Shown: positions 1 to 59,925 of the stretch, piece after piece
Layout of the letters: every line of letters begins with the position of its first letter
How positions within the stretch are numbered: the stretch's first letter is position 1
Assembly (NCBI GenBank): GCA_028281005.1
Contig: JANQKS010000103.1
Location: 1 to 59,925, forward strand
Direction: 5' to 3'
Length of the DNA: 59,925 nt
Source: Pseudomonadales bacterium
GTDB taxonomy: Bacteria > Pseudomonadota > Gammaproteobacteria > Pseudomonadales > Azotimanducaceae
Position numbers and translations under genes: made by a program
The notes under the pieces: model-generated
Databases searched by the model: none
Seen by the model: the letters and a program-made list of their open reading frames with translations, nothing else
Told to the model about the DNA's origin: nothing

Positions 1-69
1 TTGGCGCTCTTGAAAAGGTGCCTACATTTCCTGCGAGCGCTGCCTTGCCAGCCCACGCGCCAGTGCCTC
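1..69. repeat. Right part of a palindromic dispersed element (left contig end)
   Basis: Positions 1-59 match 59867-59925 with one mismatch (T at 41 versus C at 59907). The 16-nt end at 54-69 (CACGCGCCAGTGCCTC) is the exact reverse complement of 59839-59854. Combining the two partial copies gives an element of about 97 nt with complementary ends and an AT-richer centre, resembling a REP or MITE-like hairpin. It is cut by the contig boundary here, so its full form is reconstructed rather than seen. Confidence 0.7.
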
Positions 70-200
70 TGAGCTTTTGAGACTTATGCAGAGGCTCCCC
101 AGTTCAGCCTGATGCCGAGGTAGGCAGCAGCGACTTTATTTCGTGGCGGAAGGTGGTAGAGTCCGCGCCCACCTTCGGATCGGATCCCAGTGACCTAAGA

Positions 201-2273
201 ATGAAAAATCAAATCGCAATGGTGCTGCTGTTGGCGCTGAGTTTTGGATGCAGCGAAAACACGTCGGTACAACCTGAAGAAACCGCCAGAGAGATTGCTG
301 CTGCCGTTGATGTTGAGCCTCCGGCACTCGTCACACGCCACACCTTTTTCGACAATCCCGTGCGCACCCAAGGTCGCATCAGCCCAGACGGGAATTGGCT
401 GTCATGGTTAGCGCCCCACGAAGGGGTCATGAACCTTTGGGTTGCACCCACAAGCGACCCAGACGCGGCGCGCGTTGTGACCCGTGAAACCGAGCGCGGC
501 ATACCTGTACATTATTGGGCGCACAACAACGAGTTTTTGCTCTACAGCCAGGACCAGGGTGGCAACGAGAACTATCACATCCATGCAGTTAATTTGAAGA
601 CCGGCGACATCTCTGATCTGACGCCAGTGGGTGATGACGTGCGCGCGACCCTAATGGCGCGCAGCAAGCATCATCCGGACCACATTGCGGTGGGTTTAAA
701 CGACCGCAATCCTCAGTTGTTCGACGCCTACCTTATCAACGTGCGGACCGGGGAGCGTAGCTTAATTGCAGAGAACCCGGGATATCCGGCCTGGGCGGTG
801 GACCATAACCTTGAAGTGCGGATAGCTTGGGAGCAGCTGCCTGGTGGTGCGCGAAACTTGTTGCGGCTGACCGATGGCGACCCTGAAGTGCTGGCGGAAT
901 TTGGCGTGCAGGATGTCATGAACAGTTTTGCCCTCACCTTTGATGCCGACAACACGCACATCTATTTGGTGGATAGCCGCAACCGCAATACCGCAGCCTT
1001 GGTAAAACTAAATTTGGATACCGGTGAGTTCACAACACTCGCCGAAGATCCGCGCGCTGATATTTCCAAAGTGCTCTACAACCTCGCCACCGGGGAGATA
1101 GATGCATACGCTTCGGAGTACTTGCGACTGCAATGGCGTGGTCTGAATGACAGCTACGCAGCGATCCTCGCTGACATGCAGCAGCAAATGCAGGGCGACC
1201 TCTACTTTGTGTCTCGATCTAACGATGGCAACAAGCTGGTCATCGCGACAGATGCACCGGAAGATCCGGGCGTTTACTACCTGTATGACATTGAACAGCA
1301 AACCGCGACGGAAATATTTTCCACCCGGCCGGCGCTGGCGGAGGTATCCCTGCAGCCAATGCAGCCGCTTGAGCTGAAGTCTCGGGATGGGCTCACGCTA
1401 ACGGCTTATTTAACGCTGCCGGAAGGCTCTGATGCGGATGGCGATGGCATACCGGAAACGCCGCAACCCATGGTGTTAATGGTGCATGGCGGTCCGTGGG
1501 CGCGGGACAGTTATGGTTACAACAGCTCGCATCAGTGGCTGTCCGACCGTGGCTACGCGGTGCTATCGGTGAACTATCGCGGCTCGACCGGTTTCGGCAA
1601 GGACTTTTTGAACGCTGCCAAGAAAGAGTTTGCCGGCAAGATGCATGACGATCTGATCGATGCGGTTGAATGGGCGCAGGAAAACAAGATTGCCAACGAA
1701 GTGGCCATCATGGGCGGCTCATACGGCGGATACGCAACGCTGGTGGGTGTCACCTTTACGCCGGATACCTTCGCTTGTGGTGTTGATATAGTCGGGCCTT
1801 CCAATCTGATTACGTTGATCGAGTCCTTCCCTGATTACTGGCGCCCGAGCTTAGAGGCAAATTGGTTTGCCTTCGTCGGTGATCCCAGCAACGAAGCCGA
1901 CCGGGCAGACATGTATAACCGCTCTCCCATTGCACGTGTGGCGGACATCAAAGTGCCTCTGTTGATTGGGCAGGGTGAAAACGATCCACGGGTAACCAAG
2001 GCCGAGTCGGATCAGATTGTGGCAGCCATGGATGAGCGTGGCCTGCCGGTCACCTATTTGAACTACCCCGACGAAGGGCACGGGTTTGCCCGGCCGGAAA
2101 ACCGTATGTCGTTTTTTGCCACTACCGAAGCGTTCTTGAGTAGCTGCCTGGGTGGCCGCTTTGAACCGATAGGCGACGACTTTGCCGGTTCTTCCGTGCA
2201 AGTGCTGCACGGCGCGGAGTATGTTCCCGGCTTAAACGAACAGCTTGTAACGCCGAGCACAGGTGCTGAGTGA
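201..2273 (+). CDS. S9 family prolyl-oligopeptidase-type lipoprotein peptidase
   Basis: A serine peptidase of the prolyl oligopeptidase (S9) family, expected to cleave short peptides in the periplasm. The chosen ATG at 201 is followed by a hydrophobic segment ending in a lipobox-like LSFGC, so the protein is probably a lipoprotein; an upstream GTG at 153 would bury this signal. A beta-propeller-like region covers roughly residues 40-390, followed by an alpha/beta-hydrolase domain. The nucleophile motif GGSYGGY is near residue 503, the acid in GENDPRV near 592 and the histidine in DEGHGF near 624, so the triad is complete. About 690 residues is normal for the family. It is convergent with the CMD-like gene downstream; its physiological substrate is unknown. 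Confidence 0.9.
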   Translation: MKNQIAMVLLLALSFGCSENTSVQPEETAREIAAAVDVEPPALVTRHTFFDNPVRTQGRISPDGNWLSWLAPHEGVMNLWVAPTSDPDAARVVTRETERGIPVHYWAHNNEFLLYSQDQGGNENYHIHAVNLKTGDISDLTPVGDDVRATLMARSKHHPDHIAVGLNDRNPQLFDAYLINVRTGERSLIAENPGYPAWAVDHNLEVRIAWEQLPGGARNLLRLTDGDPEVLAEFGVQDVMNSFALTFDADNTHIYLVDSRNRNTAALVKLNLDTGEFTTLAEDPRADISKVLYNLATGEIDAYASEYLRLQWRGLNDSYAAILADMQQQMQGDLYFVSRSNDGNKLVIATDAPEDPGVYYLYDIEQQTATEIFSTRPALAEVSLQPMQPLELKSRDGLTLTAYLTLPEGSDADGDGIPETPQPMVLMVHGGPWARDSYGYNSSHQWLSDRGYAVLSVNYRGSTGFGKDFLNAAKKEFAGKMHDDLIDAVEWAQENKIANEVAIMGGSYGGYATLVGVTFTPDTFACGVDIVGPSNLITLIESFPDYWRPSLEANWFAFVGDPSNEADRADMYNRSPIARVADIKVPLLIGQGENDPRVTKAESDQIVAAMDERGLPVTYLNYPDEGHGFARPENRMSFFATTEAFLSSCLGGRFEPIGDDFAGSSVQVLHGAEYVPGLNEQLVTPSTGAE

Positions 2274-2330
2274 AGACGGAGGTTCGGTAGCGGGTCTGAG
2301 GGGCGAAATGCAGTGTATTGCAGCAGCACC

Positions 2331-3461
2331 CTAAGCGCTGCGATTTATCATCGCATGCTGAGCAGAAGGGTATGCAGTGAGATTTAGCTCATCCTGCACC
2401 TGCCTCGCCATCTCGGACTCCAGGTTGTCATAGGGGATACCGATGGGATCAGCAATGCGCACCATACGCTGGAAGTTGGCCGCCACCCCGGCAGCGTCAA
2501 CCAGTACGGCTGGACCCGCGGCATCCAGTAATGCCTGCCGCGCAGTAGGCAGCGTTTCCTGATCGCGCTTCGCCACCGCTTCGGCAAACTGCATCAGCTG
2601 AGCACCAAACTCAATGCCTTGATCTGCACTGTCTAAGTCTCCGCCAATACCCTGAATGTTGACTGCGGTGTTGGTTCTCTGTGCGCTCGCACGGAGCATC
2701 GATGCATGTGCGTTGGTTCAGTAAAAACACTCATTAACCGCGGAGACTCTACCGGCCACCAATTCCATCTGTAACCGGTTAATCGCGCGGCTGTCGTCCT
2801 TGAAGTAATCGCGCATCTTCTCAAGCGCCAGATATTGCACCGCTGCAATTTCTCGCCACTCACGTAAAGCGTTAGGCACCAGGGTCAGCGCCCGTACTAC
2901 ATTCGCTGCAAAACCTGCTGGCCATAGGTCCGCTTCGTTACCCGCCGCGCCTGCGGGTGGCACCGTCGGCACAAAACCAATGTCTTCGCTGAGATTGGCG
3001 GGAGTGTATTGGCTGGTTTCACCCGGCTGCGGTTCAGGCAGCGTTTCCACCTCTATACCCAGCGCACGGTTAAACTCATCGATGCTGAACACAGCCACCA
3101 CAACACCAACCAATTCTACGTAGGCGGCTTTACTCAAGCCGTTGGTATCATTGTCATTGATGTATGTCTGCGTGATGCGGTTCTGATCGGTGACAACCCG
3201 GTGCACCGCATCCACGACAAGCTCCGGTAGGTTGCCGCTGTGGGTATGCTGGCCCGCAAAGGTATACGGTGAAAGCGCAAGTTTACGTGCCGCACAAAAC
3301 TCACAGGTGAGCGCGTTACGCGTTTCCTGCGCAATGGCGATACGTTCCGCGCCGGTCCACCAAGTACCCGGAGCGGCTAATTTTGCCCAGTACGCGCGAT
3401 ACGCTTCACCTATGTCCTCCCTGACGGGATAGGGGGCGTCTTGATAGCCAAAATACTTCAT
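2331..3461 (-). CDS. CMD/AhpD-like protein with in-frame TGA in a CxxU motif (candidate selenoprotein)
   Basis: Two reading segments (3461-2718 and downstream to 2331) are in the same frame and separated only by a TGA at 2718-2720. Read through, they give 376 residues of the carboxymuconolactone decarboxylase / AhpD-like family, thiol-based peroxidase-type proteins. A first CxxC is at residues 53-56 (CEFC). The second is C245-F-Y-TGA248 followed by T-N-A-H-A, where Cys homologues are expected to have CxxC with a downstream His. The TGA thus sits exactly on a redox cysteine position, as in selenocysteine proteins, and a hairpin follows it. AhpD-like selenoproteins are known from marine metagenomes. 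A nonsense mutation of a Cys codon or a sequencing error is the alternative. It lies 34 bp after the esterase gene and is probably co-transcribed with it. Confidence 0.75.
2677..2696 (-). promoter_or_regulatory. SECIS-like hairpin downstream of TGA
   Basis: On the transcript of the CMD-like gene, nucleotides 22-41 after the UGA fold as CUC-C-GUGC, a GAGC loop, then GCAC-A-GAG: seven base pairs with one C-A mismatch. The apical loop starts with G and begins 30 nt after the UGA, within the spacing and loop-G rules published for bacterial SECIS elements. This is a hand fold; a selenocysteine role is inferred. Confidence 0.5.
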
Positions 3462-3495
3462 TTGTGCCCCCCGGATGGCGTTCAGCGCTGCGTGG

Positions 3496-5037
3496 CTACA
3501 AACCGCCGATTTGCGCGTCTACCTCGTTCCACACTGCTCGCTCCGGACCAAATGGATCACTTTTTACCTGCAGTGGATCTCCAAACAAGGCGGTGGAGCG
3601 CGTCGCTTCTGCATAAGTTTGCCAGTCGCTGAGCGCCTCGGTGCGTGGATCGCCCGTACTGGCAAACGCCAACCACGCATCCTGCACGTGTTGCGCCAAC
3701 GTGTCCGCTGCGGGCCCATGTCCGAAAAATTCACTGCTGCCTTCGCTGAACTCGTGTGTCCCGAAAACAAAGCCAATGTCGATGGCGTGGGGTGAACCCA
3801 AATTGCCGTCACCCCAGGGAGAATCCCAGGCAAACAGGTACTGGTATGCGTTCTGCCCTCTTGCGGCATAGGTTTCCGCCAGGCGAATGGCGGGGATGCG
3901 GAATATGCGATCAGTTTCTATGGCGGCAAACAGGTCGTTGGGTTCCGCAGCCTGGCCGCGCGCGATGCGTGCATCTCGGTAGGCGCTTATGACTTTTGCA
4001 GGATCTTCCATACGCATAGACAACGCGCCTTCGAGCATCGCGTCGTCGAAATTGACTTCAAATCCCCGCATCGAGGTGAACAGCCGCCACTCGTCCCTGG
4101 TAGCGCCGACCATGATGGGTATGCCGTCCGCAGAGCCGTTGGCGACATTGTTAATAGGCAGGCCCGATAGCTGTGTGCCGTCAACGCAGGGTTGGAAAAC
4201 CATCGCCCCACCCAGTTTAGCGCTGGCCGCTTGCCCCGCGTTGATGAGCGCTTCCGGATCCAGTGCCAGAAACTCCTCCACACCGGCGTTGGTCGAAATG
4301 CCAACACTGTCCAGAACTGCTTCTGCGACTTCCGCGGCTTTTGCTGTGGTCTGTGCGGTACTGCAGGCGCCACTTTGTGGGATGGCTCTGTGGAATAGAC
4401 CCTGTGCGGGATCAAAAGCCAGTAGGGCGCCAACACTCATACCTCCTGCGGACTCACCGAAGATGGTGACGCGGTTTGCATCTCCGCCAAAGCGTTCGAT
4501 GTTGTCCCGCACCCAGACCAGTGCTTGCACCTGGTCGAGCAAGCCTTCATTGCCTGTGGCAGGGATGCGACCGCCGGTGACTTCGTTGAGGTTTAGGAAT
4601 CCCAGTGCACCCAAGCGGTAATTGATGGTCACTATCACTGCATCTCCGCGCTGGGCCAGTGTGGTCCCGTCATACATGGGGGTGCCACCGGTACCGCCGG
4701 AGAAACCACCACCGTGGATCCACACGAGGACCGGCCGCTTGCGGTCATCTAGCCCGGGCGTCCATACGTTTAGATACAGACAATCTTCGTTGCGGTTGGC
4801 AGCAGCACCCGCGTTGAACGCAAAATCCAGCGGGCCCATGCCTTCCATGATGGGCTGCCATGATTGGCCGCTCCAATCATTTACCTCTAAAACACCAGTC
4901 CACGGCTCTGGTGCCTCGGGCGCTGCCCAACGACGCTCCGCGACAGGTGGTGCCGCAAATGGAATACCCAGAAAGGTGTGCAGACCATTTATTTCGGTGC
5001 CGTTCACGCGGCCATACTGTGTTTCTACGATTGCCAT
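3496..5037 (-). CDS. Type-B carboxylesterase
   Basis: A 513-residue alpha/beta-hydrolase of the carboxylesterase type B (esterase/lipase) family that should hydrolyse carboxylic esters. The oxyanion-hole HGGGF lies near residue 110 and the nucleophile elbow GESAGGMS near residue 195; an H-G-P motif towards the C-terminus fits the catalytic histidine region. No signal peptide is visible, suggesting a cytoplasmic enzyme. Length is typical. It is the first gene of a leftward pair with the CMD-like gene and is divergent from the ArsR gene at 5212, so that regulator may control both directions. Confidence 0.9.
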   Translation of the reverse strand: MAIVETQYGRVNGTEINGLHTFLGIPFAAPPVAERRWAAPEAPEPWTGVLEVNDWSGQSWQPIMEGMGPLDFAFNAGAAANRNEDCLYLNVWTPGLDDRKRPVLVWIHGGGFSGGTGGTPMYDGTTLAQRGDAVIVTINYRLGALGFLNLNEVTGGRIPATGNEGLLDQVQALVWVRDNIERFGGDANRVTIFGESAGGMSVGALLAFDPAQGLFHRAIPQSGACSTAQTTAKAAEVAEAVLDSVGISTNAGVEEFLALDPEALINAGQAASAKLGGAMVFQPCVDGTQLSGLPINNVANGSADGIPIMVGATRDEWRLFTSMRGFEVNFDDAMLEGALSMRMEDPAKVISAYRDARIARGQAAEPNDLFAAIETDRIFRIPAIRLAETYAARGQNAYQYLFAWDSPWGDGNLGSPHAIDIGFVFGTHEFSEGSSEFFGHGPAADTLAQHVQDAWLAFASTGDPRTEALSDWQTYAEATRSTALFGDPLQVKSDPFGPERAVWNEVDAQIGGL

Positions 5038-5178
5038 TTTTCCCCCTCGAATCAGTGCGCCGGTAGCTAAGACTTGCGATCCAAATTGTCGCTGTCATAG
5101 CGCCTTTAGCGCCACACTATAGCGGTAGTTAGATGGCGTCCACACGGTTCCAGTCGGTGGGATTGGCCGATGGGGTTG

Positions 5179-5207
5179 AAATAGTTTCCTATTTATGAAA
5201 TTATTTC
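5179..5207. promoter_or_regulatory. Two adjacent dyads in the esterase/ArsR divergent promoter
   Basis: AAATAG-TTTC-CTATTT at 5179-5194 is a perfect 6-bp dyad, and GAAATTATTTC at 5197-5207 is a perfect odd palindrome. They lie directly upstream of the ArsR start at 5212 in an AT-rich intergenic stretch, the usual place for an autoregulatory ArsR operator. Binding is inferred. Confidence 0.45.
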
Positions 5208-5211
5208 TTAT

Positions 5212-5571
5212 ATGCTAAATCAATTAACTGCCCTTGACAGCGAACTTGATGCGCTGGCCGACCCAACACGGCGCGCGATTGTGGAGCTGCTTGTCCAGGC
5301 CCCGCATCGTGCCAGTGACTTGGCCGACGCTATCGGTGTGACCCGATCACGCATGAGCAAACACTTGCGCATCCTGCTCGACGCGGGTATTGCGCGAGAC
5401 GAACGCCCCGCCGCCGACGCACGCGCACGGATCTTCCATCTGCAACCCGATGCCATGAGCGAAATGCGTCGTTGGTTGGAGACACTGCAGCAGCAATGGG
5501 ATGCCCAACTACAGTCGTTTAAACAACATGTGGAACGGCAAGTACCAAAACCCGACGGTAAAAAGCCCTAG
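5212..5571 (+). CDS. ArsR-family winged-helix regulator (non-metal type)
   Basis: A 119-residue ArsR/SmtB-type DNA-binding protein. The winged helix covers about residues 10-90, with the recognition-helix region near VTRSRMSKHLRIL. It has no cysteines for a metal site, unlike the second ArsR protein of this window. This subtype is commonly found beside SRPBCC (AHSA1) genes, as here. No clear Shine-Dalgarno precedes the ATG at 5212. It probably controls itself and the SRPBCC-VOC gene 70 bp downstream, possibly also the divergent esterase. The effector is unknown. Confidence 0.88.
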   Translation: MLNQLTALDSELDALADPTRRAIVELLVQAPHRASDLADAIGVTRSRMSKHLRILLDAGIARDERPAADARARIFHLQPDAMSEMRRWLETLQQQWDAQLQSFKQHVERQVPKPDGKKP

Positions 5572-5587
5572 ATGCAAACGTATGTGA

Positions 5588-5640
5588 GAAACAAGAGTCG
5601 AGAATCGAGGAACGAGGAACAAGGAACGAGGAAAAGAAAC
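5588..5640 (+). repeat. Purine-rich degenerate 7-bp tandem repeat
   Basis: Between the ArsR and SRPBCC genes the + strand is almost only A and G, arranged as degenerate heptamers of the type GAACGAG / GGAACAA, about six units. It ends directly at the start codon of the next gene, so part of it must serve as that gene's ribosome-binding region. Confidence 0.6.
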
Positions 5641-5641
5641 G

Positions 5642-6466
5642 ATGAGCGAGCAACCGAACACCCAACGCAAACCCAACTCCATTTCATCCTCCGTCGAGGT
5701 TGCCGCCGACCCCGCTACCACGTTCAAAGTGTTCACCGAAGAGGTGAACTGTTGGTGGTTGCAAGGGCCGATCAACTTTCACGACTCCACACGTGCTTAT
5801 GAGATGCGTATTGAGCCAGGGCTGGGCGGACGCGTGTTAGAGGTGTATGACCTGGATACCGGCGAAGGGCATGAGCTTGCAACCATTACCCATTGGGAGC
5901 CCGGTGCGCGTTTGGCCTGGAAAAGTTTGATCGACGACGTCGACACCGAAGTGACTTTTGAAGCCATTGCCTCCGGCACCCTGGTTACCGTAGTTGCAAC
6001 GATCAAAGGGGAAGACCGCGGCGGCAGCGCTTGGGTGGGTATGACTCCGACGTGGCTGGCGCGATGGTTTGAGCGGCGCGAGCATGAAGCGCACACACCT
6101 TTGCAGATGGCGAAACTTGCCCTGGTTGTGCACTACGCGGATCCAATCGCTGCCGCACACTGGTTGCAGGACGTATTTGGCTTTTCCGCTGCCTCACCCA
6201 TACCCGAAGCATTCACCGACCACACTTGGATAGAGTTTCACGTCGGCAACGTCTCTCTTATTTTGTTTGCCGGAACGGCAGGGCACGAGGGTGTGACGCA
6301 CACACCCTGGGTGTTTGTCGACGATTTAGACGCTCAGTATGGCCATGTCACTGTGCGTGGGGCTGAAATTGTTGAAGAACCCACACATCACGGCGCACGC
6401 TGGTTCACGGCAAAAGACCTTGGCGGCCACCAGTGGACGTTTGCCCAGGCGAGCCCGCGTATGTAG
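5642..6466 (+). CDS. SRPBCC (AHSA1-like) and VOC/glyoxalase domain fusion
   Basis: 274 residues with two small-molecule-binding folds. Residues about 14-155 resemble the SRPBCC/AHSA1 family (WW at the ligand-pocket entrance, GGR-LE and HWEPGARLAW motifs). Residues about 155-270 resemble a vicinal-oxygen-chelate (glyoxalase/bleomycin-resistance) domain ending in the typical GGHQWTFAQ. VOC metal-site residues cannot be assigned with certainty. The gene follows an ArsR regulator, a frequent pairing in which the regulator controls the SRPBCC gene. A role in binding or modifying a hydrophobic or toxic compound is inference. Confidence 0.8.
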   Translation: MSEQPNTQRKPNSISSSVEVAADPATTFKVFTEEVNCWWLQGPINFHDSTRAYEMRIEPGLGGRVLEVYDLDTGEGHELATITHWEPGARLAWKSLIDDVDTEVTFEAIASGTLVTVVATIKGEDRGGSAWVGMTPTWLARWFERREHEAHTPLQMAKLALVVHYADPIAAAHWLQDVFGFSAASPIPEAFTDHTWIEFHVGNVSLILFAGTAGHEGVTHTPWVFVDDLDAQYGHVTVRGAEIVEEPTHHGARWFTAKDLGGHQWTFAQASPRM

Positions 6467-6486
6467 TTCTGATGCAAAAGTGTTGT

Positions 6487-7176
6487 TCAGTCTAGGTAGC
6501 TGAACTCTCGCTCAAGCAGCGCTTGCGCAGGAAGCTCAAGCGGCTCGCCATGGCAGAAGAGGACGCGCTGGGGTTGCCATCCCCTGATCGTGTTTAAGGC
6601 GGCTCGCGCCGCAGCTTTATCGTTGGTGAACCATCGGTAGAGGCGGGGGATGCCGCCGTTGGGGTAGGTTACCCCTTCAAATTTCAGAAACATCCTCGGA
6701 AGGAAGCTCACACCGTCTGCTTTCAAGTTAACCATCAGATCAGTAAAGATCAGGCTGCGGCTGGCTCTGTGAAAAAACACGGCCTCCTGAAACATGCGAT
6801 TCCCACCAAAGATGACCTGGTCAATGTCGTTTGCGTACAGGCTAGCAGCTTGGTTGCTAAGGAGTTCTGCGGTAGATAAGGAGGGAATTTTCTTCCTAAG
6901 TTCTTCCTCCGCGAACACTACAGCGTCTGGAAACGCCTCTCGCCAAGGCTCGATAAACAGATGGTGAAACTTGTTTGGCCCGACGAGCGCCGCGACATCA
7001 CCTCCAAGATCATTCAGGAAGGCCCGCGTCTGCGCATTTAACTCGATTGGTGAATGTACCCAAAGACATCCATCTTGGAGGCGCACCACGGTCATTCGAG
7101 TGTTCATGGAAGCGCCCGCGAACACTAGGTCGGGGCCATCCATCGTCCAGATATCGTTGCTGATCTCTACTACCAT
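6487..7176 (-). CDS. DUF4336 protein, metallo-beta-lactamase-fold relative
   Basis: A 229-residue protein resembling DUF4336, a family distantly related to metallo-beta-lactamase hydrolases. Supporting features are the N-terminal IWTMDGP, the VGPNKFHHLF segment near residue 80 and the C-terminal VLFCHGEP. The canonical HxHxDH metal motif is absent and only the GPNKFHH histidines remain, so catalytic activity is doubtful. No signal peptide is visible. It is convergent with the SRPBCC-VOC gene and divergent from the AAA+ gene. Its function is unknown. Confidence 0.75.
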   Translation of the reverse strand: MVVEISNDIWTMDGPDLVFAGASMNTRMTVVRLQDGCLWVHSPIELNAQTRAFLNDLGGDVAALVGPNKFHHLFIEPWREAFPDAVVFAEEELRKKIPSLSTAELLSNQAASLYANDIDQVIFGGNRMFQEAVFFHRASRSLIFTDLMVNLKADGVSFLPRMFLKFEGVTYPNGGIPRLYRWFTNDKAAARAALNTIRGWQPQRVLFCHGEPLELPAQALLEREFSYLD

Positions 7177-7273
7177 GAGGCTAGGCTACAGATCGGATTG
7201 AAGGACGGAAAGTTTATTAGCCAGACTTGGCCTTTTTATTCCGCAAAATCAAAAATGAACCTATCCCGCACAG

Positions 7274-7302
7274 CCTGTGACCTACGCTCTAACTATCACA
7301 GG
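7274..7302. promoter_or_regulatory. Dyad overlapping the ribosome-binding site of the TPR-AAA+ gene
   Basis: CCTGTGA at 7274-7280 and TCACAGG at 7296-7302 form a perfect 7-bp inverted repeat with a 15-nt spacer. The right arm overlaps the AGGAG before the GTG start at 7311. It could be a repressor operator or an RNA hairpin limiting translation. Confidence 0.4.
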
Positions 7303-7310
7303 AGAGCGTT

Positions 7311-8627
7311 GTGGCAGAGAACTTCACTTCTCAGAATCCCCTCATTGAGAACTTGCGTGCGCTGATCGAACAGCAGCCGGACAACATTGCGTTGCGTCTG
7401 CAGCTGGCGCAGCTGCATCAGCAAGATTCGCAACATAAGGAGGCGTTGGCGCTCTGCCAGGCTATCCTTACCCAGGAACCCACAAACGTAGACGCCATGG
7501 CTTGTGCCGCCAAAGCGGCAACGGGTTTAGGTGACACCGCTACCGCTGAAGGGTATGCCCGCTTACTTGCCGCGCTTGCACCCGAAGCGCCGCCACCTGT
7601 TGAAAGTGTCAAACCAGCTGCGGCCACACCAACGCCGATTGATCAAGATGCCGCGCCCCAGCCTGTACTGGTACACGAGGCCAGTGACGATGCGGCAGAT
7701 GACCATCCCGGGGATAACGTGGTTGCCTTGCATGCCGTTGCTGATGCGAGTGATGCAAACGCTAAGTCTGGGATCACTCTTGCGGATGTTGCTGGCTTGG
7801 AGGAGGTCAAACGGCGCATAGAAATCAGCTTTCTAGCACCCATGCGCGACCCCAAGCTGCGCCGCATGTACAAAAAATCGCTAAACGGTGGTCTGTTGCT
7901 GTATGGCCCACCAGGGTGTGGCAAAACGTTTGTCGCCCGCGCCATTGCCGGGGAACTGGGTGCCTCGTTCATTCACGTTGCCCTTGATGATGTCCTCGAC
8001 ATGTGGATGGGTGAAAGCGAACGTAAATTACACGCGCTGTTTGAACAGGCGCGGTCCTCAGCGCCGTGTGTGATCTTCTTTGACGAAATAGAAGCACTGG
8101 GGCGTAAGCGCGGCTTGATGCGAGGTTCGGCGCATTACTCGAATATTGTCAATCAGCTCCTGACCGAGATGGATGGGGTGGATGCAAAAAACGAAGGTGT
8201 CTTTGTCCTTGGTGCCACCAACCAGCCTTGGGACGTGGATTCTGCGCTGCGCCGTCCGGGGCGATTTGACCGCACGCTGTTGGTACTGCCACCGGATGTG
8301 GCGGCCCGTCATCACATCCTCTCTCAGGCGATGGCAGAACGGCCCGCCGATGAAATCGATTTCGACTGGGTGGTGAAGCGTACGCAAGATTACTCCGGTG
8401 CTGATCTCGTGCACCTATGCGACAGCGCCACGGAGCTTGCGCTGGAAGACGCCATTACAAGCGGCAATGTTCGCGGTGTAACCCAGCGGGACTTTCGCCG
8501 CGCCATTAAAGACGTCAAATCAAGTATCGGCCCGTGGTTGGAGTCGGCGCGGAACTTTGCAATGTACAGCAACGATGAGGCTTACAAAGACCTCAACACG
8601 TTCCTACGCAGCCGCCGGTTGATCTGA
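7311..8627 (+). CDS. TPR-AAA+ ATPase (spastin/Cdc48-like AAA module)
   Basis: 438 residues starting at GTG with an AGGAG upstream. Residues 1-90 contain tetratricopeptide-like repeats, 90-150 are a low-complexity linker, and 150-420 form a classical AAA domain. Visible motifs are Walker A GPPGCGKT, Walker B IFFDEIEAL, sensor-1 GATNQP and the arginine-finger region RRPGRFDR. The pore loop reads MWMGESE, as in classical AAA unfoldases. It likely uses ATP to remodel or unfold partners recruited through its TPR part. The gene is followed 10 bp later by a TPR-membrane protein and then by a broken trypsin-like gene, which suggests a joint envelope quality-control role. Confidence 0.88.
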   Translation: MAENFTSQNPLIENLRALIEQQPDNIALRLQLAQLHQQDSQHKEALALCQAILTQEPTNVDAMACAAKAATGLGDTATAEGYARLLAALAPEAPPPVESVKPAAATPTPIDQDAAPQPVLVHEASDDAADDHPGDNVVALHAVADASDANAKSGITLADVAGLEEVKRRIEISFLAPMRDPKLRRMYKKSLNGGLLLYGPPGCGKTFVARAIAGELGASFIHVALDDVLDMWMGESERKLHALFEQARSSAPCVIFFDEIEALGRKRGLMRGSAHYSNIVNQLLTEMDGVDAKNEGVFVLGATNQPWDVDSALRRPGRFDRTLLVLPPDVAARHHILSQAMAERPADEIDFDWVVKRTQDYSGADLVHLCDSATELALEDAITSGNVRGVTQRDFRRAIKDVKSSIGPWLESARNFAMYSNDEAYKDLNTFLRSRRLI

Positions 8628-8637
8628 GCGTAGCCGC

Positions 8638-9651
8638 ATGAGCAGCGAAGAGCTAACACACCTTGTCACCCGCGCGGAGGCGCTGATGCAGCTGGAGCGA
8701 TGGCAGGAAGCGAGTTTTATGCTTGGGCAGGCGCTTGCCATCGCACCGGACGAGCCGGCCGTCTTGGCTACGTTGGCGCGGGTCCTGCACGTGCTGGACG
8801 AGGTGCAAGAAGCCATGCGCTTGGCGAAACAGTTGGTGCATGTGGCGCCGGAGAATACGGAAGGTCACGCCATCATCGCGGAACTGGCGCTGCAAAGTGG
8901 AGATCTCGAGCAGGCCCAGAGAAGCGCCGACGCTTGGTTGCAGCTGACCCCGGACAGCTATGCGGCGCAAGAAACCGCGTGTCGGATCACCTCCCGACGC
9001 GGCCATCGCCGCCAGGCGCTGCGCAGGGCAGATGACATTCGCCGCCACTTTGCGCATAAGGCGGACGCCCACCTGCTCCACGCCTATATGGCGCAGCGCA
9101 TGATGCGCATCCGCCTGCTGCGTGAGAGTGCAGAACGAGCGCTTGAGCTTGAGCCGCAGAATAGCGAAGCCATTCTGTTAACCGGGCGCGCGTGGGCCTA
9201 CAAAACAAAGACCGAACTCAAGGCGGTGGAATTGCTGGCCAATGGCTGCGCGCTTTATCCGGACAATGAAGAGATGCGCGAAGAACTGGATAGCGCCATT
9301 AAGTTTTACGTAGGGTCTGCCACGGTGCTTGCCTTTGTTGCGCTGATTTTTCCGCCCTCGCTGTTCTACATCATTTGGGACATCACTCTCGGCAGACAAC
9401 TGCGCATCCGCAAGCTAACCCCTGGCGTTAAAGCGTTAGTGCGCAAACGGATGCGCGAAAAAAACGCGCTGGCTTTTCGAGAAATGGGCATCGGCTTTGG
9501 CTTGATCACTCTGATCGTGACCGGCTTCCAACTCCATCGGGGCGATTACACCTTCGATACCTCGTCTATTGTCATCAATAGCGTGGCGCTGTTGGGTTTG
9601 TGTGCGGGTCTTTGGGGTTATCGGCTGGCGCACAAGCGCGCCAATTTTTAG
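8638..9651 (+). CDS. TPR-repeat membrane protein
   Basis: 337 residues. Residues 1-220 contain about six TPR-like helical pairs (A-L-P-D/N-spaced repeats). A hydrophobic segment near 222-245 is followed by a basic region, and two more hydrophobic segments lie at about 280-300 and 310-330. The predicted arrangement is a cytoplasmic TPR domain anchored by three membrane helices. It begins 10 bp after the AAA+ gene and is followed 10 bp later by the trypsin-like remnant, so the three are an operon. No enzymatic motif is seen; a scaffold role for the AAA+ partner is inferred. Confidence 0.8.
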   Translation: MSSEELTHLVTRAEALMQLERWQEASFMLGQALAIAPDEPAVLATLARVLHVLDEVQEAMRLAKQLVHVAPENTEGHAIIAELALQSGDLEQAQRSADAWLQLTPDSYAAQETACRITSRRGHRRQALRRADDIRRHFAHKADAHLLHAYMAQRMMRIRLLRESAERALELEPQNSEAILLTGRAWAYKTKTELKAVELLANGCALYPDNEEMREELDSAIKFYVGSATVLAFVALIFPPSLFYIIWDITLGRQLRIRKLTPGVKALVRKRMREKNALAFREMGIGFGLITLIVTGFQLHRGDYTFDTSSIVINSVALLGLCAGLWGYRLAHKRANF

Positions 9652-9661
9652 ACAGGATTTG

Positions 9662-10238
9662 ATGATGGACAACACTTCTGCACAGGATGCTCCGCTACGT
9701 AAGTTTTTTGCGCTGCTTGGCATAGGCGTGGCGATACTCTGGCGGCTGACGGTATATGGCGTCCTCGCTTTCATCTTCGTCTGGGTTACGGAGGCGTTTG
9801 TTTCCCTTAAAGATCCGGAAGACGCGATCGACGTCGTATTTGAGCCCAGCTTTACGCTGGTGGATAGTGAAATCTGGGCGGGCAAGATGTTTGTCGCCGA
9901 GGTTGAACAGTGTGTACGCCCTGTCGTGGTGTCTGCCAAGCACCTATTTGGGCCTTCCGGTGGCTACGCGCGCGAGCTGAGTAGCACTGAGTGGGTGAGT
10001 ACACCATGAAGCCCGCGTTTGGGGCCTGGAGAAGGGGCGTTTCTACTATGATTTTGTTGACCCAGATTATGTCATCAACGCCACCAGCGGTGCGCCGGTG
10101 GTCAACAGCCTGGGGCAGGTGGTGGTTATCAACCTAGGGGGTGGTAACAACGATGATGGTTCTGTGTACGGCGTGGGTAACCCGGTGTCGACTTGGAAGC
10201 CTCTATTGCGGCAGGCATGTGAAGGCCTCGGGGGTTAA
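9662..10238 (+). pseudogene. Membrane-anchored trypsin-like serine peptidase, internally deleted
   Basis: The gene starts at ATG 9662 after an AGGA. The first frame (to 10009) has a membrane segment at residues 20-40 and then a domain start with PVVVSAKHLFGP, which fits the trypsin His region. It then runs out of frame. The +1 frame, open from 9999 to TAA 10236-10238, encodes NATSGAPVVNSLGQVV and GVGNPVSTW, matching the catalytic Ser region and C-terminus of trypsin-like proteases. About 100 middle residues, including the Asp, appear missing. Both ends are well preserved, so the deletion would be recent or an assembly error. It is the third gene of the AAA+ operon. Confidence 0.7.
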
Positions 10239-10363
10239 CGTCAAATTCAAATCAATTGGGAGGGCCCCGTAGAGCGCTGATTGAATTGTCGCAAAACCTT
10301 AGCGGTCTTGGCCCAGTTGTGTTAAACCTTCGCCTCTTTAATCCATGAACTAAGGAAACAGCT

Positions 10364-11509
10364 GTGCTTTCAGAAGAGAATTTTGTTGTACGTCCGCTAC
10401 CGACAATTGTTTTTAATCGGGGCGCCAGCCAACAATTGAGTAACCACATCCAGGCGCTTGGCTTGACCTCGGCGCTCATCGTCACGGACAAAAACCTGGC
10501 TGCCAGCGGTGTGCTCGACCCGGTTCTAGATGCGCTGAAAGCCTCCAATCTGAAGGTTGAGGTATTTGACGGTGTGGAGCCGAACCCAACGGACCAGAAC
10601 GTGGAAGACGGTGCTGAGAAGCTGCGTGCGCTCGACAATGCCTGCGTTATCCCGATTGGTGGTGGCTCTTCGATGGATTGCGGTAAGTCTGTAGCCCTGT
10701 TGGCTGCCAATGGGGGTAGCGTGGAAGACCTGCAGGCGAATACGGAACCGGCCAATGCCCAAGCGCCCGTTATTGCTGTACCCACAACGGCGGGTACCGG
10801 ATCGGAAACCAACAGCGCTTGTGTGATTACCAATACCAAGCTCGGCCGCAAGACGTATGTGATACATCCCAGCATCACACCGGCGTTTGCGGTGCTTGAT
10901 CCCGACCTGACCGTGGGATTACCCACCTATCCAACCGCCACCTGCGGCTACGATGTCCTGACCCACGCCATCGAAGCGTTTGTTTCGGTGGGGGCAAGCA
11001 ACTACTCGGACACCATCGCCTTGGAGGCCATAGCGAAGGTGGCAGGTAACCTACGCAGAGCTGTGGAAGACGGCAGCGACATTGAAGCTCGCTCACAGAT
11101 GCTGTTGGCCTCTGCTCAGGCGGCCATCGCCTTTAACGTGTCCGGTTTGGGCTCCGTGCACGGCACCGGGCACGCCATTTCGGCGAGGCTCAACGCCGCG
11201 CACGGTCAGACGTTGGCCACCATGTTGCCCCACGTGATGGAGTACAACATGCCGGAGCGCGAGGAGAAATACGCCGAGGTTGCACGGGTGCTGGCGCCTT
11301 CAGGACCGGCCACCGGTGCGGCTGCGATTGACGCAGTCCTCGAGATTCGCAGTGACATTGGCATCGACCGCTCTATCTCGGATTTGGGTGGGGAAGATGA
11401 CTTGTTGCCGGTGTTGGTTGAAGATGCCACGGCTGATCCGGTGAATTTCACCAACCCCCGTCCTGTGGACCCCGCGGCTTTAGAGGCGCTGTATCGCGCA
11501 GCCTGGTAA
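10364..11509 (+). CDS. Iron-containing (type III) alcohol dehydrogenase
   Basis: A 381-residue Fe-ADH family enzyme catalysing NAD(P)-dependent interconversion of alcohols and aldehydes in the cytoplasm. GTG start with AAGGA 8 nt upstream. The dinucleotide motif GGGSSMDCGK is near residues 102-111, and TTAGTGSE lies near 145. Metal ligands are visible in GYDVLTHAIEAF (Asp, His) and VHGTGHAISARLNAAHGQ (His pairs). Length is typical. The substrate cannot be read from sequence. The gene stands alone, with a terminator downstream. Its proximity to the 3-hydroxypropionate genes is suggestive only, because the strands and promoters differ. Confidence 0.92.
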   Translation: MLSEENFVVRPLPTIVFNRGASQQLSNHIQALGLTSALIVTDKNLAASGVLDPVLDALKASNLKVEVFDGVEPNPTDQNVEDGAEKLRALDNACVIPIGGGSSMDCGKSVALLAANGGSVEDLQANTEPANAQAPVIAVPTTAGTGSETNSACVITNTKLGRKTYVIHPSITPAFAVLDPDLTVGLPTYPTATCGYDVLTHAIEAFVSVGASNYSDTIALEAIAKVAGNLRRAVEDGSDIEARSQMLLASAQAAIAFNVSGLGSVHGTGHAISARLNAAHGQTLATMLPHVMEYNMPEREEKYAEVARVLAPSGPATGAAAIDAVLEIRSDIGIDRSISDLGGEDDLLPVLVEDATADPVNFTNPRPVDPAALEALYRAAW

Positions 11510-11543
11510 ATCCCTCTAGGAACAGCTAAACAGCCAAGTAGCC

Positions 11544-11581
11544 AAAAACCTTGGCGTGCGTAAGCGCGCTAGGGTTTTTTC
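11544..11581 (+). terminator. Intrinsic terminator after the alcohol dehydrogenase
   Basis: AAAAACC...GCG / CGC...GGGTTTTTT forms an imperfect stem around a TAAG-type loop and ends in six T residues, 35 bp after the stop codon. The A-run on the 5' side would allow termination in both directions. Confidence 0.75.
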
Positions 11582-11613
11582 GTTTTAGAGCGGCGCTAGA
11601 CGTAATCGTGATA

Positions 11614-11642
11614 TTGACATATTTGCACAAATACGCAAATAT
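11614..11642 (+). promoter_or_regulatory. Promoter with embedded operator for the ArsR-metallothionein pair
   Basis: TTGACA at 11614-11619 is a consensus -35, and AAATAT at 11637-11642 is a plausible -10 at 17-bp spacing. ATATTTGC (11619-11626) and GCAAATAT (11635-11642) form a perfect 8-bp dyad filling the spacer. Transcription would start close to the ATG at 11649 and no Shine-Dalgarno is present, so the mRNA may be leaderless. A bound ArsR dimer would directly block RNA polymerase. Confidence 0.6.
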
Positions 11643-11648
11643 CCGCGT

Positions 11649-12005
11649 ATGGATCACGATGAAAGACAGGAGTTAGCCCGTCTGCTTAAGGCCCTGGGAG
11701 AGTACAACCGCTTATCGCTGGTCTATGAATTGTGTGGCTGTAAAGCGCCAGAAAACGCCATGTGCTTATGCGCCTGTTGCAGTGTGGACGCATCGGTCGT
11801 TTCGCGGCATTTAAAGGCACTTGCACAGGAAGATGTTGTGCAAATCGAATCTCGTGGCCGTGAGCGACTGTACTCTCTGAATCGTGGCGGGGTTGCGGAG
11901 CGCTTACGCAGGTTGGCTGATCAAATCGACGGCAGGGTTACCGCCTTAGGTGAAGACCACGCGGAGCCGCAATTTCAGTTGGAAAATGAACGGAGTGGAA
12001 CATGA
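11649..12005 (+). CDS. ArsR-family metal-sensing regulator, cysteine-rich
   Basis: 118 residues with an ArsR winged helix (recognition region VDASVVSRHLKAL). A cluster of seven cysteines (CGCKAPENAMCLCACC) lies around residues 29-45, just before the recognition helix. This position is used for thiol metal or metalloid sensing in ArsR/CmtR-type repressors. The likely role is a repressor that releases the promoter dyad when it binds a soft metal or arsenite. It overlaps the metallothionein-like gene by ATGA at 12002-12005, so both are translated together. The precise inducer is unknown. Confidence 0.88.
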   Translation: MDHDERQELARLLKALGEYNRLSLVYELCGCKAPENAMCLCACCSVDASVVSRHLKALAQEDVVQIESRGRERLYSLNRGGVAERLRRLADQIDGRVTALGEDHAEPQFQLENERSGT

Positions 12006-12100
12006 AAGACGAAAAATGTAAGTGTGACTGTAAGTCCAAAGACGCAGAGTGCTGCAAGAAGCGCACCTGCGAATGTTGTAAGTCACACTGCTGCTGCTGA
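12002..12100 (+). CDS. Metallothionein-like 32-residue peptide with 11 cysteines
   Basis: A tiny gene starting at ATG 12002, overlapping the ArsR stop codon by 4 nt. It encodes 32 residues of which 11 are cysteine and 9 lysine. The pattern is CxCxC, then CC, then CxCC, then a terminal CCC. Such spacing is typical of peptides that chelate soft metals (Zn, Cd, Cu, Ag) or arsenite. I do not recognise it as a member of a named metallothionein family. Coupling to a Cys-rich ArsR sensor supports a metal-induced sequestration peptide. It is below usual gene-caller length limits. Confidence 0.75.
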   Translation: MKDEKCKCDCKSKDAECCKKRTCECCKSHCCC

Positions 12101-12153
12101 GCGCGCGCCTCGACGACACTCAGCAGCTTGTCCTCGTTGACTGCGTGTGAACC

Positions 12154-15100
12154 TTAAACGGTGACCGCATTGCCGCGGAAAATACGCGACAAATAGCGAC
12201 TTTCCGCAGGGCTCGGGGCAGGCACGGCGCACTGCAGTACCGCGTAGACCAGGCGCTCCATTTCTTCAGCGAGTTCTTGTTCAGTGCCCGGTTCTTCCGT
12301 TCTCGCTCGACGCGTCAATTGCACCTGATTCACGGCGGGGACCGTGGGCAGGCGTTCTCCTTCGACACCCAGCGTCACGGTAAAGGCATGCATGGTGGTT
12401 TTGATAAACATGGCAAGGCCAAATTCCTCACGGGTGGAAGCGCGCGAGGTGTCGGGGGTCAACAGTACAATTTGACACCTGGGGTATAAGGCAGCCTGGC
12501 GCGCAACTCGAAAGTGCTGCGTCAAATGGTCTTGTACCAGATCGGCAAACGCCTCGTGGGACAGCACCCTTTCCCAATCTTCGTCTGTATCAGCGGCCAG
12601 GGGGTTCAAAGGCAGTCGGGTACAGGGTGTGCTAACGACAACATCTAGCCGTCCGCAGGCTTCCAACATTTGCGCCATACCTTCTTCGATGTTATCGCCC
12701 ACGGGCAGCGCACGCACGGTCACCGAGTCGGGCACATCGATGCTGTGTTCCACTGCGGTGGCCGCTTCCTGAGTTTGGGTTAACACGTTAATGCTGGCGA
12801 CCTGGTAGCGGCCGAAGCCCTGTGCTATCTGGCTCATTTCGTCGCGCATGGCATCGCCGATGATCAGCACATGTTTGTCGCTGAGGCTACGCAGATCTTC
12901 GTCACCCGGGCGTAACATCAACTCACCTTCTGTTACGGAGCGATCAAATTTTAAGCCGCCGGAGGGGTGGAAAGTTTCACCGCTCACGCTGTCATCCGCC
13001 AAAGAGAACACGGTGGACAAACTGACCTGTTCATCCGTCGGCATTTTGTGCAGATGCAGTCGGGCGAGGATCCCCGATTCGATTTTCTCGGACTCTTTTT
13101 CCACCGATGCTTCGTCGAAGAACGGGGTTGGAGGTTGTACAAAACCTTCTAGAAAAAGCTCAGCCTGCTCTTTGGAGAATTGCCCGCCGCCGACCAAGCG
13201 ATCCACCAGTTTTTGCGCCAAACCCGCGTTCAATAAATAGAAAGACGCGTTGGCTTCGCGCGGGCCTTCGGAGACCTGCGCAAACAGTTTGCGCAGCGCA
13301 TCCGGGGTTTCCACGCCGCGATCCAATCCGCCCACTTCGTTGCTCGCCAGACGCGTAATTTCGGCAACGTCCGCACCGTCCTCGAGGGCTGCCAAGCAGG
13401 CTGCGTGGACGCGGTTGAGCCGGATGTTTTCCAAGATCAATCTACCCCGGCGGGTGAACAACCCTGGTGCGTCGGTTTGACCACGCAGGCGCACACCGTC
13501 CACCGGTCCCGGCGCCATGGCGTTGATTTGGATCTCCGGCCCCAAATGGCGTGACAAAATTTCTGCCAACGCGCGCTGACCCGCTTTAGAGACCGCGTAA
13601 TCGGCGCGGTTGGGGTAGGCCACAGAGACATATTTTTCTCCGCCGAAGTAGCTGGAGACATTCAGAATGACCCCTTTGCCGCGCGCTTTCATTTGCGGGG
13701 CAAACTTGCGTATCAGCGAGTAGTTGCTGATGAGATTGGCTTGTAGCGTGACGTTCCAGCTCTCCACACTCATGTCCACCACCATTTCCTCGGCGCCGGC
13801 GATACCCGCATTGTTGATTAAATAATCGAGGTGGCCGAACAGATTGTTGGTGTGATTAAACAGGCGTTGCAATGCCGCCTCATCACCAACATCTATGTCC
13901 GCGCAGATATGTACGCGGCCTTCGGGATCGCCGTAACCGACCTGTTTGAGTTCTTCGACCATGGCGTCTCTGGCGGCCTGCAGTTTGGACTCGCTGCGTG
14001 CGGCGAGTAGCACCCGTGCCCCCGCCATGGCCAGGTAACGGCCGAGCTGCATGCCAATACCCAAACTGCCGCCGGTGATTAATGCGGTTCTTCCATGATG
14101 CAAGCCAGGCAGTACGCGTTGTATGGACAACGGCATGGATGATTTGGCTGTGGCCCGTTTGATAAATTCCGGCACGCTGAGATTGATGGCGTCCATCTTG
14201 CGCGCGCCGTTGTTGAGCGTTGCGGTCCAGTCTGCGGAGAAGGTCAAGTTGTCGGGCTCGCTGTTGTGGAAGCGTACAATTTGATTGGGCACGCCGTCCC
14301 AGCCCCATTCACCGCGACCGATCAGCTGTTGCTCCTCATGCCGCCATACGCGAATGAGTTCTTCCACCGCGGCGCGGCGTATGTCGTTGAGGCGATTACC
14401 TTGGCCGTCGTCCGGGTTGGTGATAAAGGTCACCGGCGGCGCTTCACCCGCGATACCCCATTCTTTGAGATTACGGATCATCGCGGATGCCAAAGCCACC
14501 GGCGCCACCACTTCGGTTTCAACAAAGCGTGCTACGTCTTCATCATCTGCGGTGGTCAGAGAGTAGCCGTGTTCACCATTCGGGGTTTCCGGCATGACAA
14601 TAACGCCGTCTAGGCGACCAAACTGGCTTTGCAGATATTGAAAGGCACGGCTGACCGATTCAGGCCGTAGGGGATCAAGCTGTTGTACGTGCACACCGCG
14701 TGCACCCAAACGCTGGATCTGTGTGGTAGCTTCACCTACCAGATCCAAGGTGCGAAAACCCATCATGATCTTTGCGCCGCGACCCATGTTGCGTTCGGCA
14801 AATACCAGGGCTTCGTTGACATCGCGGCCACCCAGGATGAGCACCACGCGCCCAGCCAGGTCGACTAGGCGGTCATCCGGCCAGGAGACCAGCTCAGCCT
14901 GACTTTGCACCGGGACCTTCATGCCGTTGGTCACCTCAAATCGTTGCCCGGTGAAGGCGGCCGACCCCGGTGATGCCAACCACAGGACTGTTGAGGCGAC
15001 GTCATCCGGCGTGGGATAGCGGAAGTCTAAATTGCCATCCGCATCCACCCGCCGCGTGGTCATAATGTCGAGGAATTCTTGCGAGGTGGTGCCGACCGGT

Positions 15101-15774
15101 TTGCCCTGCAGCTCGTCCATGGCTTTGAAAGCGCCGTCTATGCGTTCCGATTCAATCGGTCCGGGGAAGATGGTATTGACGCGGATGCCGCGATCACCGC
15201 CGAGCTCTCGGGCCATACCCGCGCTGAGCGCGTTGAGACCGGATTTCGGTACCACGTACGCGGTGCGACCAAAGTAACTGGTTCGGGAGAAAATTGTAGA
15301 GACGTTGATGATGGCGCCACCCGCAGACATGTGCGGCACTGCTGCACGCGCCATGTGCCAGGGGCCGCCCAGCAGATTCATAGCGGCTTCGAACACTGTT
15401 TCGTTTTCACCCATGGCTTTTTTATCGGTGGAAGTGAACGGCAGATCGCGCAAGCTGCGCTTAGGTCCAGCGGTACCGGCGTTGTTAACCAGTACGTCGA
15501 TGCCGTCGAAATTGTCCACCGCGGCCGCCACCATGCGACGGCAGGCGTCGGGATCGCCGCAATCGCCGTTTACCGTGACCATATCGTCGCGGTTGAAGCC
15601 TTCAGCTTCGAGTTCGGCTACAAATGCGTCCAGTTTTTCCGGATTACGCCCGGTCATGACCAGACGGGCGCCTGCACCGAGCAGTTGCCGGCTGATTCGT
15701 CCACCGATGTTGCCGGCGGCGCCAGTTAGAATAATGCGTTGGCCCTGTAGTCGTTGTGTCGTGTCCTGTGTCAT
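12154..15774 (-). CDS. mcr: Bifunctional malonyl-CoA reductase (tandem SDR)
   Basis: 1206 residues with two short-chain dehydrogenase halves, matching the architecture and size of Chloroflexus malonyl-CoA reductase (about 1219). Known role: NADPH-dependent reduction of malonyl-CoA to malonate semialdehyde and then to 3-hydroxypropionate. The N-terminal SDR has GAAGNIGG near residue 15 and YVVPK near 171; the C-terminal SDR has TGGSLGIG near 563 and YAVSK near 725. The start at 15774 is chosen because it overlaps the stop of the upstream propionyl-CoA synthase gene (ATGA); a longer reading would start inside that gene. It is the second gene of the leftward 3-hydroxypropionate operon. Assignment rests on architecture, length and neighbour. 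Confidence 0.88.
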   Translation of the reverse strand: MTQDTTQRLQGQRIILTGAAGNIGGRISRQLLGAGARLVMTGRNPEKLDAFVAELEAEGFNRDDMVTVNGDCGDPDACRRMVAAAVDNFDGIDVLVNNAGTAGPKRSLRDLPFTSTDKKAMGENETVFEAAMNLLGGPWHMARAAVPHMSAGGAIINVSTIFSRTSYFGRTAYVVPKSGLNALSAGMARELGGDRGIRVNTIFPGPIESERIDGAFKAMDELQGKPVGTTSQEFLDIMTTRRVDADGNLDFRYPTPDDVASTVLWLASPGSAAFTGQRFEVTNGMKVPVQSQAELVSWPDDRLVDLAGRVVLILGGRDVNEALVFAERNMGRGAKIMMGFRTLDLVGEATTQIQRLGARGVHVQQLDPLRPESVSRAFQYLQSQFGRLDGVIVMPETPNGEHGYSLTTADDEDVARFVETEVVAPVALASAMIRNLKEWGIAGEAPPVTFITNPDDGQGNRLNDIRRAAVEELIRVWRHEEQQLIGRGEWGWDGVPNQIVRFHNSEPDNLTFSADWTATLNNGARKMDAINLSVPEFIKRATAKSSMPLSIQRVLPGLHHGRTALITGGSLGIGMQLGRYLAMAGARVLLAARSESKLQAARDAMVEELKQVGYGDPEGRVHICADIDVGDEAALQRLFNHTNNLFGHLDYLINNAGIAGAEEMVVDMSVESWNVTLQANLISNYSLIRKFAPQMKARGKGVILNVSSYFGGEKYVSVAYPNRADYAVSKAGQRALAEILSRHLGPEIQINAMAPGPVDGVRLRGQTDAPGLFTRRGRLILENIRLNRVHAACLAALEDGADVAEITRLASNEVGGLDRGVETPDALRKLFAQVSEGPREANASFYLLNAGLAQKLVDRLVGGGQFSKEQAELFLEGFVQPPTPFFDEASVEKESEKIESGILARLHLHKMPTDEQVSLSTVFSLADDSVSGETFHPSGGLKFDRSVTEGELMLRPGDEDLRSLSDKHVLIIGDAMRDEMSQIAQGFGRYQVASINVLTQTQEAATAVEHSIDVPDSVTVRALPVGDNIEEGMAQMLEACGRLDVVVSTPCTRLPLNPLAADTDEDWERVLSHEAFADLVQDHLTQHFRVARQAALYPRCQIVLLTPDTSRASTREEFGLAMFIKTTMHAFTVTLGVEGERLPTVPAVNQVQLTRRARTEEPGTEQELAEEMERLVYAVLQCAVPAPSPAESRYLSRIFRGNAVTV

Positions 15775-18700
15775 CGCAATGTCCCTGCTGATCCCGTGTC
15801 GATGGTTGTGATTGATTCGCCGCGTGCTTCGGCGTCTCGAATGGCCCAAGCTCGATACAGCTCGTCCTTGGTTTTTAGTCCGCTACGCGGCAGTGCATGC
15901 ACCGCCACATAGGTGGCGCCGGCGTGCCGGTTCTCCCACATGGCTTGATGCGCCTGGGGTAAATCTGTGAGCTCCACCGCCACCGGCGGCACCACATCGA
16001 TCATCCCGGCGGCAACACGCTCCTGCATTTCCGCAAACTCTCTGGCGGTGTTGAGGTGGGTTCCGCGAATTTCAGCGGTTGGCATCAGGATGCGGCGTTG
16101 GCGCATCCACACCTGCGGCGCGTAAAAACTGAAACGCCGGTTGGCCATGTCTTCTGCGTACACCACCGTGCCGGTGTTGGGTTTAACTAAGGCAGTGGAT
16201 AACCCCAGGCTGTCGCGCGCGCTGCGCTCAAACACCACATCGGGTAAACCGCGGCGATCCAGATTGCTGCGCAATAGCGGAGCGATCGCGGAACCTACGG
16301 GTTTCAGGGTTTGGTCGGAGAAGCGGCGCACGGCTTCTTTGAACTGTGCAGATTCTTTGAAGGCATCCGGCAGCGGTGCGAAAGGTCCGGGCGGCACAAA
16401 CTCTTCCCCCATGCGCCGTTGGATTTCTTCGACGCTGACCACGCCGCGAAACTGAGTGCCGAACCCTAGCGAGGTGACAAATTCACGTTGCGGAATGGTG
16501 TCGGTGAGCACCGCCACGCGTGCATTCATGGCGCAGCCAATTTCAATGGCTTCGATGGCAACCGGATCGACAATGCCGTCGGCCGCGCCGGGACCATAGA
16601 TCACCAAAAGGGCAGAGCCGCCTTGCAGGCGTGCCTGTTGGAACATCTGCGCAGTGCTGCAGCTGCCGGGTTTACCCATAAAAGAAAAACGGTAACCGGA
16701 AGAAGCACCAAAAAATGTCAGCACCCCACCTTCTCCCAACAGCTGGAAAGATCGGCCAAACGCCTGTTCACCGGCGTGGGAGACCACATAGTCCATGGCG
16801 CCGTTGGCACTGTCGTGGACGGCGCTGACAAATGTTTCGCCGGCCGTTTCCCAAGCTGACCATGCGGCGGGATCGTCCGGTACAGGCGAAAAGATGTCCG
16901 ACCATTTGGGGTCTTTGCGATTCACCGGGATACCGCCGAAGTGCGCCACGCGCTCGGCGCGGTCGTCCGACGATACCATGCCAACCACGTCCAGACCCGC
17001 TTGGCGAGCGCTGCGTAAACACTCTAGCCCGGTACCGGTGGAGGCACCTTCGACAAACAGTTTGCGGCCATGTTGAATGTCCAAGGTGTTGAACAATGCC
17101 CGGTGGATAGTGCCGAGGGTCAACCCGTAGGAACCGGACTCTTCGATGGTTAAACCCGCCAACTTCGGATGCAGTTGGGGGCCTTGCACGGCCAGAAACT
17201 GTGCATGGCTGCCGTCGTTGATTTCATAACCTTGGATGTGAAAGTCGGCAGCCATCGGGTCGAGGCCCTGGTCCGGAGAAACCAGTTCGCTTTGACCGGA
17301 GTAGATGGTGACCAGTTGCCCCACCGCCAGGCGACCTTCTCGTGCCAATTCACTGCCAAGTTGCACCACCAGCGCAACCCCGCCGGATCCTGTAACCTGT
17401 ACATCATCATCGCGGGCGTCAAATGGTGATACCGGTATACCCGTCAGTGCCCAGATGTCATTAAAGTTCACCTCAGAGGCGAGCACGTAAACCAGCGCTT
17501 CATTGGGCCCCGGCTTTGGCGTTGGGAACACCAACAAGCGCTCGGACTCTTCAGGGTCTGCATGGCGGGGCAAGCCGGTAGCCGGGTCTTTATCCACACC
17601 CATGCCGTATTGGAAATCGGGAATAGGGGTGACGCCGGGAAAGAAGCTGGCCTGTAACGGCAACAAGCGGCCGCTGGCTTCCAATGCTGCCCGCATCTCT
17701 GCGCTGGCGTCCGCTGCAACTTCTGTTGTTTTGATGGGTAGCGGGGCGCTGCGCTTTTCCAAAAATGCGCTGATGCCCTTTGGCCCGCAGGTTGGATCAC
17801 ACACCGCCTCGGCAAACAGTTTGGCTTCGTTTGCCAATCCGGCCGCCTGCCCTTGGCTAGCGCCGTGCGTAATCGCGTTGACAATACGCTCAACACAAGG
17901 GCCGCGGCCGCTGCTGCGTAGTTGTGTAATGGCCTGGGCAATAGAGCCGCTGTCGAGCATTGATTGCGTAAACGGCAAAGGCTGCTCACGTGTGTCCAAC
18001 TCCTTGCGACGCTGCGCCATGGCCTCAATGAGCGGGCCGCTGTCATTAAGAAACTCGCGGACCACTGCCACGGCACGTTCGACCACGCCGGTGCCGTCTA
18101 TGGGAACCAACTCATCTACCAGACCAATGTCGAGCGCGTCCTGCGCATCGATATTGCGGCCGTCTAAGATCATGCGCACCGCTTGCTGCAGTCCAGCCTC
18201 TGCCCGCCGTGTAAATAGGCGGCGGGGTAAACGTTGGGTACCGCCGTACCCGGGCAACAGGTGGAGGTTAATTTCCGGTTGGCCAAATAGAGCCTGCGGG
18301 TCAGCAATCACATAGCCGCAAGCCAACACCAATTCGTTTCCGCCACCCAGCGCGGCACCGTTAACGGCAGCAATGACTGGCTTGTCCAGGTTCTCCAAGG
18401 CAGAAAAGGCGGTATGGGCAGCGTTTGGCGGGGTTTGTGCGCTGGCGATGTCGCCGGCTTCGCCAACTTCTAACAGCTCTTTAACGTCGGCGCCGGCGAC
18501 AAAAGCACTTCCCGCACCGGTTACGACAACGGCCTTGATGGCGTCGTCTTGGGCGATGTGACCTAGGACCGTGTGCAACTCGTCCAGCGTACGTTCGCTG
18601 AGCGAGTTGACCGGTGGGTGGTCGATGATCACCAAGGCCACCTGAGCGCCGGGCGCAAGGGTGTGGTTTTCCACACGCAGGTAGCGATAAGTTTGTACGA

Positions 18701-21218
18701 TCTGGCGGGCTTCACCGAGGCGTCCAAACGCTTTCCACTCTTCGACGGTGGAGCGAATTTCGTCGACCACTTCGGGATTACGTAAGGTTGAGAGATCCCC
18801 CAAGGGTTCGTCCAGCAGCAGCGCGCGTAGTGTTCGGCGCATGTACTTACCCGAGCGTGTCTCGGGAAATGCCGTCACGATGAGAAAGTCGGAGGGCACC
18901 GCGGTGGAACCCTTTTCGGTGCGTACCAAACCGGCTAGGCGGTTGAGATCTTCATCACCCAGGCGAGAGCCGGGTGCGGGGATGACAAATGCTACCGGTG
19001 TTTCCCCTTTCTCTTCATGCGGTGCACCAACCACAACAACGTTTCCTAGTGGTGAGTCTTTGCGTAGGGTTTTGTCGCGCAGAATAGCGCCTTCAATTTC
19101 TTCAGTGCCGATGCGGTGGCCAGAGGCGTTTATTACATCATCGGAGCGGCCGTGCAGGGTAAACGCTCCTTCGTCGTGCAGCCGTGCATAGTCGCCCTGG
19201 GTGTAGGCGAAGCCGTCAGCCCAACGGTCGAAGTACACTTCGGTGTAACGCTCAATATCTCCGCGCCAGGCATCTGATCCGAGATGCTCGGCATCCCCCC
19301 AGATGGTTCGCGCCAGGTAAGGGTAGGGGTGTGCAATCACCAACTCGCCCTTTTCCCCTTGTTGCGCGTGACGCCATTGGGTGGCGCGTCCGGCCTCATC
19401 TACTGCTTCCGCAATACGTACTTCGGCTGCAATCCAAGGCAGTGCCCAGGTTTTGGCATCAGCCGCGAGGTCTTTGAAACCGCCCCACGGACAGGAAAAC
19501 ACAATGCCGCCATGCTCCGTGGCCCAGTACGAGTTGATGTAGTGTGAACACACCTGATCCATGGCAAATTCCTGCACTGCCGGCGAAACAGGTTCAGCGC
19601 AGAAGGTTGCGGCTTTTAAAGCCGTCATGTTGTGGGCCGACATGTCCGAGGTGCTGGCTGGGTCGGTCATCACCGCCTTTAAGAAGGTGGAGCCGGCCTT
19701 AAACAAAGTTGCCCCGTGCCGCTCGATGATGGAAGAAAAACGCCCGGCATGGGGAAACAGTGGCGAACCCTCAGCCACGATGGAGGTGATACCAACGCTT
19801 AAGGGTGCTGCAATCATGTAGGCCTGCCCGGTGATCCAACCCGGGTCTGCGATGACATACAAGCGGTCGTTGTTGCGTACGTCAAACACCATCCGCATGG
19901 TATGGCTGATGCCGGCGAGCCAGCCGCCGTGAACGTGTACCACTCCCTTGGGTTTACCGGTCGAGCCGGAGGTGTAGATGATAAATAGCGGCCAATCTGC
20001 TGGAACTGCTACCGGCGCTTGGCTGGCGCACAGGGCTCGCCATAGGGTTGAGGCGTCCAAACTCTGTAGCGAATCGATATCTGCGACGTCAAAGCCGGCA
20101 TCCCGGGCGTTGGTCAAAACCTGCTCTGTGGCTTGCGTCACCAGGTCGTGGGACCATAAGTCGCGAGACTGCCTGACGATGTCCTGGCCGCAATAGCGGG
20201 CGACAATAACGTGCTCCACGATATGGGTTTCGTCTGCCAAGCGACGCGCCACTGCCGTACGGATTTCCGCGCTCTGTTCGGCGCCGAGGGCGGTTTCTTG
20301 TACCAACGCGCGACCTAATTCGCGCATGACATCCCCACGCTCAACGGTGATTTCACCGGTCAAAGCGTTGCGCACCGCATCTGCCAGACGCTGCGCTAAA
20401 TTGTCTTGATCAAACTGTGTGAGCACTTGTTCCAGCGCATCCAAGGCAGTGGGTAAGGGCAGATAGTTGTCTAGCGCCTGATCGCAGAAAGTCTCCTTAT
20501 AGGCGACCACCTCAGCGTTGCGGTAGCCGCCGTCCGCGGTGACCACCACTTTGGCACCGGCATCAAAGATGCGATCTGACAATGTTTTTGCAGAGAAACC
20601 GCCAAATACGGGGGTATAGATTAAGCCCAGACGTTTGGCGGCTTCGGTATAAAACAATTGTTCAGGGATATTGGGCAGGTTGAATGCCACCCGGTCACCC
20701 TTTTTCAGGCCCAGCGAACTCAGTACATGGGCGCGTAGTACGGTTTCAATCAACAGTTGCCGATAGGAGACATTGATTTCAAACACCGGTCCACCGCGGC
20801 CCTCGTTTTTTGAAGGGTCCCAGCGGTCGCCCTCAAAAACAAAGGCCGGGGTATCACCGTTACCTGCCAATACGTGACGATCCACCTCGTTGAAACAGGC
20901 ATTGGTTAATGCGCCGTCGAACCATCGATAAAAAGGCGCCTGTGAATCGTCGAAAGCGGTGTGCCACGGGCGCCAATCATTGGCAAAAGGCGCGTCGTGG
21001 AGTAGTGTGCCCTCCGCCGAGGCGTAGCCGGACCAGGCGTTTGCCTCAGGATCAAAATTTATCCAGGCGCCACTGTCCGGTTCGTACCAATGCAGCTCGG
21101 CGGCGGCGATGTCGCCGTGGTAAATGCCTGGTTCTTGCAGCGCTAAGTGACGTTCCTGTTGTTCTTGGGTGTTGTCTTGAAGACGCCCAAAACTGTGCTG
21201 TGTGGCCTGTTTGGTCAC
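15771..21218 (-). CDS. pcs: Trifunctional propionyl-CoA synthase
   Basis: 1815 residues, close to the 1822 of the Chloroflexus enzyme, with all three domains in order. Residues about 40-860 are an acyl-CoA synthetase (YTSGSTGKPKG near 414, acylatable Lys in SGKYMRRTLR near 790). About 880-1130 is a crotonase-fold dehydratase (GAALGGGNELVLACG near 960). About 1190-1815 is an MDR-type enoyl-CoA reductase (VEGASTGTGLECL near 1395). It converts 3-hydroxypropionate to propionyl-CoA with CoA, ATP and NADPH. Strong ribosome-binding site GGGAGGAGC precedes the ATG. First gene of the operon with mcr; divergent from the carboxylase gene at 21421. Confidence 0.93.
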   Translation of the reverse strand: MTKQATQHSFGRLQDNTQEQQERHLALQEPGIYHGDIAAAELHWYEPDSGAWINFDPEANAWSGYASAEGTLLHDAPFANDWRPWHTAFDDSQAPFYRWFDGALTNACFNEVDRHVLAGNGDTPAFVFEGDRWDPSKNEGRGGPVFEINVSYRQLLIETVLRAHVLSSLGLKKGDRVAFNLPNIPEQLFYTEAAKRLGLIYTPVFGGFSAKTLSDRIFDAGAKVVVTADGGYRNAEVVAYKETFCDQALDNYLPLPTALDALEQVLTQFDQDNLAQRLADAVRNALTGEITVERGDVMRELGRALVQETALGAEQSAEIRTAVARRLADETHIVEHVIVARYCGQDIVRQSRDLWSHDLVTQATEQVLTNARDAGFDVADIDSLQSLDASTLWRALCASQAPVAVPADWPLFIIYTSGSTGKPKGVVHVHGGWLAGISHTMRMVFDVRNNDRLYVIADPGWITGQAYMIAAPLSVGITSIVAEGSPLFPHAGRFSSIIERHGATLFKAGSTFLKAVMTDPASTSDMSAHNMTALKAATFCAEPVSPAVQEFAMDQVCSHYINSYWATEHGGIVFSCPWGGFKDLAADAKTWALPWIAAEVRIAEAVDEAGRATQWRHAQQGEKGELVIAHPYPYLARTIWGDAEHLGSDAWRGDIERYTEVYFDRWADGFAYTQGDYARLHDEGAFTLHGRSDDVINASGHRIGTEEIEGAILRDKTLRKDSPLGNVVVVGAPHEEKGETPVAFVIPAPGSRLGDEDLNRLAGLVRTEKGSTAVPSDFLIVTAFPETRSGKYMRRTLRALLLDEPLGDLSTLRNPEVVDEIRSTVEEWKAFGRLGEARQIVQTYRYLRVENHTLAPGAQVALVIIDHPPVNSLSERTLDELHTVLGHIAQDDAIKAVVVTGAGSAFVAGADVKELLEVGEAGDIASAQTPPNAAHTAFSALENLDKPVIAAVNGAALGGGNELVLACGYVIADPQALFGQPEINLHLLPGYGGTQRLPRRLFTRRAEAGLQQAVRMILDGRNIDAQDALDIGLVDELVPIDGTGVVERAVAVVREFLNDSGPLIEAMAQRRKELDTREQPLPFTQSMLDSGSIAQAITQLRSSGRGPCVERIVNAITHGASQGQAAGLANEAKLFAEAVCDPTCGPKGISAFLEKRSAPLPIKTTEVAADASAEMRAALEASGRLLPLQASFFPGVTPIPDFQYGMGVDKDPATGLPRHADPEESERLLVFPTPKPGPNEALVYVLASEVNFNDIWALTGIPVSPFDARDDDVQVTGSGGVALVVQLGSELAREGRLAVGQLVTIYSGQSELVSPDQGLDPMAADFHIQGYEINDGSHAQFLAVQGPQLHPKLAGLTIEESGSYGLTLGTIHRALFNTLDIQHGRKLFVEGASTGTGLECLRSARQAGLDVVGMVSSDDRAERVAHFGGIPVNRKDPKWSDIFSPVPDDPAAWSAWETAGETFVSAVHDSANGAMDYVVSHAGEQAFGRSFQLLGEGGVLTFFGASSGYRFSFMGKPGSCSTAQMFQQARLQGGSALLVIYGPGAADGIVDPVAIEAIEIGCAMNARVAVLTDTIPQREFVTSLGFGTQFRGVVSVEEIQRRMGEEFVPPGPFAPLPDAFKESAQFKEAVRRFSDQTLKPVGSAIAPLLRSNLDRRGLPDVVFERSARDSLGLSTALVKPNTGTVVYAEDMANRRFSFYAPQVWMRQRRILMPTAEIRGTHLNTAREFAEMQERVAAGMIDVVPPVAVELTDLPQAHQAMWENRHAGATYVAVHALPRSGLKTKDELYRAWAIRDAEARGESITTIDTGSAGTLR

Positions 21219-21269
21219 ATGCTCCTCCCTTCCGCTTGCTGCCGCCCGTTTAAGTTTGGCTTTGGTCTA

Positions 21270-21297
21270 GTGTCGCGTTTATTCGACACCAAACGCG
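21270..21297. promoter_or_regulatory. TGT-N12-ACA palindrome in the pcs/carboxylase divergent promoter
   Basis: TGT at 21271-21273 and ACA at 21286-21288 are separated by exactly 12 nt inside the 6-bp dyad GTGTCG-N8-CGACAC (21270-21289). An overlapping perfect 7-bp dyad, CGCGTTT (21274-21280) and AAACGCG (21291-21297), covers the same place. TGT-N12-ACA is the published core of PpsR/CrtJ sites controlling bacteriochlorophyll genes. The same core lies before bchG in this window. Regulation is inferred. Confidence 0.5.
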
Positions 21298-21420
21298 CAA
21301 CCGAAACAAACGGGATGTGAATATTGCGTGAAATTGCCCCCCTTTCATTGACGGTTAGATTTCGTTTACCCTTGCCGATTGCTTTGAAAAAGCCATTGAG
21401 TTGGTTGTGCTGGGGGAGCT

Positions 21421-24400
21421 GTGACCGAATCACTGAACAACGATACAGGCGACCGTTTGTTTCTGATCGCCGAAAGCCTTGCTACCGATTTCTCGCTATT
21501 TGCAGATCACGAAACCACGTCGATAGAAGACCACGTGCAAGGCCTGATGTCCGCGGAGGCCATCGAAAGCGTTTTGGACGAGTTGGCGCACCTGGACACA
21601 GACAGCTATTGCGAGCGGTGTGTGGCGCCGGCGGAAGATCCCGGCCGCACCAGCGCTAAAGAAGTGGTGCAGAAGCTTGGCGGCAAGATCGAACGGGAAG
21701 ACGAGTTTGGACCGTTGTATTGCGCGGAACTGTTGTTGCCGTTCCCCAGCGGCGAACGCAAAGTGGGTTTCATTGTGCAAGACCGTTCCGTCCGCAACGG
21801 CGTATGGGGACCGGAGCACCATCTGGAAGCGTCTCGTCGAGCGGAGTTGTGGTGCCGATCCAATACACCCATCGTCACGTTTATGGACACCCCAGGAGCG
21901 GATGCGGAAGAAGAAGCCAACCGCAACAATCAGGCGCACAGCATTTCACGGTTGATCGCGATGATGGCCAACCTGGACGTACCGACGGTGGGTATAGTCA
22001 TGGGTTTGGGTTACTCCGGAGGCGCCATTCCGCTGGCCACCTGTAACCTGGTGTTGTCGGTCAAAGACGGTGTGTTTAACACCATCCAGCCGAAGGGGCT
22101 GGCGAACATTGCGCGTAAGTACGACCTGTCCTGGCAAGAGTGCGCCAAGCTGGTGGGCGTCTCCTGTTATGAGCTGTATCGGCAGGGCAACATCGATGGC
22201 ATCGTGGATTACGCGCCGTCGGATACCGACGACAAAATCAGCAACTTAACCCAGGCGATCATTACCGGCATAGACAATATTGAAGAAAGCACACGTGCTT
22301 TTGTGGCGGCCAATCCGTATTTGCTTGAGCACTACGGGCGCAGTTTGGAACGATTCTTGGCGCCTTCCGAGCAGCTGGCGAAACTCCAGGAAATAGCGGA
22401 TTTATCCTTCACGCGACGTAATTCCACGGAGTTTGTAACGGTATTTGGCATTACCTATCGGTATCTGCGTTATTTAGCGATGCGCAAACGCATCAAATCC
22501 ACCACCATTGCCCAGTACGGGCGCTTGGCCGAGGTTGAGGTGCCCCGCGGCGAGATGGGTGAGAGAGCGGATCAAGAGCGCCGCTACGCCTTCTTGTCGT
22601 GGTTGCAGGACCCGGAAAAGATTCTTTATGAAGAGCGTCTGATCAAAGCCTGGCGGGCGTTTAACGACAAACGGCGTGCGGTGGATGACGAGCGCGGCCC
22701 TATCTCTCAGTTCATTTTTGGTGAGCCCAGGCAGGAGTTTGAGACGGCTAAGGCAACGCTAATCGTTGCGGTCGTGACGTATCTTTACAATCGTTGGAAA
22801 CAGGACGCGGAAGGCAACTTTAGCGCGCTGATTGAACACCTCGGCGAGCCCGAAGCCACACGTTTGTTGCTGCGCAGCCCTGACATCAACCAACCGCGTG
22901 AACTGTTGCGCCAGCTGCGTGACGACGATGATGTGTGGGTGCAACGTTTGCGCAACAACCTGTCCACTACGGCACGTAAGCTCATGTCTCAAAGCATGTC
23001 CGATGAATGGACGGACGGCTATTTGCGCAAACATTTAACCGCTGAATTGAACGCTGTGCTTATGGATGCGGACCTTGCAGCCACCCTGGATGACTCTTCG
23101 GCTCAAGGATCTAATGTTGCTACCTTGCGCGCCGCACGCTTAGCGTTGAGTAGTCACTTCCCTCAGTATGTTGCGAGCCCAGACGCCCAGGCGCCGAGGG
23201 ATGTTAATGAAGCAACCGTGCTGGATGTCCTGCTCGAAGCTGAGCTACAGGATGATTTCTCCCAAGCGTGTGCCCAGCTGCTTATTTTTAATGATCTTTA
23301 CGATCAGCTGGTCGGAAGCCTGGACCTCGTCGCGGCGGAAGCCAACGCCACCCAACAAATCTCTTTTGATTCGATGGGCAATTTGTTGGAAACCTGTCTC
23401 ACCAAAACCGCCCAGTCCTTAGCCCGCTCGTTAGGTCTAGATGATGAGCAGGAGTCGGCGCAAAAGGCCCAGGTGCTGCGCGGCAAATTGTTGGGCTGGC
23501 TGCAGCAACTCAACAAGTTTGGCGAAACCCGAGAGTTTCTGAAGACCGTAGAAGAATGGAAAAAGGCGGCCATCCCGCATACGTCGGATACATTGTTTGT
23601 TGTGGCCACCGAGCTCATCGAACGCGTGATCCCATCTTATGCGGAAGCGCTGGAAGACTCGCGCCGTTTCGATGGTCAGTTGCAACCGAAAAATATTGGG
23701 CGCCGCAAAGACTTCTGGAACCGACTCACCATCGCCTACCAGGATTTGCAGATACAACGCGTCTTAGACGACGTGAAACAAAGCCGTGCAATGAGCGCCC
23801 AGGCGTTCATAGACCGCTACCTGGAAGACTTTCGCGAGATGAACGCTGATCTGATCAGCGCCGATCCGGTGGCCTTTCCGGGCTTTCGGGTGTCTATCGA
23901 GCAGGCCTTGGCGCGCGAGGTGACCCCGTGTGGTGTCATCGCGGGAGAAGCCAAATTCCGCACCCGAGACCAATTGTTCCGCTGCGGGGTGGTGGTGTCG
24001 AATGTGGACTTCCAAGCTGGCGCGTTCGATATGGCCAGTGCGGAAAAATTCTGTCACCTGCTGGTGCATTGTGCTGAGCAGAAGTTGCCCGTGGTGTGTT
24101 TTGTTTCGTCTGGGGGTATGCAAACCAAGGAAGGTGCCGGGGCACTATTTTCCATGGCGGTGGTGAACGATCGCATCACTCGCTTTGTGCGCGACCTCAG
24201 CCTACCCATCGTGGTGTTTGGTTATGGCGACTGTACCGGTGGCGCTCAGGCCAGTTTTGTCACACACCCGATGGTACAGACGTATTACCTGAGCGGTACC
24301 AATATGCCGTTTGCAGGGCAGATTGTGGTTCCGGCAAACTTGTCCAGCCGGGCTACCCTGTCCAATTACTTACGCGCGGTTCCGGGATCCATGGCGGGGT

Positions 24401-26346
24401 TGGTCAAGAACCCCTTCCGCGCGGATTTGGACGATACGCTTAACGCAATTGATCCGAGTATGCCGCGTGCCCACGAGGACATCGAAGAGGTGGTTTCGCG
24501 CTTGTTTAACGGTGTCATCGCCGAGTCGAGCACCGCACCTGCGGCGCTGCGCACGGCGCCCGCGCCGGAGACCCTAATTCGTCCGGTACGGCGCACGCTG
24601 ATCCACGCCCGTGGTTGCACAGCCGCCAAGCTGGTGCGCGTGGCGCATGAGTTGGATATCGACATTGTGCTGGTGCAGTCAGACCCAGATATGGATTCTG
24701 CTGTGGTGGATATGCTTGATCGCAATGACCGCGTGGTCTGCATCGGCGGCAATACCTCGGATGAAAGCTACCTAAACGGGCTCTCTGTGGTGCGCGTGGC
24801 GGAAAATGAAAGGGTGGACTCGCTGCACCCGGGCATTGGATTTCTATCTGAAACCAGCCAGTTCGCCGAGCTGTGCAGAGTGCATGGCATCAACTTTATT
24901 GGCCCGCCGGTAGAGTCCATGGAGGCGATGGGTAACAAATCCAATGCCATCAGCACCGCACGGCGGCTGGGCGTCCCGGTGGTCCCGGGCAGCCACGGCA
25001 TCCTCACCGACATCGACCGCGCGGCGGAGGTGGCGGACGAAATTGGCTACCCGGTGTTGATCAAGGCGGTTCACGGTGGGGGTGGCAAAGGTATTCAGGT
25101 GGTTGAACACGCCGATGAGTTCCACGCCTTGTTTCGCCATGTCACAGTGGAAGCCAGGAGTGCGTTTGGCAACGGAGATGTGTACCTGGAGAAGTTTGTC
25201 ACCTCTCTGCGTCACATCGAAGCGCAACTGCTGCGGGATACACACGGCAACACCAAGGTGCTGGGTTTACGCGACTGCTCGGTGCAGCGCAACAAACAAA
25301 AGATTGTCGAAGAGTCGAGTTCCACCATGTTGCCTGCGCAATTAGAACAGCAAGTGTATGAGCATACCGCGGCGATTGCCGAAGACGTTGCTTATGTGGG
25401 CGCCGGCACCGTGGAGTACATTTACGATGTCGCCAACAGCGCGGTGTACTTTATGGAGATGAACACCCGCCTGCAGGTTGAACACCCGGTGACGGAAAAG
25501 GTCAGCGGCGTCAATATTGTGGCGGAGCAGTTTCGGATTGCCGGCGGCAAATCGATTGCAAACCTGCACATTGCCAACGACGGCTACTCCATTGAAGTCA
25601 GAGTGAATGCGGAAAAGCTCACCGTGGCAGGTGACGGTACGGTTTCGGTCCGGCCGGACCCTGGGTTGGTCACTTTTTGTGAATTTCCCGCACACGACAA
25701 TATCGACGTCATCACCACCATCGCCACCGGTAAGGAGATATCGCCGTTTTACGACTCCCTGGTGGCGCAAATTATCATCCACGCAGAGAGCCGCGAAGCA
25801 GCCGCCAGGCAGCTCGCTGACTATCTTGAACAGGTGCAGATCGAAGGGGTCAGCACCAACCTGGCCTTGCTGAAGCGCATTCTGCAAGACGAGGTATTCT
25901 TAGCAGGCGAGTACGACACCAGCTTCTTAGAAGGATTTTTCGAACGGATCGACGTGCCTGCGCTAATTGAGGAAGTGCAGGCCAACGCCAACTCAGAATC
26001 TCGGGCCTTGGACGCTGCAGCGGTACAGATTCAAGGCAGCGACGAACTTAAAGTGTTGTCACCGACCTCGGGTATTTTTTATCTCACACCGTCACCTTCA
26101 GAGCCGGAGTACGTATCCGTTGGTGAAGATGTCACAGCGGATCAAACTTTGTGTCAGCTGGAAGCGATGAAGCTGTTTACGCCGCTGCGGTTGTCGAGTT
26201 TTAACGGCGAAGCAGATCTTTACCCTGCAGATCAGACCTACGAAATCATGCGCATCAATATTTCCAACGGCCAACAGGTGAACAGTGGGGATTTGCTGTT
26301 TGTGATCAAACCCAAACCCGTTTCTAGCCAGGAGGCTGCCGCGTAA
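21421..26346 (+). CDS. Single-chain acetyl/propionyl-CoA carboxylase (CT-alpha, CT-beta, BC, BCCP)
   Basis: 1641 residues starting at GTG after GGGGGAG. An AccA-like carboxyltransferase part lies at about 80-300 (GLGYSGGAIPLA near 195), followed by a long helical linker of about 500 residues. An AccD-like part is at about 825-1040 (FVSSGGMQTKEGA, GTNMPFAGQ). Biotin carboxylase covers about 1053-1510 (HGGGGKG near 1217, EMNTRLQVEHPVTE near 1345). The BCCP domain contains LEAMKL with the biotinylated Lys at 1584. It should make malonyl-CoA, and perhaps methylmalonyl-CoA, from bicarbonate and ATP. No full AccD zinc ribbon is visible. This order differs from eukaryotic ACC (BC-BCCP-CT). The divergent position to pcs-mcr fits a substrate-supply role. 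Confidence 0.88.
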   Translation: MTESLNNDTGDRLFLIAESLATDFSLFADHETTSIEDHVQGLMSAEAIESVLDELAHLDTDSYCERCVAPAEDPGRTSAKEVVQKLGGKIEREDEFGPLYCAELLLPFPSGERKVGFIVQDRSVRNGVWGPEHHLEASRRAELWCRSNTPIVTFMDTPGADAEEEANRNNQAHSISRLIAMMANLDVPTVGIVMGLGYSGGAIPLATCNLVLSVKDGVFNTIQPKGLANIARKYDLSWQECAKLVGVSCYELYRQGNIDGIVDYAPSDTDDKISNLTQAIITGIDNIEESTRAFVAANPYLLEHYGRSLERFLAPSEQLAKLQEIADLSFTRRNSTEFVTVFGITYRYLRYLAMRKRIKSTTIAQYGRLAEVEVPRGEMGERADQERRYAFLSWLQDPEKILYEERLIKAWRAFNDKRRAVDDERGPISQFIFGEPRQEFETAKATLIVAVVTYLYNRWKQDAEGNFSALIEHLGEPEATRLLLRSPDINQPRELLRQLRDDDDVWVQRLRNNLSTTARKLMSQSMSDEWTDGYLRKHLTAELNAVLMDADLAATLDDSSAQGSNVATLRAARLALSSHFPQYVASPDAQAPRDVNEATVLDVLLEAELQDDFSQACAQLLIFNDLYDQLVGSLDLVAAEANATQQISFDSMGNLLETCLTKTAQSLARSLGLDDEQESAQKAQVLRGKLLGWLQQLNKFGETREFLKTVEEWKKAAIPHTSDTLFVVATELIERVIPSYAEALEDSRRFDGQLQPKNIGRRKDFWNRLTIAYQDLQIQRVLDDVKQSRAMSAQAFIDRYLEDFREMNADLISADPVAFPGFRVSIEQALAREVTPCGVIAGEAKFRTRDQLFRCGVVVSNVDFQAGAFDMASAEKFCHLLVHCAEQKLPVVCFVSSGGMQTKEGAGALFSMAVVNDRITRFVRDLSLPIVVFGYGDCTGGAQASFVTHPMVQTYYLSGTNMPFAGQIVVPANLSSRATLSNYLRAVPGSMAGLVKNPFRADLDDTLNAIDPSMPRAHEDIEEVVSRLFNGVIAESSTAPAALRTAPAPETLIRPVRRTLIHARGCTAAKLVRVAHELDIDIVLVQSDPDMDSAVVDMLDRNDRVVCIGGNTSDESYLNGLSVVRVAENERVDSLHPGIGFLSETSQFAELCRVHGINFIGPPVESMEAMGNKSNAISTARRLGVPVVPGSHGILTDIDRAAEVADEIGYPVLIKAVHGGGGKGIQVVEHADEFHALFRHVTVEARSAFGNGDVYLEKFVTSLRHIEAQLLRDTHGNTKVLGLRDCSVQRNKQKIVEESSSTMLPAQLEQQVYEHTAAIAEDVAYVGAGTVEYIYDVANSAVYFMEMNTRLQVEHPVTEKVSGVNIVAEQFRIAGGKSIANLHIANDGYSIEVRVNAEKLTVAGDGTVSVRPDPGLVTFCEFPAHDNIDVITTIATGKEISPFYDSLVAQIIIHAESREAAARQLADYLEQVQIEGVSTNLALLKRILQDEVFLAGEYDTSFLEGFFERIDVPALIEEVQANANSESRALDAAAVQIQGSDELKVLSPTSGIFYLTPSPSEPEYVSVGEDVTADQTLCQLEAMKLFTPLRLSSFNGEADLYPADQTYEIMRINISNGQQVNSGDLLFVIKPKPVSSQEAAA

Positions 26347-26452
26347 GGCGAGTTGTCGTTCATTACGGACGTTCAATGCGGCTGTTCAATCGAGCGGGTC
26401 TGATAGGGGTTTCGTAAAATCCGACTGCTCGCCGCTGCCGATTTTGTTTAGG

Positions 26453-26476
26453 CTCCACGCTGTTTAGCTCGTGGAG
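26453..26476 (+). promoter_or_regulatory. Hairpin masking the ribosome-binding site of a small gene
   Basis: CTCCACG (26453-26459) pairs perfectly with CGTGGAG (26470-26476) across a 10-nt loop. GGAG at 26473-26476 is the only Shine-Dalgarno-like sequence before the ATG at 26485, so the hairpin would hide it. No T-run follows, so a terminator is unlikely. Confidence 0.4.
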
Positions 26477-26484
26477 TAACACAA

Positions 26485-26712
26485 ATGTATGCAACCGCTT
26501 TGATGGAAGTGCATTCCCTAAACGTGGAAGGGATTGCTTGGATCGTATACCCCCAGGGAGATGCAATTTTTGATCACAGTGAGATGCTGGCCGCCAATGA
26601 TGCCGCGCAAAAAGATGCCGCGCAAAGTGGTGCGGCGGAGTGCCCGGAGATAGTCGTAGATGAAGCGGCGCTCGAGCGTGCCTACGAAAATGTGTACCTG
26701 CCGCCGCGCTAG
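26485..26712 (+). CDS. Hypothetical small acidic protein
   Basis: A 75-residue protein I do not recognise. The N-terminal half could form a short beta-rich unit (GIAWIVYPQGDAIFD); the middle is Ala/Asp/Gln-rich (AANDAAQKDAAQSGAAE) and the end is acidic with aromatic residues. There is no signal peptide or membrane segment, and one Cys. An internal ATG at 26503 is an alternative start. It follows the carboxylase gene by about 140 bp, so read-through is possible. Support is the GGAG-ATG spacing and the open frame. Confidence 0.45.
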   Translation: MYATALMEVHSLNVEGIAWIVYPQGDAIFDHSEMLAANDAAQKDAAQSGAAECPEIVVDEAALERAYENVYLPPR

Positions 26713-27052
26713 GTGTTGAATTCTATCCAGTTGAAAATCGCCGTCGACGCCGTCTGCGAGGATAAAACCCATCTCCCCGCACCTTGAGTCGCACTCGCGT
26801 AAACCCTTCTAGGGACCAGTCTTGGCGGTTGCTGCGCAACGGGGCAAAGCCGCCACCATTAGTGTTCAGATAGCCGCTATACCTTAGTTGTTGGTCTTCA
26901 ATGACATATTCGCTTTGAGACCTGCCGCCCATCACTGTGTCGTTGACGACCTGCCATTCCACGGCGTTTTGCCCGGGTAGGAACGCCGTAACGCGATAGG
27001 GCTCTGCCGCGTCTGCGGGGGTGACGGCCAGCGCCGCCATAACTGCCTGCAA
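26704..27052 (-). pseudogene. CIA30-domain protein, internally deleted
   Basis: The reading frame from 27052 (TTG; an ATG is at 27040) encodes a short signal-like start, then VNDTVMGGRSQS and TNGGGFAPLRS, which match the beginning of the CIA30 fold. It then reaches VRGDG and continues out of frame into an arginine-rich tail. The neighbouring frame from 26772 encodes GFILADGVDGDFQLDRIQ, which looks like the C-terminal strand of the same domain. About 70 middle residues appear to be missing at this junction, so the protein is probably non-functional. CIA30-like proteins were first linked to complex I assembly; bacterial roles are unclear. Confidence 0.55.
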
Positions 27053-27147
27053 GGGTTCGAGTTTTCACAGTCCATTTTGAGCGAAGAGCGGGTCAACCCT
27101 GAGTGAAGAACGCTCCTGGCTTTGAAGCGCTCTGTAAGCTTGATGCG

Positions 27148-30100
27148 TTATTTAGCCAGGCAGTAGTCGATCCAGCGGGATGTCAGTTTTTCCTGAGCCG
27201 CGTTCTGGTTGAGCCGCGTGTGCAAAGATAGGAAATCTACATGGTCTAACTCTTGGTCCTGATTGAAGCAGGAGAATACGATGGTTTCTTCGCCGGTCTG
27301 CGGATTGCGGTGTTTCTGCAGGCACTGGGCGCAGATTTCTTTCATCATGCATTGCATGGGTGAATTGATGGAACCAATCGCCAGGTGACCAGACTTGAGA
27401 TGGCGTGCCAGTTTGCCATGGCGGGCAGTGGCTAGGGCACCCATCATACGATCGGAACCGATGGCAATGATGCGGTCGACATCGCGGGTGTCGATGCGGT
27501 CGTCTGCCGGCCCGATCGAGCCGGTGCCGTACGCCGCAATGGCGTCGACGATGTTGCCGACAAAGGCGGCATCTTGCGGGCGATGTGGCTCAAAACCAGG
27601 GTCTTTGTCGCAGCACCAAACGATCTGATCCGCCGCGCGCTCGATGTTTTCTACATGGTAGCGGTCACCGGCATCTTTGTAGCCGGCGAAATACAACACC
27701 CGGGAGCCGGCGGCGCGCATGGCCTGCCCGATGGAAAACAGCACCGCATTACCAAGCCCACCCCCGACCAACATCACTGTTTCGTCGCCGACAATCTCTG
27801 TAGGGGTACCGGTAGGTCCCATCAGCACTACGGGTTCGCCCGGTTGTAACAGCTGGCAGAGATTACTTGAGCCGCCCATCTCCAACACGATAGAGGAAAT
27901 TAAACCGGCTTGTTCATCGACCCAGGCACCGGTGAGCGCCAATCCTTCCATGGCCAGCACGCTACCGTGTTTGCGGGGCGCGTAAGCTTCGTAGTTTTGC
28001 AGGCGGTAAAACTGACCCGGCCGAAACGCCCTGGCTTGCAGCGGTGCGCGGACAATCACCTCAACGATATTCGAAGTGAGACGGATGACCTCATGCACCG
28101 TAGGACGAATGGCGTCACTTAGCTGCGTTAGCCATGATGAGGTGTCCGATTCCGCCGGTTCAGGTAGGTGCGACATGGCTTCGGTCACCAGCGGATACCC
28201 TTGTTTGGCGCCACCCATGGCCTTCACCACATTGCCGGCGTACGAGGGGTGTAGGTCTCCCCAAAAACTCATCGCCTGTCCTTCGGTAAACCAGGACATG
28301 AATATCTGTGGTTGTTCGGGTTTGGCGATGGGTTCCGGTTCTACGGCTTCGCCGTCGAGATCAAACGCCTGGAAAAATTTGCCGCGCAGCGGCGGTAGAT
28401 TGGTATCGTCTTCGCGCGCCAGCACGGTATTGGGTTGGGTCCCGGCCGCGACCAGCACGGTGCGTGCGGACAGATGATGTGCTTCACCTGTGGCGCTGAG
28501 CTTACCCTCTTCGTCCAATGCGGTGCGAGCAAAACTGACGTCACATACGGTGCCATATTCATCCACGCGGATCGCTTCTGGCGCCAACAGCTCAGCAAAA
28601 CGCACCTGTTCTTCTAGTGCCTTGGCCAATTCTTCGTGGTTGCCGGTATAGGCGGGTGAATCGATCATACGTCGCCGATACGCCACCGTGACACCACCCC
28701 ACTCACTCAACAGACGTGCGATATCGGCGGGTCGGCCTTGTTCTTCGGCGTTGCTACGTTCTGCTCTGATGGCGCGTGCGTGGTTGATAAACTCATCTGC
28801 CGTGGCCGATTCTTCCGGCGTCCACCGCTCGCGCACCGCAGCTTCACCATCCACCGCAACCAGCGCTTCAAAGCGTGTTAAAAACTTCTCTACCTGCACC
28901 GGATAGTAGGCGAGGGATTCTGTGGCCGCGTCGATGGCGGTTAGGCCGCCGCCGATGACCAATACAGGCAGCCGAATTTGTAGATTCGCCACGCTGTCGG
29001 CGCGGGCGGCACCGGTGAGCTGTAAAGCCATCAGGAAATCTGATGCCATACGTACACCTTTGGCGAGGGAGTTCGGCACGGTAATGAGATTAGGCCGGCC
29101 GGCGCCGGCACACATGGCGATGTGATCAAACCCTAGTTGCCAGGCTTCATCGATACCCAAGGTGCCGCCGAAGCGTACGCCGCCATGCAAGGCGAACCGG
29201 GCGCGGCGTTCCAGCAGCAGGCGGATGATCTTGAGGAAGTTTTTATCCCATCGTACGGTAATGCCGTATTCCGCGACGCCACCAAATCCTGCCAACACGC
29301 GTTCGCCTAAAGGTTCGTGTAGGGCGTCAACACGCTCGATGGGATCAAATGCCACACGCTCACCCGTCGCGGTAACACCGCTGATGTGGTCGGGTAACGG
29401 TTCAATTTTTAGTCCGTCTACCGCCACCACGGTATGTCCGTCATTTAGCAAATGATGCGCCAAGTTGAACCCTGCAGGCCCTAGCCCAACGATCAGCACC
29501 CGGCGCCCAGTGGCAGGGCGGGGCAGCCAACGTTCGAAGTTAAGTGGTGACCAACGCGTCAGCAAACTGTAGATTTCGAAGCCGTAGGGTAATTCCAAGA
29601 CGTCTTTGAGGATGCGCGTTTCCACCTGGGGAATGTCTACCGGTTCCTGCTTTTGATAGATACAGGATTTCATACAGTCGTTGCAGATACGGTGGCCGGT
29701 GGCTGCGCACAACGGGTTGTCCACCGTGATGAGGGCAAGCGCAGCCAAGCTGAAGCCTTCGGCTTTGGCCCAGTTCATTTCTGAAATTTTTTCTTCCAAC
29801 GGACAGCCGGTGAGATCGACGTTGAAAGCATTTTGCTTAAAGGCGCCGCTTTTCCGATCGACTAAACCTTTGGAGCAGGAGTCTTTGTCCTGGCTGTGGC
29901 ACCAGATGCAGTAATTTGCTTGATCTAAAGCGTGGGTTAAATCCATGCCCGCATCGGTTAAGGCAAAACCGTCGCGAAAGCGGAAGTGTTCCGCAGGGCC
30001 GGCCAAAGTGGGGACCCCCTCGTGGGTTACTTCAACCGTTTCGACCAACTCAAAGGGCTGGGTTTTGCGCGGTACACGAAACAGGATGCCTTGCGCCCAG

Positions 30101-30621
30101 CGCGCGTGACCGGCAGGGGTGAGGGTGGCCCAAGCGGCGTAACGTAACGCCAGATCGAGCCGCTCTTCGTCTTCGTTGTCCAGCCACTGCATGGCATGGG
30201 CCGCAAACGCTGCCTCAGAAAGCGGCTCACCCATACGCTCAACCAATTCCGCCTCGAGAGCTGAGCCATCAAGCTCGATAGCGTCCGCCAGCTTGTATCT
30301 ACGCACCGCTTGTCGCTGTACCAACAAACGTTTGCAGGCGTAAATGGGTTTAATACGCGCGTGTTGGGCGCGCAGGTGCTCTGCGGCGTCGGTGATGCCA
30401 AACAGCTGCACCAGAAAACGCTCAACCAAGGGTGCCAGATCCACCAGCAGTTGCGAGTGCTCTACAGCAGGCAGCGGTGTGTTGTTATCACGCGCTGCCA
30501 GCAAACGGCCATGCAATTCTTCGTCTACTTCAGCCACGGAGTCTACGAACAGCCCATCGATCCGGGTAATCCCAGCATCGTCGTAGAGTGCTTCGAAGTC
30601 GACTTCAAAGTTGAGCTTCAA
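27148..30621 (-). CDS. Fused GltD/PyrK-like flavo-iron-sulfur oxidoreductase (NfnAB-like)
   Basis: 1157 residues. After an unrecognised N-terminal 230, eight cysteines follow at 238, 241, 249, 273 and 305, 313, 316, 320, a layout fitting two [4Fe-4S] clusters of the GltD/NfnB type. Next is an FAD/NAD(P) disulfide-oxidoreductase core (VGLGPAGFNLA near 375; a second dinucleotide motif VIGGGLTAID near 555). The C-terminal 300 residues resemble PyrK/NfnA (FRPGQFYRLQ, then VMLVGGGLGNA), ending with a cysteine cluster QCMMKEICAQC and a last Cys fitting [2Fe-2S]. Joined NfnB plus NfnA parts suggest electron transfer between NAD(H), NADP(H) and ferredoxin. TTG start with AGAGG upstream. It is the last gene of the leftward bch block and is near the NADPH-consuming 3-hydroxypropionate enzymes. 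Confidence 0.78.
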   Translation of the reverse strand: MKLNFEVDFEALYDDAGITRIDGLFVDSVAEVDEELHGRLLAARDNNTPLPAVEHSQLLVDLAPLVERFLVQLFGITDAAEHLRAQHARIKPIYACKRLLVQRQAVRRYKLADAIELDGSALEAELVERMGEPLSEAAFAAHAMQWLDNEDEERLDLALRYAAWATLTPAGHARWAQGILFRVPRKTQPFELVETVEVTHEGVPTLAGPAEHFRFRDGFALTDAGMDLTHALDQANYCIWCHSQDKDSCSKGLVDRKSGAFKQNAFNVDLTGCPLEEKISEMNWAKAEGFSLAALALITVDNPLCAATGHRICNDCMKSCIYQKQEPVDIPQVETRILKDVLELPYGFEIYSLLTRWSPLNFERWLPRPATGRRVLIVGLGPAGFNLAHHLLNDGHTVVAVDGLKIEPLPDHISGVTATGERVAFDPIERVDALHEPLGERVLAGFGGVAEYGITVRWDKNFLKIIRLLLERRARFALHGGVRFGGTLGIDEAWQLGFDHIAMCAGAGRPNLITVPNSLAKGVRMASDFLMALQLTGAARADSVANLQIRLPVLVIGGGLTAIDAATESLAYYPVQVEKFLTRFEALVAVDGEAAVRERWTPEESATADEFINHARAIRAERSNAEEQGRPADIARLLSEWGGVTVAYRRRMIDSPAYTGNHEELAKALEEQVRFAELLAPEAIRVDEYGTVCDVSFARTALDEEGKLSATGEAHHLSARTVLVAAGTQPNTVLAREDDTNLPPLRGKFFQAFDLDGEAVEPEPIAKPEQPQIFMSWFTEGQAMSFWGDLHPSYAGNVVKAMGGAKQGYPLVTEAMSHLPEPAESDTSSWLTQLSDAIRPTVHEVIRLTSNIVEVIVRAPLQARAFRPGQFYRLQNYEAYAPRKHGSVLAMEGLALTGAWVDEQAGLISSIVLEMGGSSNLCQLLQPGEPVVLMGPTGTPTEIVGDETVMLVGGGLGNAVLFSIGQAMRAAGSRVLYFAGYKDAGDRYHVENIERAADQIVWCCDKDPGFEPHRPQDAAFVGNIVDAIAAYGTGSIGPADDRIDTRDVDRIIAIGSDRMMGALATARHGKLARHLKSGHLAIGSINSPMQCMMKEICAQCLQKHRNPQTGEETIVFSCFNQDQELDHVDFLSLHTRLNQNAAQEKLTSRWIDYCLAK

Positions 30622-30733
30622 CGTCTGCTACCTCTTGTTTTCTTATGTGTGCTTGTGGGTACTTATGGTTTTTTGTTGAGGGTCCTTTGCGCTTGACCCT
30701 AACAGATTGTGTTGGCGCTGGCGATGTAGTGCA

Positions 30734-32293
30734 TTAGCCGGAAAGCATTGGGAAGACCGCCGCTAGTGCCCAGGCAAACGCCAACGCATTGGCTAAGGCG
30801 CCAATCGCCGGATGACCGGTAGCACGGTATACCCAAGTGCTAAACAAACCGTACACCAGGAAATACAACAGAATCAGCGCACCAATAATTAGCAGAAAAA
30901 ATAGGTCTTCGAACGACAACGCCACGGCAATACCCAAGGACATTAAAAAGCAAGCTCGGGTAAAAACGTGGGCACCTTGAGGCGTGTCTGCGCCACGTGT
31001 GATCCACTCATCAGCCAGGAAGTAGGCCAATGTGCCGGCCAGCATAAAAAACACCAAGGGCAGGCGTATGGGGGTGATGGTAAATGCGGTGACATGGCGA
31101 TCGAGCACCATGGCCACCACAACGGCCGCATAACCTGAGGCGAGGACAGCGGCGATTACCGCGCTGGGTAGATGCAGCGCGCCGCGGACCGCCGATGTGG
31201 ATGTTCGTTTATATCGCTGCCACCACCACAGCGCGCCCGCGCTGAGTACACCATAGACAAAAAAGTGCATGGCCAAATATCCGCCGACCAATACGCCCAA
31301 AAAATCCGCTGGAAACCACCACAACAGCAGGGGTGTGCCCACGCCGGGAATGAGGGCGACAGGCAGCAAACCTCGCCAATCCAGTGCAGCGCCTGTGGCA
31401 GGCGCGCTGACCTTAGGGAGGAGTTTCGACAATGGCCAGGCACCTAGGCAGACGCCAAGAATGAGGAGTATGATGCTGACGCCGCGCTGGTCAATGTAAC
31501 CTGGGTTATCTGGTGTCGATGCTGTAGTTTTTGAGAAGGTGGCATCTAACCACGCGAGGCTTTCCCGCATGCTGTCACGGCTATACAACACGCCAACATG
31601 TTCAACGTTGTTTGCAATGGCGGCACGACGCGCGGTCCCGTCACTGAATGTGCCGTAGGTCACACCCGCGCGCGGCGCAACCTCGCTCAAGCCCAGCACG
31701 CGCAGCGCTTCTGTTTGCAGCATGCCTTCAAGCTCACCCACCACCATCAGTAAGTTGCGTGGGGATTGTGCAGTGACCGCCGGGGAAAACATGGAAACGG
31801 CCACGGTGGATGCGACCCGGGGATCGGATTGCGCGTAGCGCACAATAATGTCGCTGGCCATGGAATGGCCGAGTACCGCCAGTTCGCCAGATGCCGCGGG
31901 TAGCGCCAGCGCATGGTTTACAACATTTGCCAACTGCTGCAGAAGGAATTGCGTAGCACCTTTGACCTGTGTGACGTCACCGGCCAACGCGCGAGCGCTG
32001 CGGCCATGGCCGTAAAAGTCGAAGGTCACCGCCAGGTAGCCGTTACGCGCCAAAGTCACGGCAAAAGATGTCATCAATTGTTGTGAACCTGCAAATCCGT
32101 GGGCGATGACCACCACCGGTAGAGACGTGGAATCTTCTGCGGGGCCGTAAACAGTGATGGGTGTATCGCCAAGCCACGCAGGTGTTTTGCTGACACCTGC
32201 ATTGAGGCGGTGGAGGTCAAGCAGGGCAAATACAACCACCGAAGCCGCCGCTAACCCGACGGCCGGCGGGGCCAAAGAGCGGCCCGACAGCAT
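30734..32293 (-). CDS. Alpha/beta-hydrolase fused to a polytopic membrane domain
   Basis: 519 residues. After an N-terminal membrane helix, residues about 45-250 form an alpha/beta-hydrolase (HGFAGSQ oxyanion region, DFYGHGRS, nucleophile elbow GHSMASD). Residues about 270-515 contain around eight hydrophobic segments. The hydrolase is therefore probably periplasmic and membrane-tethered. It begins 32 bp after bchP on the same strand, so it is likely part of the bchG-bchP operon. I do not recognise the fused family. Action on an ester lipid or on the pigment tail is inference from position only. Confidence 0.75.
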   Translation of the reverse strand: MLSGRSLAPPAVGLAAASVVVFALLDLHRLNAGVSKTPAWLGDTPITVYGPAEDSTSLPVVVIAHGFAGSQQLMTSFAVTLARNGYLAVTFDFYGHGRSARALAGDVTQVKGATQFLLQQLANVVNHALALPAASGELAVLGHSMASDIIVRYAQSDPRVASTVAVSMFSPAVTAQSPRNLLMVVGELEGMLQTEALRVLGLSEVAPRAGVTYGTFSDGTARRAAIANNVEHVGVLYSRDSMRESLAWLDATFSKTTASTPDNPGYIDQRGVSIILLILGVCLGAWPLSKLLPKVSAPATGAALDWRGLLPVALIPGVGTPLLLWWFPADFLGVLVGGYLAMHFFVYGVLSAGALWWWQRYKRTSTSAVRGALHLPSAVIAAVLASGYAAVVVAMVLDRHVTAFTITPIRLPLVFFMLAGTLAYFLADEWITRGADTPQGAHVFTRACFLMSLGIAVALSFEDLFFLLIIGALILLYFLVYGLFSTWVYRATGHPAIGALANALAFAWALAAVFPMLSG

Positions 32294-32325
32294 TTACAGG
32301 CGCTTCAGCGGTGTCCGCAACATAG

Positions 32326-33573
32326 CTAGCCGGTGGCGGTGCGGGCTTTGGGCGCCTCTTCTTGTTCCGCCTCTTGGGTGCGACCAATCCCGAATAGGTG
32401 GCCGAGATCGCGGAAGAAAATTTTGACGTGCGCTTTGGGACGCGCCTTTACCAGTTCCTTGTTCATATACGCCTGCCACGTCAAATACTGCACGTCCGGG
32501 TCCGCACACATGGTCACAAAACGCTCGCGGCGTTTGTCCGTGGTGTACCAAAAACGTTGCATGATGCCGAGGATCCAGAACACCCGGCCATGCTCACGCA
32601 TGAAGTTACGCCGTGCTTGGCGCAGCGCCTTGGGATTGGCGGTAGCGAGAAACTCCTGCACCGCAGCGGCGGCAAACTGCCCGCCTACCATGGCGTAATA
32701 GATGCCTTCGCCCGAGGCTGGAGCCACCACACCGGAGGCGTCACCGGCGAGTACCACATTGCGGCCATCGTCCCAGCGGGGTAATGGCTTCAGCGGGATG
32801 GGCGCTCCTTCGCGACGTACTGTCTCGCCGTTAAGACCCGTGAGCTCGCGTAAGTCGGTCACGGTTTTACGAATAGAAAATCCTTTTTTTGCGGTCCCCG
32901 TGCCTATGCTCAGTACATCGCCATGGGGGAATATCCAACTGTAAAAGTCCGGGGATAGATCGCCTCGGTAGTAGATATCGCAGCGGCCGCCGTCATAACT
33001 TGGGTCGTTGGTGGGTGCTTTCACAATCTCGTGGTAGGCGGCGACAAACACACCTTTGTCAGAACCGCGTACGCGTTGTTTAGCGACCGCGGAGTTAGCA
33101 CCGTCGGCGCCGATCACAGCGCGGGCGCGGATGCACTCGGTAGTGCCGCTGGCGCCTTGGTGGGGGCGGTAGTAAACCAACACGTCATCGCCGCACTGCT
33201 CTAGCCGGTCGAAGCTGCCGTCGGCGCGGTCCGCGCCCTTTTTGACCGCGCGCTCTCTTAACCACTCATCAAATTCCTCGCGGTCGACCATACCGACATA
33301 ACCACCTTCGATGGGCATGTCGACCTCCGCCGCGCTGGGCGCCACGATCCGGGCGGCGTTGGCGCGCGCCACAATCAGGTGCTCCGGAATGGCGAAATCA
33401 CGGATGAGACGCGGTGGAATGGCGCCGCCGCAGGGTTTGATACGCCCCGGCTTATCGAGCAGCCACACGCGGTAACCCGCTTGGGTCAGCTCCGTCGCTG
33501 CGGTAGCACCCGCCGGGCCGCCACCGATAACCGCGACGTCATACTGTTCAAGCTCTCTTGCTGCGGTGTTCAT
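32326..33573 (-). CDS. bchP: Geranylgeranyl (bacterio)chlorophyll reductase
   Basis: A 415-residue FAD-dependent reductase that saturates the geranylgeranyl tail to phytyl, in the last steps of bacteriochlorophyll a synthesis. The N-terminal FAD motif VIGGGPAGATAA is followed by the typical KPCGGAIPPRLI; GADGANSAVAKQ lies in mid-protein and the second FAD motif VVLAGDASGVVAPASGEGI near residue 270. Length is close to other BchP/ChlP proteins. ATG at 33573 with AGGA upstream. It lies 27 bp after bchG, and this pairing with the chlorophyll synthase distinguishes it from archaeal lipid GGR proteins. Confidence 0.93.
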   Translation of the reverse strand: MNTAARELEQYDVAVIGGGPAGATAATELTQAGYRVWLLDKPGRIKPCGGAIPPRLIRDFAIPEHLIVARANAARIVAPSAAEVDMPIEGGYVGMVDREEFDEWLRERAVKKGADRADGSFDRLEQCGDDVLVYYRPHQGASGTTECIRARAVIGADGANSAVAKQRVRGSDKGVFVAAYHEIVKAPTNDPSYDGGRCDIYYRGDLSPDFYSWIFPHGDVLSIGTGTAKKGFSIRKTVTDLRELTGLNGETVRREGAPIPLKPLPRWDDGRNVVLAGDASGVVAPASGEGIYYAMVGGQFAAAAVQEFLATANPKALRQARRNFMREHGRVFWILGIMQRFWYTTDKRRERFVTMCADPDVQYLTWQAYMNKELVKARPKAHVKIFFRDLGHLFGIGRTQEAEQEEAPKARTATG

Positions 33574-33600
33574 ATCAATTCCTATAGCGCTTCATGAAAG

Positions 33601-34500
33601 TTAAAGGCCCGCGACGTTGCGCAAGCCAAATGCGGCAATCATCATGCCGACGACGTAGAGGGTAATGCCGGTACCGTTGTACCAGGGCGCACGGCCGCGA
33701 GGATCGGCCAGCAAACGTGGCATACAAGCAAACTGAGCGACCAATACCGCTGCTACGCCTAGGGCGTGCCATTGCAATTGCCAGCTCAGCAGCGCGCCGA
33801 TCACAACCAATTGCGGTAAAGCCATCACCCAGCAGGCGAGTCGAGCCGCGCGGTCTGGCCCCAGCTGTACCGGTATGGTGCGAATGTTCAGCTGGCGGTC
33901 ACCTTCGATGGCCTTAAAGTCATTGAGGGTCATGATGCCGTGGGCCCCAAGCCCATACAGCAGTGCCACACAGAAGATGCGCCAATCCGGCATACCCGCG
34001 GTCATCACTGCCGCACCGGTAATCCACGGCAGGCTCTCGTAGCAGAATCCACAGGCGGCATTGCCGTACCAGCCATTTAGTTTCAGCCGTGCTGGGGGTG
34101 CGCTATACGCCCAAGCCAATATCAGGCCGACGATGGCCGCCACAAACACGATGGGTCCTAAGGCAGCGGCGACCAGTAGTGATACGCCAGTCCACATAAT
34201 GGCCAGGTAAAGACCCCAGCGGCCTGGAATGCGGCCGGATGGAATGGGGCGCTGGGGTTCGTTGATGGCATCGACGTCGCGGTCATACCAGTCGTTGGCG
34301 ATTTGGCTGGTACCGCAGACTAATGGCCCCGCCAGCATGACACCCGCGGCGATTGCGGGCCAGCTACCGGCGGCTGATGCGCCTGCGGAAATGACCCCGC
34401 AGGCGTATGCCCACATGGGCGGGAACCAGGTAATGGGTTTAAGCAACTCAAGAAAAGATCGCAGTGGCCCCGCACGGTCTGTGAAAGTGGTGGTCTGCAT
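33601..34500 (-). CDS. bchG: Bacteriochlorophyll a synthase (polyprenyltransferase)
   Basis: A 299-residue UbiA-family membrane prenyltransferase that esterifies bacteriochlorophyllide a with geranylgeranyl or phytyl diphosphate. The first Asp-rich motif is NDWYDRDVDAINEPQRP and the second is NDFKAIEGD. Eight to nine hydrophobic segments and the N-terminal LLKPITWFPPMWAYACGV are typical of BchG. The start at 34500 is chosen because an upstream ATG at 34563 would include the promoter dyad. It is the first gene of bchG-bchP-hydrolase and has a TGT-N12-ACA site about 40 bp upstream. Confidence 0.95.
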   Translation of the reverse strand: MQTTTFTDRAGPLRSFLELLKPITWFPPMWAYACGVISAGASAAGSWPAIAAGVMLAGPLVCGTSQIANDWYDRDVDAINEPQRPIPSGRIPGRWGLYLAIMWTGVSLLVAAALGPIVFVAAIVGLILAWAYSAPPARLKLNGWYGNAACGFCYESLPWITGAAVMTAGMPDWRIFCVALLYGLGAHGIMTLNDFKAIEGDRQLNIRTIPVQLGPDRAARLACWVMALPQLVVIGALLSWQLQWHALGVAAVLVAQFACMPRLLADPRGRAPWYNGTGITLYVVGMMIAAFGLRNVAGL

Positions 34501-34538
34501 CCGGTGTTCTTGCCGCCCCCTAGCGTTACACTCTGATG

Positions 34539-34556
34539 TGTAAGCTAAACTTGACA
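34539..34556 (-). promoter_or_regulatory. PpsR/CrtJ-type site before bchG
   Basis: TGT at 34539-34541 and ACA at 34554-34556 are separated by exactly 12 nt. The site lies in the 101-bp gap between the MFS gene stop and the bchG start, 39 bp before the ATG. TGT-N12-ACA is the established core for PpsR/CrtJ repressors of photosynthesis genes. A further dyad TTGACA-N8-TGTCAA (34551-34570) overlaps it. Confidence 0.65.
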
Positions 34557-34601
34557 GATGCAAGTGTCAACTTTACTTGGCGCTTTCTTTTTGGGTGGGC
34601 T

Positions 34602-35912
34602 TTAGGCAAACACCGCTTTTGCGCCCAGGTCTTCCCGCAATGTGCGTGAGGCCAGGTAATAGTGAAGGGCGGACCACAGGTTGCCACCCACTGCGAGAAT
34701 CAATAGAGAATAACGTATGGATTCTTCGCCATAGCTTGGCCGCAAGCCGTCGCTGAGCATCCCGGCGAAAACCGGACCCAGACCGAGGCCGATGAGGTTC
34801 AGCACAAACAACAAAATGGCCGACGCGGTGGCGCGCATGGCGGGGGTCACTAAGGTTTGGGTCATGCCAAAGGTTGGGCCGAGGTACATTGGTCCTAGAA
34901 TGGCCCCGGGGACGGCCAAGAACAGCGCCAGGATTGGATCGCCGGTGGTGTAAAACAACACCGCAAACGGCACTGACGCCAGGGTGGCGATACCCGGGAT
35001 ACCCATGTACCAACGTTTGTCTCTGTCGGCAAACTTGTCACCGAGGTAGCCGCCAAAAAAAGTGCCGATCATGCCGGTAAGGCCAATGAGAAAGAGGTAG
35101 GTGGATGTTTCCGCCAAGCCGAAGCCATGCACGCGGATAAAAAACGAGGGCAAAAACAAGGCCACGCCGTAGCCGACAAAGGCGTGCAGCGCGCCGGCGA
35201 AGGACAGGTGTCTAAACGAACGTAGCGACCACATAAACTTCAGGGTATCCATCAACGGTACGCTGTCGGCGCTGATCGGCTTTTTCTCTGTGGCACCCCG
35301 CGGAGGTTCTTTGATGGTGAAATAGAAGATCAGCGCAACAACAATTCCTGGCAGTCCCACAACGTAAAACGCCGTCCGCCAGCCGAAGTACTCCCCGATC
35401 CAGCCTCCCGCCAAGGTGCCGATAGCGCCGCCGATGGGGATACCCAGGGAATAGATAGACAACGCTGTTGCGCGCCGTTCTTCGGGGAAGTAATCCGAGA
35501 TGAGAGAGTGTATGGGCGGGGAGCACCCCGCTTCACCAATCCCGACACCGATACGTGCAACCAGCAGCATGGCAAAACTTTTTGCCGTACCGGTGAACAT
35601 GGTCATGGCGCTCCAGATGAGGATAGCCATAGAGACGATGTTCTTGCGTACGCCGACATCAGCCCAGCGCGCAATAGGGATCCCGGCGAAGGTGTAGAAC
35701 AATGCAAACGCAATACCCCCCAACAGGCCCAGTTGGGTATCGCTTAATTCAATTTCGGCACGGATCGGTTCGATGAGAATGGAAAAAATTTGTCGGTCGA
35801 CGAAGTTAATGACGTAGACCAGGACAAACATCGCCAGCGCATAATTGAGATAGCCGGGCGTTGTATTGAAGCTACCGGATTCGGTGGCTTCGCGTTCAAG
35901 CGGTTCGCTCAT
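34602..35912 (-). CDS. MFS transporter, Spinster-like
   Basis: A 436-residue major facilitator with about 12 membrane segments. The first helix carries FVDRQIFSILIEPIRAE and the loop 2-3 signature GIPIARWADVGVRK; helices 4-5 contain RIGVGIGEAGCSPP and DYFPEERRATALS. These match the Spinster-like (sphingolipid-transporter-related) MFS group, often found in sphingomonads and marine gammaproteobacteria. Strong ribosome-binding site GGGGGG before the ATG. Substrate unknown; its place upstream of bchG may be coincidental because a separate promoter lies between them. Confidence 0.88.
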   Translation of the reverse strand: MSEPLEREATESGSFNTTPGYLNYALAMFVLVYVINFVDRQIFSILIEPIRAEIELSDTQLGLLGGIAFALFYTFAGIPIARWADVGVRKNIVSMAILIWSAMTMFTGTAKSFAMLLVARIGVGIGEAGCSPPIHSLISDYFPEERRATALSIYSLGIPIGGAIGTLAGGWIGEYFGWRTAFYVVGLPGIVVALIFYFTIKEPPRGATEKKPISADSVPLMDTLKFMWSLRSFRHLSFAGALHAFVGYGVALFLPSFFIRVHGFGLAETSTYLFLIGLTGMIGTFFGGYLGDKFADRDKRWYMGIPGIATLASVPFAVLFYTTGDPILALFLAVPGAILGPMYLGPTFGMTQTLVTPAMRATASAILLFVLNLIGLGLGPVFAGMLSDGLRPSYGEESIRYSLLILAVGGNLWSALHYYLASRTLREDLGAKAVFA

Positions 35913-35981
35913 GTTCCCCCCCGTGACAGAGCTACCTGCTTATATCACAAGGGGGCGCACAAGCTTAGCGATTTTTCATGG

Positions 35982-36131
35982 TCAACTGATCGCGGGGTAG
36001 AGGTTTTCGTAACCGTCATCTGCCGCGTTCAGCATGTTGTCAGCGTCGTCATACTGCTCAAACAGAGCGTCGCTGCCGTAGGCAATTTCAAGGACGTCAG
36101 TCGGGTCGGTGTAGTCAAGTTCGTAAGGCAT
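35982..36131 (-). CDS. Hypothetical 49-residue acidic protein
   Basis: A short reading frame encoding 49 residues, with 11 Asp, 5 Glu and 6 Tyr but no Lys, Arg or Cys. It starts with MPYELDYTDPTDVLEIAYG and ends with GYENLYPAIS. Such a strongly biased and regular composition is unlikely for noise. A weak CGGA precedes the ATG by about 10 nt. It sits alone between the MFS gene and the hydrolase at 36406. I do not recognise the family; a binding or inhibitor peptide or a RiPP-like precursor would be speculation. Confidence 0.45.
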   Translation of the reverse strand: MPYELDYTDPTDVLEIAYGSDALFEQYDDADNMLNAADDGYENLYPAIS

Positions 36132-36132
36132 G

Positions 36133-36405
36133 GTCAGTTTTCCGTTTTTATGATCTGTTAAAAGGTTAGCCGTAGGGGCTTAGTCACGGAGTTTGCAATC
36201 GCTATGCCAACTTTTTGCGGCGCTTTTCCTGAGTGTTTCGTGTGTGCGTGCACGCAAATTGTGCAGTGCGCAAGCGGCGTTGTTTATCCTGGTGCAAACG
36301 TTCGTTGCATGAGTCGTTGCTGGTTGTTGCATTGGGGGGCGTGGTTGTGTTGGCGAAGCTCCGCTGGAAGAATGTTTTGTGGCAAGGCGAAATAGCGGGG
36401 GACAC
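36133..36405. other. Intergenic stretch, no confident feature
   Basis: Between the small acidic protein and the hydrolase start there are about 270 bp. Only short overlapping open frames on both strands are present, with no recognisable protein. No clear promoter consensus, terminator or RNA gene is visible. Confidence 0.4.
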
Positions 36406-37197
36406 ATGCCATATCTCACCACCAAAGACGGCGCGAAGATCCATTACAAAATACAAGGTAAACAAAGCGGCCGCTCGCTGACGCTGCTGTTTATCCACGG
36501 TTGGTGTTCCAATCTTGAACACTGGGCGCCTCAGGCGAAGTATTTTGGCCGTTCCCACCGTGTCCTGCGTGTGGATCGCCGCGGGCTGGGTAAATCAACA
36601 ACCCCAGGTAGCGGGCACACAGCCCAACAACATGCGGATGACATTGCCGCGGTAGCAAAAGCCGCAGGTTGTTCGCGGGTGGTGGCCATTGGACACGCCG
36701 GCGGCGCCCCCGCCACCTTGGAACTGGCGCGGCGGCACCCGCGCCTGGTTAAGGCCGTTGTCATTGTAGATGCCGGCATGTACCCACAACCGAAGATTGG
36801 TGATCCTAAAAGCTCCTTTGGCATGGTGTTGGGGCCGATGATAGATGCCATGCAGGGTGCCCACGGTAAAGCCGCCTTTAAGCAAATGTATCAAGGCTTC
36901 TTTGGGCCGAAGTGTGACAAAAAGGTCGCTCGGCAGGCTGTGGCGGACGCGATGCGCACGCCATTACCGTTGGCCATAGAAGAACTGAAGGTGATGAACG
37001 TCAGTACGCAACGTATTGCCGAAGATGTGGACCAGCCGGTGCTGTGGCTGACTGCGAGTGGGGTAGACCAGGCTTACATCAGCAAACATCTCAAACAGGT
37101 GCAGTTTGCACAGGTTGTGGGGTCCGGGCACTTTCCCCAGCTGGAAGTGCCCGAGCAAACCAATGCCGCCATAGCGACATTTGTCACTCAATTGTAG
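36406..37197 (+). CDS. Alpha/beta-hydrolase-fold protein lacking the nucleophile serine
   Basis: 263 residues of the alpha/beta-hydrolase fold. The oxyanion segment LLFIHGWCSN and the conserved DRRGLGKS are present, and a terminal GSGHFPQLE supplies the usual histidine. However, the nucleophile elbow reads GHAGG, where hydrolases have GxSxG, so the catalytic Ser is replaced by Ala. The protein may bind a ligand without hydrolysis or use another chemistry. The ATG at 36406 is preferred, with GGGGGA upstream; an earlier ATG at 36379 lacks one. It is a single gene, convergent with the GFA-domain gene. Confidence 0.82.
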   Translation: MPYLTTKDGAKIHYKIQGKQSGRSLTLLFIHGWCSNLEHWAPQAKYFGRSHRVLRVDRRGLGKSTTPGSGHTAQQHADDIAAVAKAAGCSRVVAIGHAGGAPATLELARRHPRLVKAVVIVDAGMYPQPKIGDPKSSFGMVLGPMIDAMQGAHGKAAFKQMYQGFFGPKCDKKVARQAVADAMRTPLPLAIEELKVMNVSTQRIAEDVDQPVLWLTASGVDQAYISKHLKQVQFAQVVGSGHFPQLEVPEQTNAAIATFVTQL

Positions 37198-37236
37198 TAG
37201 CCACGGTGGGCCGGCGTCAGGTCGGCTTTTGTGCCG

Positions 37237-37692
37237 CTATGAGTTAGCTAACGGTTCCGTTCCGGTGGGACCGCCAAGTTTTGGCAGATCATCTTCCACC
37301 ACGCTCCACGCGGCTTTGGAGTCATAGAACACGTGCATATCAGGCGCGCGGTCGATGGGTTGGTGTAGAGACGCCAGGGTGATGTCGATCATATCCGGGT
37401 CAGTTGCGTCTTCGTGTTCATGCCAGCAAAACAGTTGTGTGCCGCAAACGTTACAAAACTGCCGCCGCCCGAGCGTAGAACTGGCGAACGTCTTAAGGTG
37501 CTCCTGACCGGCGGTGATACGAAATTGCTGTGGCGGTACCGCCGTCCAGGTCACAAAAGCCGCGCCGTGGGGGCGGCGACACATTGAACAGTGGCAATGG
37601 GCGCAAAACAGTGTGGGCAGCTCAATTTCAAATTGCACGGCGCCACAAAAGCAGCCACCCGGTACTATTTTGCGTTCAACTGCTTCAACCAT
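37237..37692 (-). CDS. GFA (CENP-V/Gfa-type) zinc-binding protein
   Basis: A 151-residue protein of the glutathione-dependent formaldehyde-activating enzyme family. Zinc-binding cysteines are visible in GGCFCGAVQF (residues about 13-16), HCHCSMCRR (about 33-39) and FCNVCGTQLF (about 80-84), the standard GFA layout. Many members have unknown substrates, so formaldehyde handling cannot be claimed. It is a cytoplasmic, standalone gene. Confidence 0.88.
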   Translation of the reverse strand: MVEAVERKIVPGGCFCGAVQFEIELPTLFCAHCHCSMCRRPHGAAFVTWTAVPPQQFRITAGQEHLKTFASSTLGRRQFCNVCGTQLFCWHEHEDATDPDMIDITLASLHQPIDRAPDMHVFYDSKAAWSVVEDDLPKLGGPTGTEPLANS

Positions 37693-37820
37693 GCCTATTC
37701 CCAGTTCCCTGGTCCCCTAATTTTTGGCGTATCCGCGCGCCACATTGTCAGCGAGTGTAGCGCTTGACTGTGGGAAGCAAAACACGCTTACATGAGATGA
37801 CAAACGCGAGAGGGGTTTTT

Positions 37821-39515
37821 ATGGATCACGATTTAGTTATTCGCGGTGGCACGATAGTTGATGGCACCGGTGCCGCAAAATTCTCCGGCGATGTTGCCAT
37901 CAGCGGCGAGCGCATCACCGCAGTGGGTAAAGAGGGTGAAGTGGCCGGCAACGCCAAACGTGAAATCGACGCCCAGGGTAAGCTTGTCACGCCTGGATTT
38001 GTCGACATACACACCCATTTAGATGCCCAGATTGCTTGGGATCCCATCGCGTCTTCTTCCTGTTACCACGGTATCACGTCGGCGGTACTGGGAAACTGCG
38101 GCGTCACCTTTGCGCCCTGCAAACCCGAAGACCGCGACTACCTGGCCAACTTGATGGAGTCGGTAGAAGACATCCCGGCTGACAGTATCCGTGAGGGGGT
38201 GCCGTTTAACTGGGAGACCTATGGTGAATACTTGAGCGCCATCGATGCAATGCCTAAGGGGATTAACTTCGGCGGTATGGTGGGACATTGCGCGGTGCGC
38301 TATCACGCCATGGGTGAACGTTCATTAGATGAAACACCCGCCGGAGATGAGGACATTGCCAAAATGACGGCCTTGGTCGACGAAGCCATCGCGGCTGGTG
38401 CGTTGGGGTTCTCGACCTCGAGGACGTATATGCACAAAGTGCCAGACGGCCGCTGTGTACCCGGCACATATGCGGATCCTGAGGAACTGTTGGCCATCGG
38501 CCGCGTGCTGGGTAAACACGGTAAAGGTGTGTTTGAAGCCGCGGCGCGCCTGGGAGAAGGTGATAAAGAAGAACACCTGCCGAAAACCAGAGCCGAGGTG
38601 GCATGGATGGGGCAAATCTCTCGGGAAAATGGCTTAAACGTGACCTTTGGGTTGTCTCACAGTTTCCGCCGTCCCGACTTGTATAGGCGTGTCATAGAGT
38701 TCGCCGAGGAAGAGAACGCCAAAGGCGCAAATCTTCGGCCGCAAACGTCCGCCCGCGGTATAGGTGGATTGTTTGGCATGGACCATCGCACCCCATTCCG
38801 CAATCAGCCTGCGTGGCGAGAACTTGAAACGCTGCCGTTTGAGCAACGTGTACAAGCCCTTGAAGATGAGGCCATGCGTGCGCGTCTCGCCCACCTCACC
38901 GAACCGATGCTGTTTGACATGCAGCTGGCGTTTATCCTCACTCCGGACAACGTCGATTACAGTCACAACCCCGACAATACCCTGGCGGCCCATGCCCAAC
39001 GGTTAAACGTGACGCCGGTAGAAGCGTATATACAGCTGAATCGCGAACACAAGGGACGTGCGGTAGTTTGGTATCCCGGTTTAAACCAGAGCATTGATGC
39101 GGTGGGTGAAATGTTGAAAAGCCCCACCGTGGCCATGGGGCTGGCCGATTCCGGTGCGCACGTGGGGCAGATCATGGACGCCAGCTCGCCAACTTGGCTG
39201 CTTAGCCACTGGGTGCGGGACACCGGGCAGATCGCCTTGGAAGAGGCTGTGCGCGGCTGGACATCGGATACCGCAAACCTGTTTGGCATCGTCGACCGCG
39301 GCGTGCTACGCGCGGGTGCGTTTGCCGACGTTAACGTCATTGACCTGGAAAACCTCGGCGCCGACCTGCCGGTCTATCAACATGATTTCCCCGGCGGTGC
39401 GGGCCGTTATGTGCAAACCGGCACCGGCTACGAACATGTCATTGTGAATGGTCAGTCGTTTATGCAAGCGGGTGAGCACACTGGCGCTTTGGCGGGTGTG
39501 ACGCTGCGCAGCTAA
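37821..39515 (+). CDS. D-aminoacylase-type amidohydrolase (N-acyl-D-amino-acid deacylase family)
   Basis: 564 residues of the amidohydrolase superfamily, family 3. The N-terminal DLVIRGGTIVDGTG strand and the metal motif GFVDIHTHLDAQ are clear; VLGNCGVTFAP follows, and the C-terminus has GLADSGAHVGQI with the Asp of the active site. Members hydrolyse N-acyl-D-amino acids or related cyclic amides in the cytoplasm. The start at 37821, with GAGAGGGG upstream, begins directly at the domain; an earlier start at 37764 adds an unconserved tail. Exact substrate unknown. It is convergent with the GDPD gene, with a hairpin between. Confidence 0.88.
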   Translation: MDHDLVIRGGTIVDGTGAAKFSGDVAISGERITAVGKEGEVAGNAKREIDAQGKLVTPGFVDIHTHLDAQIAWDPIASSSCYHGITSAVLGNCGVTFAPCKPEDRDYLANLMESVEDIPADSIREGVPFNWETYGEYLSAIDAMPKGINFGGMVGHCAVRYHAMGERSLDETPAGDEDIAKMTALVDEAIAAGALGFSTSRTYMHKVPDGRCVPGTYADPEELLAIGRVLGKHGKGVFEAAARLGEGDKEEHLPKTRAEVAWMGQISRENGLNVTFGLSHSFRRPDLYRRVIEFAEEENAKGANLRPQTSARGIGGLFGMDHRTPFRNQPAWRELETLPFEQRVQALEDEAMRARLAHLTEPMLFDMQLAFILTPDNVDYSHNPDNTLAAHAQRLNVTPVEAYIQLNREHKGRAVVWYPGLNQSIDAVGEMLKSPTVAMGLADSGAHVGQIMDASSPTWLLSHWVRDTGQIALEEAVRGWTSDTANLFGIVDRGVLRAGAFADVNVIDLENLGADLPVYQHDFPGGAGRYVQTGTGYEHVIVNGQSFMQAGEHTGALAGVTLRS

Positions 39516-39557
39516 GCGAGTCAAGCCCATAGGGGTTGAACGTTATGGGTACGATCG

Positions 39558-39587
39558 AGGTGGGCTGCACTTGAGCGCGGCCCACCT
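39558..39587. terminator. Hairpin between convergent genes, possible bidirectional terminator
   Basis: AGGTGGGC at 39558-39565 and GCCCACCT at 39580-39587 form a perfect 8-bp GC-rich stem with a 14-nt loop. It lies between two convergent genes. There is no strong T-run on either side, so termination is probable from position rather than from a classical motif. Confidence 0.45.
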
Positions 39588-39619
39588 TGCTGCTAAACCA
39601 CGCCTTTTACTCGGCGCGT

Positions 39620-40933
39620 CTAGTCATCATTATCATCTTCATGGTCGTCGTCTTCCCATGACCGCTTACCCGTCTTCCACGGTTTGCCTTTGCCGTACTT
39701 CGGCCGCTGCATGCAGTTTGCATAAAACGTGGTTGTGGCGGGCCAATCAGAAAACAGACCAATAATGCCTACTTTGCGATAAAGCGCATCGATGGTAGTC
39801 AAGATGTCGCCATCGTTTTGCAGCACGTCGCTGGTGGTTGAGTAGTAGAAACCACCGCCGCCGGGATTGAGCTGGCCGGAGCGCTCTGTTGTCCAAGAAA
39901 TGATTTTTAGACCGGCGCGTTTGGCCGCCTTGGCGTATTCAGAAGGAACGATACGGCCGCGCTGATTGGTTTGCAGAAGCATAAACATCGGCGGAGCCAC
40001 CACGTTGACGCCATCGGCTGCAATGTCATACATATTGGGACTAAGGGCTTCCACCGCTTCTGATGAGCTGACGTCGGTGCTGTAGCGATTGTCCAGGAAG
40101 ACCGCTTGTTTGCCGTAGCGAGGGTTGTTGTTTACCCAGTAGCGTACATCGTCATAGTTAAATGACTGCGCCCACACGCGGCGTGGATGGATGCCCGCGG
40201 CTTTGTATTCGTCGATCATCTGTTGCGCATAGTCTTCCTGGGTGTAGTCACCCTCATAAGGCATTTCGACAGCAGGGGACTTCAATTCCGGGGTCATGCC
40301 GACGCCCAGGCGGTCAAACAGCTCAATGCTCTCTGCGTGGGTCAACAATGTGCCGCGTGCACCACCGCTGTACAAATCGGTACGAAAGCCAGCGGTGCCG
40401 TCAAGGTAACCTTCGATCGTATCCGCGCTTGTGTTGGCGGCGTCCATCTTGCCTTCAAGGGTTTTGAACTCAGCCAAGGTAATGTCGCTTGTACAACAGC
40501 GAATGTCCGCGCCGTTGATGAGCTTTCCGTCGACGTCGAACGCTGGCGGTACGCTACATTTGGCGGCCAAATCGGTGGCAACAATGTTGGTTGTCGTGTG
40601 CAGGTCACATTGCGCGTGACGGCAAACAAGCTCCCGGTCTTGGGTAAAGGTAACGTCACACTCAAGGATACCTGCGCCCATACGAGCGGCGGCCAAGTAG
40701 GATTCGCGGGTGTGCTCGGGGAACTGCAATGGTGCCCCGCGGTGGCCGATGGAAAAATCGCTGGGTTTGAATTTTTCTTTGCTGTTGGCGCAGTGCTGCA
40801 GTCTATATTTAAGTGGCGAAGGCGCCATTTGGTCGACGAGATAGTAAGGTCGCGGACCCAGTTGTACGGGATTGGCAACGGCGTTCGCCGCGACCGCAAA
40901 CAAAACGAAACAAGTGAGCAACATAGCTCGCAT
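39620..40933 (-). CDS. Secreted glycerophosphodiester phosphodiesterase
   Basis: 437 residues. The ATG at 40933, preceded by AGGGAG, starts a signal peptide (hydrophobic [18 protein letters not shown]). The GDPD barrel shows [16 protein letters not shown] near residue 65, then [16 protein letters not shown], and later MTPELKSP. It should cleave glycerophosphodiesters to glycerol-3-phosphate in the periplasm. Eight cysteines in the first half suggest disulfides. The C-terminus ends in an unusual lysine-rich then Asp-rich tail ([13 protein letters not shown]), possibly metal or calcium binding. The order next to the D-aminoacylase is convergent; no operon. Confidence 0.88.
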
Positions 40934-41124
40934 AAAACTCTCCCTGTTTGGCAGACTTGGTTGGTGAAAGCGGCTTAACACCGCAAGGCAAAAACTAAAG
41001 TGCGTGTATGTCAGTTAGGTTCTGCTTGTGTGGCGATTGAATGAACTTTTCTTAATGTATTGATTACAGTGCGACAAAGCAGAAAGATACTTGGCAGGAT
41101 GAAGGGACGTGTTATGCGGAGGGT

Positions 41125-41459
41125 ATGACTGAAGCAGCGGAAAAAGGCCCGGCCTTGGCCCGTGTCATGGCTGAGATTCAACGCTTAGGTTTGCAGCAGC
41201 ATTTGCTTGAACTGGAAACCCAGGGTTTTACGGTGCTGAAGTCGGTCCTGTCTGAGCATCAACTTGAGCGCGGTCGTGCGGCTATACTCGCTCGTTATCA
41301 GCAAAACACCGGCTGTCAGATCGATATATCAAATGAAGATGGCAGCGGCATGCCAACAACGAGCGGCTGCACGTTTTGCTGGGCGTGAAGCAACCTTACG
41401 GCTGGCGCGCGGAAGGACCGGATTATTCGATCATGGCGCGTAATCCGCGAGGCCTCTAA
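41125..41459 (+). pseudogene. Phytanoyl-CoA-dioxygenase-like gene, internally deleted
   Basis: The first frame starts at ATG 41125 and resembles the N-terminus of phytanoyl-CoA dioxygenase proteins (ELETQGFTVLKSVLS), ending at TGA 41386-41388. A second frame from about 41353 to TAA 41457-41459 encodes NNERLHVLLGVKQPYGWRAEGPDYSIMARNPRGL-type sequence, which looks like another part of such a protein. The Fe-binding HxD and His are missing, so the gene is a decayed remnant. The frame change lies close to a GGCATGCC palindrome at 41347-41354. Confidence 0.5.
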
Positions 41460-41542
41460 GACTAAACACCACGTACTCTCCACGGGTTGTATAACTCTTT
41501 GATCTTGATAGGGTTGCGCCTGTCAAAGAACGGAGTTCGCAC

Positions 41543-42766
41543 GTGCGCATAGCTATTTTCGGTGGAGACGGGTTTGTCGGCTGGCCTACGGCCCTGCATT
41601 TGTCTAACGCAGGACACGATGTCGCCATCATAGACAACTTGAGTCGCCGCCGTATCGATACGGAGCTTGGTGTGCAGTCACTAACACCAATGGATTCCAT
41701 CCAAGAGCGTTTGCGCATTTGGAAGCAAGAGACCGACAAAGAAGTTGTTTTTGAACTGCTGGATATCGCCGAAGAATACGAACGCCTGAAGGGGTGGCTA
41801 GGTGTTTGGCGACCGGACGCGGTGGTGCATCTGGCGCAGCAACGGGCCGCGCCTTACTCCATGAAAAGCGACCGGCACAAAGTGTACACGGTAAACAACA
41901 ACGTCAACGCGACGCATAATTTGCTTACCGCGCTGGTTGAGTTGGGCTCCGATGCGCACGTAGTGCACATGGGGACGATGGGTGTGTACGGCTACTCAAC
42001 TATTGGTGCCACCATTCCCGAAGGTTATCTCGGGGTAGACGTCACTAAGGACGATGGGGAAAAAGTCGAGCAAGAAATCCTCTATCCGGCTAATCCGGGC
42101 AGTGTCTACCACATGACCAAGTGCCTGGATCAGCTGATCTTTCAGTACTACGCCAAGAACGATGAGCTACGCATCACCGATCTGCATCAAGGCATCGTGT
42201 GGGGTACCCACACCGCGGAAACTCGTGTGCATGAACAGCTGATCAACCGCTTTGATTACGACGGCGACTACGGCACGGTGTTAAACCGCTTTCTCATTCA
42301 GGCGGCCATTGGTTATCCACTGACGGTGCATGGCACCGGTGGCCAGACCCGCGCCTTTATTCACATCCAGGACTCGGTGCGCTGTATTGAGCTGGCGTTG
42401 ACCAATCCTCCGCAGCGCGGTGAACGCACACGCATCTACAATCAGATGACGGAAACCCACCGGGTTAGAGATCTGGCTGAGCTGGTGGCACGTTTGGTGG
42501 GCGGTGAAATTGCCTACCTGCCCAACCCACGCAAAGAAGCCGCGGAAAACGACTTAAAAGTCAGCAACGCCGGCCTGTTGGGTCTAGGACTTGATCCAAT
42601 CACCTTGGAAAACGGGCTGTTGTCCGAGCTGGTGGATGTGGCGCGCAAGTACAAACACCGCATCGACAGCACGCGCATTCCGTGTACGTCGGCGTGGACC
42701 AAGGAGATTGCTAAAGACGTCAAAGAGGTGATTGAACTCGATCAGCATCGGCGCACGGCGGGCTGA
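41543..42766 (+). CDS. sqdB: UDP-sulfoquinovose synthase
   Basis: A 407-residue SDR-type enzyme converting UDP-glucose and sulfite to UDP-sulfoquinovose, the head-group donor of sulfolipid SQDG. The Rossmann start GGDGFVGWPTALHL, the family-specific HLAQQRAAPYSM and TVNNNVNATHNLLTALVE, the catalytic Thr in HMGTMGVYGY and the YHMTK motif are all present. Length matches SqdB. GTG start with CGGAG upstream. It leads an operon with sqdD (11-nt gap) and sqdC (overlap), the same order as in Rhodobacter sphaeroides, so the role is well supported. Confidence 0.95.
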   Translation: MRIAIFGGDGFVGWPTALHLSNAGHDVAIIDNLSRRRIDTELGVQSLTPMDSIQERLRIWKQETDKEVVFELLDIAEEYERLKGWLGVWRPDAVVHLAQQRAAPYSMKSDRHKVYTVNNNVNATHNLLTALVELGSDAHVVHMGTMGVYGYSTIGATIPEGYLGVDVTKDDGEKVEQEILYPANPGSVYHMTKCLDQLIFQYYAKNDELRITDLHQGIVWGTHTAETRVHEQLINRFDYDGDYGTVLNRFLIQAAIGYPLTVHGTGGQTRAFIHIQDSVRCIELALTNPPQRGERTRIYNQMTETHRVRDLAELVARLVGGEIAYLPNPRKEAAENDLKVSNAGLLGLGLDPITLENGLLSELVDVARKYKHRIDSTRIPCTSAWTKEIAKDVKEVIELDQHRRTAG

Positions 42767-42777
42767 TTACGTCTAAC

Positions 42778-43575
42778 GTGTTTGCCTATGCCACGCTAGT
42801 CACTAATGCAGACTATGCGCTTGGGGCACTGGCGCTGGCGCGCTCCTTGCGTCAGGTGGACGCCGGCCCCCCCCTTGTTGTGTTGGCGACCGCCACGGCA
42901 ACGGATCTTGAAGCGCTGGAAGCGGAAGGATGTATTATCAAACCGGTGGCGCAGTTACCGGTATCCGAAGCTTTTCGAGCGCGTCACAGCCGCACAGCGG
43001 TACACGAACGTGCACCCTTCACCAAGGGAGAGAAGCCTGCGTTTCACGACCCGTTGGACAATTTCAGCAAGCTGCGCTTGTGGGAGCTGACCGAATATCA
43101 ACGCGTGGTGTTTCTCGATGCAGATGCCATAGTAGTGCGCAACATCGATAAGTTGTTCGGCTATCCGCAATTCAGCGGTGCGCCGAATCTTTATGAAAGC
43201 TTGGACGACATGCATCGACTAAACTCCGGGGTGTTTGTTGCAGAGCCGAGCGCAGCCACGTTTGCGCATATGTTACAAACCTTAGACGCGGAGAACGCGG
43301 TATGGCGCCGTACGGATCAGACGTTTTTAGAAACCTATTTTCCGGATTGGCATGGTCTGCCGTATATCTTTAATACGTTGCAGTACGTGTATTTCAATTT
43401 GCCGCAATTATGGTCATGGCCTTCGATCCATGTGGTGCACTATCAATATGAAAAACCTTGGGCCAGCGACCATCCCAAGCGTGCGCAGTTGCAGCCGTTG
43501 ATTGATCTTTGGCACGACGTGTTGGCAGGCAAGGGTATACCCGACGCGCTGCCGGTCTCGACGGTGGATTCGTGA
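42778..43575 (+). CDS. sqdD: Glycogenin-like GT8 glycosyltransferase, sulfolipid synthesis
   Basis: A 265-residue GT8-family glycosyltransferase with an N-terminal ATLVTNADYALGALALARSL, the manganese-binding DXD in VFLDADAIV near residue 115 and FNTLQYVYFN towards the end. In Rhodobacter the equivalent gene product is implicated in transferring sulfoquinovose in SQDG assembly. It lies between sqdB and sqdC, overlapping sqdC by GTGA. Transfer to diacylglycerol is inferred from operon context and family. Confidence 0.88.
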   Translation: MFAYATLVTNADYALGALALARSLRQVDAGPPLVVLATATATDLEALEAEGCIIKPVAQLPVSEAFRARHSRTAVHERAPFTKGEKPAFHDPLDNFSKLRLWELTEYQRVVFLDADAIVVRNIDKLFGYPQFSGAPNLYESLDDMHRLNSGVFVAEPSAATFAHMLQTLDAENAVWRRTDQTFLETYFPDWHGLPYIFNTLQYVYFNLPQLWSWPSIHVVHYQYEKPWASDHPKRAQLQPLIDLWHDVLAGKGIPDALPVSTVDS

Positions 43576-44477
43576 AGATTGCAGTCACTGGCGCGACGGG
43601 CATTGTCGGCCGGTTTGTTACTGATTACCTGGCTGCCCACGGCCACAGCATTGTGGCTTTAGCCCGGTCAACCTCCCAGCGCTCTGGTTTTGTCACTACG
43701 CCACTTTGGATCGAAGGAGACATTGAAGATGAGCAGGCCCTGGTGCTGCTGCTGCAAGACGCGGATGCGCTGGTGCATTGTGCGTTCAGCCATATCCCCG
43801 GACGCTACCGCGGTGGTGAAGGTGACGATGTAGCGGGCTTTTGGCGCGCAAACTTCGGTGCCTCAGCGCGTCTGCTGCGCTTAGCTCGGCAGGCTTCGTT
43901 GCAAAGAGTAGTGTTGCTGTCGAGTCGCGCGGTATTTGCGCGGCGTGGCCCGGGTGAAGACCCGACAACGCCTGTTACTGATACCTATCCCACGCGCCCC
44001 GACACCCACTACGGCATGCTCAAAATGGCGGAAGAGCAACTGGCCTCAGCCGCCATCGATTTGTGTGTCTGTGCCCTGCGGCCAACTGGTGTTTACGGTG
44101 TCACCTACCCAGAAACTGACAGCAAGTGGTTTGATCTGGTGCAAACGGTGCTTGCGGGTGAACCGGTCACAGCTTCGCGCACCAGCACCGAAGTGCACGG
44201 TGAGGATGTTGCCCAGGCGGTGGAACTGTTGTTGCACGCGGAGCCAGCCGCCGTGCGTGGACGGGCGTTTAACTGTTCTGATGTCACAGTGTCGACGCGC
44301 CAAATCGTGGCGCGGGTGGCGGAGCTGGGCAGAGTTGATGCCGATTTACCGCCCGCTTCCGAGGCTGTCGTCAACCCCATGGCCTGCCCGGGTTTATTGG
44401 CCATGGGGTGGCGCCCCGGAGGTGAGGCTAAACTCGACGCCACATTGCAGCGCGTGATTAGTTTTGCGACGGACTAA
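43572..44477 (+). CDS. sqdC: NAD-dependent epimerase/dehydratase-type protein, sulfolipid operon
   Basis: 301 residues of the extended SDR family with GATGIVGRFV at the start and YGMLKMAEEQL as the YxxxK site. The GTG start at 43572 overlaps the sqdD stop, so translation is coupled. The third position of an sqdB-sqdD operon and the SDR fold match SqdC of Rhodobacter, whose loss was reported to alter sulfolipid intermediates. The symbol rests mainly on context. Its last 20 bp overlap the convergent HAD gene. Confidence 0.72.
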   Translation: MKIAVTGATGIVGRFVTDYLAAHGHSIVALARSTSQRSGFVTTPLWIEGDIEDEQALVLLLQDADALVHCAFSHIPGRYRGGEGDDVAGFWRANFGASARLLRLARQASLQRVVLLSSRAVFARRGPGEDPTTPVTDTYPTRPDTHYGMLKMAEEQLASAAIDLCVCALRPTGVYGVTYPETDSKWFDLVQTVLAGEPVTASRTSTEVHGEDVAQAVELLLHAEPAAVRGRAFNCSDVTVSTRQIVARVAELGRVDADLPPASEAVVNPMACPGLLAMGWRPGGEAKLDATLQRVISFATD

Positions 44478-45312
44478 TGATGTCCACGATATCCCCCAGC
44501 TCAGCAATATAGAAATCTGCACCGGGCAGCCAGGGTGGACTTAAATCAGCGGTGAGCAAGGCAGTCTGCATTCCCAGGCGCCGGGCGCCTAACACGTCGT
44601 TGGTGTGGGAATCGCCAACAAACAAAACCTGCTCGGGTACGCATTTGACCTGCGCCAGTGCCTGTTGAAAGATGTTTGCATGTGGTTTGCAAGAGCGTGC
44701 CCGCTCTGAGCTGATCCAAAATGCCAGCCGGCGCTCTAAATCCCATCGCGCCAGTAACGGCTCGATATAGTCGTCATCGATATTGGAGACGATGGCGGCG
44801 GTAATACCGTGTTCTGCAAGCGTGCCCAAAGTAGGCAGGGTATCGGAGCGAAGTTGCAGCTGGGTGGTCACACTATGGCGCTGGGCATCGCAGAACTCAG
44901 TGGCAGCAGCAGAACCGTGCAGCTCTAAATCACGTAAGGTACGTCGTACAGCACTGGCCACCACGCGTCGATGGATAAAAAAGGCTTGATACAACCCCTC
45001 TGCTTCCGCCTCACGGCGGTGTCGGCGATACAGTTGGACTGCGGTTGTTTCATCCAGGCTCTGCTCTGCTGCGCCCGTTGGCTGAGGCGCACAGCGGTTC
45101 AGCGTCTGCATGAGGTTCTGCGTGGTGTGGGTGTCTGGTAGATGATGAAACAGCGTACCGCCCAAGTCGAAAAACACAGCTTCAATAGGCTGTCGCGGCA
45201 AACTGGTTATCAGTGAATTTGCAGTGGATCTATCTGTCAAAACTAAAGCAGCTGTCAAAAAGAAAGCAGGTGGATCAGCAACGGATCTGCGGTAACTACG
45301 TATTGGATTCAT
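44458..45312 (-). CDS. HAD-superfamily hydrolase
   Basis: A phosphatase-like HAD protein of about 284 residues. Motif I is FFDLGGTLF, where the second Asp of DxD is replaced by Gly (DLGGT), as in several HAD subgroups. Motif II is AAIVSNIDDD, motif III is around CKPHANIF, and motif IV is VLFVGDSHTNDVLGA. The N-terminal 45 residues are unconserved, so the true start may lie further in; ATG 45312 and ATG 45327 are both possible. It is convergent with sqdC. Substrate unknown. Confidence 0.8.
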   Translation of the reverse strand: MNPIRSYRRSVADPPAFFLTAALVLTDRSTANSLITSLPRQPIEAVFFDLGGTLFHHLPDTHTTQNLMQTLNRCAPQPTGAAEQSLDETTAVQLYRRHRREAEAEGLYQAFFIHRRVVASAVRRTLRDLELHGSAAATEFCDAQRHSVTTQLQLRSDTLPTLGTLAEHGITAAIVSNIDDDYIEPLLARWDLERRLAFWISSERARSCKPHANIFQQALAQVKCVPEQVLFVGDSHTNDVLGARRLGMQTALLTADLSPPWLPGADFYIAELGDIVDIISPSQN

Positions 45313-45429
45313 AGTAACCGGCCCCACATTGCATTACAGGGCTAAAAACTTGAACCGCGCATGGTGCGTGACGTGAAGCCTAGTGAAACAAGTAAGACAG
45401 GTTAAAAAGGAATAAAGAGGAGCACAACG

Positions 45430-45702
45430 GTGAAAGACGATTTAGAAGATAAATTTGAAGAATGGATGGAAGAGCTGGCGCAGGAGCGCGATGAACTGCG
45501 TGTGCAGTTGCATCTGCTGAAAGCAGAAGCACGCGATGAGTGGGAAGAGTTGGAACAGAAATGGCAACACATTGAAGCCACCATGGACCGCGTCGGTGAA
45601 AGTGCTAAGGAGTCGGCGGGAGAAATTGGTGCCGCTGCGGAACAATTGGGTGAGGAGCTGGCAGAAGCTTACCGGCGGCTGAAAAGTGCGCTTAAGTCTT
45701 AG
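45430..45702 (+). CDS. Small coiled-coil protein
   Basis: 90 residues, almost entirely charged alpha-helix with a heptad pattern (EEWMEELAQERDELRVQLHLLKAEARDEWEELEQ) and no cysteines, signal or membrane segment. GTG start with AGAGGAG upstream. It overlaps the lipoprotein gene start by 17 bp, so the two are co-transcribed. The composition suggests a stress or structural coiled-coil protein; function unknown. Confidence 0.75.
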   Translation: MKDDLEDKFEEWMEELAQERDELRVQLHLLKAEARDEWEELEQKWQHIEATMDRVGESAKESAGEIGAAAEQLGEELAEAYRRLKSALKS

Positions 45703-46174
45703 CGGAGGCACACTTGTTCTGCTGTGGTTGTTCCTCAGCGGGTGTGCTGCGACACCCGCTCAGCAGCAACGCGAAGCAGACAAATCCCAGGCCATAGAGG
45801 CCATTCTCACGGAAGCATCTGAGTTCAGCGAAACTGAACGCTGTTTGGGTCCCAATGAATTCCGTGATGTGCGCATATTGGATGATCAGCACATTCTCTT
45901 TACAGGCCGTCGGGGAAAGATGTGGTTGAACACGCTACCCATGCGCTGCCCGGACCTGCGCCGCAACAGCGTGTTGCGGGTGGAGCGGCTGAGCGTGTTG
46001 AGCAGCTTGTGTCACCTTGACAGTTTTGAAGTGCACGACTGGTTTGATTCGCCTTGGTACCGGCGTTGGCCCTGGGCTACCGGAGCCCGTTGTTCCTTAG
46101 GCGCGTTCCAACCGGTGAACGAAGTCCAGGTGCAGGCGTTACAAGACGCCATAAAAGCAGGTCGCGGGGGTTAG
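45686..46174 (+). CDS. DUF6491-like lipoprotein
   Basis: A 162-residue lipoprotein with a hydrophobic LVLLWLFLSGC signal and lipobox cysteine at about residue 20. It contains conserved-looking cysteines (ERCLGP, MRCPDL, SLCHLD, ARCSLG) and the VRILDDQHILFTGRRGKMWLN core that I associate with DUF6491. GTG start at 45686, inside the end of the coiled-coil gene. Expected to be anchored to the outer membrane; role unknown. Confidence 0.75.
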   Translation: MRLSLSGGTLVLLWLFLSGCAATPAQQQREADKSQAIEAILTEASEFSETERCLGPNEFRDVRILDDQHILFTGRRGKMWLNTLPMRCPDLRRNSVLRVERLSVLSSLCHLDSFEVHDWFDSPWYRRWPWATGARCSLGAFQPVNEVQVQALQDAIKAGRGG

Positions 46175-46235
46175 GCGCGTTCGGTGTCAGCGGTTTATAC
46201 TACGCGCCCGCAAAACACGGTGATCTGTCACACCT

Positions 46236-46889
46236 ATGTCCGAAGCAACCAAGCCCGAAGCAAGCAAGTCCGAAATGGGGCCTGTCGAAACGGTCAGCCG
46301 GGAAATTAATCCGGAGCACAGCGAGAAAACCTATATCACGGCAGACGAGTTGCTGCGGGATTCGTTTCATTTAGGGTTAAAAGTCATCGAAAGCGGCTTT
46401 AAGCCTGACTTTATTGTGGCAGTTTGGCGTGGTGGTACCCCGGTGGGTATTGCTGTGCAAGAGCTCATGAAGTATGCCGGTATGGATACCGACCACATCG
46501 CCATCCGCACTTCGTACTATCACGGCATCGACACGACCGAGAGCCAAGTGCAAGTGCACAACCTCGGCTACCTCCTGGAAAACCTCAACTACGATGATTC
46601 AGTGCTAATTATCGATGACGTGTTTGACCGCGGCCGCAGCATCGAAGCCATCATTGCTGAACTGACTCGCCTTACCCGCCGCAACCTACCGAAGGACATT
46701 CGCATCGCCACGGTGTGGTTTAAGCCGGAAAAAAACGTCACCGATCTCACGCCACACTACTATGTCAACGAAACCAATCGCTGGCTGGTGTTTCCTCATG
46801 AGCTGGATGGTCTGAATGCAGACGAAGTGAATGCCGGTAAGCCGGTGATTGCCGACCTGGTGGCGCGTGCGTTGGCGGCGTCGAGCTAA
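46236..46889 (+). CDS. Phosphoribosyltransferase (hypoxanthine PRT-like)
   Basis: 217 residues of the type-I PRTase fold. The PRPP loop VLIIDDVFDRGRS is clear near residues 128-140, and the PPi-loop region VAVWRGGTPVG near 66. This architecture resembles hypoxanthine-type PRTases, but many such proteins have other roles. The N-terminal 30 residues are low-complexity. It ends 5 bp before the sigma-factor gene, suggesting co-transcription. Confidence 0.85.
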   Translation: MSEATKPEASKSEMGPVETVSREINPEHSEKTYITADELLRDSFHLGLKVIESGFKPDFIVAVWRGGTPVGIAVQELMKYAGMDTDHIAIRTSYYHGIDTTESQVQVHNLGYLLENLNYDDSVLIIDDVFDRGRSIEAIIAELTRLTRRNLPKDIRIATVWFKPEKNVTDLTPHYYVNETNRWLVFPHELDGLNADEVNAGKPVIADLVARALAASS

Positions 46890-46894
46890 CCCCG

Positions 46895-47449
46895 ATGCCG
46901 TCAGATGTAACCCTGCTGCTTAATCGTTATCGTGAAGGTGATAAAGGCGCGTTTGATGAGCTGGCCCAGCTGATCTATCCGGAACTGAAAGCCATGGCTT
47001 CGCGTCGGACCCGTGGCAGCGATGGCTTAGGTGCCACCACGCTGGTCAACGAAACATTTTTAAAGCTGTTATCCGGCGGTGACCTCAAGCCGGAAGACCG
47101 CCAGCAGTTTTTCGGTTTGGCCGCGTCGATTATGCGTCAGGTCATTGTTGACGAGGTGCGATACGTCACTGCGCAGAAACGCAGCGGCGATGAACACACC
47201 TACTCAGACACCAAGGTAGCGGATGAATCCCGCGAGCAAGCCGAGTTCCTGTTGGAAGTGGATCGTATGCTGGAGCTGTTGGACAAAGAGGATCCAAAGC
47301 TTGCCCGGGTTTTCGAATGTCGCTACTTCGCCGGTTTCACCACCGCTGAAACAGCGGAGGCGTTAGAGGTGTCTACTCGCTCGGTAGAGCGTTTGTGGTC
47401 GGATGCACGTTCGCGCATTGCCGAGTTGATGAGCGACACCACCCGGTAG
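46895..47449 (+). CDS. ECF-type RNA polymerase sigma factor
   Basis: 184 residues with sigma-2 (LIYPELKAMASRRTRG, TLVNETFLKLL) and sigma-4 (FAGFTTAETAEALEVSTRSVERLWSDARSRI) regions of the subgroup that is often genetically linked to protein kinases. No anti-sigma gene or kinase follows here, as the next gene is on the other strand. It may be controlled through expression with the preceding PRTase gene. Target promoters cannot be read. Confidence 0.9.
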   Translation: MPSDVTLLLNRYREGDKGAFDELAQLIYPELKAMASRRTRGSDGLGATTLVNETFLKLLSGGDLKPEDRQQFFGLAASIMRQVIVDEVRYVTAQKRSGDEHTYSDTKVADESREQAEFLLEVDRMLELLDKEDPKLARVFECRYFAGFTTAETAEALEVSTRSVERLWSDARSRIAELMSDTTR

Positions 47450-47612
47450 ACATGGTAGCGCGCCTTGGTTTTGGCGCTGCCGGTGTCTTTGCGGTGGACT
47501 TGTTCGTAGAGCACCTGGCCGCCGTTGGGTTGTAACAGCCGCATCTTCTCCAAGAGGGGATCGGGGTGCTTATCCGAGGGTTTGCGCTGTCCGTGTTGCT
47601 TCACAGCATCCT

Positions 47613-48956
47613 TCACAGTGTAATCTCCCAAGTCAGGCTAATTTGGTCGCGTTGCTCAAACTGTCCAAACGGTCCGCGTGCATCACCTTTGAAATCTTCC
47701 ACCGCCAGTTTGAGGTGCATGTTGTCGTTGAGCTCGTAACCCACCGCGGCGCGTAACAGACGGTCGTGGTGTTCAAGCGATTGATAGAAGCGTAGTTCCA
47801 CATCGAGTGCATCGTAGGCAAAGGAGCGGCGCAAAAACGCGGTAAAGATCCGTTCTTTGCGGTCCCGCACCAATTCCGCAGGAGGGCGTTCCACTTCGTC
47901 GTGCAAAAACTGCACGTTAAGAAAAAGGTCAAAGGGCGCGTTGATGTCGAGGCCTACCGCGCCACGCCATTGGTCGAGTTCAACCGCGCCGAGCGTATCA
48001 GCCGGGTTTAAAGCGGCGGGGTTCAAAGTGTTGAACCAGCGTTTGGGGGAAAACGACAGCTCGCTGCGCAAGGCAAACGCGCTAAACGAGGTTTCCGCGC
48101 TGATGCCGTATATCTGGCGCTGTTCATGGTAGGTGGTCAGCAGTGGGGTGCCATTGCGCGTTCCAAGCCGGCCCAGCGGTTCAAAGTCCAGGCCGCTGAT
48201 GGCAATCAGCTGCACATCCACACCGCCCACATAACGCGAGATGCGTAAACCGGCACTGGGGTTGTCTTTTTCCGGCTCATCACGGTCGACAATAAAGGCC
48301 TCACCGCTGCTACTGAGACCGTAGCGATAGCGCGGCGCGGTGAACGCCATCCACGCTCCCGGTTCAGGGATGTAGTGGGTTGTGGTGTCCGGTATCAGCG
48401 CCAATTCTGTGCGCCAGGCACCCAAGGTAAGGTCGAGATAGGCGCTCCACAAACCGATGCGAGAATCTTCAAAGTCTTCAAGAATAAAACGCTCAAAACT
48501 TTGTGGGTTGAGGGCGTCGAGGACTTTAATACCGTCTAGTGCACCCCACACGATCTGCTGTTTACCCAGCCGCAGCTGTCCTTTGTCCAGATTGATATCG
48601 ACGTAAGCATCGCGCAGCTCAGCCAGCCAATAGCGGTTAAACGTGTGCGGGCGCGTGCCTTTCGAGTAGCTGCTGAGATCCGGTTCTTCGGGTAACCAGA
48701 GGTCACGCTCTTCACCGCGGATGCGTAGGGACAGGCGTCCGTTGTTATGGGTGCCAGCGTTAAAATCGATACTGGGTGAAAGCTCAATTTCGCTGGTAAG
48801 CGGCTTTTCGTCAAAGGTGGCGTAGCCGTAGGTAAATGCAGCCACCAGTTCGGCGTGATCAAGCCATTGTTCAGCAGCCGCGGGTTTGCCAGCCAGCCAC
48901 ACGCTGAGCATGCAACATAGGGTAGCGCCGAGCTGTGGGTATTTGTTTGAAAACAT
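47613..48956 (-). CDS. DUF1302-like outer-membrane beta-barrel protein
   Basis: 447 residues with a signal peptide (LCCMLSVWLAGKPAAA) and then alternating-pattern strands to the C-terminus, which ends in an aromatic/hydrophobic strand (QISLTWEITL). The central LRLGKQQIVWGALDGIKVLDALNPQSFERF is typical of DUF1302-like proteins that often accompany RND exporters and LolA-like proteins. The ATG at 48956 keeps the signal peptide; a GTG at 48968 is an alternative. Third gene of the thioesterase-RND operon; likely the outer-membrane exit or acceptor. Confidence 0.82.
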   Translation of the reverse strand: MFSNKYPQLGATLCCMLSVWLAGKPAAAEQWLDHAELVAAFTYGYATFDEKPLTSEIELSPSIDFNAGTHNNGRLSLRIRGEERDLWLPEEPDLSSYSKGTRPHTFNRYWLAELRDAYVDINLDKGQLRLGKQQIVWGALDGIKVLDALNPQSFERFILEDFEDSRIGLWSAYLDLTLGAWRTELALIPDTTTHYIPEPGAWMAFTAPRYRYGLSSSGEAFIVDRDEPEKDNPSAGLRISRYVGGVDVQLIAISGLDFEPLGRLGTRNGTPLLTTYHEQRQIYGISAETSFSAFALRSELSFSPKRWFNTLNPAALNPADTLGAVELDQWRGAVGLDINAPFDLFLNVQFLHDEVERPPAELVRDRKERIFTAFLRRSFAYDALDVELRFYQSLEHHDRLLRAAVGYELNDNMHLKLAVEDFKGDARGPFGQFEQRDQISLTWEITL

Positions 48957-48961
48957 GAGGG

Positions 48962-51900
48962 TTACCACGCTTTTGGCAGACCGCGGGTGAGCGCGGGCGG
49001 GTTGAACAGAGTGTCGGGTAAGTCGTCGCTGTGGCGGATCTCGGCGTAGTCGAAGCGGGTGTGGTGCCCGGTGCGGTGGTGTTGCGCCTCAATCCGTTGC
49101 GGCGTCCAGATACCATCCACCTGATGTAGCCCAGACACTTCAATGGTTTTTAAAGGCGCCTGTTTGAGATCAAAAAACTCAATTTTGGTGGGGAACCAGG
49201 TGGCGGCGTCGATTTCGGCGCGAAAGCCGCCATATCCCAGTTCTTTGGCAACCTTCTTGCTAACCGGCTGCCCGCTAATGACGTAAGTCGGTGACTCACT
49301 GGTGCCGCTGCTGTCTTCCAGGGTGAAGTGGTAGTCCTCGACGTCAAACTTCAAGTCGGATTGCATGTCCTCAAACGTGAAATCGGTACCGAGAAAGTAG
49401 TCACCGCGGTCTGACGCGGGAATACGGCGAACTTTGCGCGCTGCGGGTATGTACAGCCAGCGTTCGTCGCTGCGTGTGTGATCGCGAAAATCCCGGCTTA
49501 AAAAGGTCAGTTCACGGACCGCCTTGGGCGCCATGTAGGTGATGCGGGTGTGTTTTAGGGCATCTTCGTTTTGCCGGAAGACCAAGGCTTCCCGTTGACG
49601 TACGCGACCGCGTTTGTCGGTCAACGTCATCTTGATGCTGCGCGTGACCGCGGGCGACTCGGCGCGCTCTGCTACCGCGCGCGCTATCTGTAAGCCATCC
49701 GCGGGGGCTGTTGGGGTTGCGGCTACCACTAAAGCGGCACTTGCCCTGGCTTCGGGGGCAGCACAAATCAATGCCACAGCAAGCGGCAGCATGAGCTGGG
49801 CGGGTTTGCTGACCACCGGTCGTGCCGCACGGCTGCGTTCCATCAGTGCATAACAAGCCGGCACAATAACGAGCGCGGCTAAGAAACTGGCCAGAGCCGC
49901 CACGGTGACTAAACCGCCGAAACGTTGCAGCATGGGCAAGTCAGAGACCATGAGCACTGAAAATCCAACCCCCAGCGCGGCCGCGTTGAAGAAGCACGCG
50001 CGTGCGGTACCGGGTACCACGGTGGAGACAATTTGCAGGATCTGATTGCCGGTCGTGCGTTTCTCCATTTGCAGGCGATCAACCAAGTGGATGGCAAAGT
50101 CCACACCAACACCCACAGAGATGGCGGCAAACATGCTGGTGGCGGGTTCCAGATAGACACCTAAGCTACCCATCACGCCGTAGATACATAGGACTGTAAA
50201 AGACACCGGTACCACGGCAATGATGCCCACCACCGGCGATCGGAATACCAACATGGACATGATCAGGATCAACAACAGAGATAGGCCCACGCCGGTGAAA
50301 TGGGATTCCTGTAGGGCGGTCATCCAGTGATAGGCGACGTTAACGTCACCGGCGATGGTGCCGGTTAAGCCGGGTTCGTTGAAGGTGTTTTGCAGATAGG
50401 TGTCTAGCGCTTCCACAACCTGGCGTGAGTCGCTGAAATAGTGTGAGTTCAGCACGCCGCGGATTAACGCCGCTTGATAATCCGGCGTGATCTCTTCGTC
50501 CAAGTCGGATGGGTCACCGGATGCTTCGTACACCATCAGGTATTGGGCGATGGCGTCATCGCTGTCCGGCAGAGGCCGCTGCGGATCAGCCGGCCGATCT
50601 TCGATAGCGGTATGCAACAAGCTTAAGTAGTCAACGATGCTGGCGGTTTTATTGACGTGTTCCTGGGCTTCCAGGAAAGCCTGCAATTCGCCAATTTTTT
50701 GCATGCGATGAGCGGTCAGTACACCTTCATCTGTGTCGCTGGTGATGATCACGTCTAAAAACGCGGTGCCGGCAAACTCGCTGTGGATACGTTCGTCGGC
50801 GATACGTATGGGTTCATCCGCGGCAAAGTTGTCGACCTGTGAGCGGTCGATGCGCAGGTCAGATGCGCCCAGCAGAGCCAAGGCGACGACAGCCACAAAT
50901 ATGCTGAGTACCTTGGCGGGATGTTGGGCGGCGGCTTTGCTGATGCCACCTAATAAGCCCGCGATTGGGTCGGGTCTGGCCATACCCCAGGCAGCAAACA
51001 GGGGGCTTGGCTTGGGTTGTACCAGCACCAGCACCGCGGGTAGCACAATCAAGGAGAAGAACCAGGCCAAGAACACCCCAAGCATGGCATACCAGGCGAA
51101 GTAGGCGATCGGCGGCATAATGGAAACCACCGCGATGCCGAAGAAACCCGCCATGGTAGTGATGGTGGTCAGCGTGATGGGCCGCGCCATGGTTACCATG
51201 GAGTCAATCACCAACTCGCGCACCGGGCTGTCGGGGAAACGCGCGCGACGTTCAAAGTAGGCCGAGAGGATGTGTATGGCGTCCGCCACGGAGATGGCCA
51301 CGAGAATCACCGGCAGCGCATTGGTGATGGCATAGTAAGGAACACCTTGCCAGGCCATGATGCCCATGGCACCCCCGGCGGAACCCAGCAACACAACAAT
51401 GGGGCCGAGCAGCGCGGAGGCGCGCATAAACGCGAAGTACAAAAACAGCATCACGATGAGGAACACCACCGGTTGCAACACTCGCGCATCCGCATCGATG
51501 TATTCGGACAAATAACCGCTTACCGCCGCAGGTCCGGCGACCAAGATATCCACCTCATCGCTGACATATTCCCCCACCAACGCTTGCACCTGCGCATAGG
51601 TGGTGGCGGCGGCTCTGCTGTCGATCAGCTCGGCCATGATGACAGCGCCGGTCTCATCCGCGCTGACCAACGTGTTGACGTGCGGCGGCATGTCGCGCCA
51701 ACGACGTGCACTGTCGGTGAGGCCGGCAGCGGACAGATCATCTGTATCGATATAGTTTTCAACGTCAATAAAACCGTCGATGCCGCGGATGGAGGATTCG
51801 CTGGCGATGCTGGCCACGCGGTCTGTGCGAATGTTGTCCAATTCGCCAAGCGCGGTGGCGATGTCGTGCACAACCTGCACCGAGGTTGGGGCAAACACAC

Positions 51901-52147
51901 TGCTGTCGTCTGCACTAAACACGGCAACGGCAATGGGTTCGGAGAGACCAAACAACTCGGTAGTTTGTTCGTTGGCCAGCAAAGATGGGTGCCCTTCGGG
52001 CACAAAGGCATCCACTGAAGTATCTTTAACTAGGCGGGCCAGCCCGCTGGCGGTTACGGCGATCATGATGAATCCCAGCAACACCACCAACCGCGGTTTG
52101 GCGGTCAGCGCGGTAAACGTTTGCTGTAGAAAGTTGTAAAGGGTCAT
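48962..52147 (-). CDS. RND (MMPL-type) exporter fused to a LolA-like periplasmic domain
   Basis: 1061 residues. Residues 1-780 form an RND/MMPL-type exporter with about 12 membrane segments and two large periplasmic loops. A further hydrophobic segment, LMLPLAVALICAAPEARASA (about 785-804), looks like a signal peptide with an AxA-type site. Residues about 820-1061 resemble outer-membrane-lipoprotein-sorting (LolA-like, DUF1329-neighbour) proteins (LTFLSRDFRDHTRSDERWLY, GTDFTFEDMQSDLKF). The domain would lie in the periplasm, either tethered or released by cleavage. It overlaps the thioesterase gene by ATGA. A lipid-export role is inferred. Confidence 0.85.
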   Translation of the reverse strand: MTLYNFLQQTFTALTAKPRLVVLLGFIMIAVTASGLARLVKDTSVDAFVPEGHPSLLANEQTTELFGLSEPIAVAVFSADDSSVFAPTSVQVVHDIATALGELDNIRTDRVASIASESSIRGIDGFIDVENYIDTDDLSAAGLTDSARRWRDMPPHVNTLVSADETGAVIMAELIDSRAAATTYAQVQALVGEYVSDEVDILVAGPAAVSGYLSEYIDADARVLQPVVFLIVMLFLYFAFMRASALLGPIVVLLGSAGGAMGIMAWQGVPYYAITNALPVILVAISVADAIHILSAYFERRARFPDSPVRELVIDSMVTMARPITLTTITTMAGFFGIAVVSIMPPIAYFAWYAMLGVFLAWFFSLIVLPAVLVLVQPKPSPLFAAWGMARPDPIAGLLGGISKAAAQHPAKVLSIFVAVVALALLGASDLRIDRSQVDNFAADEPIRIADERIHSEFAGTAFLDVIITSDTDEGVLTAHRMQKIGELQAFLEAQEHVNKTASIVDYLSLLHTAIEDRPADPQRPLPDSDDAIAQYLMVYEASGDPSDLDEEITPDYQAALIRGVLNSHYFSDSRQVVEALDTYLQNTFNEPGLTGTIAGDVNVAYHWMTALQESHFTGVGLSLLLILIMSMLVFRSPVVGIIAVVPVSFTVLCIYGVMGSLGVYLEPATSMFAAISVGVGVDFAIHLVDRLQMEKRTTGNQILQIVSTVVPGTARACFFNAAALGVGFSVLMVSDLPMLQRFGGLVTVAALASFLAALVIVPACYALMERSRAARPVVSKPAQLMLPLAVALICAAPEARASAALVVAATPTAPADGLQIARAVAERAESPAVTRSIKMTLTDKRGRVRQREALVFRQNEDALKHTRITYMAPKAVRELTFLSRDFRDHTRSDERWLYIPAARKVRRIPASDRGDYFLGTDFTFEDMQSDLKFDVEDYHFTLEDSSGTSESPTYVISGQPVSKKVAKELGYGGFRAEIDAATWFPTKIEFFDLKQAPLKTIEVSGLHQVDGIWTPQRIEAQHHRTGHHTRFDYAEIRHSDDLPDTLFNPPALTRGLPKAW

Positions 52148-52758
52148 CGCGCGGCTCCTGCCATGGTGTCGTTCTCTTTGTTTTGTTGGCTGTCGTCTTT
52201 GTCTTCATCTTTGTCTTCGTCGCCAAATTCACACGCCTGCTGAAACACTTCTTCATCCAGGCTGAGCCAGTTTTCCAGATAGGCAGGTGGGGTGAGATTG
52301 GTGGCATGGGGCGCCACGGCGGAGACTATGTCGGTGGTATGTACCCAATCGCCGGCGTTGCGTAACGCTGCGCGGCTGATACCGATGGCCACCCGGCGTC
52401 CATGGGCGTCTATAAAGGCGTGTTCGAAGAAAAACCACCGTTCGTCCCAGTGCATTAGCTGGGTGCGCACCTGGTATTTCTGCATCAGTTTGAGCGAGCG
52501 GCGATAGCGGGTGAGGCCACCGCCCAGTACCGCGGACCATTTGTGGTCCCACATGGTGCTCAAGACGCCGGTGCGGGCCATCCATTCAGTGCGAGCGACA
52601 TCCATGATCTGCAAATAACGTCCGTTGTTCATATGCCCAAAGGCGTCCAAATCATGGGGCCACACACGGAAAGTTTTGTAGCTGGGGGCGTCGTAGTTCA
52701 GCCGCGGTCCCCTAAAACCGCTCAGCAGCGCCAAAACCAGGCGTAAATACAGATTCAT
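52144..52758 (-). CDS. Hot-dog-fold acyl-CoA thioesterase-like protein
   Basis: 204 residues. The 4HBT-type motif HDLDAFGHMNNGRYLQIMD lies near residue 37 and the fold extends to about 160. The start at 52758 has GGAGAGCCC upstream. The N-terminal hydrophobic stretch LRLVLALLSGF suggests membrane association, and the C-terminus is a charged Glu/Asp/Lys tail. It is the first gene of the RND-LolA-DUF1302 operon; release of an acyl chain that is then exported is plausible. Confidence 0.83.
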   Translation of the reverse strand: MNLYLRLVLALLSGFRGPRLNYDAPSYKTFRVWPHDLDAFGHMNNGRYLQIMDVARTEWMARTGVLSTMWDHKWSAVLGGGLTRYRRSLKLMQKYQVRTQLMHWDERWFFFEHAFIDAHGRRVAIGISRAALRNAGDWVHTTDIVSAVAPHATNLTPPAYLENWLSLDEEVFQQACEFGDEDKDEDKDDSQQNKENDTMAGAAR

Positions 52759-52868
52759 CGGGCTCTCCTTTTTATTTTTCACTCCTTGCTCATAGACATA
52801 GATCGGAATCTGCAGACAAACCCCGCCAAATTAGCGCGAAAAAGTTTCAGTTTTTTTGTGGGGCTCTG

Positions 52869-53303
52869 TTAGACCCGTGAAAATGCCAAATTGAGGCCTT
52901 CCCACAGCATCGCCACCACCGCACCGGTGGCGACGGGGAAATTAGTCAGCATCAACAGATAGTCGGGGAGAGAAATATGCAGAAGTTCGGCCAACCAAGC
53001 GTTTTGGGTAAGCAGCAGGGCGGTCAAGGTGGACACCGCCAACATGGTCATAGACTCTCTAGCGTCCAGCATGGTTTTAGCTTGGTGTATGGCTTGGTGT
53101 TCCAGTTCGCCGCCACCGATGGTGCCCACGCTGGTGGTGGCGCTCACCATCATCAAAGCGCCCGCTTCCCGTGGCGTTGAATCACGCACATCCGCGACGC
53201 TGATGAGCACCACCGGGTGTTGTGGTACGAGTAAACGTTTGGCTGTGCTTAACACCTTGCGGGTTTGAGCACTAGACCTCACCACGCCGATAAGCTTGTT
53301 CAC
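52869..53303 (-). pseudogene. XdhC N-terminus joined to a permease-like C-terminus
   Basis: 144 residues in one frame. Residues 1-75 match the N-terminal part of XdhC, the xanthine-dehydrogenase cofactor-insertion protein (VLISVADVRDSTPREAGALM and GTIGGGELEHQAI). From about residue 85 the sequence becomes hydrophobic (MLAVSTLTALLL and LTNFPVATGAVVAML), resembling the last helices of an NCS2 purine permease. This looks like a deletion that removed the rest of both genes, including any xanthine dehydrogenase genes between them. It overlaps guanine deaminase by 32 bp. GTG start. Confidence 0.6.
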
Positions 53304-54570
53304 CCAGGATATAGGTGCTGCGCACGCTGCGGTCGTCGCCTAAGATCATATACGCAAACAGCGTTTCTTCGAGGGTGTTGGTGATTTGGATGCGGCGTTT
53401 CAAGAGCGGCGTGGCGGTGTTATCCAGCACCACAAAGTCTGCTTCTTTACCGGGTTCAAAACTGCCCACTTTGTCTTTGATACCTAGTGTTTTAGCGGCC
53501 CCCAATGTTGCCAGATACAGCGCTTCTGGGCTGCTTAACGATTGCTGTTGCAACTGCAGCACCTTGTAAGCTTCGTTCATCGTTTGCAGCATGCTGAAGC
53601 TGGTGCCACTACCCACGTCGGTGGCCAAACCCACACGTATTTCCTGTTGTTTGGCGCGTGCTAAATCAAACAGACCGCTACCGAGAAATAAGTTGGAAGT
53701 GGGGCAAAACGCGATACCGGCACCGCTGCTGGCCATGCTCTCGTAGTCGGGTTGCTGAAGATGCAGACAATGGGCAAAAACCGCTCGCTCGCGTAGCAAA
53801 CCTGCGCGCTGATAGACGTCCAAATAACTGCGGGCTTGAGGGAATAGCTCAGAGACCCATTGCACTTCATCCGGATTTTCCGCCAGATGGGTGTGGATAA
53901 GGGTATCCGGAAATTCAGCCGCCAATTGACCGGCGAGGATAAGTTGTTCGTCTGAGCTGGTGACGGCAAAGCGGGGTGTAATGGCATACAGCAGCCGGTC
54001 TTGGCCATGCCAACGCTCCAGCAGTTCACGGCTTTCGGCATAGCCGCTGCGAGCCGTATCCCGCAGATTGTCAGGGCAGTGGCGGTCCATGAGCACCTTA
54101 CCGGCAGCGATGCGCATACGTCGCTGATGCGCGGCGGCAAACAAAGCTTCGGTGGACACTTTGTGCACACTGGCAAGCACCAGCGCGCTGGTGGTGCCGT
54201 TTTTCAGCAACTCCTCTAAGAAAAACTCCGCGTTAGCTGCGGCATGATTGGCATCCGCGAAGGCGACTTCTGCCGGAAAGGTGTAATTCTGCAACCAGTC
54301 CAGCAGTTGGGTGCCGTATGAGGCGATGACGTCGGTTTGGGGATAGTGGATGTGGCAGTCAATAAAGCCGGGTACCAGGACGGCGTTGCTGTGCTCGGTG
54401 ATGGGGATGTCCGCAGACAAGTTCGCCATGCTCTCCTGCGCGGGTCCAATGGACACCACGTGACCGTCTTCGATCAATAGCAAGCCGTCTTCGAAACTCT
54501 CGAAGCCCTGGCTGTGACTTGAAGGGTCAGCCAGGCAGTGGGCCAAGCTGCCGCGGTGGGCGCAAATCAC
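53272..54570 (-). CDS. guaD: Guanine deaminase
   Basis: 432 residues of the amidohydrolase family converting guanine to xanthine. The metal motif PGFIDCHIHYPQTD is at residue about 68-81, HTHLAENPDEV near 225, and ATDVGSGTSFSML near 315. These match zinc-dependent guanine deaminases. GTG start at 54570, immediately after the HIU-hydrolase stop. It is part of the purine-breakdown cluster; the following xanthine-oxidation step appears broken. Confidence 0.92.
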   Translation of the reverse strand: MICAHRGSLAHCLADPSSHSQGFESFEDGLLLIEDGHVVSIGPAQESMANLSADIPITEHSNAVLVPGFIDCHIHYPQTDVIASYGTQLLDWLQNYTFPAEVAFADANHAAANAEFFLEELLKNGTTSALVLASVHKVSTEALFAAAHQRRMRIAAGKVLMDRHCPDNLRDTARSGYAESRELLERWHGQDRLLYAITPRFAVTSSDEQLILAGQLAAEFPDTLIHTHLAENPDEVQWVSELFPQARSYLDVYQRAGLLRERAVFAHCLHLQQPDYESMASSGAGIAFCPTSNLFLGSGLFDLARAKQQEIRVGLATDVGSGTSFSMLQTMNEAYKVLQLQQQSLSSPEALYLATLGAAKTLGIKDKVGSFEPGKEADFVVLDNTATPLLKRRIQITNTLEETLFAYMILGDDRSVRSTYILGEQAYRRGEV

Positions 54571-54573
54571 CGG

Positions 54574-54972
54574 CTAACTTCCCCGGTAGGTGCTGTACGA
54601 CCAAGGCGATAACAGCCAAGGGACATGATAGTGGCTATCGCTGGCGATGGTGAAACGCAAGGTAACCTGGTCGAGAAAAGGCGGTTGCGGAGCTTCAGCA
54701 TGGTATTGCGCAAAATAATCAGCCGCCTCAAACACCAGTTCATAGGTGCCTTGGGCAAAATGTGTGGTAAGGGTTGTTTCGGATGGCTTGTTGTTCGTCA
54801 GTAAAGGTTGGTCGGTGCGTCCGTCCTGGTTGGTGACACGTTCGCAGACCAGTTCACGGCTTTCACCTGCGCCTTGTGCAACGCGGTACAGACGCAGCTT
54901 GATGTCGCGCCCGGGGATACCCAAGGCGGTATCCAATACGTGTGTGCTGAGCCCACCTTGGGGTGCTGTCAT
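54574..54972 (-). CDS. 5-hydroxyisourate hydrolase (transthyretin-like)
   Basis: 132 residues of the HIU-hydrolase family acting after urate oxidation. The N-terminal LSTHVLDTALGIPG and the diagnostic C-terminal YRGS are present, as is HVPWLLSPWSYSTYRGS. The ATG at 54972 is chosen; a TTG at 54978 is an alternative. It lies 3 bp before guanine deaminase. Presence of a urate-degrading enzyme implies that upstream uricase or xanthine dehydrogenase functions exist or existed in the genome. Confidence 0.93.
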   Translation of the reverse strand: MTAPQGGLSTHVLDTALGIPGRDIKLRLYRVAQGAGESRELVCERVTNQDGRTDQPLLTNNKPSETTLTTHFAQGTYELVFEAADYFAQYHAEAPQPPFLDQVTLRFTIASDSHYHVPWLLSPWSYSTYRGS

Positions 54973-55005
54973 GTGCAAGGCCTGATATGTATCGTGTGGT
55001 GACCA

Positions 55006-55693
55006 GTGTTACGACAGTTACCGGTCAGATTCAAGCTGCTGTGGGGTGCCTCAAAGCTTTGCCACAGCTTGCCTGTTGTGGGCACCGCTAAAGCCACGGC
55101 GTCCACCATGGCACTCATGGCACTTGAGCTGGACCCTCGCTTTGATCTGAGCAAAGCTTATTGGTTGGTGGCCGGGATTGACCCACGCGACGCTTCCATC
55201 GGCTCTGCCGCTTGGTCCGCCTATCTGGTGGATGGTGATCTTGGGCATGAAATAGACGTGCGCGAGATTCCCGAAGATTGGCCGTTCGGTGACTTTGCCC
55301 GGCGCACCCAATTCCCGTTTGATCCGAACAAGCCAGAGCAAACCAATGGCGAGGTGTACTTGATCAACACTGGGCTGCGGGACTGGGCGTTTGATCTCAC
55401 CAAAGACCTGAAGTTGCCGGGCTTGGCGGAGACCCGTGTGGCGTATACGCAACATCCCAATGCGCGCAAGCCACCCTTTGTTCTGAAAGGTGGCCACATT
55501 GCGGCGTTAACCTTTTGGCATGCCGCCACCGGGTGTCAGCGCGGTGGAAAACTTGCTGCGCGAAAACGAAGGATATGCCGGTATGGAAGCAGCCTTGGAG
55601 TCACTTTATCTGGTGGGTTCGGTGGTGATTGATGAAATCCTCGGCAACTGGGCCTACTATGCCAACAACGTACCGGGGGAGAAGGCGCGTTGA
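55006..55693 (+). pseudogene. Purine nucleoside permease (NUP family), truncated and internally deleted
   Basis: The first frame contains GTAKATASTMAL, LDPRFDLSKAYWLVAGIDP, GSAAW and RKPPFVLKGGHIAALTFWHA, the middle of a nucleoside permease of the NUP family. The N-terminal signal and about 60 residues are missing. At 55517-55524 the frame changes, and the +1 frame continues with PPPGVSAVENLL, YAGMEAALESLYLVGSVVIDEI to TGA 55691-55693, the family's C-terminus. About 90 residues between these are absent. It overlaps the adenine-deaminase start. Not functional as read. Confidence 0.75.
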
Positions 55694-56706
55694 GTAGTGC
55701 CAGCAATTCATTTATCGCACAGCTTCCGAAAGCGGAGTTGCATGTGCATTTGGAAGGGACCCTAGAGCCGGACTTGTTGTTTGAGCTGGCCGAACGTAAC
55801 GGTATTGAACTGCCGTACAACACACCGGCGGACGTGGTGGCGGCTTATGACTTTTACGACTTGCCTTCGTTTTTGGCCATTTACTACAAGGCGATGCAAG
55901 TGCTGTGCACCGAGCAGGACTTTTATGATCTGGCGTTTGCGTATTTCAGCAAGGCGGCGGCGCAGAACGTGGTCTACGTGGAACCCTTCTTTGATCCCCA
56001 AGCCCATACCAGCCGTGGCGTTGAGTTCGGCACGGTCATTGATGGGATTCATCGCGCTCAGGTGGATGCGCAAGCGCAGTTGGGCGTTACCTCTAATTTG
56101 ATCATGTGTTTTTTGCGCGACATGAGTGCGGAATCCGCACAGTTGCATCTACAAGTGGCTGAACCTTATCTCGATTGGATCATTGGTGTTGGCCTGGACA
56201 GCGACGAAAAAGATAACCCGCCGGCCAAGTTTGCCGCGGTGTTCAAAGATGCCCGCGCCATGGGGCTGAAACTCACCATGCATTGCGATGTGAATCAGCA
56301 AGACATCGTGGACCACATGTGGGAGTGTCTTGAGTTGATTGACGTCGACCGTATTGACCACGGTATCAATGCGCTCGACGACCCACGTCTGTTAAAAATG
56401 ATTAAGGAACGTGGTCTGGGTTTGACCATTTGCCCCATCTCCAACCGCTTTGTGGTGCAAAATCTCACGGGTGAAGAAATCCGCCAGTTTTTACAGGTGG
56501 GTATAAAAGCCACCGTTAATTCCGACGACCCGGCGTATTTTCGCGGCTACATGAACGAAAATCTGCAGGCGCTGGCTCAGGATGCGGGCTTTACCAACGC
56601 GGAGTTAGGTACACTGACCCGCAATGCGTTTGAGATCTGCTGGGCGGATAACAAAACCAAAAACGCGCTGCTTGCGCAGTTAGACGAGTACCTTGCCGCC
56701 GCCTAG
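55690..56706 (+). CDS. Adenine deaminase (adenosine-deaminase-like fold)
   Basis: 338 residues of the adenosine/adenine deaminase family. Metal-binding motifs are HVHLEGT near residue 19, HCDVNQ near 198, the active-site DHGIN near 220 and NSDDPAYF near 278. The segments MCFLRDMSAESA and GVGLDSDEKDNPPAKF match the adenine-specific branch (yeast Aah1-like) rather than adenosine deaminases, so adenine to hypoxanthine is the likely reaction. TTG start overlapping the permease-remnant stop. It converges with the dioxygenase-like gene, overlapping by 27 bp. Confidence 0.88.
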   Translation: MSSASNSFIAQLPKAELHVHLEGTLEPDLLFELAERNGIELPYNTPADVVAAYDFYDLPSFLAIYYKAMQVLCTEQDFYDLAFAYFSKAAAQNVVYVEPFFDPQAHTSRGVEFGTVIDGIHRAQVDAQAQLGVTSNLIMCFLRDMSAESAQLHLQVAEPYLDWIIGVGLDSDEKDNPPAKFAAVFKDARAMGLKLTMHCDVNQQDIVDHMWECLELIDVDRIDHGINALDDPRLLKMIKERGLGLTICPISNRFVVQNLTGEEIRQFLQVGIKATVNSDDPAYFRGYMNENLQALAQDAGFTNAELGTLTRNAFEICWADNKTKNALLAQLDEYLAAA

Positions 56707-57513
56707 AGAACCAGCGGTGCATACTGCGCGCACCTTGCCGGTTTTGAGCGTCGGGTAGCCGCCAGGTTGATAAGTCAATATGAGCGCGCGGCGGGCTTGC
56801 TCGGATGTATTGGGCTGGGATCCATGCACCGTGTGGGCATGAAAAAAGATCAGTGTGCCCGCTGCCACTTCCATCGGTACGTCGTCTTGCAGGCTAAAAC
56901 ACCGGGGGTTGGTATAAAAACCACCAAGCTGACTGCCATCGGCCGTGCCAGGCAACACACCCTGTTTGTGGCTGCCGCGGATAATGCGGAAACAGCCGTT
57001 GTCCGTGCATTGTGGGTCTAGCGCCAGCATAACGTTAGGCAACTGCTCTACATGAGGGCAGTCGTGCATCCAGTACGGTGAGTCCTGGTGCCAGCCGAAA
57101 CCCGACCCGGCGGCGCTTTTCAGGTTTAGCTTGGTCGTCCACAGCGCCAATGTGTCGCAGCGGACTAAACTCTGCATCGGCAGCGTAAGGCGTACATCGT
57201 CCACCAAGGCGTCGACCCGCGCATCAAACAGGTGGACTGGCTCCAATACCCTAACGGTTTCCGAACCGGGGTTGTGCTCGAACTGCACGGTAGCCTGATC
57301 AACGTCGACAAAACGTTTCCGGTCAAGGAAATAGGTCCGACTATGCGCAGCCCGGGTAGCCGCTGCGGCCCGTTGAGCCGCTTGTTCGACCGCGTCCCGG
57401 AGGGCTGCCAATTCAGCTTCATCAAACTGTGCTGCGCGGGTGAAAAAGCCGTGCTCTCGCCATTGTTGACGCTCGTCGTCGCTTAGGCATAACTGCTGCA
57501 TCGATACACTCAT
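56680..57513 (-). CDS. Phytanoyl-CoA dioxygenase family protein
   Basis: 277 residues of the Fe(II)/2-oxoglutarate oxygenase fold. The iron ligands are seen in GWHQDSPYW (His, Asp) near residue 150 and in HTVHGSQPN near 225, with an Arg for 2-oxoglutarate in RRALILTYQ. It should hydroxylate a small substrate, but PhyH-like proteins are diverse and the substrate is unknown. ATG at 57513 is used; GTG at 57525 is an alternative. Unlike the second family member at 41125, it is intact. Confidence 0.88.
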   Translation of the reverse strand: MSVSMQQLCLSDDERQQWREHGFFTRAAQFDEAELAALRDAVEQAAQRAAAATRAAHSRTYFLDRKRFVDVDQATVQFEHNPGSETVRVLEPVHLFDARVDALVDDVRLTLPMQSLVRCDTLALWTTKLNLKSAAGSGFGWHQDSPYWMHDCPHVEQLPNVMLALDPQCTDNGCFRIIRGSHKQGVLPGTADGSQLGGFYTNPRCFSLQDDVPMEVAAGTLIFFHAHTVHGSQPNTSEQARRALILTYQPGGYPTLKTGKVRAVCTAGSLGGGKVLV

Positions 57514-57580
57514 GTTGGCGGGCACGTTAGGTTATATTGCGTGTGGCATACGCGTGGAATAAAAGGATGACGTACACTAA

Positions 57581-58363
57581 ATGAGTCCACAGAGCATAAC
57601 AATTGACGGCGCGGTTAATCTGCGTGACCTGGGCGGTTACAGAACGGCTGACGGTGCCACCGTGAAGCACAGGCTGCTGTTGCGCTCCGGCTCTCTAGCC
57701 CATCTCACGACCAGTGGGCAGCGCGAGTTTGCCGAACTAGGCGTGCACCTTATCTGCGATTTGCGCCGCGGTGAAGAACGTGAAGAGGAACCCACCGCCT
57801 TACCCCAGGATGCCCCGCAGCGGTTAGAAATTCCCATCGATCCCGGCAGTGCGGTGGCGCTACGTGAGCGCATCGGCAATGTGACCATGGATTTCGAAGA
57901 GCGGGTGGCTTTTATGACGGCGGTCACCGCCGAGCTGATACGCGATCATGCCGACGACTACGCACGTATGTTTCAAGGCTTGTTGGACATACCGCGGGGG
58001 GCTTTTCTGGTGCATTGCTCCGCCGGCAAAGACCGCACCGGTGTGGCCTGCGCGTTGATTTTGCATGTGTTGGGGGTCCCGGAAGGGACCGTGTTTGCAG
58101 ACTATCTGCTGACCAACAAAACCATGGACTTTGAGGGTTACATCCTGCCGCGTTTGGCGGCGCGGTGGGAGGGCAGTGAGCTACCCTCGCGTGAATCCAT
58201 CATGGCGCTGGCCGGGGTACGCGAAGAATACCTACGCGCAGCTTATGATGAGATACACGCCAGTTTTGATGACGTAGAACATTACATCGAGGCCGCCATC
58301 GGCTTAGATGCGGATGTGCGTCGGGAATTAAGGCAGCGTTATCTCGATTCCCCAAGCGCCTGA
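57581..58363 (+). CDS. Tyrosine-protein phosphatase, lipid/protein type (Tyr_phosphatase3)
   Basis: 260 residues. The N-terminal GAVNLRDLGGYRTADG and the catalytic P-loop HCSAGKDRTG, with nucleophile Cys near residue 145 and general acid in the preceding domain, match bacterial Tyr/Ser phosphatases of the IphP/LipA type. Such enzymes dephosphorylate proteins or phosphoinositides. No signal peptide is visible. Standalone gene with its own upstream region; substrate unknown. Confidence 0.9.
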   Translation: MSPQSITIDGAVNLRDLGGYRTADGATVKHRLLLRSGSLAHLTTSGQREFAELGVHLICDLRRGEEREEEPTALPQDAPQRLEIPIDPGSAVALRERIGNVTMDFEERVAFMTAVTAELIRDHADDYARMFQGLLDIPRGAFLVHCSAGKDRTGVACALILHVLGVPEGTVFADYLLTNKTMDFEGYILPRLAARWEGSELPSRESIMALAGVREEYLRAAYDEIHASFDDVEHYIEAAIGLDADVRRELRQRYLDSPSA

Positions 58364-58376
58364 TCCTCTGCGCACG

Positions 58377-59768
58377 TTAGACGCTGTCTAACAGTTGCTC
58401 CAAATTGGCGTTGGCTTTTGCCGCCAGCTCTGCCCGTGGCGCCATTTGGGCGAGCACGTCGGGGTCACTGAGGTCCGGGGGTGCGTCGCCGCTGCTAAAT
58501 CCATCCAAACGCGCCTGATACAACCATTGTTGCAATTGCGCGTCTTGCGCCCAGCGCATGGCGTTACGCGCATTGGCGAGGCTGGTGCGCAGAAAATCGA
58601 TGTCCGAGTCCGGGTGCGGCACCGGCGTACACAGTTCGTTTTTCAGCGTTTCGTCCGTATGTGTGGCTTCAATGTGGCCAATAAAGGCGGCGCTGAATAC
58701 CTGTTGGCAAGTGCGTACCGATTGTAGGGTGATGTGCGATCCGGCGAACACCGGTTCGACCGGGCGGCGCTCCAAGCCGTCTGCGGTACAGTCGACGTGC
58801 ATGGTATTGAGACTGGTGGGTTCGGTGCCCTGTTTCAGCGTAATGGTTTGGGCACTGATGTGGCTGACCCGCCCTTTGCGAACGATGTTTGGAATACTCC
58901 GCAGGGCTTGTAACTCACTTTGTGTCACCGTGGCGCACCGATACATGGTGGGTTTGATGTTGGTATCGAAGCGCAGCAGCTGACCGGCTGCCTCCACGCG
59001 GGCAAATAAGTCATCGATAGATGTAGCGGCCGCCATGGCTTCGTTTTGGCGCGCAAAGCCGCGACCAATGGAAGACGCAAACAGTTTACCCGGTTGGATA
59101 TTGGCTCGGTCGAGTAACCACGAGTCGCGCGGCATCACCCAACGAATGCGCTCAGCGGGTAAGCCGTTTTTGAGCAGAAATAGACAAGCGTCCATGCCGG
59201 TTTTGCCTGCACCGACGACCACAAAATCGTTGTACTCGGCGCTGACCTCGGGCAACGCGTTGGGGGCTTCGCAATGCACCCCGGGGTCCACCGCATAGGG
59301 TGGTTCACGCATCGCGGGTACCGTGACGTGCATATAGGTTGCGTCGACAATTTTACCGGCGTCCACCGTGTGTTCCTCGCCACTGATGCGCGATTTGAAA
59401 CGCCCTTCGCCCAAGTACTCGCTCATTGGAAAGTACCGTACCCGGCCGCTGGGTAAAAACTGTTGCTGCATCACCTGGTCAAAATAGGCGCACACCTCGC
59501 TGTTGGTGGCGAGTTCGTAGAGGCCTTCGTTCCAGCCGCTGCTGTCGATCACGTCGCTGCCCAGCGTTTTTGAATTCACGCCATAAAACGCGGAAGGTTG
59601 GTGTAGGCGCACGTAAGGATAGGCAATGTTCCAGTGGCCACCGGGTTGGTGGTACTTGTCCACCATGATGATGTTGGCGTTGCTTTCGCTAAGTAACACA
59701 TCGGTGAACGCCATCCCCATCGCACCGGCGCCGATGACCATGTAATCTGCTGTTAGCTTATCCGCCAT
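58377..59768 (-). CDS. FAD-dependent NAD(P)-binding oxidoreductase
   Basis: 463 residues. The FAD motif VIGAGAMGMAFTD opens the protein, KYHQPGGHWNIAYPYVRLHQPS resembles flavin-monooxygenase-type proteins, and a second dinucleotide motif VVVGAGKTGMDACLFLL lies near residue 185. This layout fits a Baeyer-Villiger or flavin-monooxygenase-like protein, but no named subfamily is recognised. No signal peptide. It is convergent with the phosphatase gene. Function uncertain. Confidence 0.78.
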   Translation of the reverse strand: MADKLTADYMVIGAGAMGMAFTDVLLSESNANIIMVDKYHQPGGHWNIAYPYVRLHQPSAFYGVNSKTLGSDVIDSSGWNEGLYELATNSEVCAYFDQVMQQQFLPSGRVRYFPMSEYLGEGRFKSRISGEEHTVDAGKIVDATYMHVTVPAMREPPYAVDPGVHCEAPNALPEVSAEYNDFVVVGAGKTGMDACLFLLKNGLPAERIRWVMPRDSWLLDRANIQPGKLFASSIGRGFARQNEAMAAATSIDDLFARVEAAGQLLRFDTNIKPTMYRCATVTQSELQALRSIPNIVRKGRVSHISAQTITLKQGTEPTSLNTMHVDCTADGLERRPVEPVFAGSHITLQSVRTCQQVFSAAFIGHIEATHTDETLKNELCTPVPHPDSDIDFLRTSLANARNAMRWAQDAQLQQWLYQARLDGFSSGDAPPDLSDPDVLAQMAPRAELAAKANANLEQLLDSV

Positions 59769-59838
59769 AGATGTTCACCTCGTTGTCTGCGCTCGTTGTC
59801 AGAAAAGGGCCGATTGTAGCGGATAACGCGCCCGCTGG

Positions 59839-59925
59839 GAGGCACTGGCGCGTGCGCTGGGCTGCGTTGGCGCTCTTGAAAAGGTGCCTACATTTCCTGC
59901 GAGCGCCGCCTTGCCAGCCCACGCG
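59839..59925. repeat. Left part of a palindromic dispersed element (right contig end)
   Basis: Starts with GAGGCACTGGCGCGTG at 59839-59854, the exact reverse complement of 54-69, and continues with the 59-nt sequence shared with 1-59. The element's own right arm is cut by the contig end. The arms GAGGCACTGGCGCGTG and GGCGCTC have complementary counterparts, which gives a long imperfect hairpin around an AT-richer centre. Confidence 0.7.

Follow-up and report, generated by a model that had tools for sequence, protein, structure and literature searches.

A predicted selenoprotein of the NF041238 (AhpD_rel_CFYUT) family in a Pseudomonadales bacterium, with apparent Sec-only conservation, a conserved SECIS-like hairpin and a likely two-half AhpD-like architecture

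A minus-strand gene at positions 2331..3461 of the window (the whole stretch of DNA that was analysed, 59,925 nucleotides) very probably encodes a bacterial selenoprotein of the NF041238 family, with an in-frame UGA at 2718..2720 taken as the selenocysteine codon. The frame opens with ATG at 3461 and closes with a TAG ending at 2331, and its sole interruption is the TGA at 2720-2718. Standard translation of the gene stops after 247 codons; reading of the TGA as Sec yields 376 residues with the motif N-E-C245-F-Y-U248-T-N-A-H252-A. The initial annotation had described two halves in one frame, split only by this TGA, and its coordinates, frame and motif are all confirmed. Thirteen TGAs in the window have long open frames on both sides (about 60 or more open codons upstream and 90 or more downstream), and that at 2718-2720 has the longest upstream frame, 267 codons, the next being 155.

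The protein matches the NCBIfam model NF041238, an equivalog named 'alkylhydroperoxidase-related (seleno)protein', with 451.7 bits against a cut-off of 175, over positions 1-356 of 357. The CFYUT motif of the model is present as C245-F-Y-U248-T, with the UGA at U, and all 48 members used in the large alignments match the model at E 1e-10 or better. In a 2026 review, NF041238 appears with a CxxU motif under the name 'AhpD-related protein (hypothetical protein 1, Sargasso Sea metagenome)' (PMC13188914), the family is also listed in PMC9312934, and the Sargasso Sea paper of 2005 gave four hypothetical protein 1 sequences with CxxU and reported SECIS-like stem-loops for all of its new families (PMC1088965). 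The likeness of the window protein to hypothetical protein 1 consists in the full-length model match, CFYUT, CxxU and a downstream SECIS-like hairpin. Since NF041238 is equated with hypothetical protein 1, the prediction of this family and of its Sec dates back to 2005. The available text of these three sources gives neither function nor biochemistry for it. From its sequence, the gene is thus assigned to a catalogued and little-studied selenoprotein family.

Curated models of neighbouring families fit less well. The classical AhpD model TIGR00777 gives 13.8 bits against 191.95, the peroxidase-related enzyme model TIGR01926 gives 40.1 bits against a cut-off of 81.8, and the CMD model PF02627 gives 20.3 bits against a gathering cut-off of 23, PF02627 being matched by 46 of the 48 NF041238 members at E 0.01 or better. 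The AhpD-like and CMD-domain selenoproteins of the Sargasso and GOS surveys share CxxU in an AhpD/CMD context, but they form families of their own in the Sargasso table (COG2128 and Pfam02627), apart from hypothetical protein 1. The earlier proposal of a selenoprotein of the AhpD/CMD kind is supported by the NF041238 match, by the conservation of the TGA and by the Sec machinery of the host.

The codon is TGA in all 99 homologous loci fetched, down to about 30% identity. These comprise 20 loci from an order sample and 79 from a search of genome contigs, in which the best 80 of 291 relatives gave 79 distinct loci; removal of three exact duplicates and five near-duplicates (>95% identical over a 350-base stretch) left 91 non-redundant genes. 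The counts are not independent, as most of the genome-contig records are titled as MAGs and many are related. Mean pairwise protein identity among the 48 homologues is 0.48 before and 0.48 after the TGA, with a correlation of 0.91. That the TGA is a real stop, in a pseudogene, through a sequencing error or between two genes, can be given next to no credence: standard translation does end at 247 codons, but the invariance of the TGA, the equal conservation on its two sides, the constraint on synonymous codons and the host Sec machinery all speak against it. Conservation of the TGA, the synonymous constraint and the equal identity on both sides likewise rule out chance, a pseudogene or a sequence error.

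A Cys form was sought at several taxonomic ranges. The gene was found in 17 of the 390 genomes of the order sample, giving 20 matches at E 1e-20 or better with one TGA each. In the GTDB family of the host, 137 of 206 genomes have an NF041238 match, all 137 over the cut-off, and the 150 matches listed all contain a TGA (the position of the TGA in the gene not being part of the listing), two of them with one further stop. Matches over the cut-off in a class sample of 369 genomes came from the host only; 23 other genomes match the C-terminal part only, at E 1e-14 or weaker and without a stop. The host alone matches at E 1e-20 in a phylum sample of 398 genomes, and plasmids gave no match to the family at all. 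Thus, there is no Cys form among the matches at E 1e-20 in the order (390 genomes) or the phylum (398 genomes), nor among the 150 listed matches of the GTDB family. The initial annotation had pictured the TGA as standing for the second Cys of the motif; across homologues the TGA is upheld in 99 of 99 loci, whereas full-length Cys homologues were not found, the stop-free relatives being of the C-terminal half only.

The family therefore appears to be Sec-only in everything sampled, as judged from these genomes, and the use of the best 80 of 291 relatives leaves room for a divergent full-length Cys form. For hypothetical protein 1, the 2005 table has the figures 4, 7, 0 and 5 (PMC1088965), interpreted here as numbers of Sec and Cys forms in the Sargasso set and in genomes; no full-length Cys form was seen in the present samples. 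The Cys homologues counted in 2005 may be more remote than the relatives sampled. The host genome itself carries a second NF041238 gene with its own in-frame TGA (contig C13:34756-35754); this copy belongs to a distinct and well-supported clade with eight members. A few homologues, namely L110 (residue 147), L133 (residue 31), G1184:C108 and G1208:C1, have a further in-frame stop (TGA or TAG), which may be an error, decay or a second Sec.

The Sec machinery proposed as a check, namely selA, selB, selC and selD, is all present in the host genome. On contig C47, selA (110111-111199), selB (111250-113088) and tRNA-Sec (selC, 114505-114593) form one group, and selD (122409-123317) lies about 8 kb beyond. 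The tRNA-Sec has the anticodon tca and was found by ARAGORN as well. Between selB and the tRNA gene lies an opposite-strand ORF of 421 aa (L036:13104-14369), which presumably resembles a DUF222/HNH-type endonuclease. The selD match (locus L142) sits in an open frame of 731 aa, the model having 311 positions; the frame is possibly an Ndh-SelD fusion, a type of fusion mentioned in PMC2398784.

Co-occurrence of the gene with selB was also recorded. In the order sample, selB is present in 17 of 17 genomes with the gene as against 57 of 390 overall, a comparison uncorrected for kinship. When 50 of the 79 loci, picked without a fixed rule, were checked, selB was above the cut-off in 40 of the 50 genomes, four having no match at E 1e-40 and six a weaker or partial one; the ten without selB above the cut-off include the genome of one of the closest relatives (L063). 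Incompleteness of the genomes likely explains the missing selB. In one genome (G011), the gene and selB are about 1.8 kb apart on one contig, and in 4 of 80 neighbourhoods (L125, L126, L129 and L131) two neighbour clusters resemble selA and selB, as judged by eye from the genes of the host.

Downstream of the UGA, a conserved hairpin, GCUC-[CGUGN]-GAGC, was located at 2685..2697 on the minus strand, with its stem at nt 24-27/33-36 (numbering starts at the U of UGA) and, in the window gene, the loop C-G-U-G-C at 2689-2693. Its four pairs are possible in 89 of the 91 non-redundant genes, G occupies the second loop position in 90 of 91, and the gap from UGA to loop is 24 nt. This SECIS-like core agrees in loop and distance with the bSECIS rule of a G at either of the first two loop positions and 16-37 nt between UGA and loop (PMC13188914); the window sequence alone folds best into another hairpin. 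Synonymous constraint, scored over the 91 genes against their own codon usage, is concentrated at codons +6 (z 25.6), +8 (46.8), +9 (28.2), +10 (26.7) and +11 (32.6), the remaining scored codons from -22 to +22, except -1, being at z 7.3 or below. Base pairs 25-35 and 26-34 are invariant across the 91 genes; pair 27-33 is C-G in 87, U-A in three and U-G in one, and pair 24-36 is G-C in 74, G-U in 15 and an unpaired U-U in two. Covariation is slight because the pairs are nearly invariant, and the case for the hairpin therefore rests on the synonymous constraint.

Folding gave a similar picture within short stretches. The lowest-energy fold of nt 18-42 contains the hairpin in 90 of 91 genes as against 312 of 3640 synonymous controls, and its energy is below the mean of the gene's own controls in 82 genes and not below it in nine. 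In the consensus fold of all 91 genes, the four core pairs have a probability near 1; a longer SECIS stem was rejected, as this fold gives nt 23-27/33-37 only. Single-sequence folds keep the hairpin in 75 of 91 genes for nt 15-45, in 35 for nt 4-50 and in 34 for nt 4-60.

The window gene is the only one of the 91 whose nt 18-42 fold lacks the conserved hairpin; whichever stretch of this gene was folded, the lowest-energy structure did not contain it. Here it competes with a more stable overlapping hairpin, GUGC-[GAGC]-GCAC, at 2681-2692 (-5.1 vs -4.9 kcal/mol for the conserved hairpin in nt 18-42; -7.8 vs -5.1 kcal/mol in nt 21-44), and the single-sequence fold of the window is no better than shuffles (z -0.20). 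As the conserved SECIS, GUGC-[GAGC]-GCAC was rejected, its pairs being possible in 17 of 91 genes as against 89 of 91 for GCUC-[CGUGN]-GAGC. It is probably the hairpin meant in the initial annotation, which had placed a hairpin with a G-starting loop at SECIS spacing; a conserved SECIS-like hairpin does exist, but the G-starting one was probably drawn in the wrong register.

The codon immediately 5' of the UGA is also constrained. Of the 91 genes, 89 use UAC for Tyr247 (2721..2723, minus strand; z 60.8), whereas UAC accounts for 331 of the 711 remaining Tyr codons in these genes, and for 42 of 130 in the 15 genes below 50% GC. The consensus fold of the 91 genes contains no pairing partner for this UAC. 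The base after the UGA is A in 90 of 91 genes, largely because the Thr is conserved. The preference for UAC before UGA may reflect a decoding-context effect.

Structural modelling was carried out with AlphaFold2 and 48 homologues, resulting in a model of pLDDT 92.4. The top 16 Foldseek matches of the whole model in the PDB are of AhpD type, Bmp8 and CMD proteins included, with a best E of 0.012. The fold of the C-half resembles solved AhpD-type structures (Foldseek probability 1.00 to 2prr, TMt 0.67, E 0.012), and its sequence matches 6k40 at E 2.2e-13, in an alignment that places U248 opposite the second Cys of CVYC. H252 (2706..2708, minus strand) is invariant in 48 of 48 members, and the CxxU-xxx-H spacing equals that of CxxC-xxx-H in the aligned AhpD 6k40. 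The peroxidase-related AhpD proteins of TIGR01926 (6k40, 3c1l and 2prr) thus share with the C-half CxxC-xxx-H and the subsequent helices, but they are Cys-based and have chains of about 190 residues.

The N-terminal half carries the motif C53-E-F-C56 (3294..3305, minus strand), both Cys being invariant in the 48 aligned members, as are H87, C245 and U248; H72 is nearly so. Modelled alone, the N-terminal 151 residues reach pLDDT 93.8, and their top 14 Foldseek matches are of AhpD type, with probability 1.00 to 2prr and 6k40; the best E is only 0.026, at TMq 0.52-0.59 and rmsd 7-9 A, and no match of the whole model or of the N-half reaches E 0.001. The profile search found no significant sequence relative of the N-half in the PDB, and profile comparison gave no significant sign of an N/C duplication (probability 1.1). 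The models point to a likely architecture of two AhpD-like halves, of which the first carries CxxC and the second CxxU; with an N-half that has no significant PDB relative and halves that do not align as profiles, the tandem reading is likely but unproved.

The confidently predicted N-half, with its invariant C53, C56 and H87, would also suit a selenium-responsive switch, in which low selenium leads to a 247-residue protein with only the N-half CxxC complete and a function of its own. This is distinctly unlikely, as such a product would keep about 95 residues of an incomplete C-half and its separate function finds no support here; the idea is compatible with the main explanation, a full-length selenoprotein.

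For the full-length selenoprotein, a Sec-dependent peroxidase or thiol oxidoreductase is the most likely function, and its reaction is likely AhpD CxxC-His chemistry with selenium at the second position. That second CxxC position is peroxidatic in M. tuberculosis AhpD. In the proposed mechanism, SelB with Sec-tRNA would bind the hairpin 24-36 nt downstream and insert selenocysteine at UGA248, an insertion that we infer here. In the product, C53xxC56 would lie in the N-half, and C245xxU248 and H252 in the C-half, both halves being AhpD-like and helical. H252 and its neighbours would activate the Sec248 selenolate for attack on a peroxide, most likely an organic hydroperoxide; C245 would resolve the selenenic acid as a Se-S bond, which a thiol system of the cell would then reduce; C53/C56 may serve in this step as an internal relay. 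A peroxide as the substrate is favoured with modest confidence, and the relay role of the N-half is put forward tentatively. Since the curated AhpD, peroxidase-related and CMD models score the protein below their cut-offs, what supports the peroxidase assignment is remote similarity together with fold and motif. The AhpD-like protein of D. radiodurans is reported to protect against H2O2 in a CxxC-dependent manner (PMC8945050).

The same selenoprotein might instead serve disulfide reduction or electron transfer, as an AhpD-type adaptor reducing a peroxiredoxin or an Ohr/OsmC partner. AhpD is described as an electron donor for AhpC, in C. glutamicum also for OsmC, and as being reduced in turn by lipoyl systems (PMC8945050); the presence of CxxC and CxxU in one chain would suit a relay. 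This reading is rather unlikely, as Sec at the second motif position would favour attack chemistry, and inspection by eye of the 25 most widespread neighbour clusters in the 80 neighbourhoods revealed no gene for a peroxiredoxin, Ohr or a lipoyl protein.

At the window locus itself, the gene is preceded on the same strand by a carboxylesterase gene (PF00135), whose end is 34 bases from the start codon, and is faced on its other side by a convergent gene of the prolyl-oligopeptidase type; the carboxylesterase gene clusters with one other locus and the convergent gene with none, and no neighbour there defines a substrate. Four genes of the window were scanned with Pfam, the neighbours elsewhere being named by eye from cluster representatives. 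No conserved operon was found, and no neighbour is widely shared: the most widespread cluster was seen in 11 of the 80 neighbourhoods, and its distance from the gene varied. At L105, L114 and L115, a gene resembling a PQQ-dependent dehydrogenase by eye lies 58-70 bases downstream on the same strand.

The structural search also brought up the debrominase Bmp8 (6ohi, 6ohj), at ranks 9-11 with TMt 0.64-0.67 for the whole model, which would accord with a reductive dehalogenase whose Sec attacks the halogen of a halogenated metabolite, as in thyroid deiodinase. Bmp8 is, moreover, the sole AhpD-type PDB match of the N-half profile (14 bits, E 0.31, not significant), and some host record titles indicate marine samples. 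A dehalogenase is nevertheless very unlikely: peroxidase-related AhpD structures rank above Bmp8, and Bmp8 is absent from the nine sequence-level matches of the full profile. Bmp8 shares the AhpD-like fold, but at 16-17% identity over about 180 columns only, and it catalyses another reaction. Bmp8 works with Cys. It is not named in PMC12025243. A bolder version, held to be highly improbable, is a strictly Sec-dependent two-domain AhpD-type enzyme with an inviable Cys version, as its reaction would need selenium: Sec248 would attack a halogen or another weak electrophile in the manner of a deiodinase, the N-half dithiol would reset the site, and UAC-UGA would reflect an extra need for efficient Sec decoding.

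To a family predicted since 2005, the present analysis adds its apparent Sec-only conservation, the correction of the conserved hairpin together with the limits of that hairpin, the preference for UAC and a predicted architecture of two halves. Cysteine versions are said to exist for nearly all selenoproteins (PMC13188914). A family that is Sec-only in all that was sampled suits the question of what selenium does beyond sulfur, and with its near-invariant UAC it also lends itself to a simple test of how the codon ahead of UGA affects Sec insertion. With members in 137 of 206 genomes, the NF041238 family is common in the GTDB family of the host.
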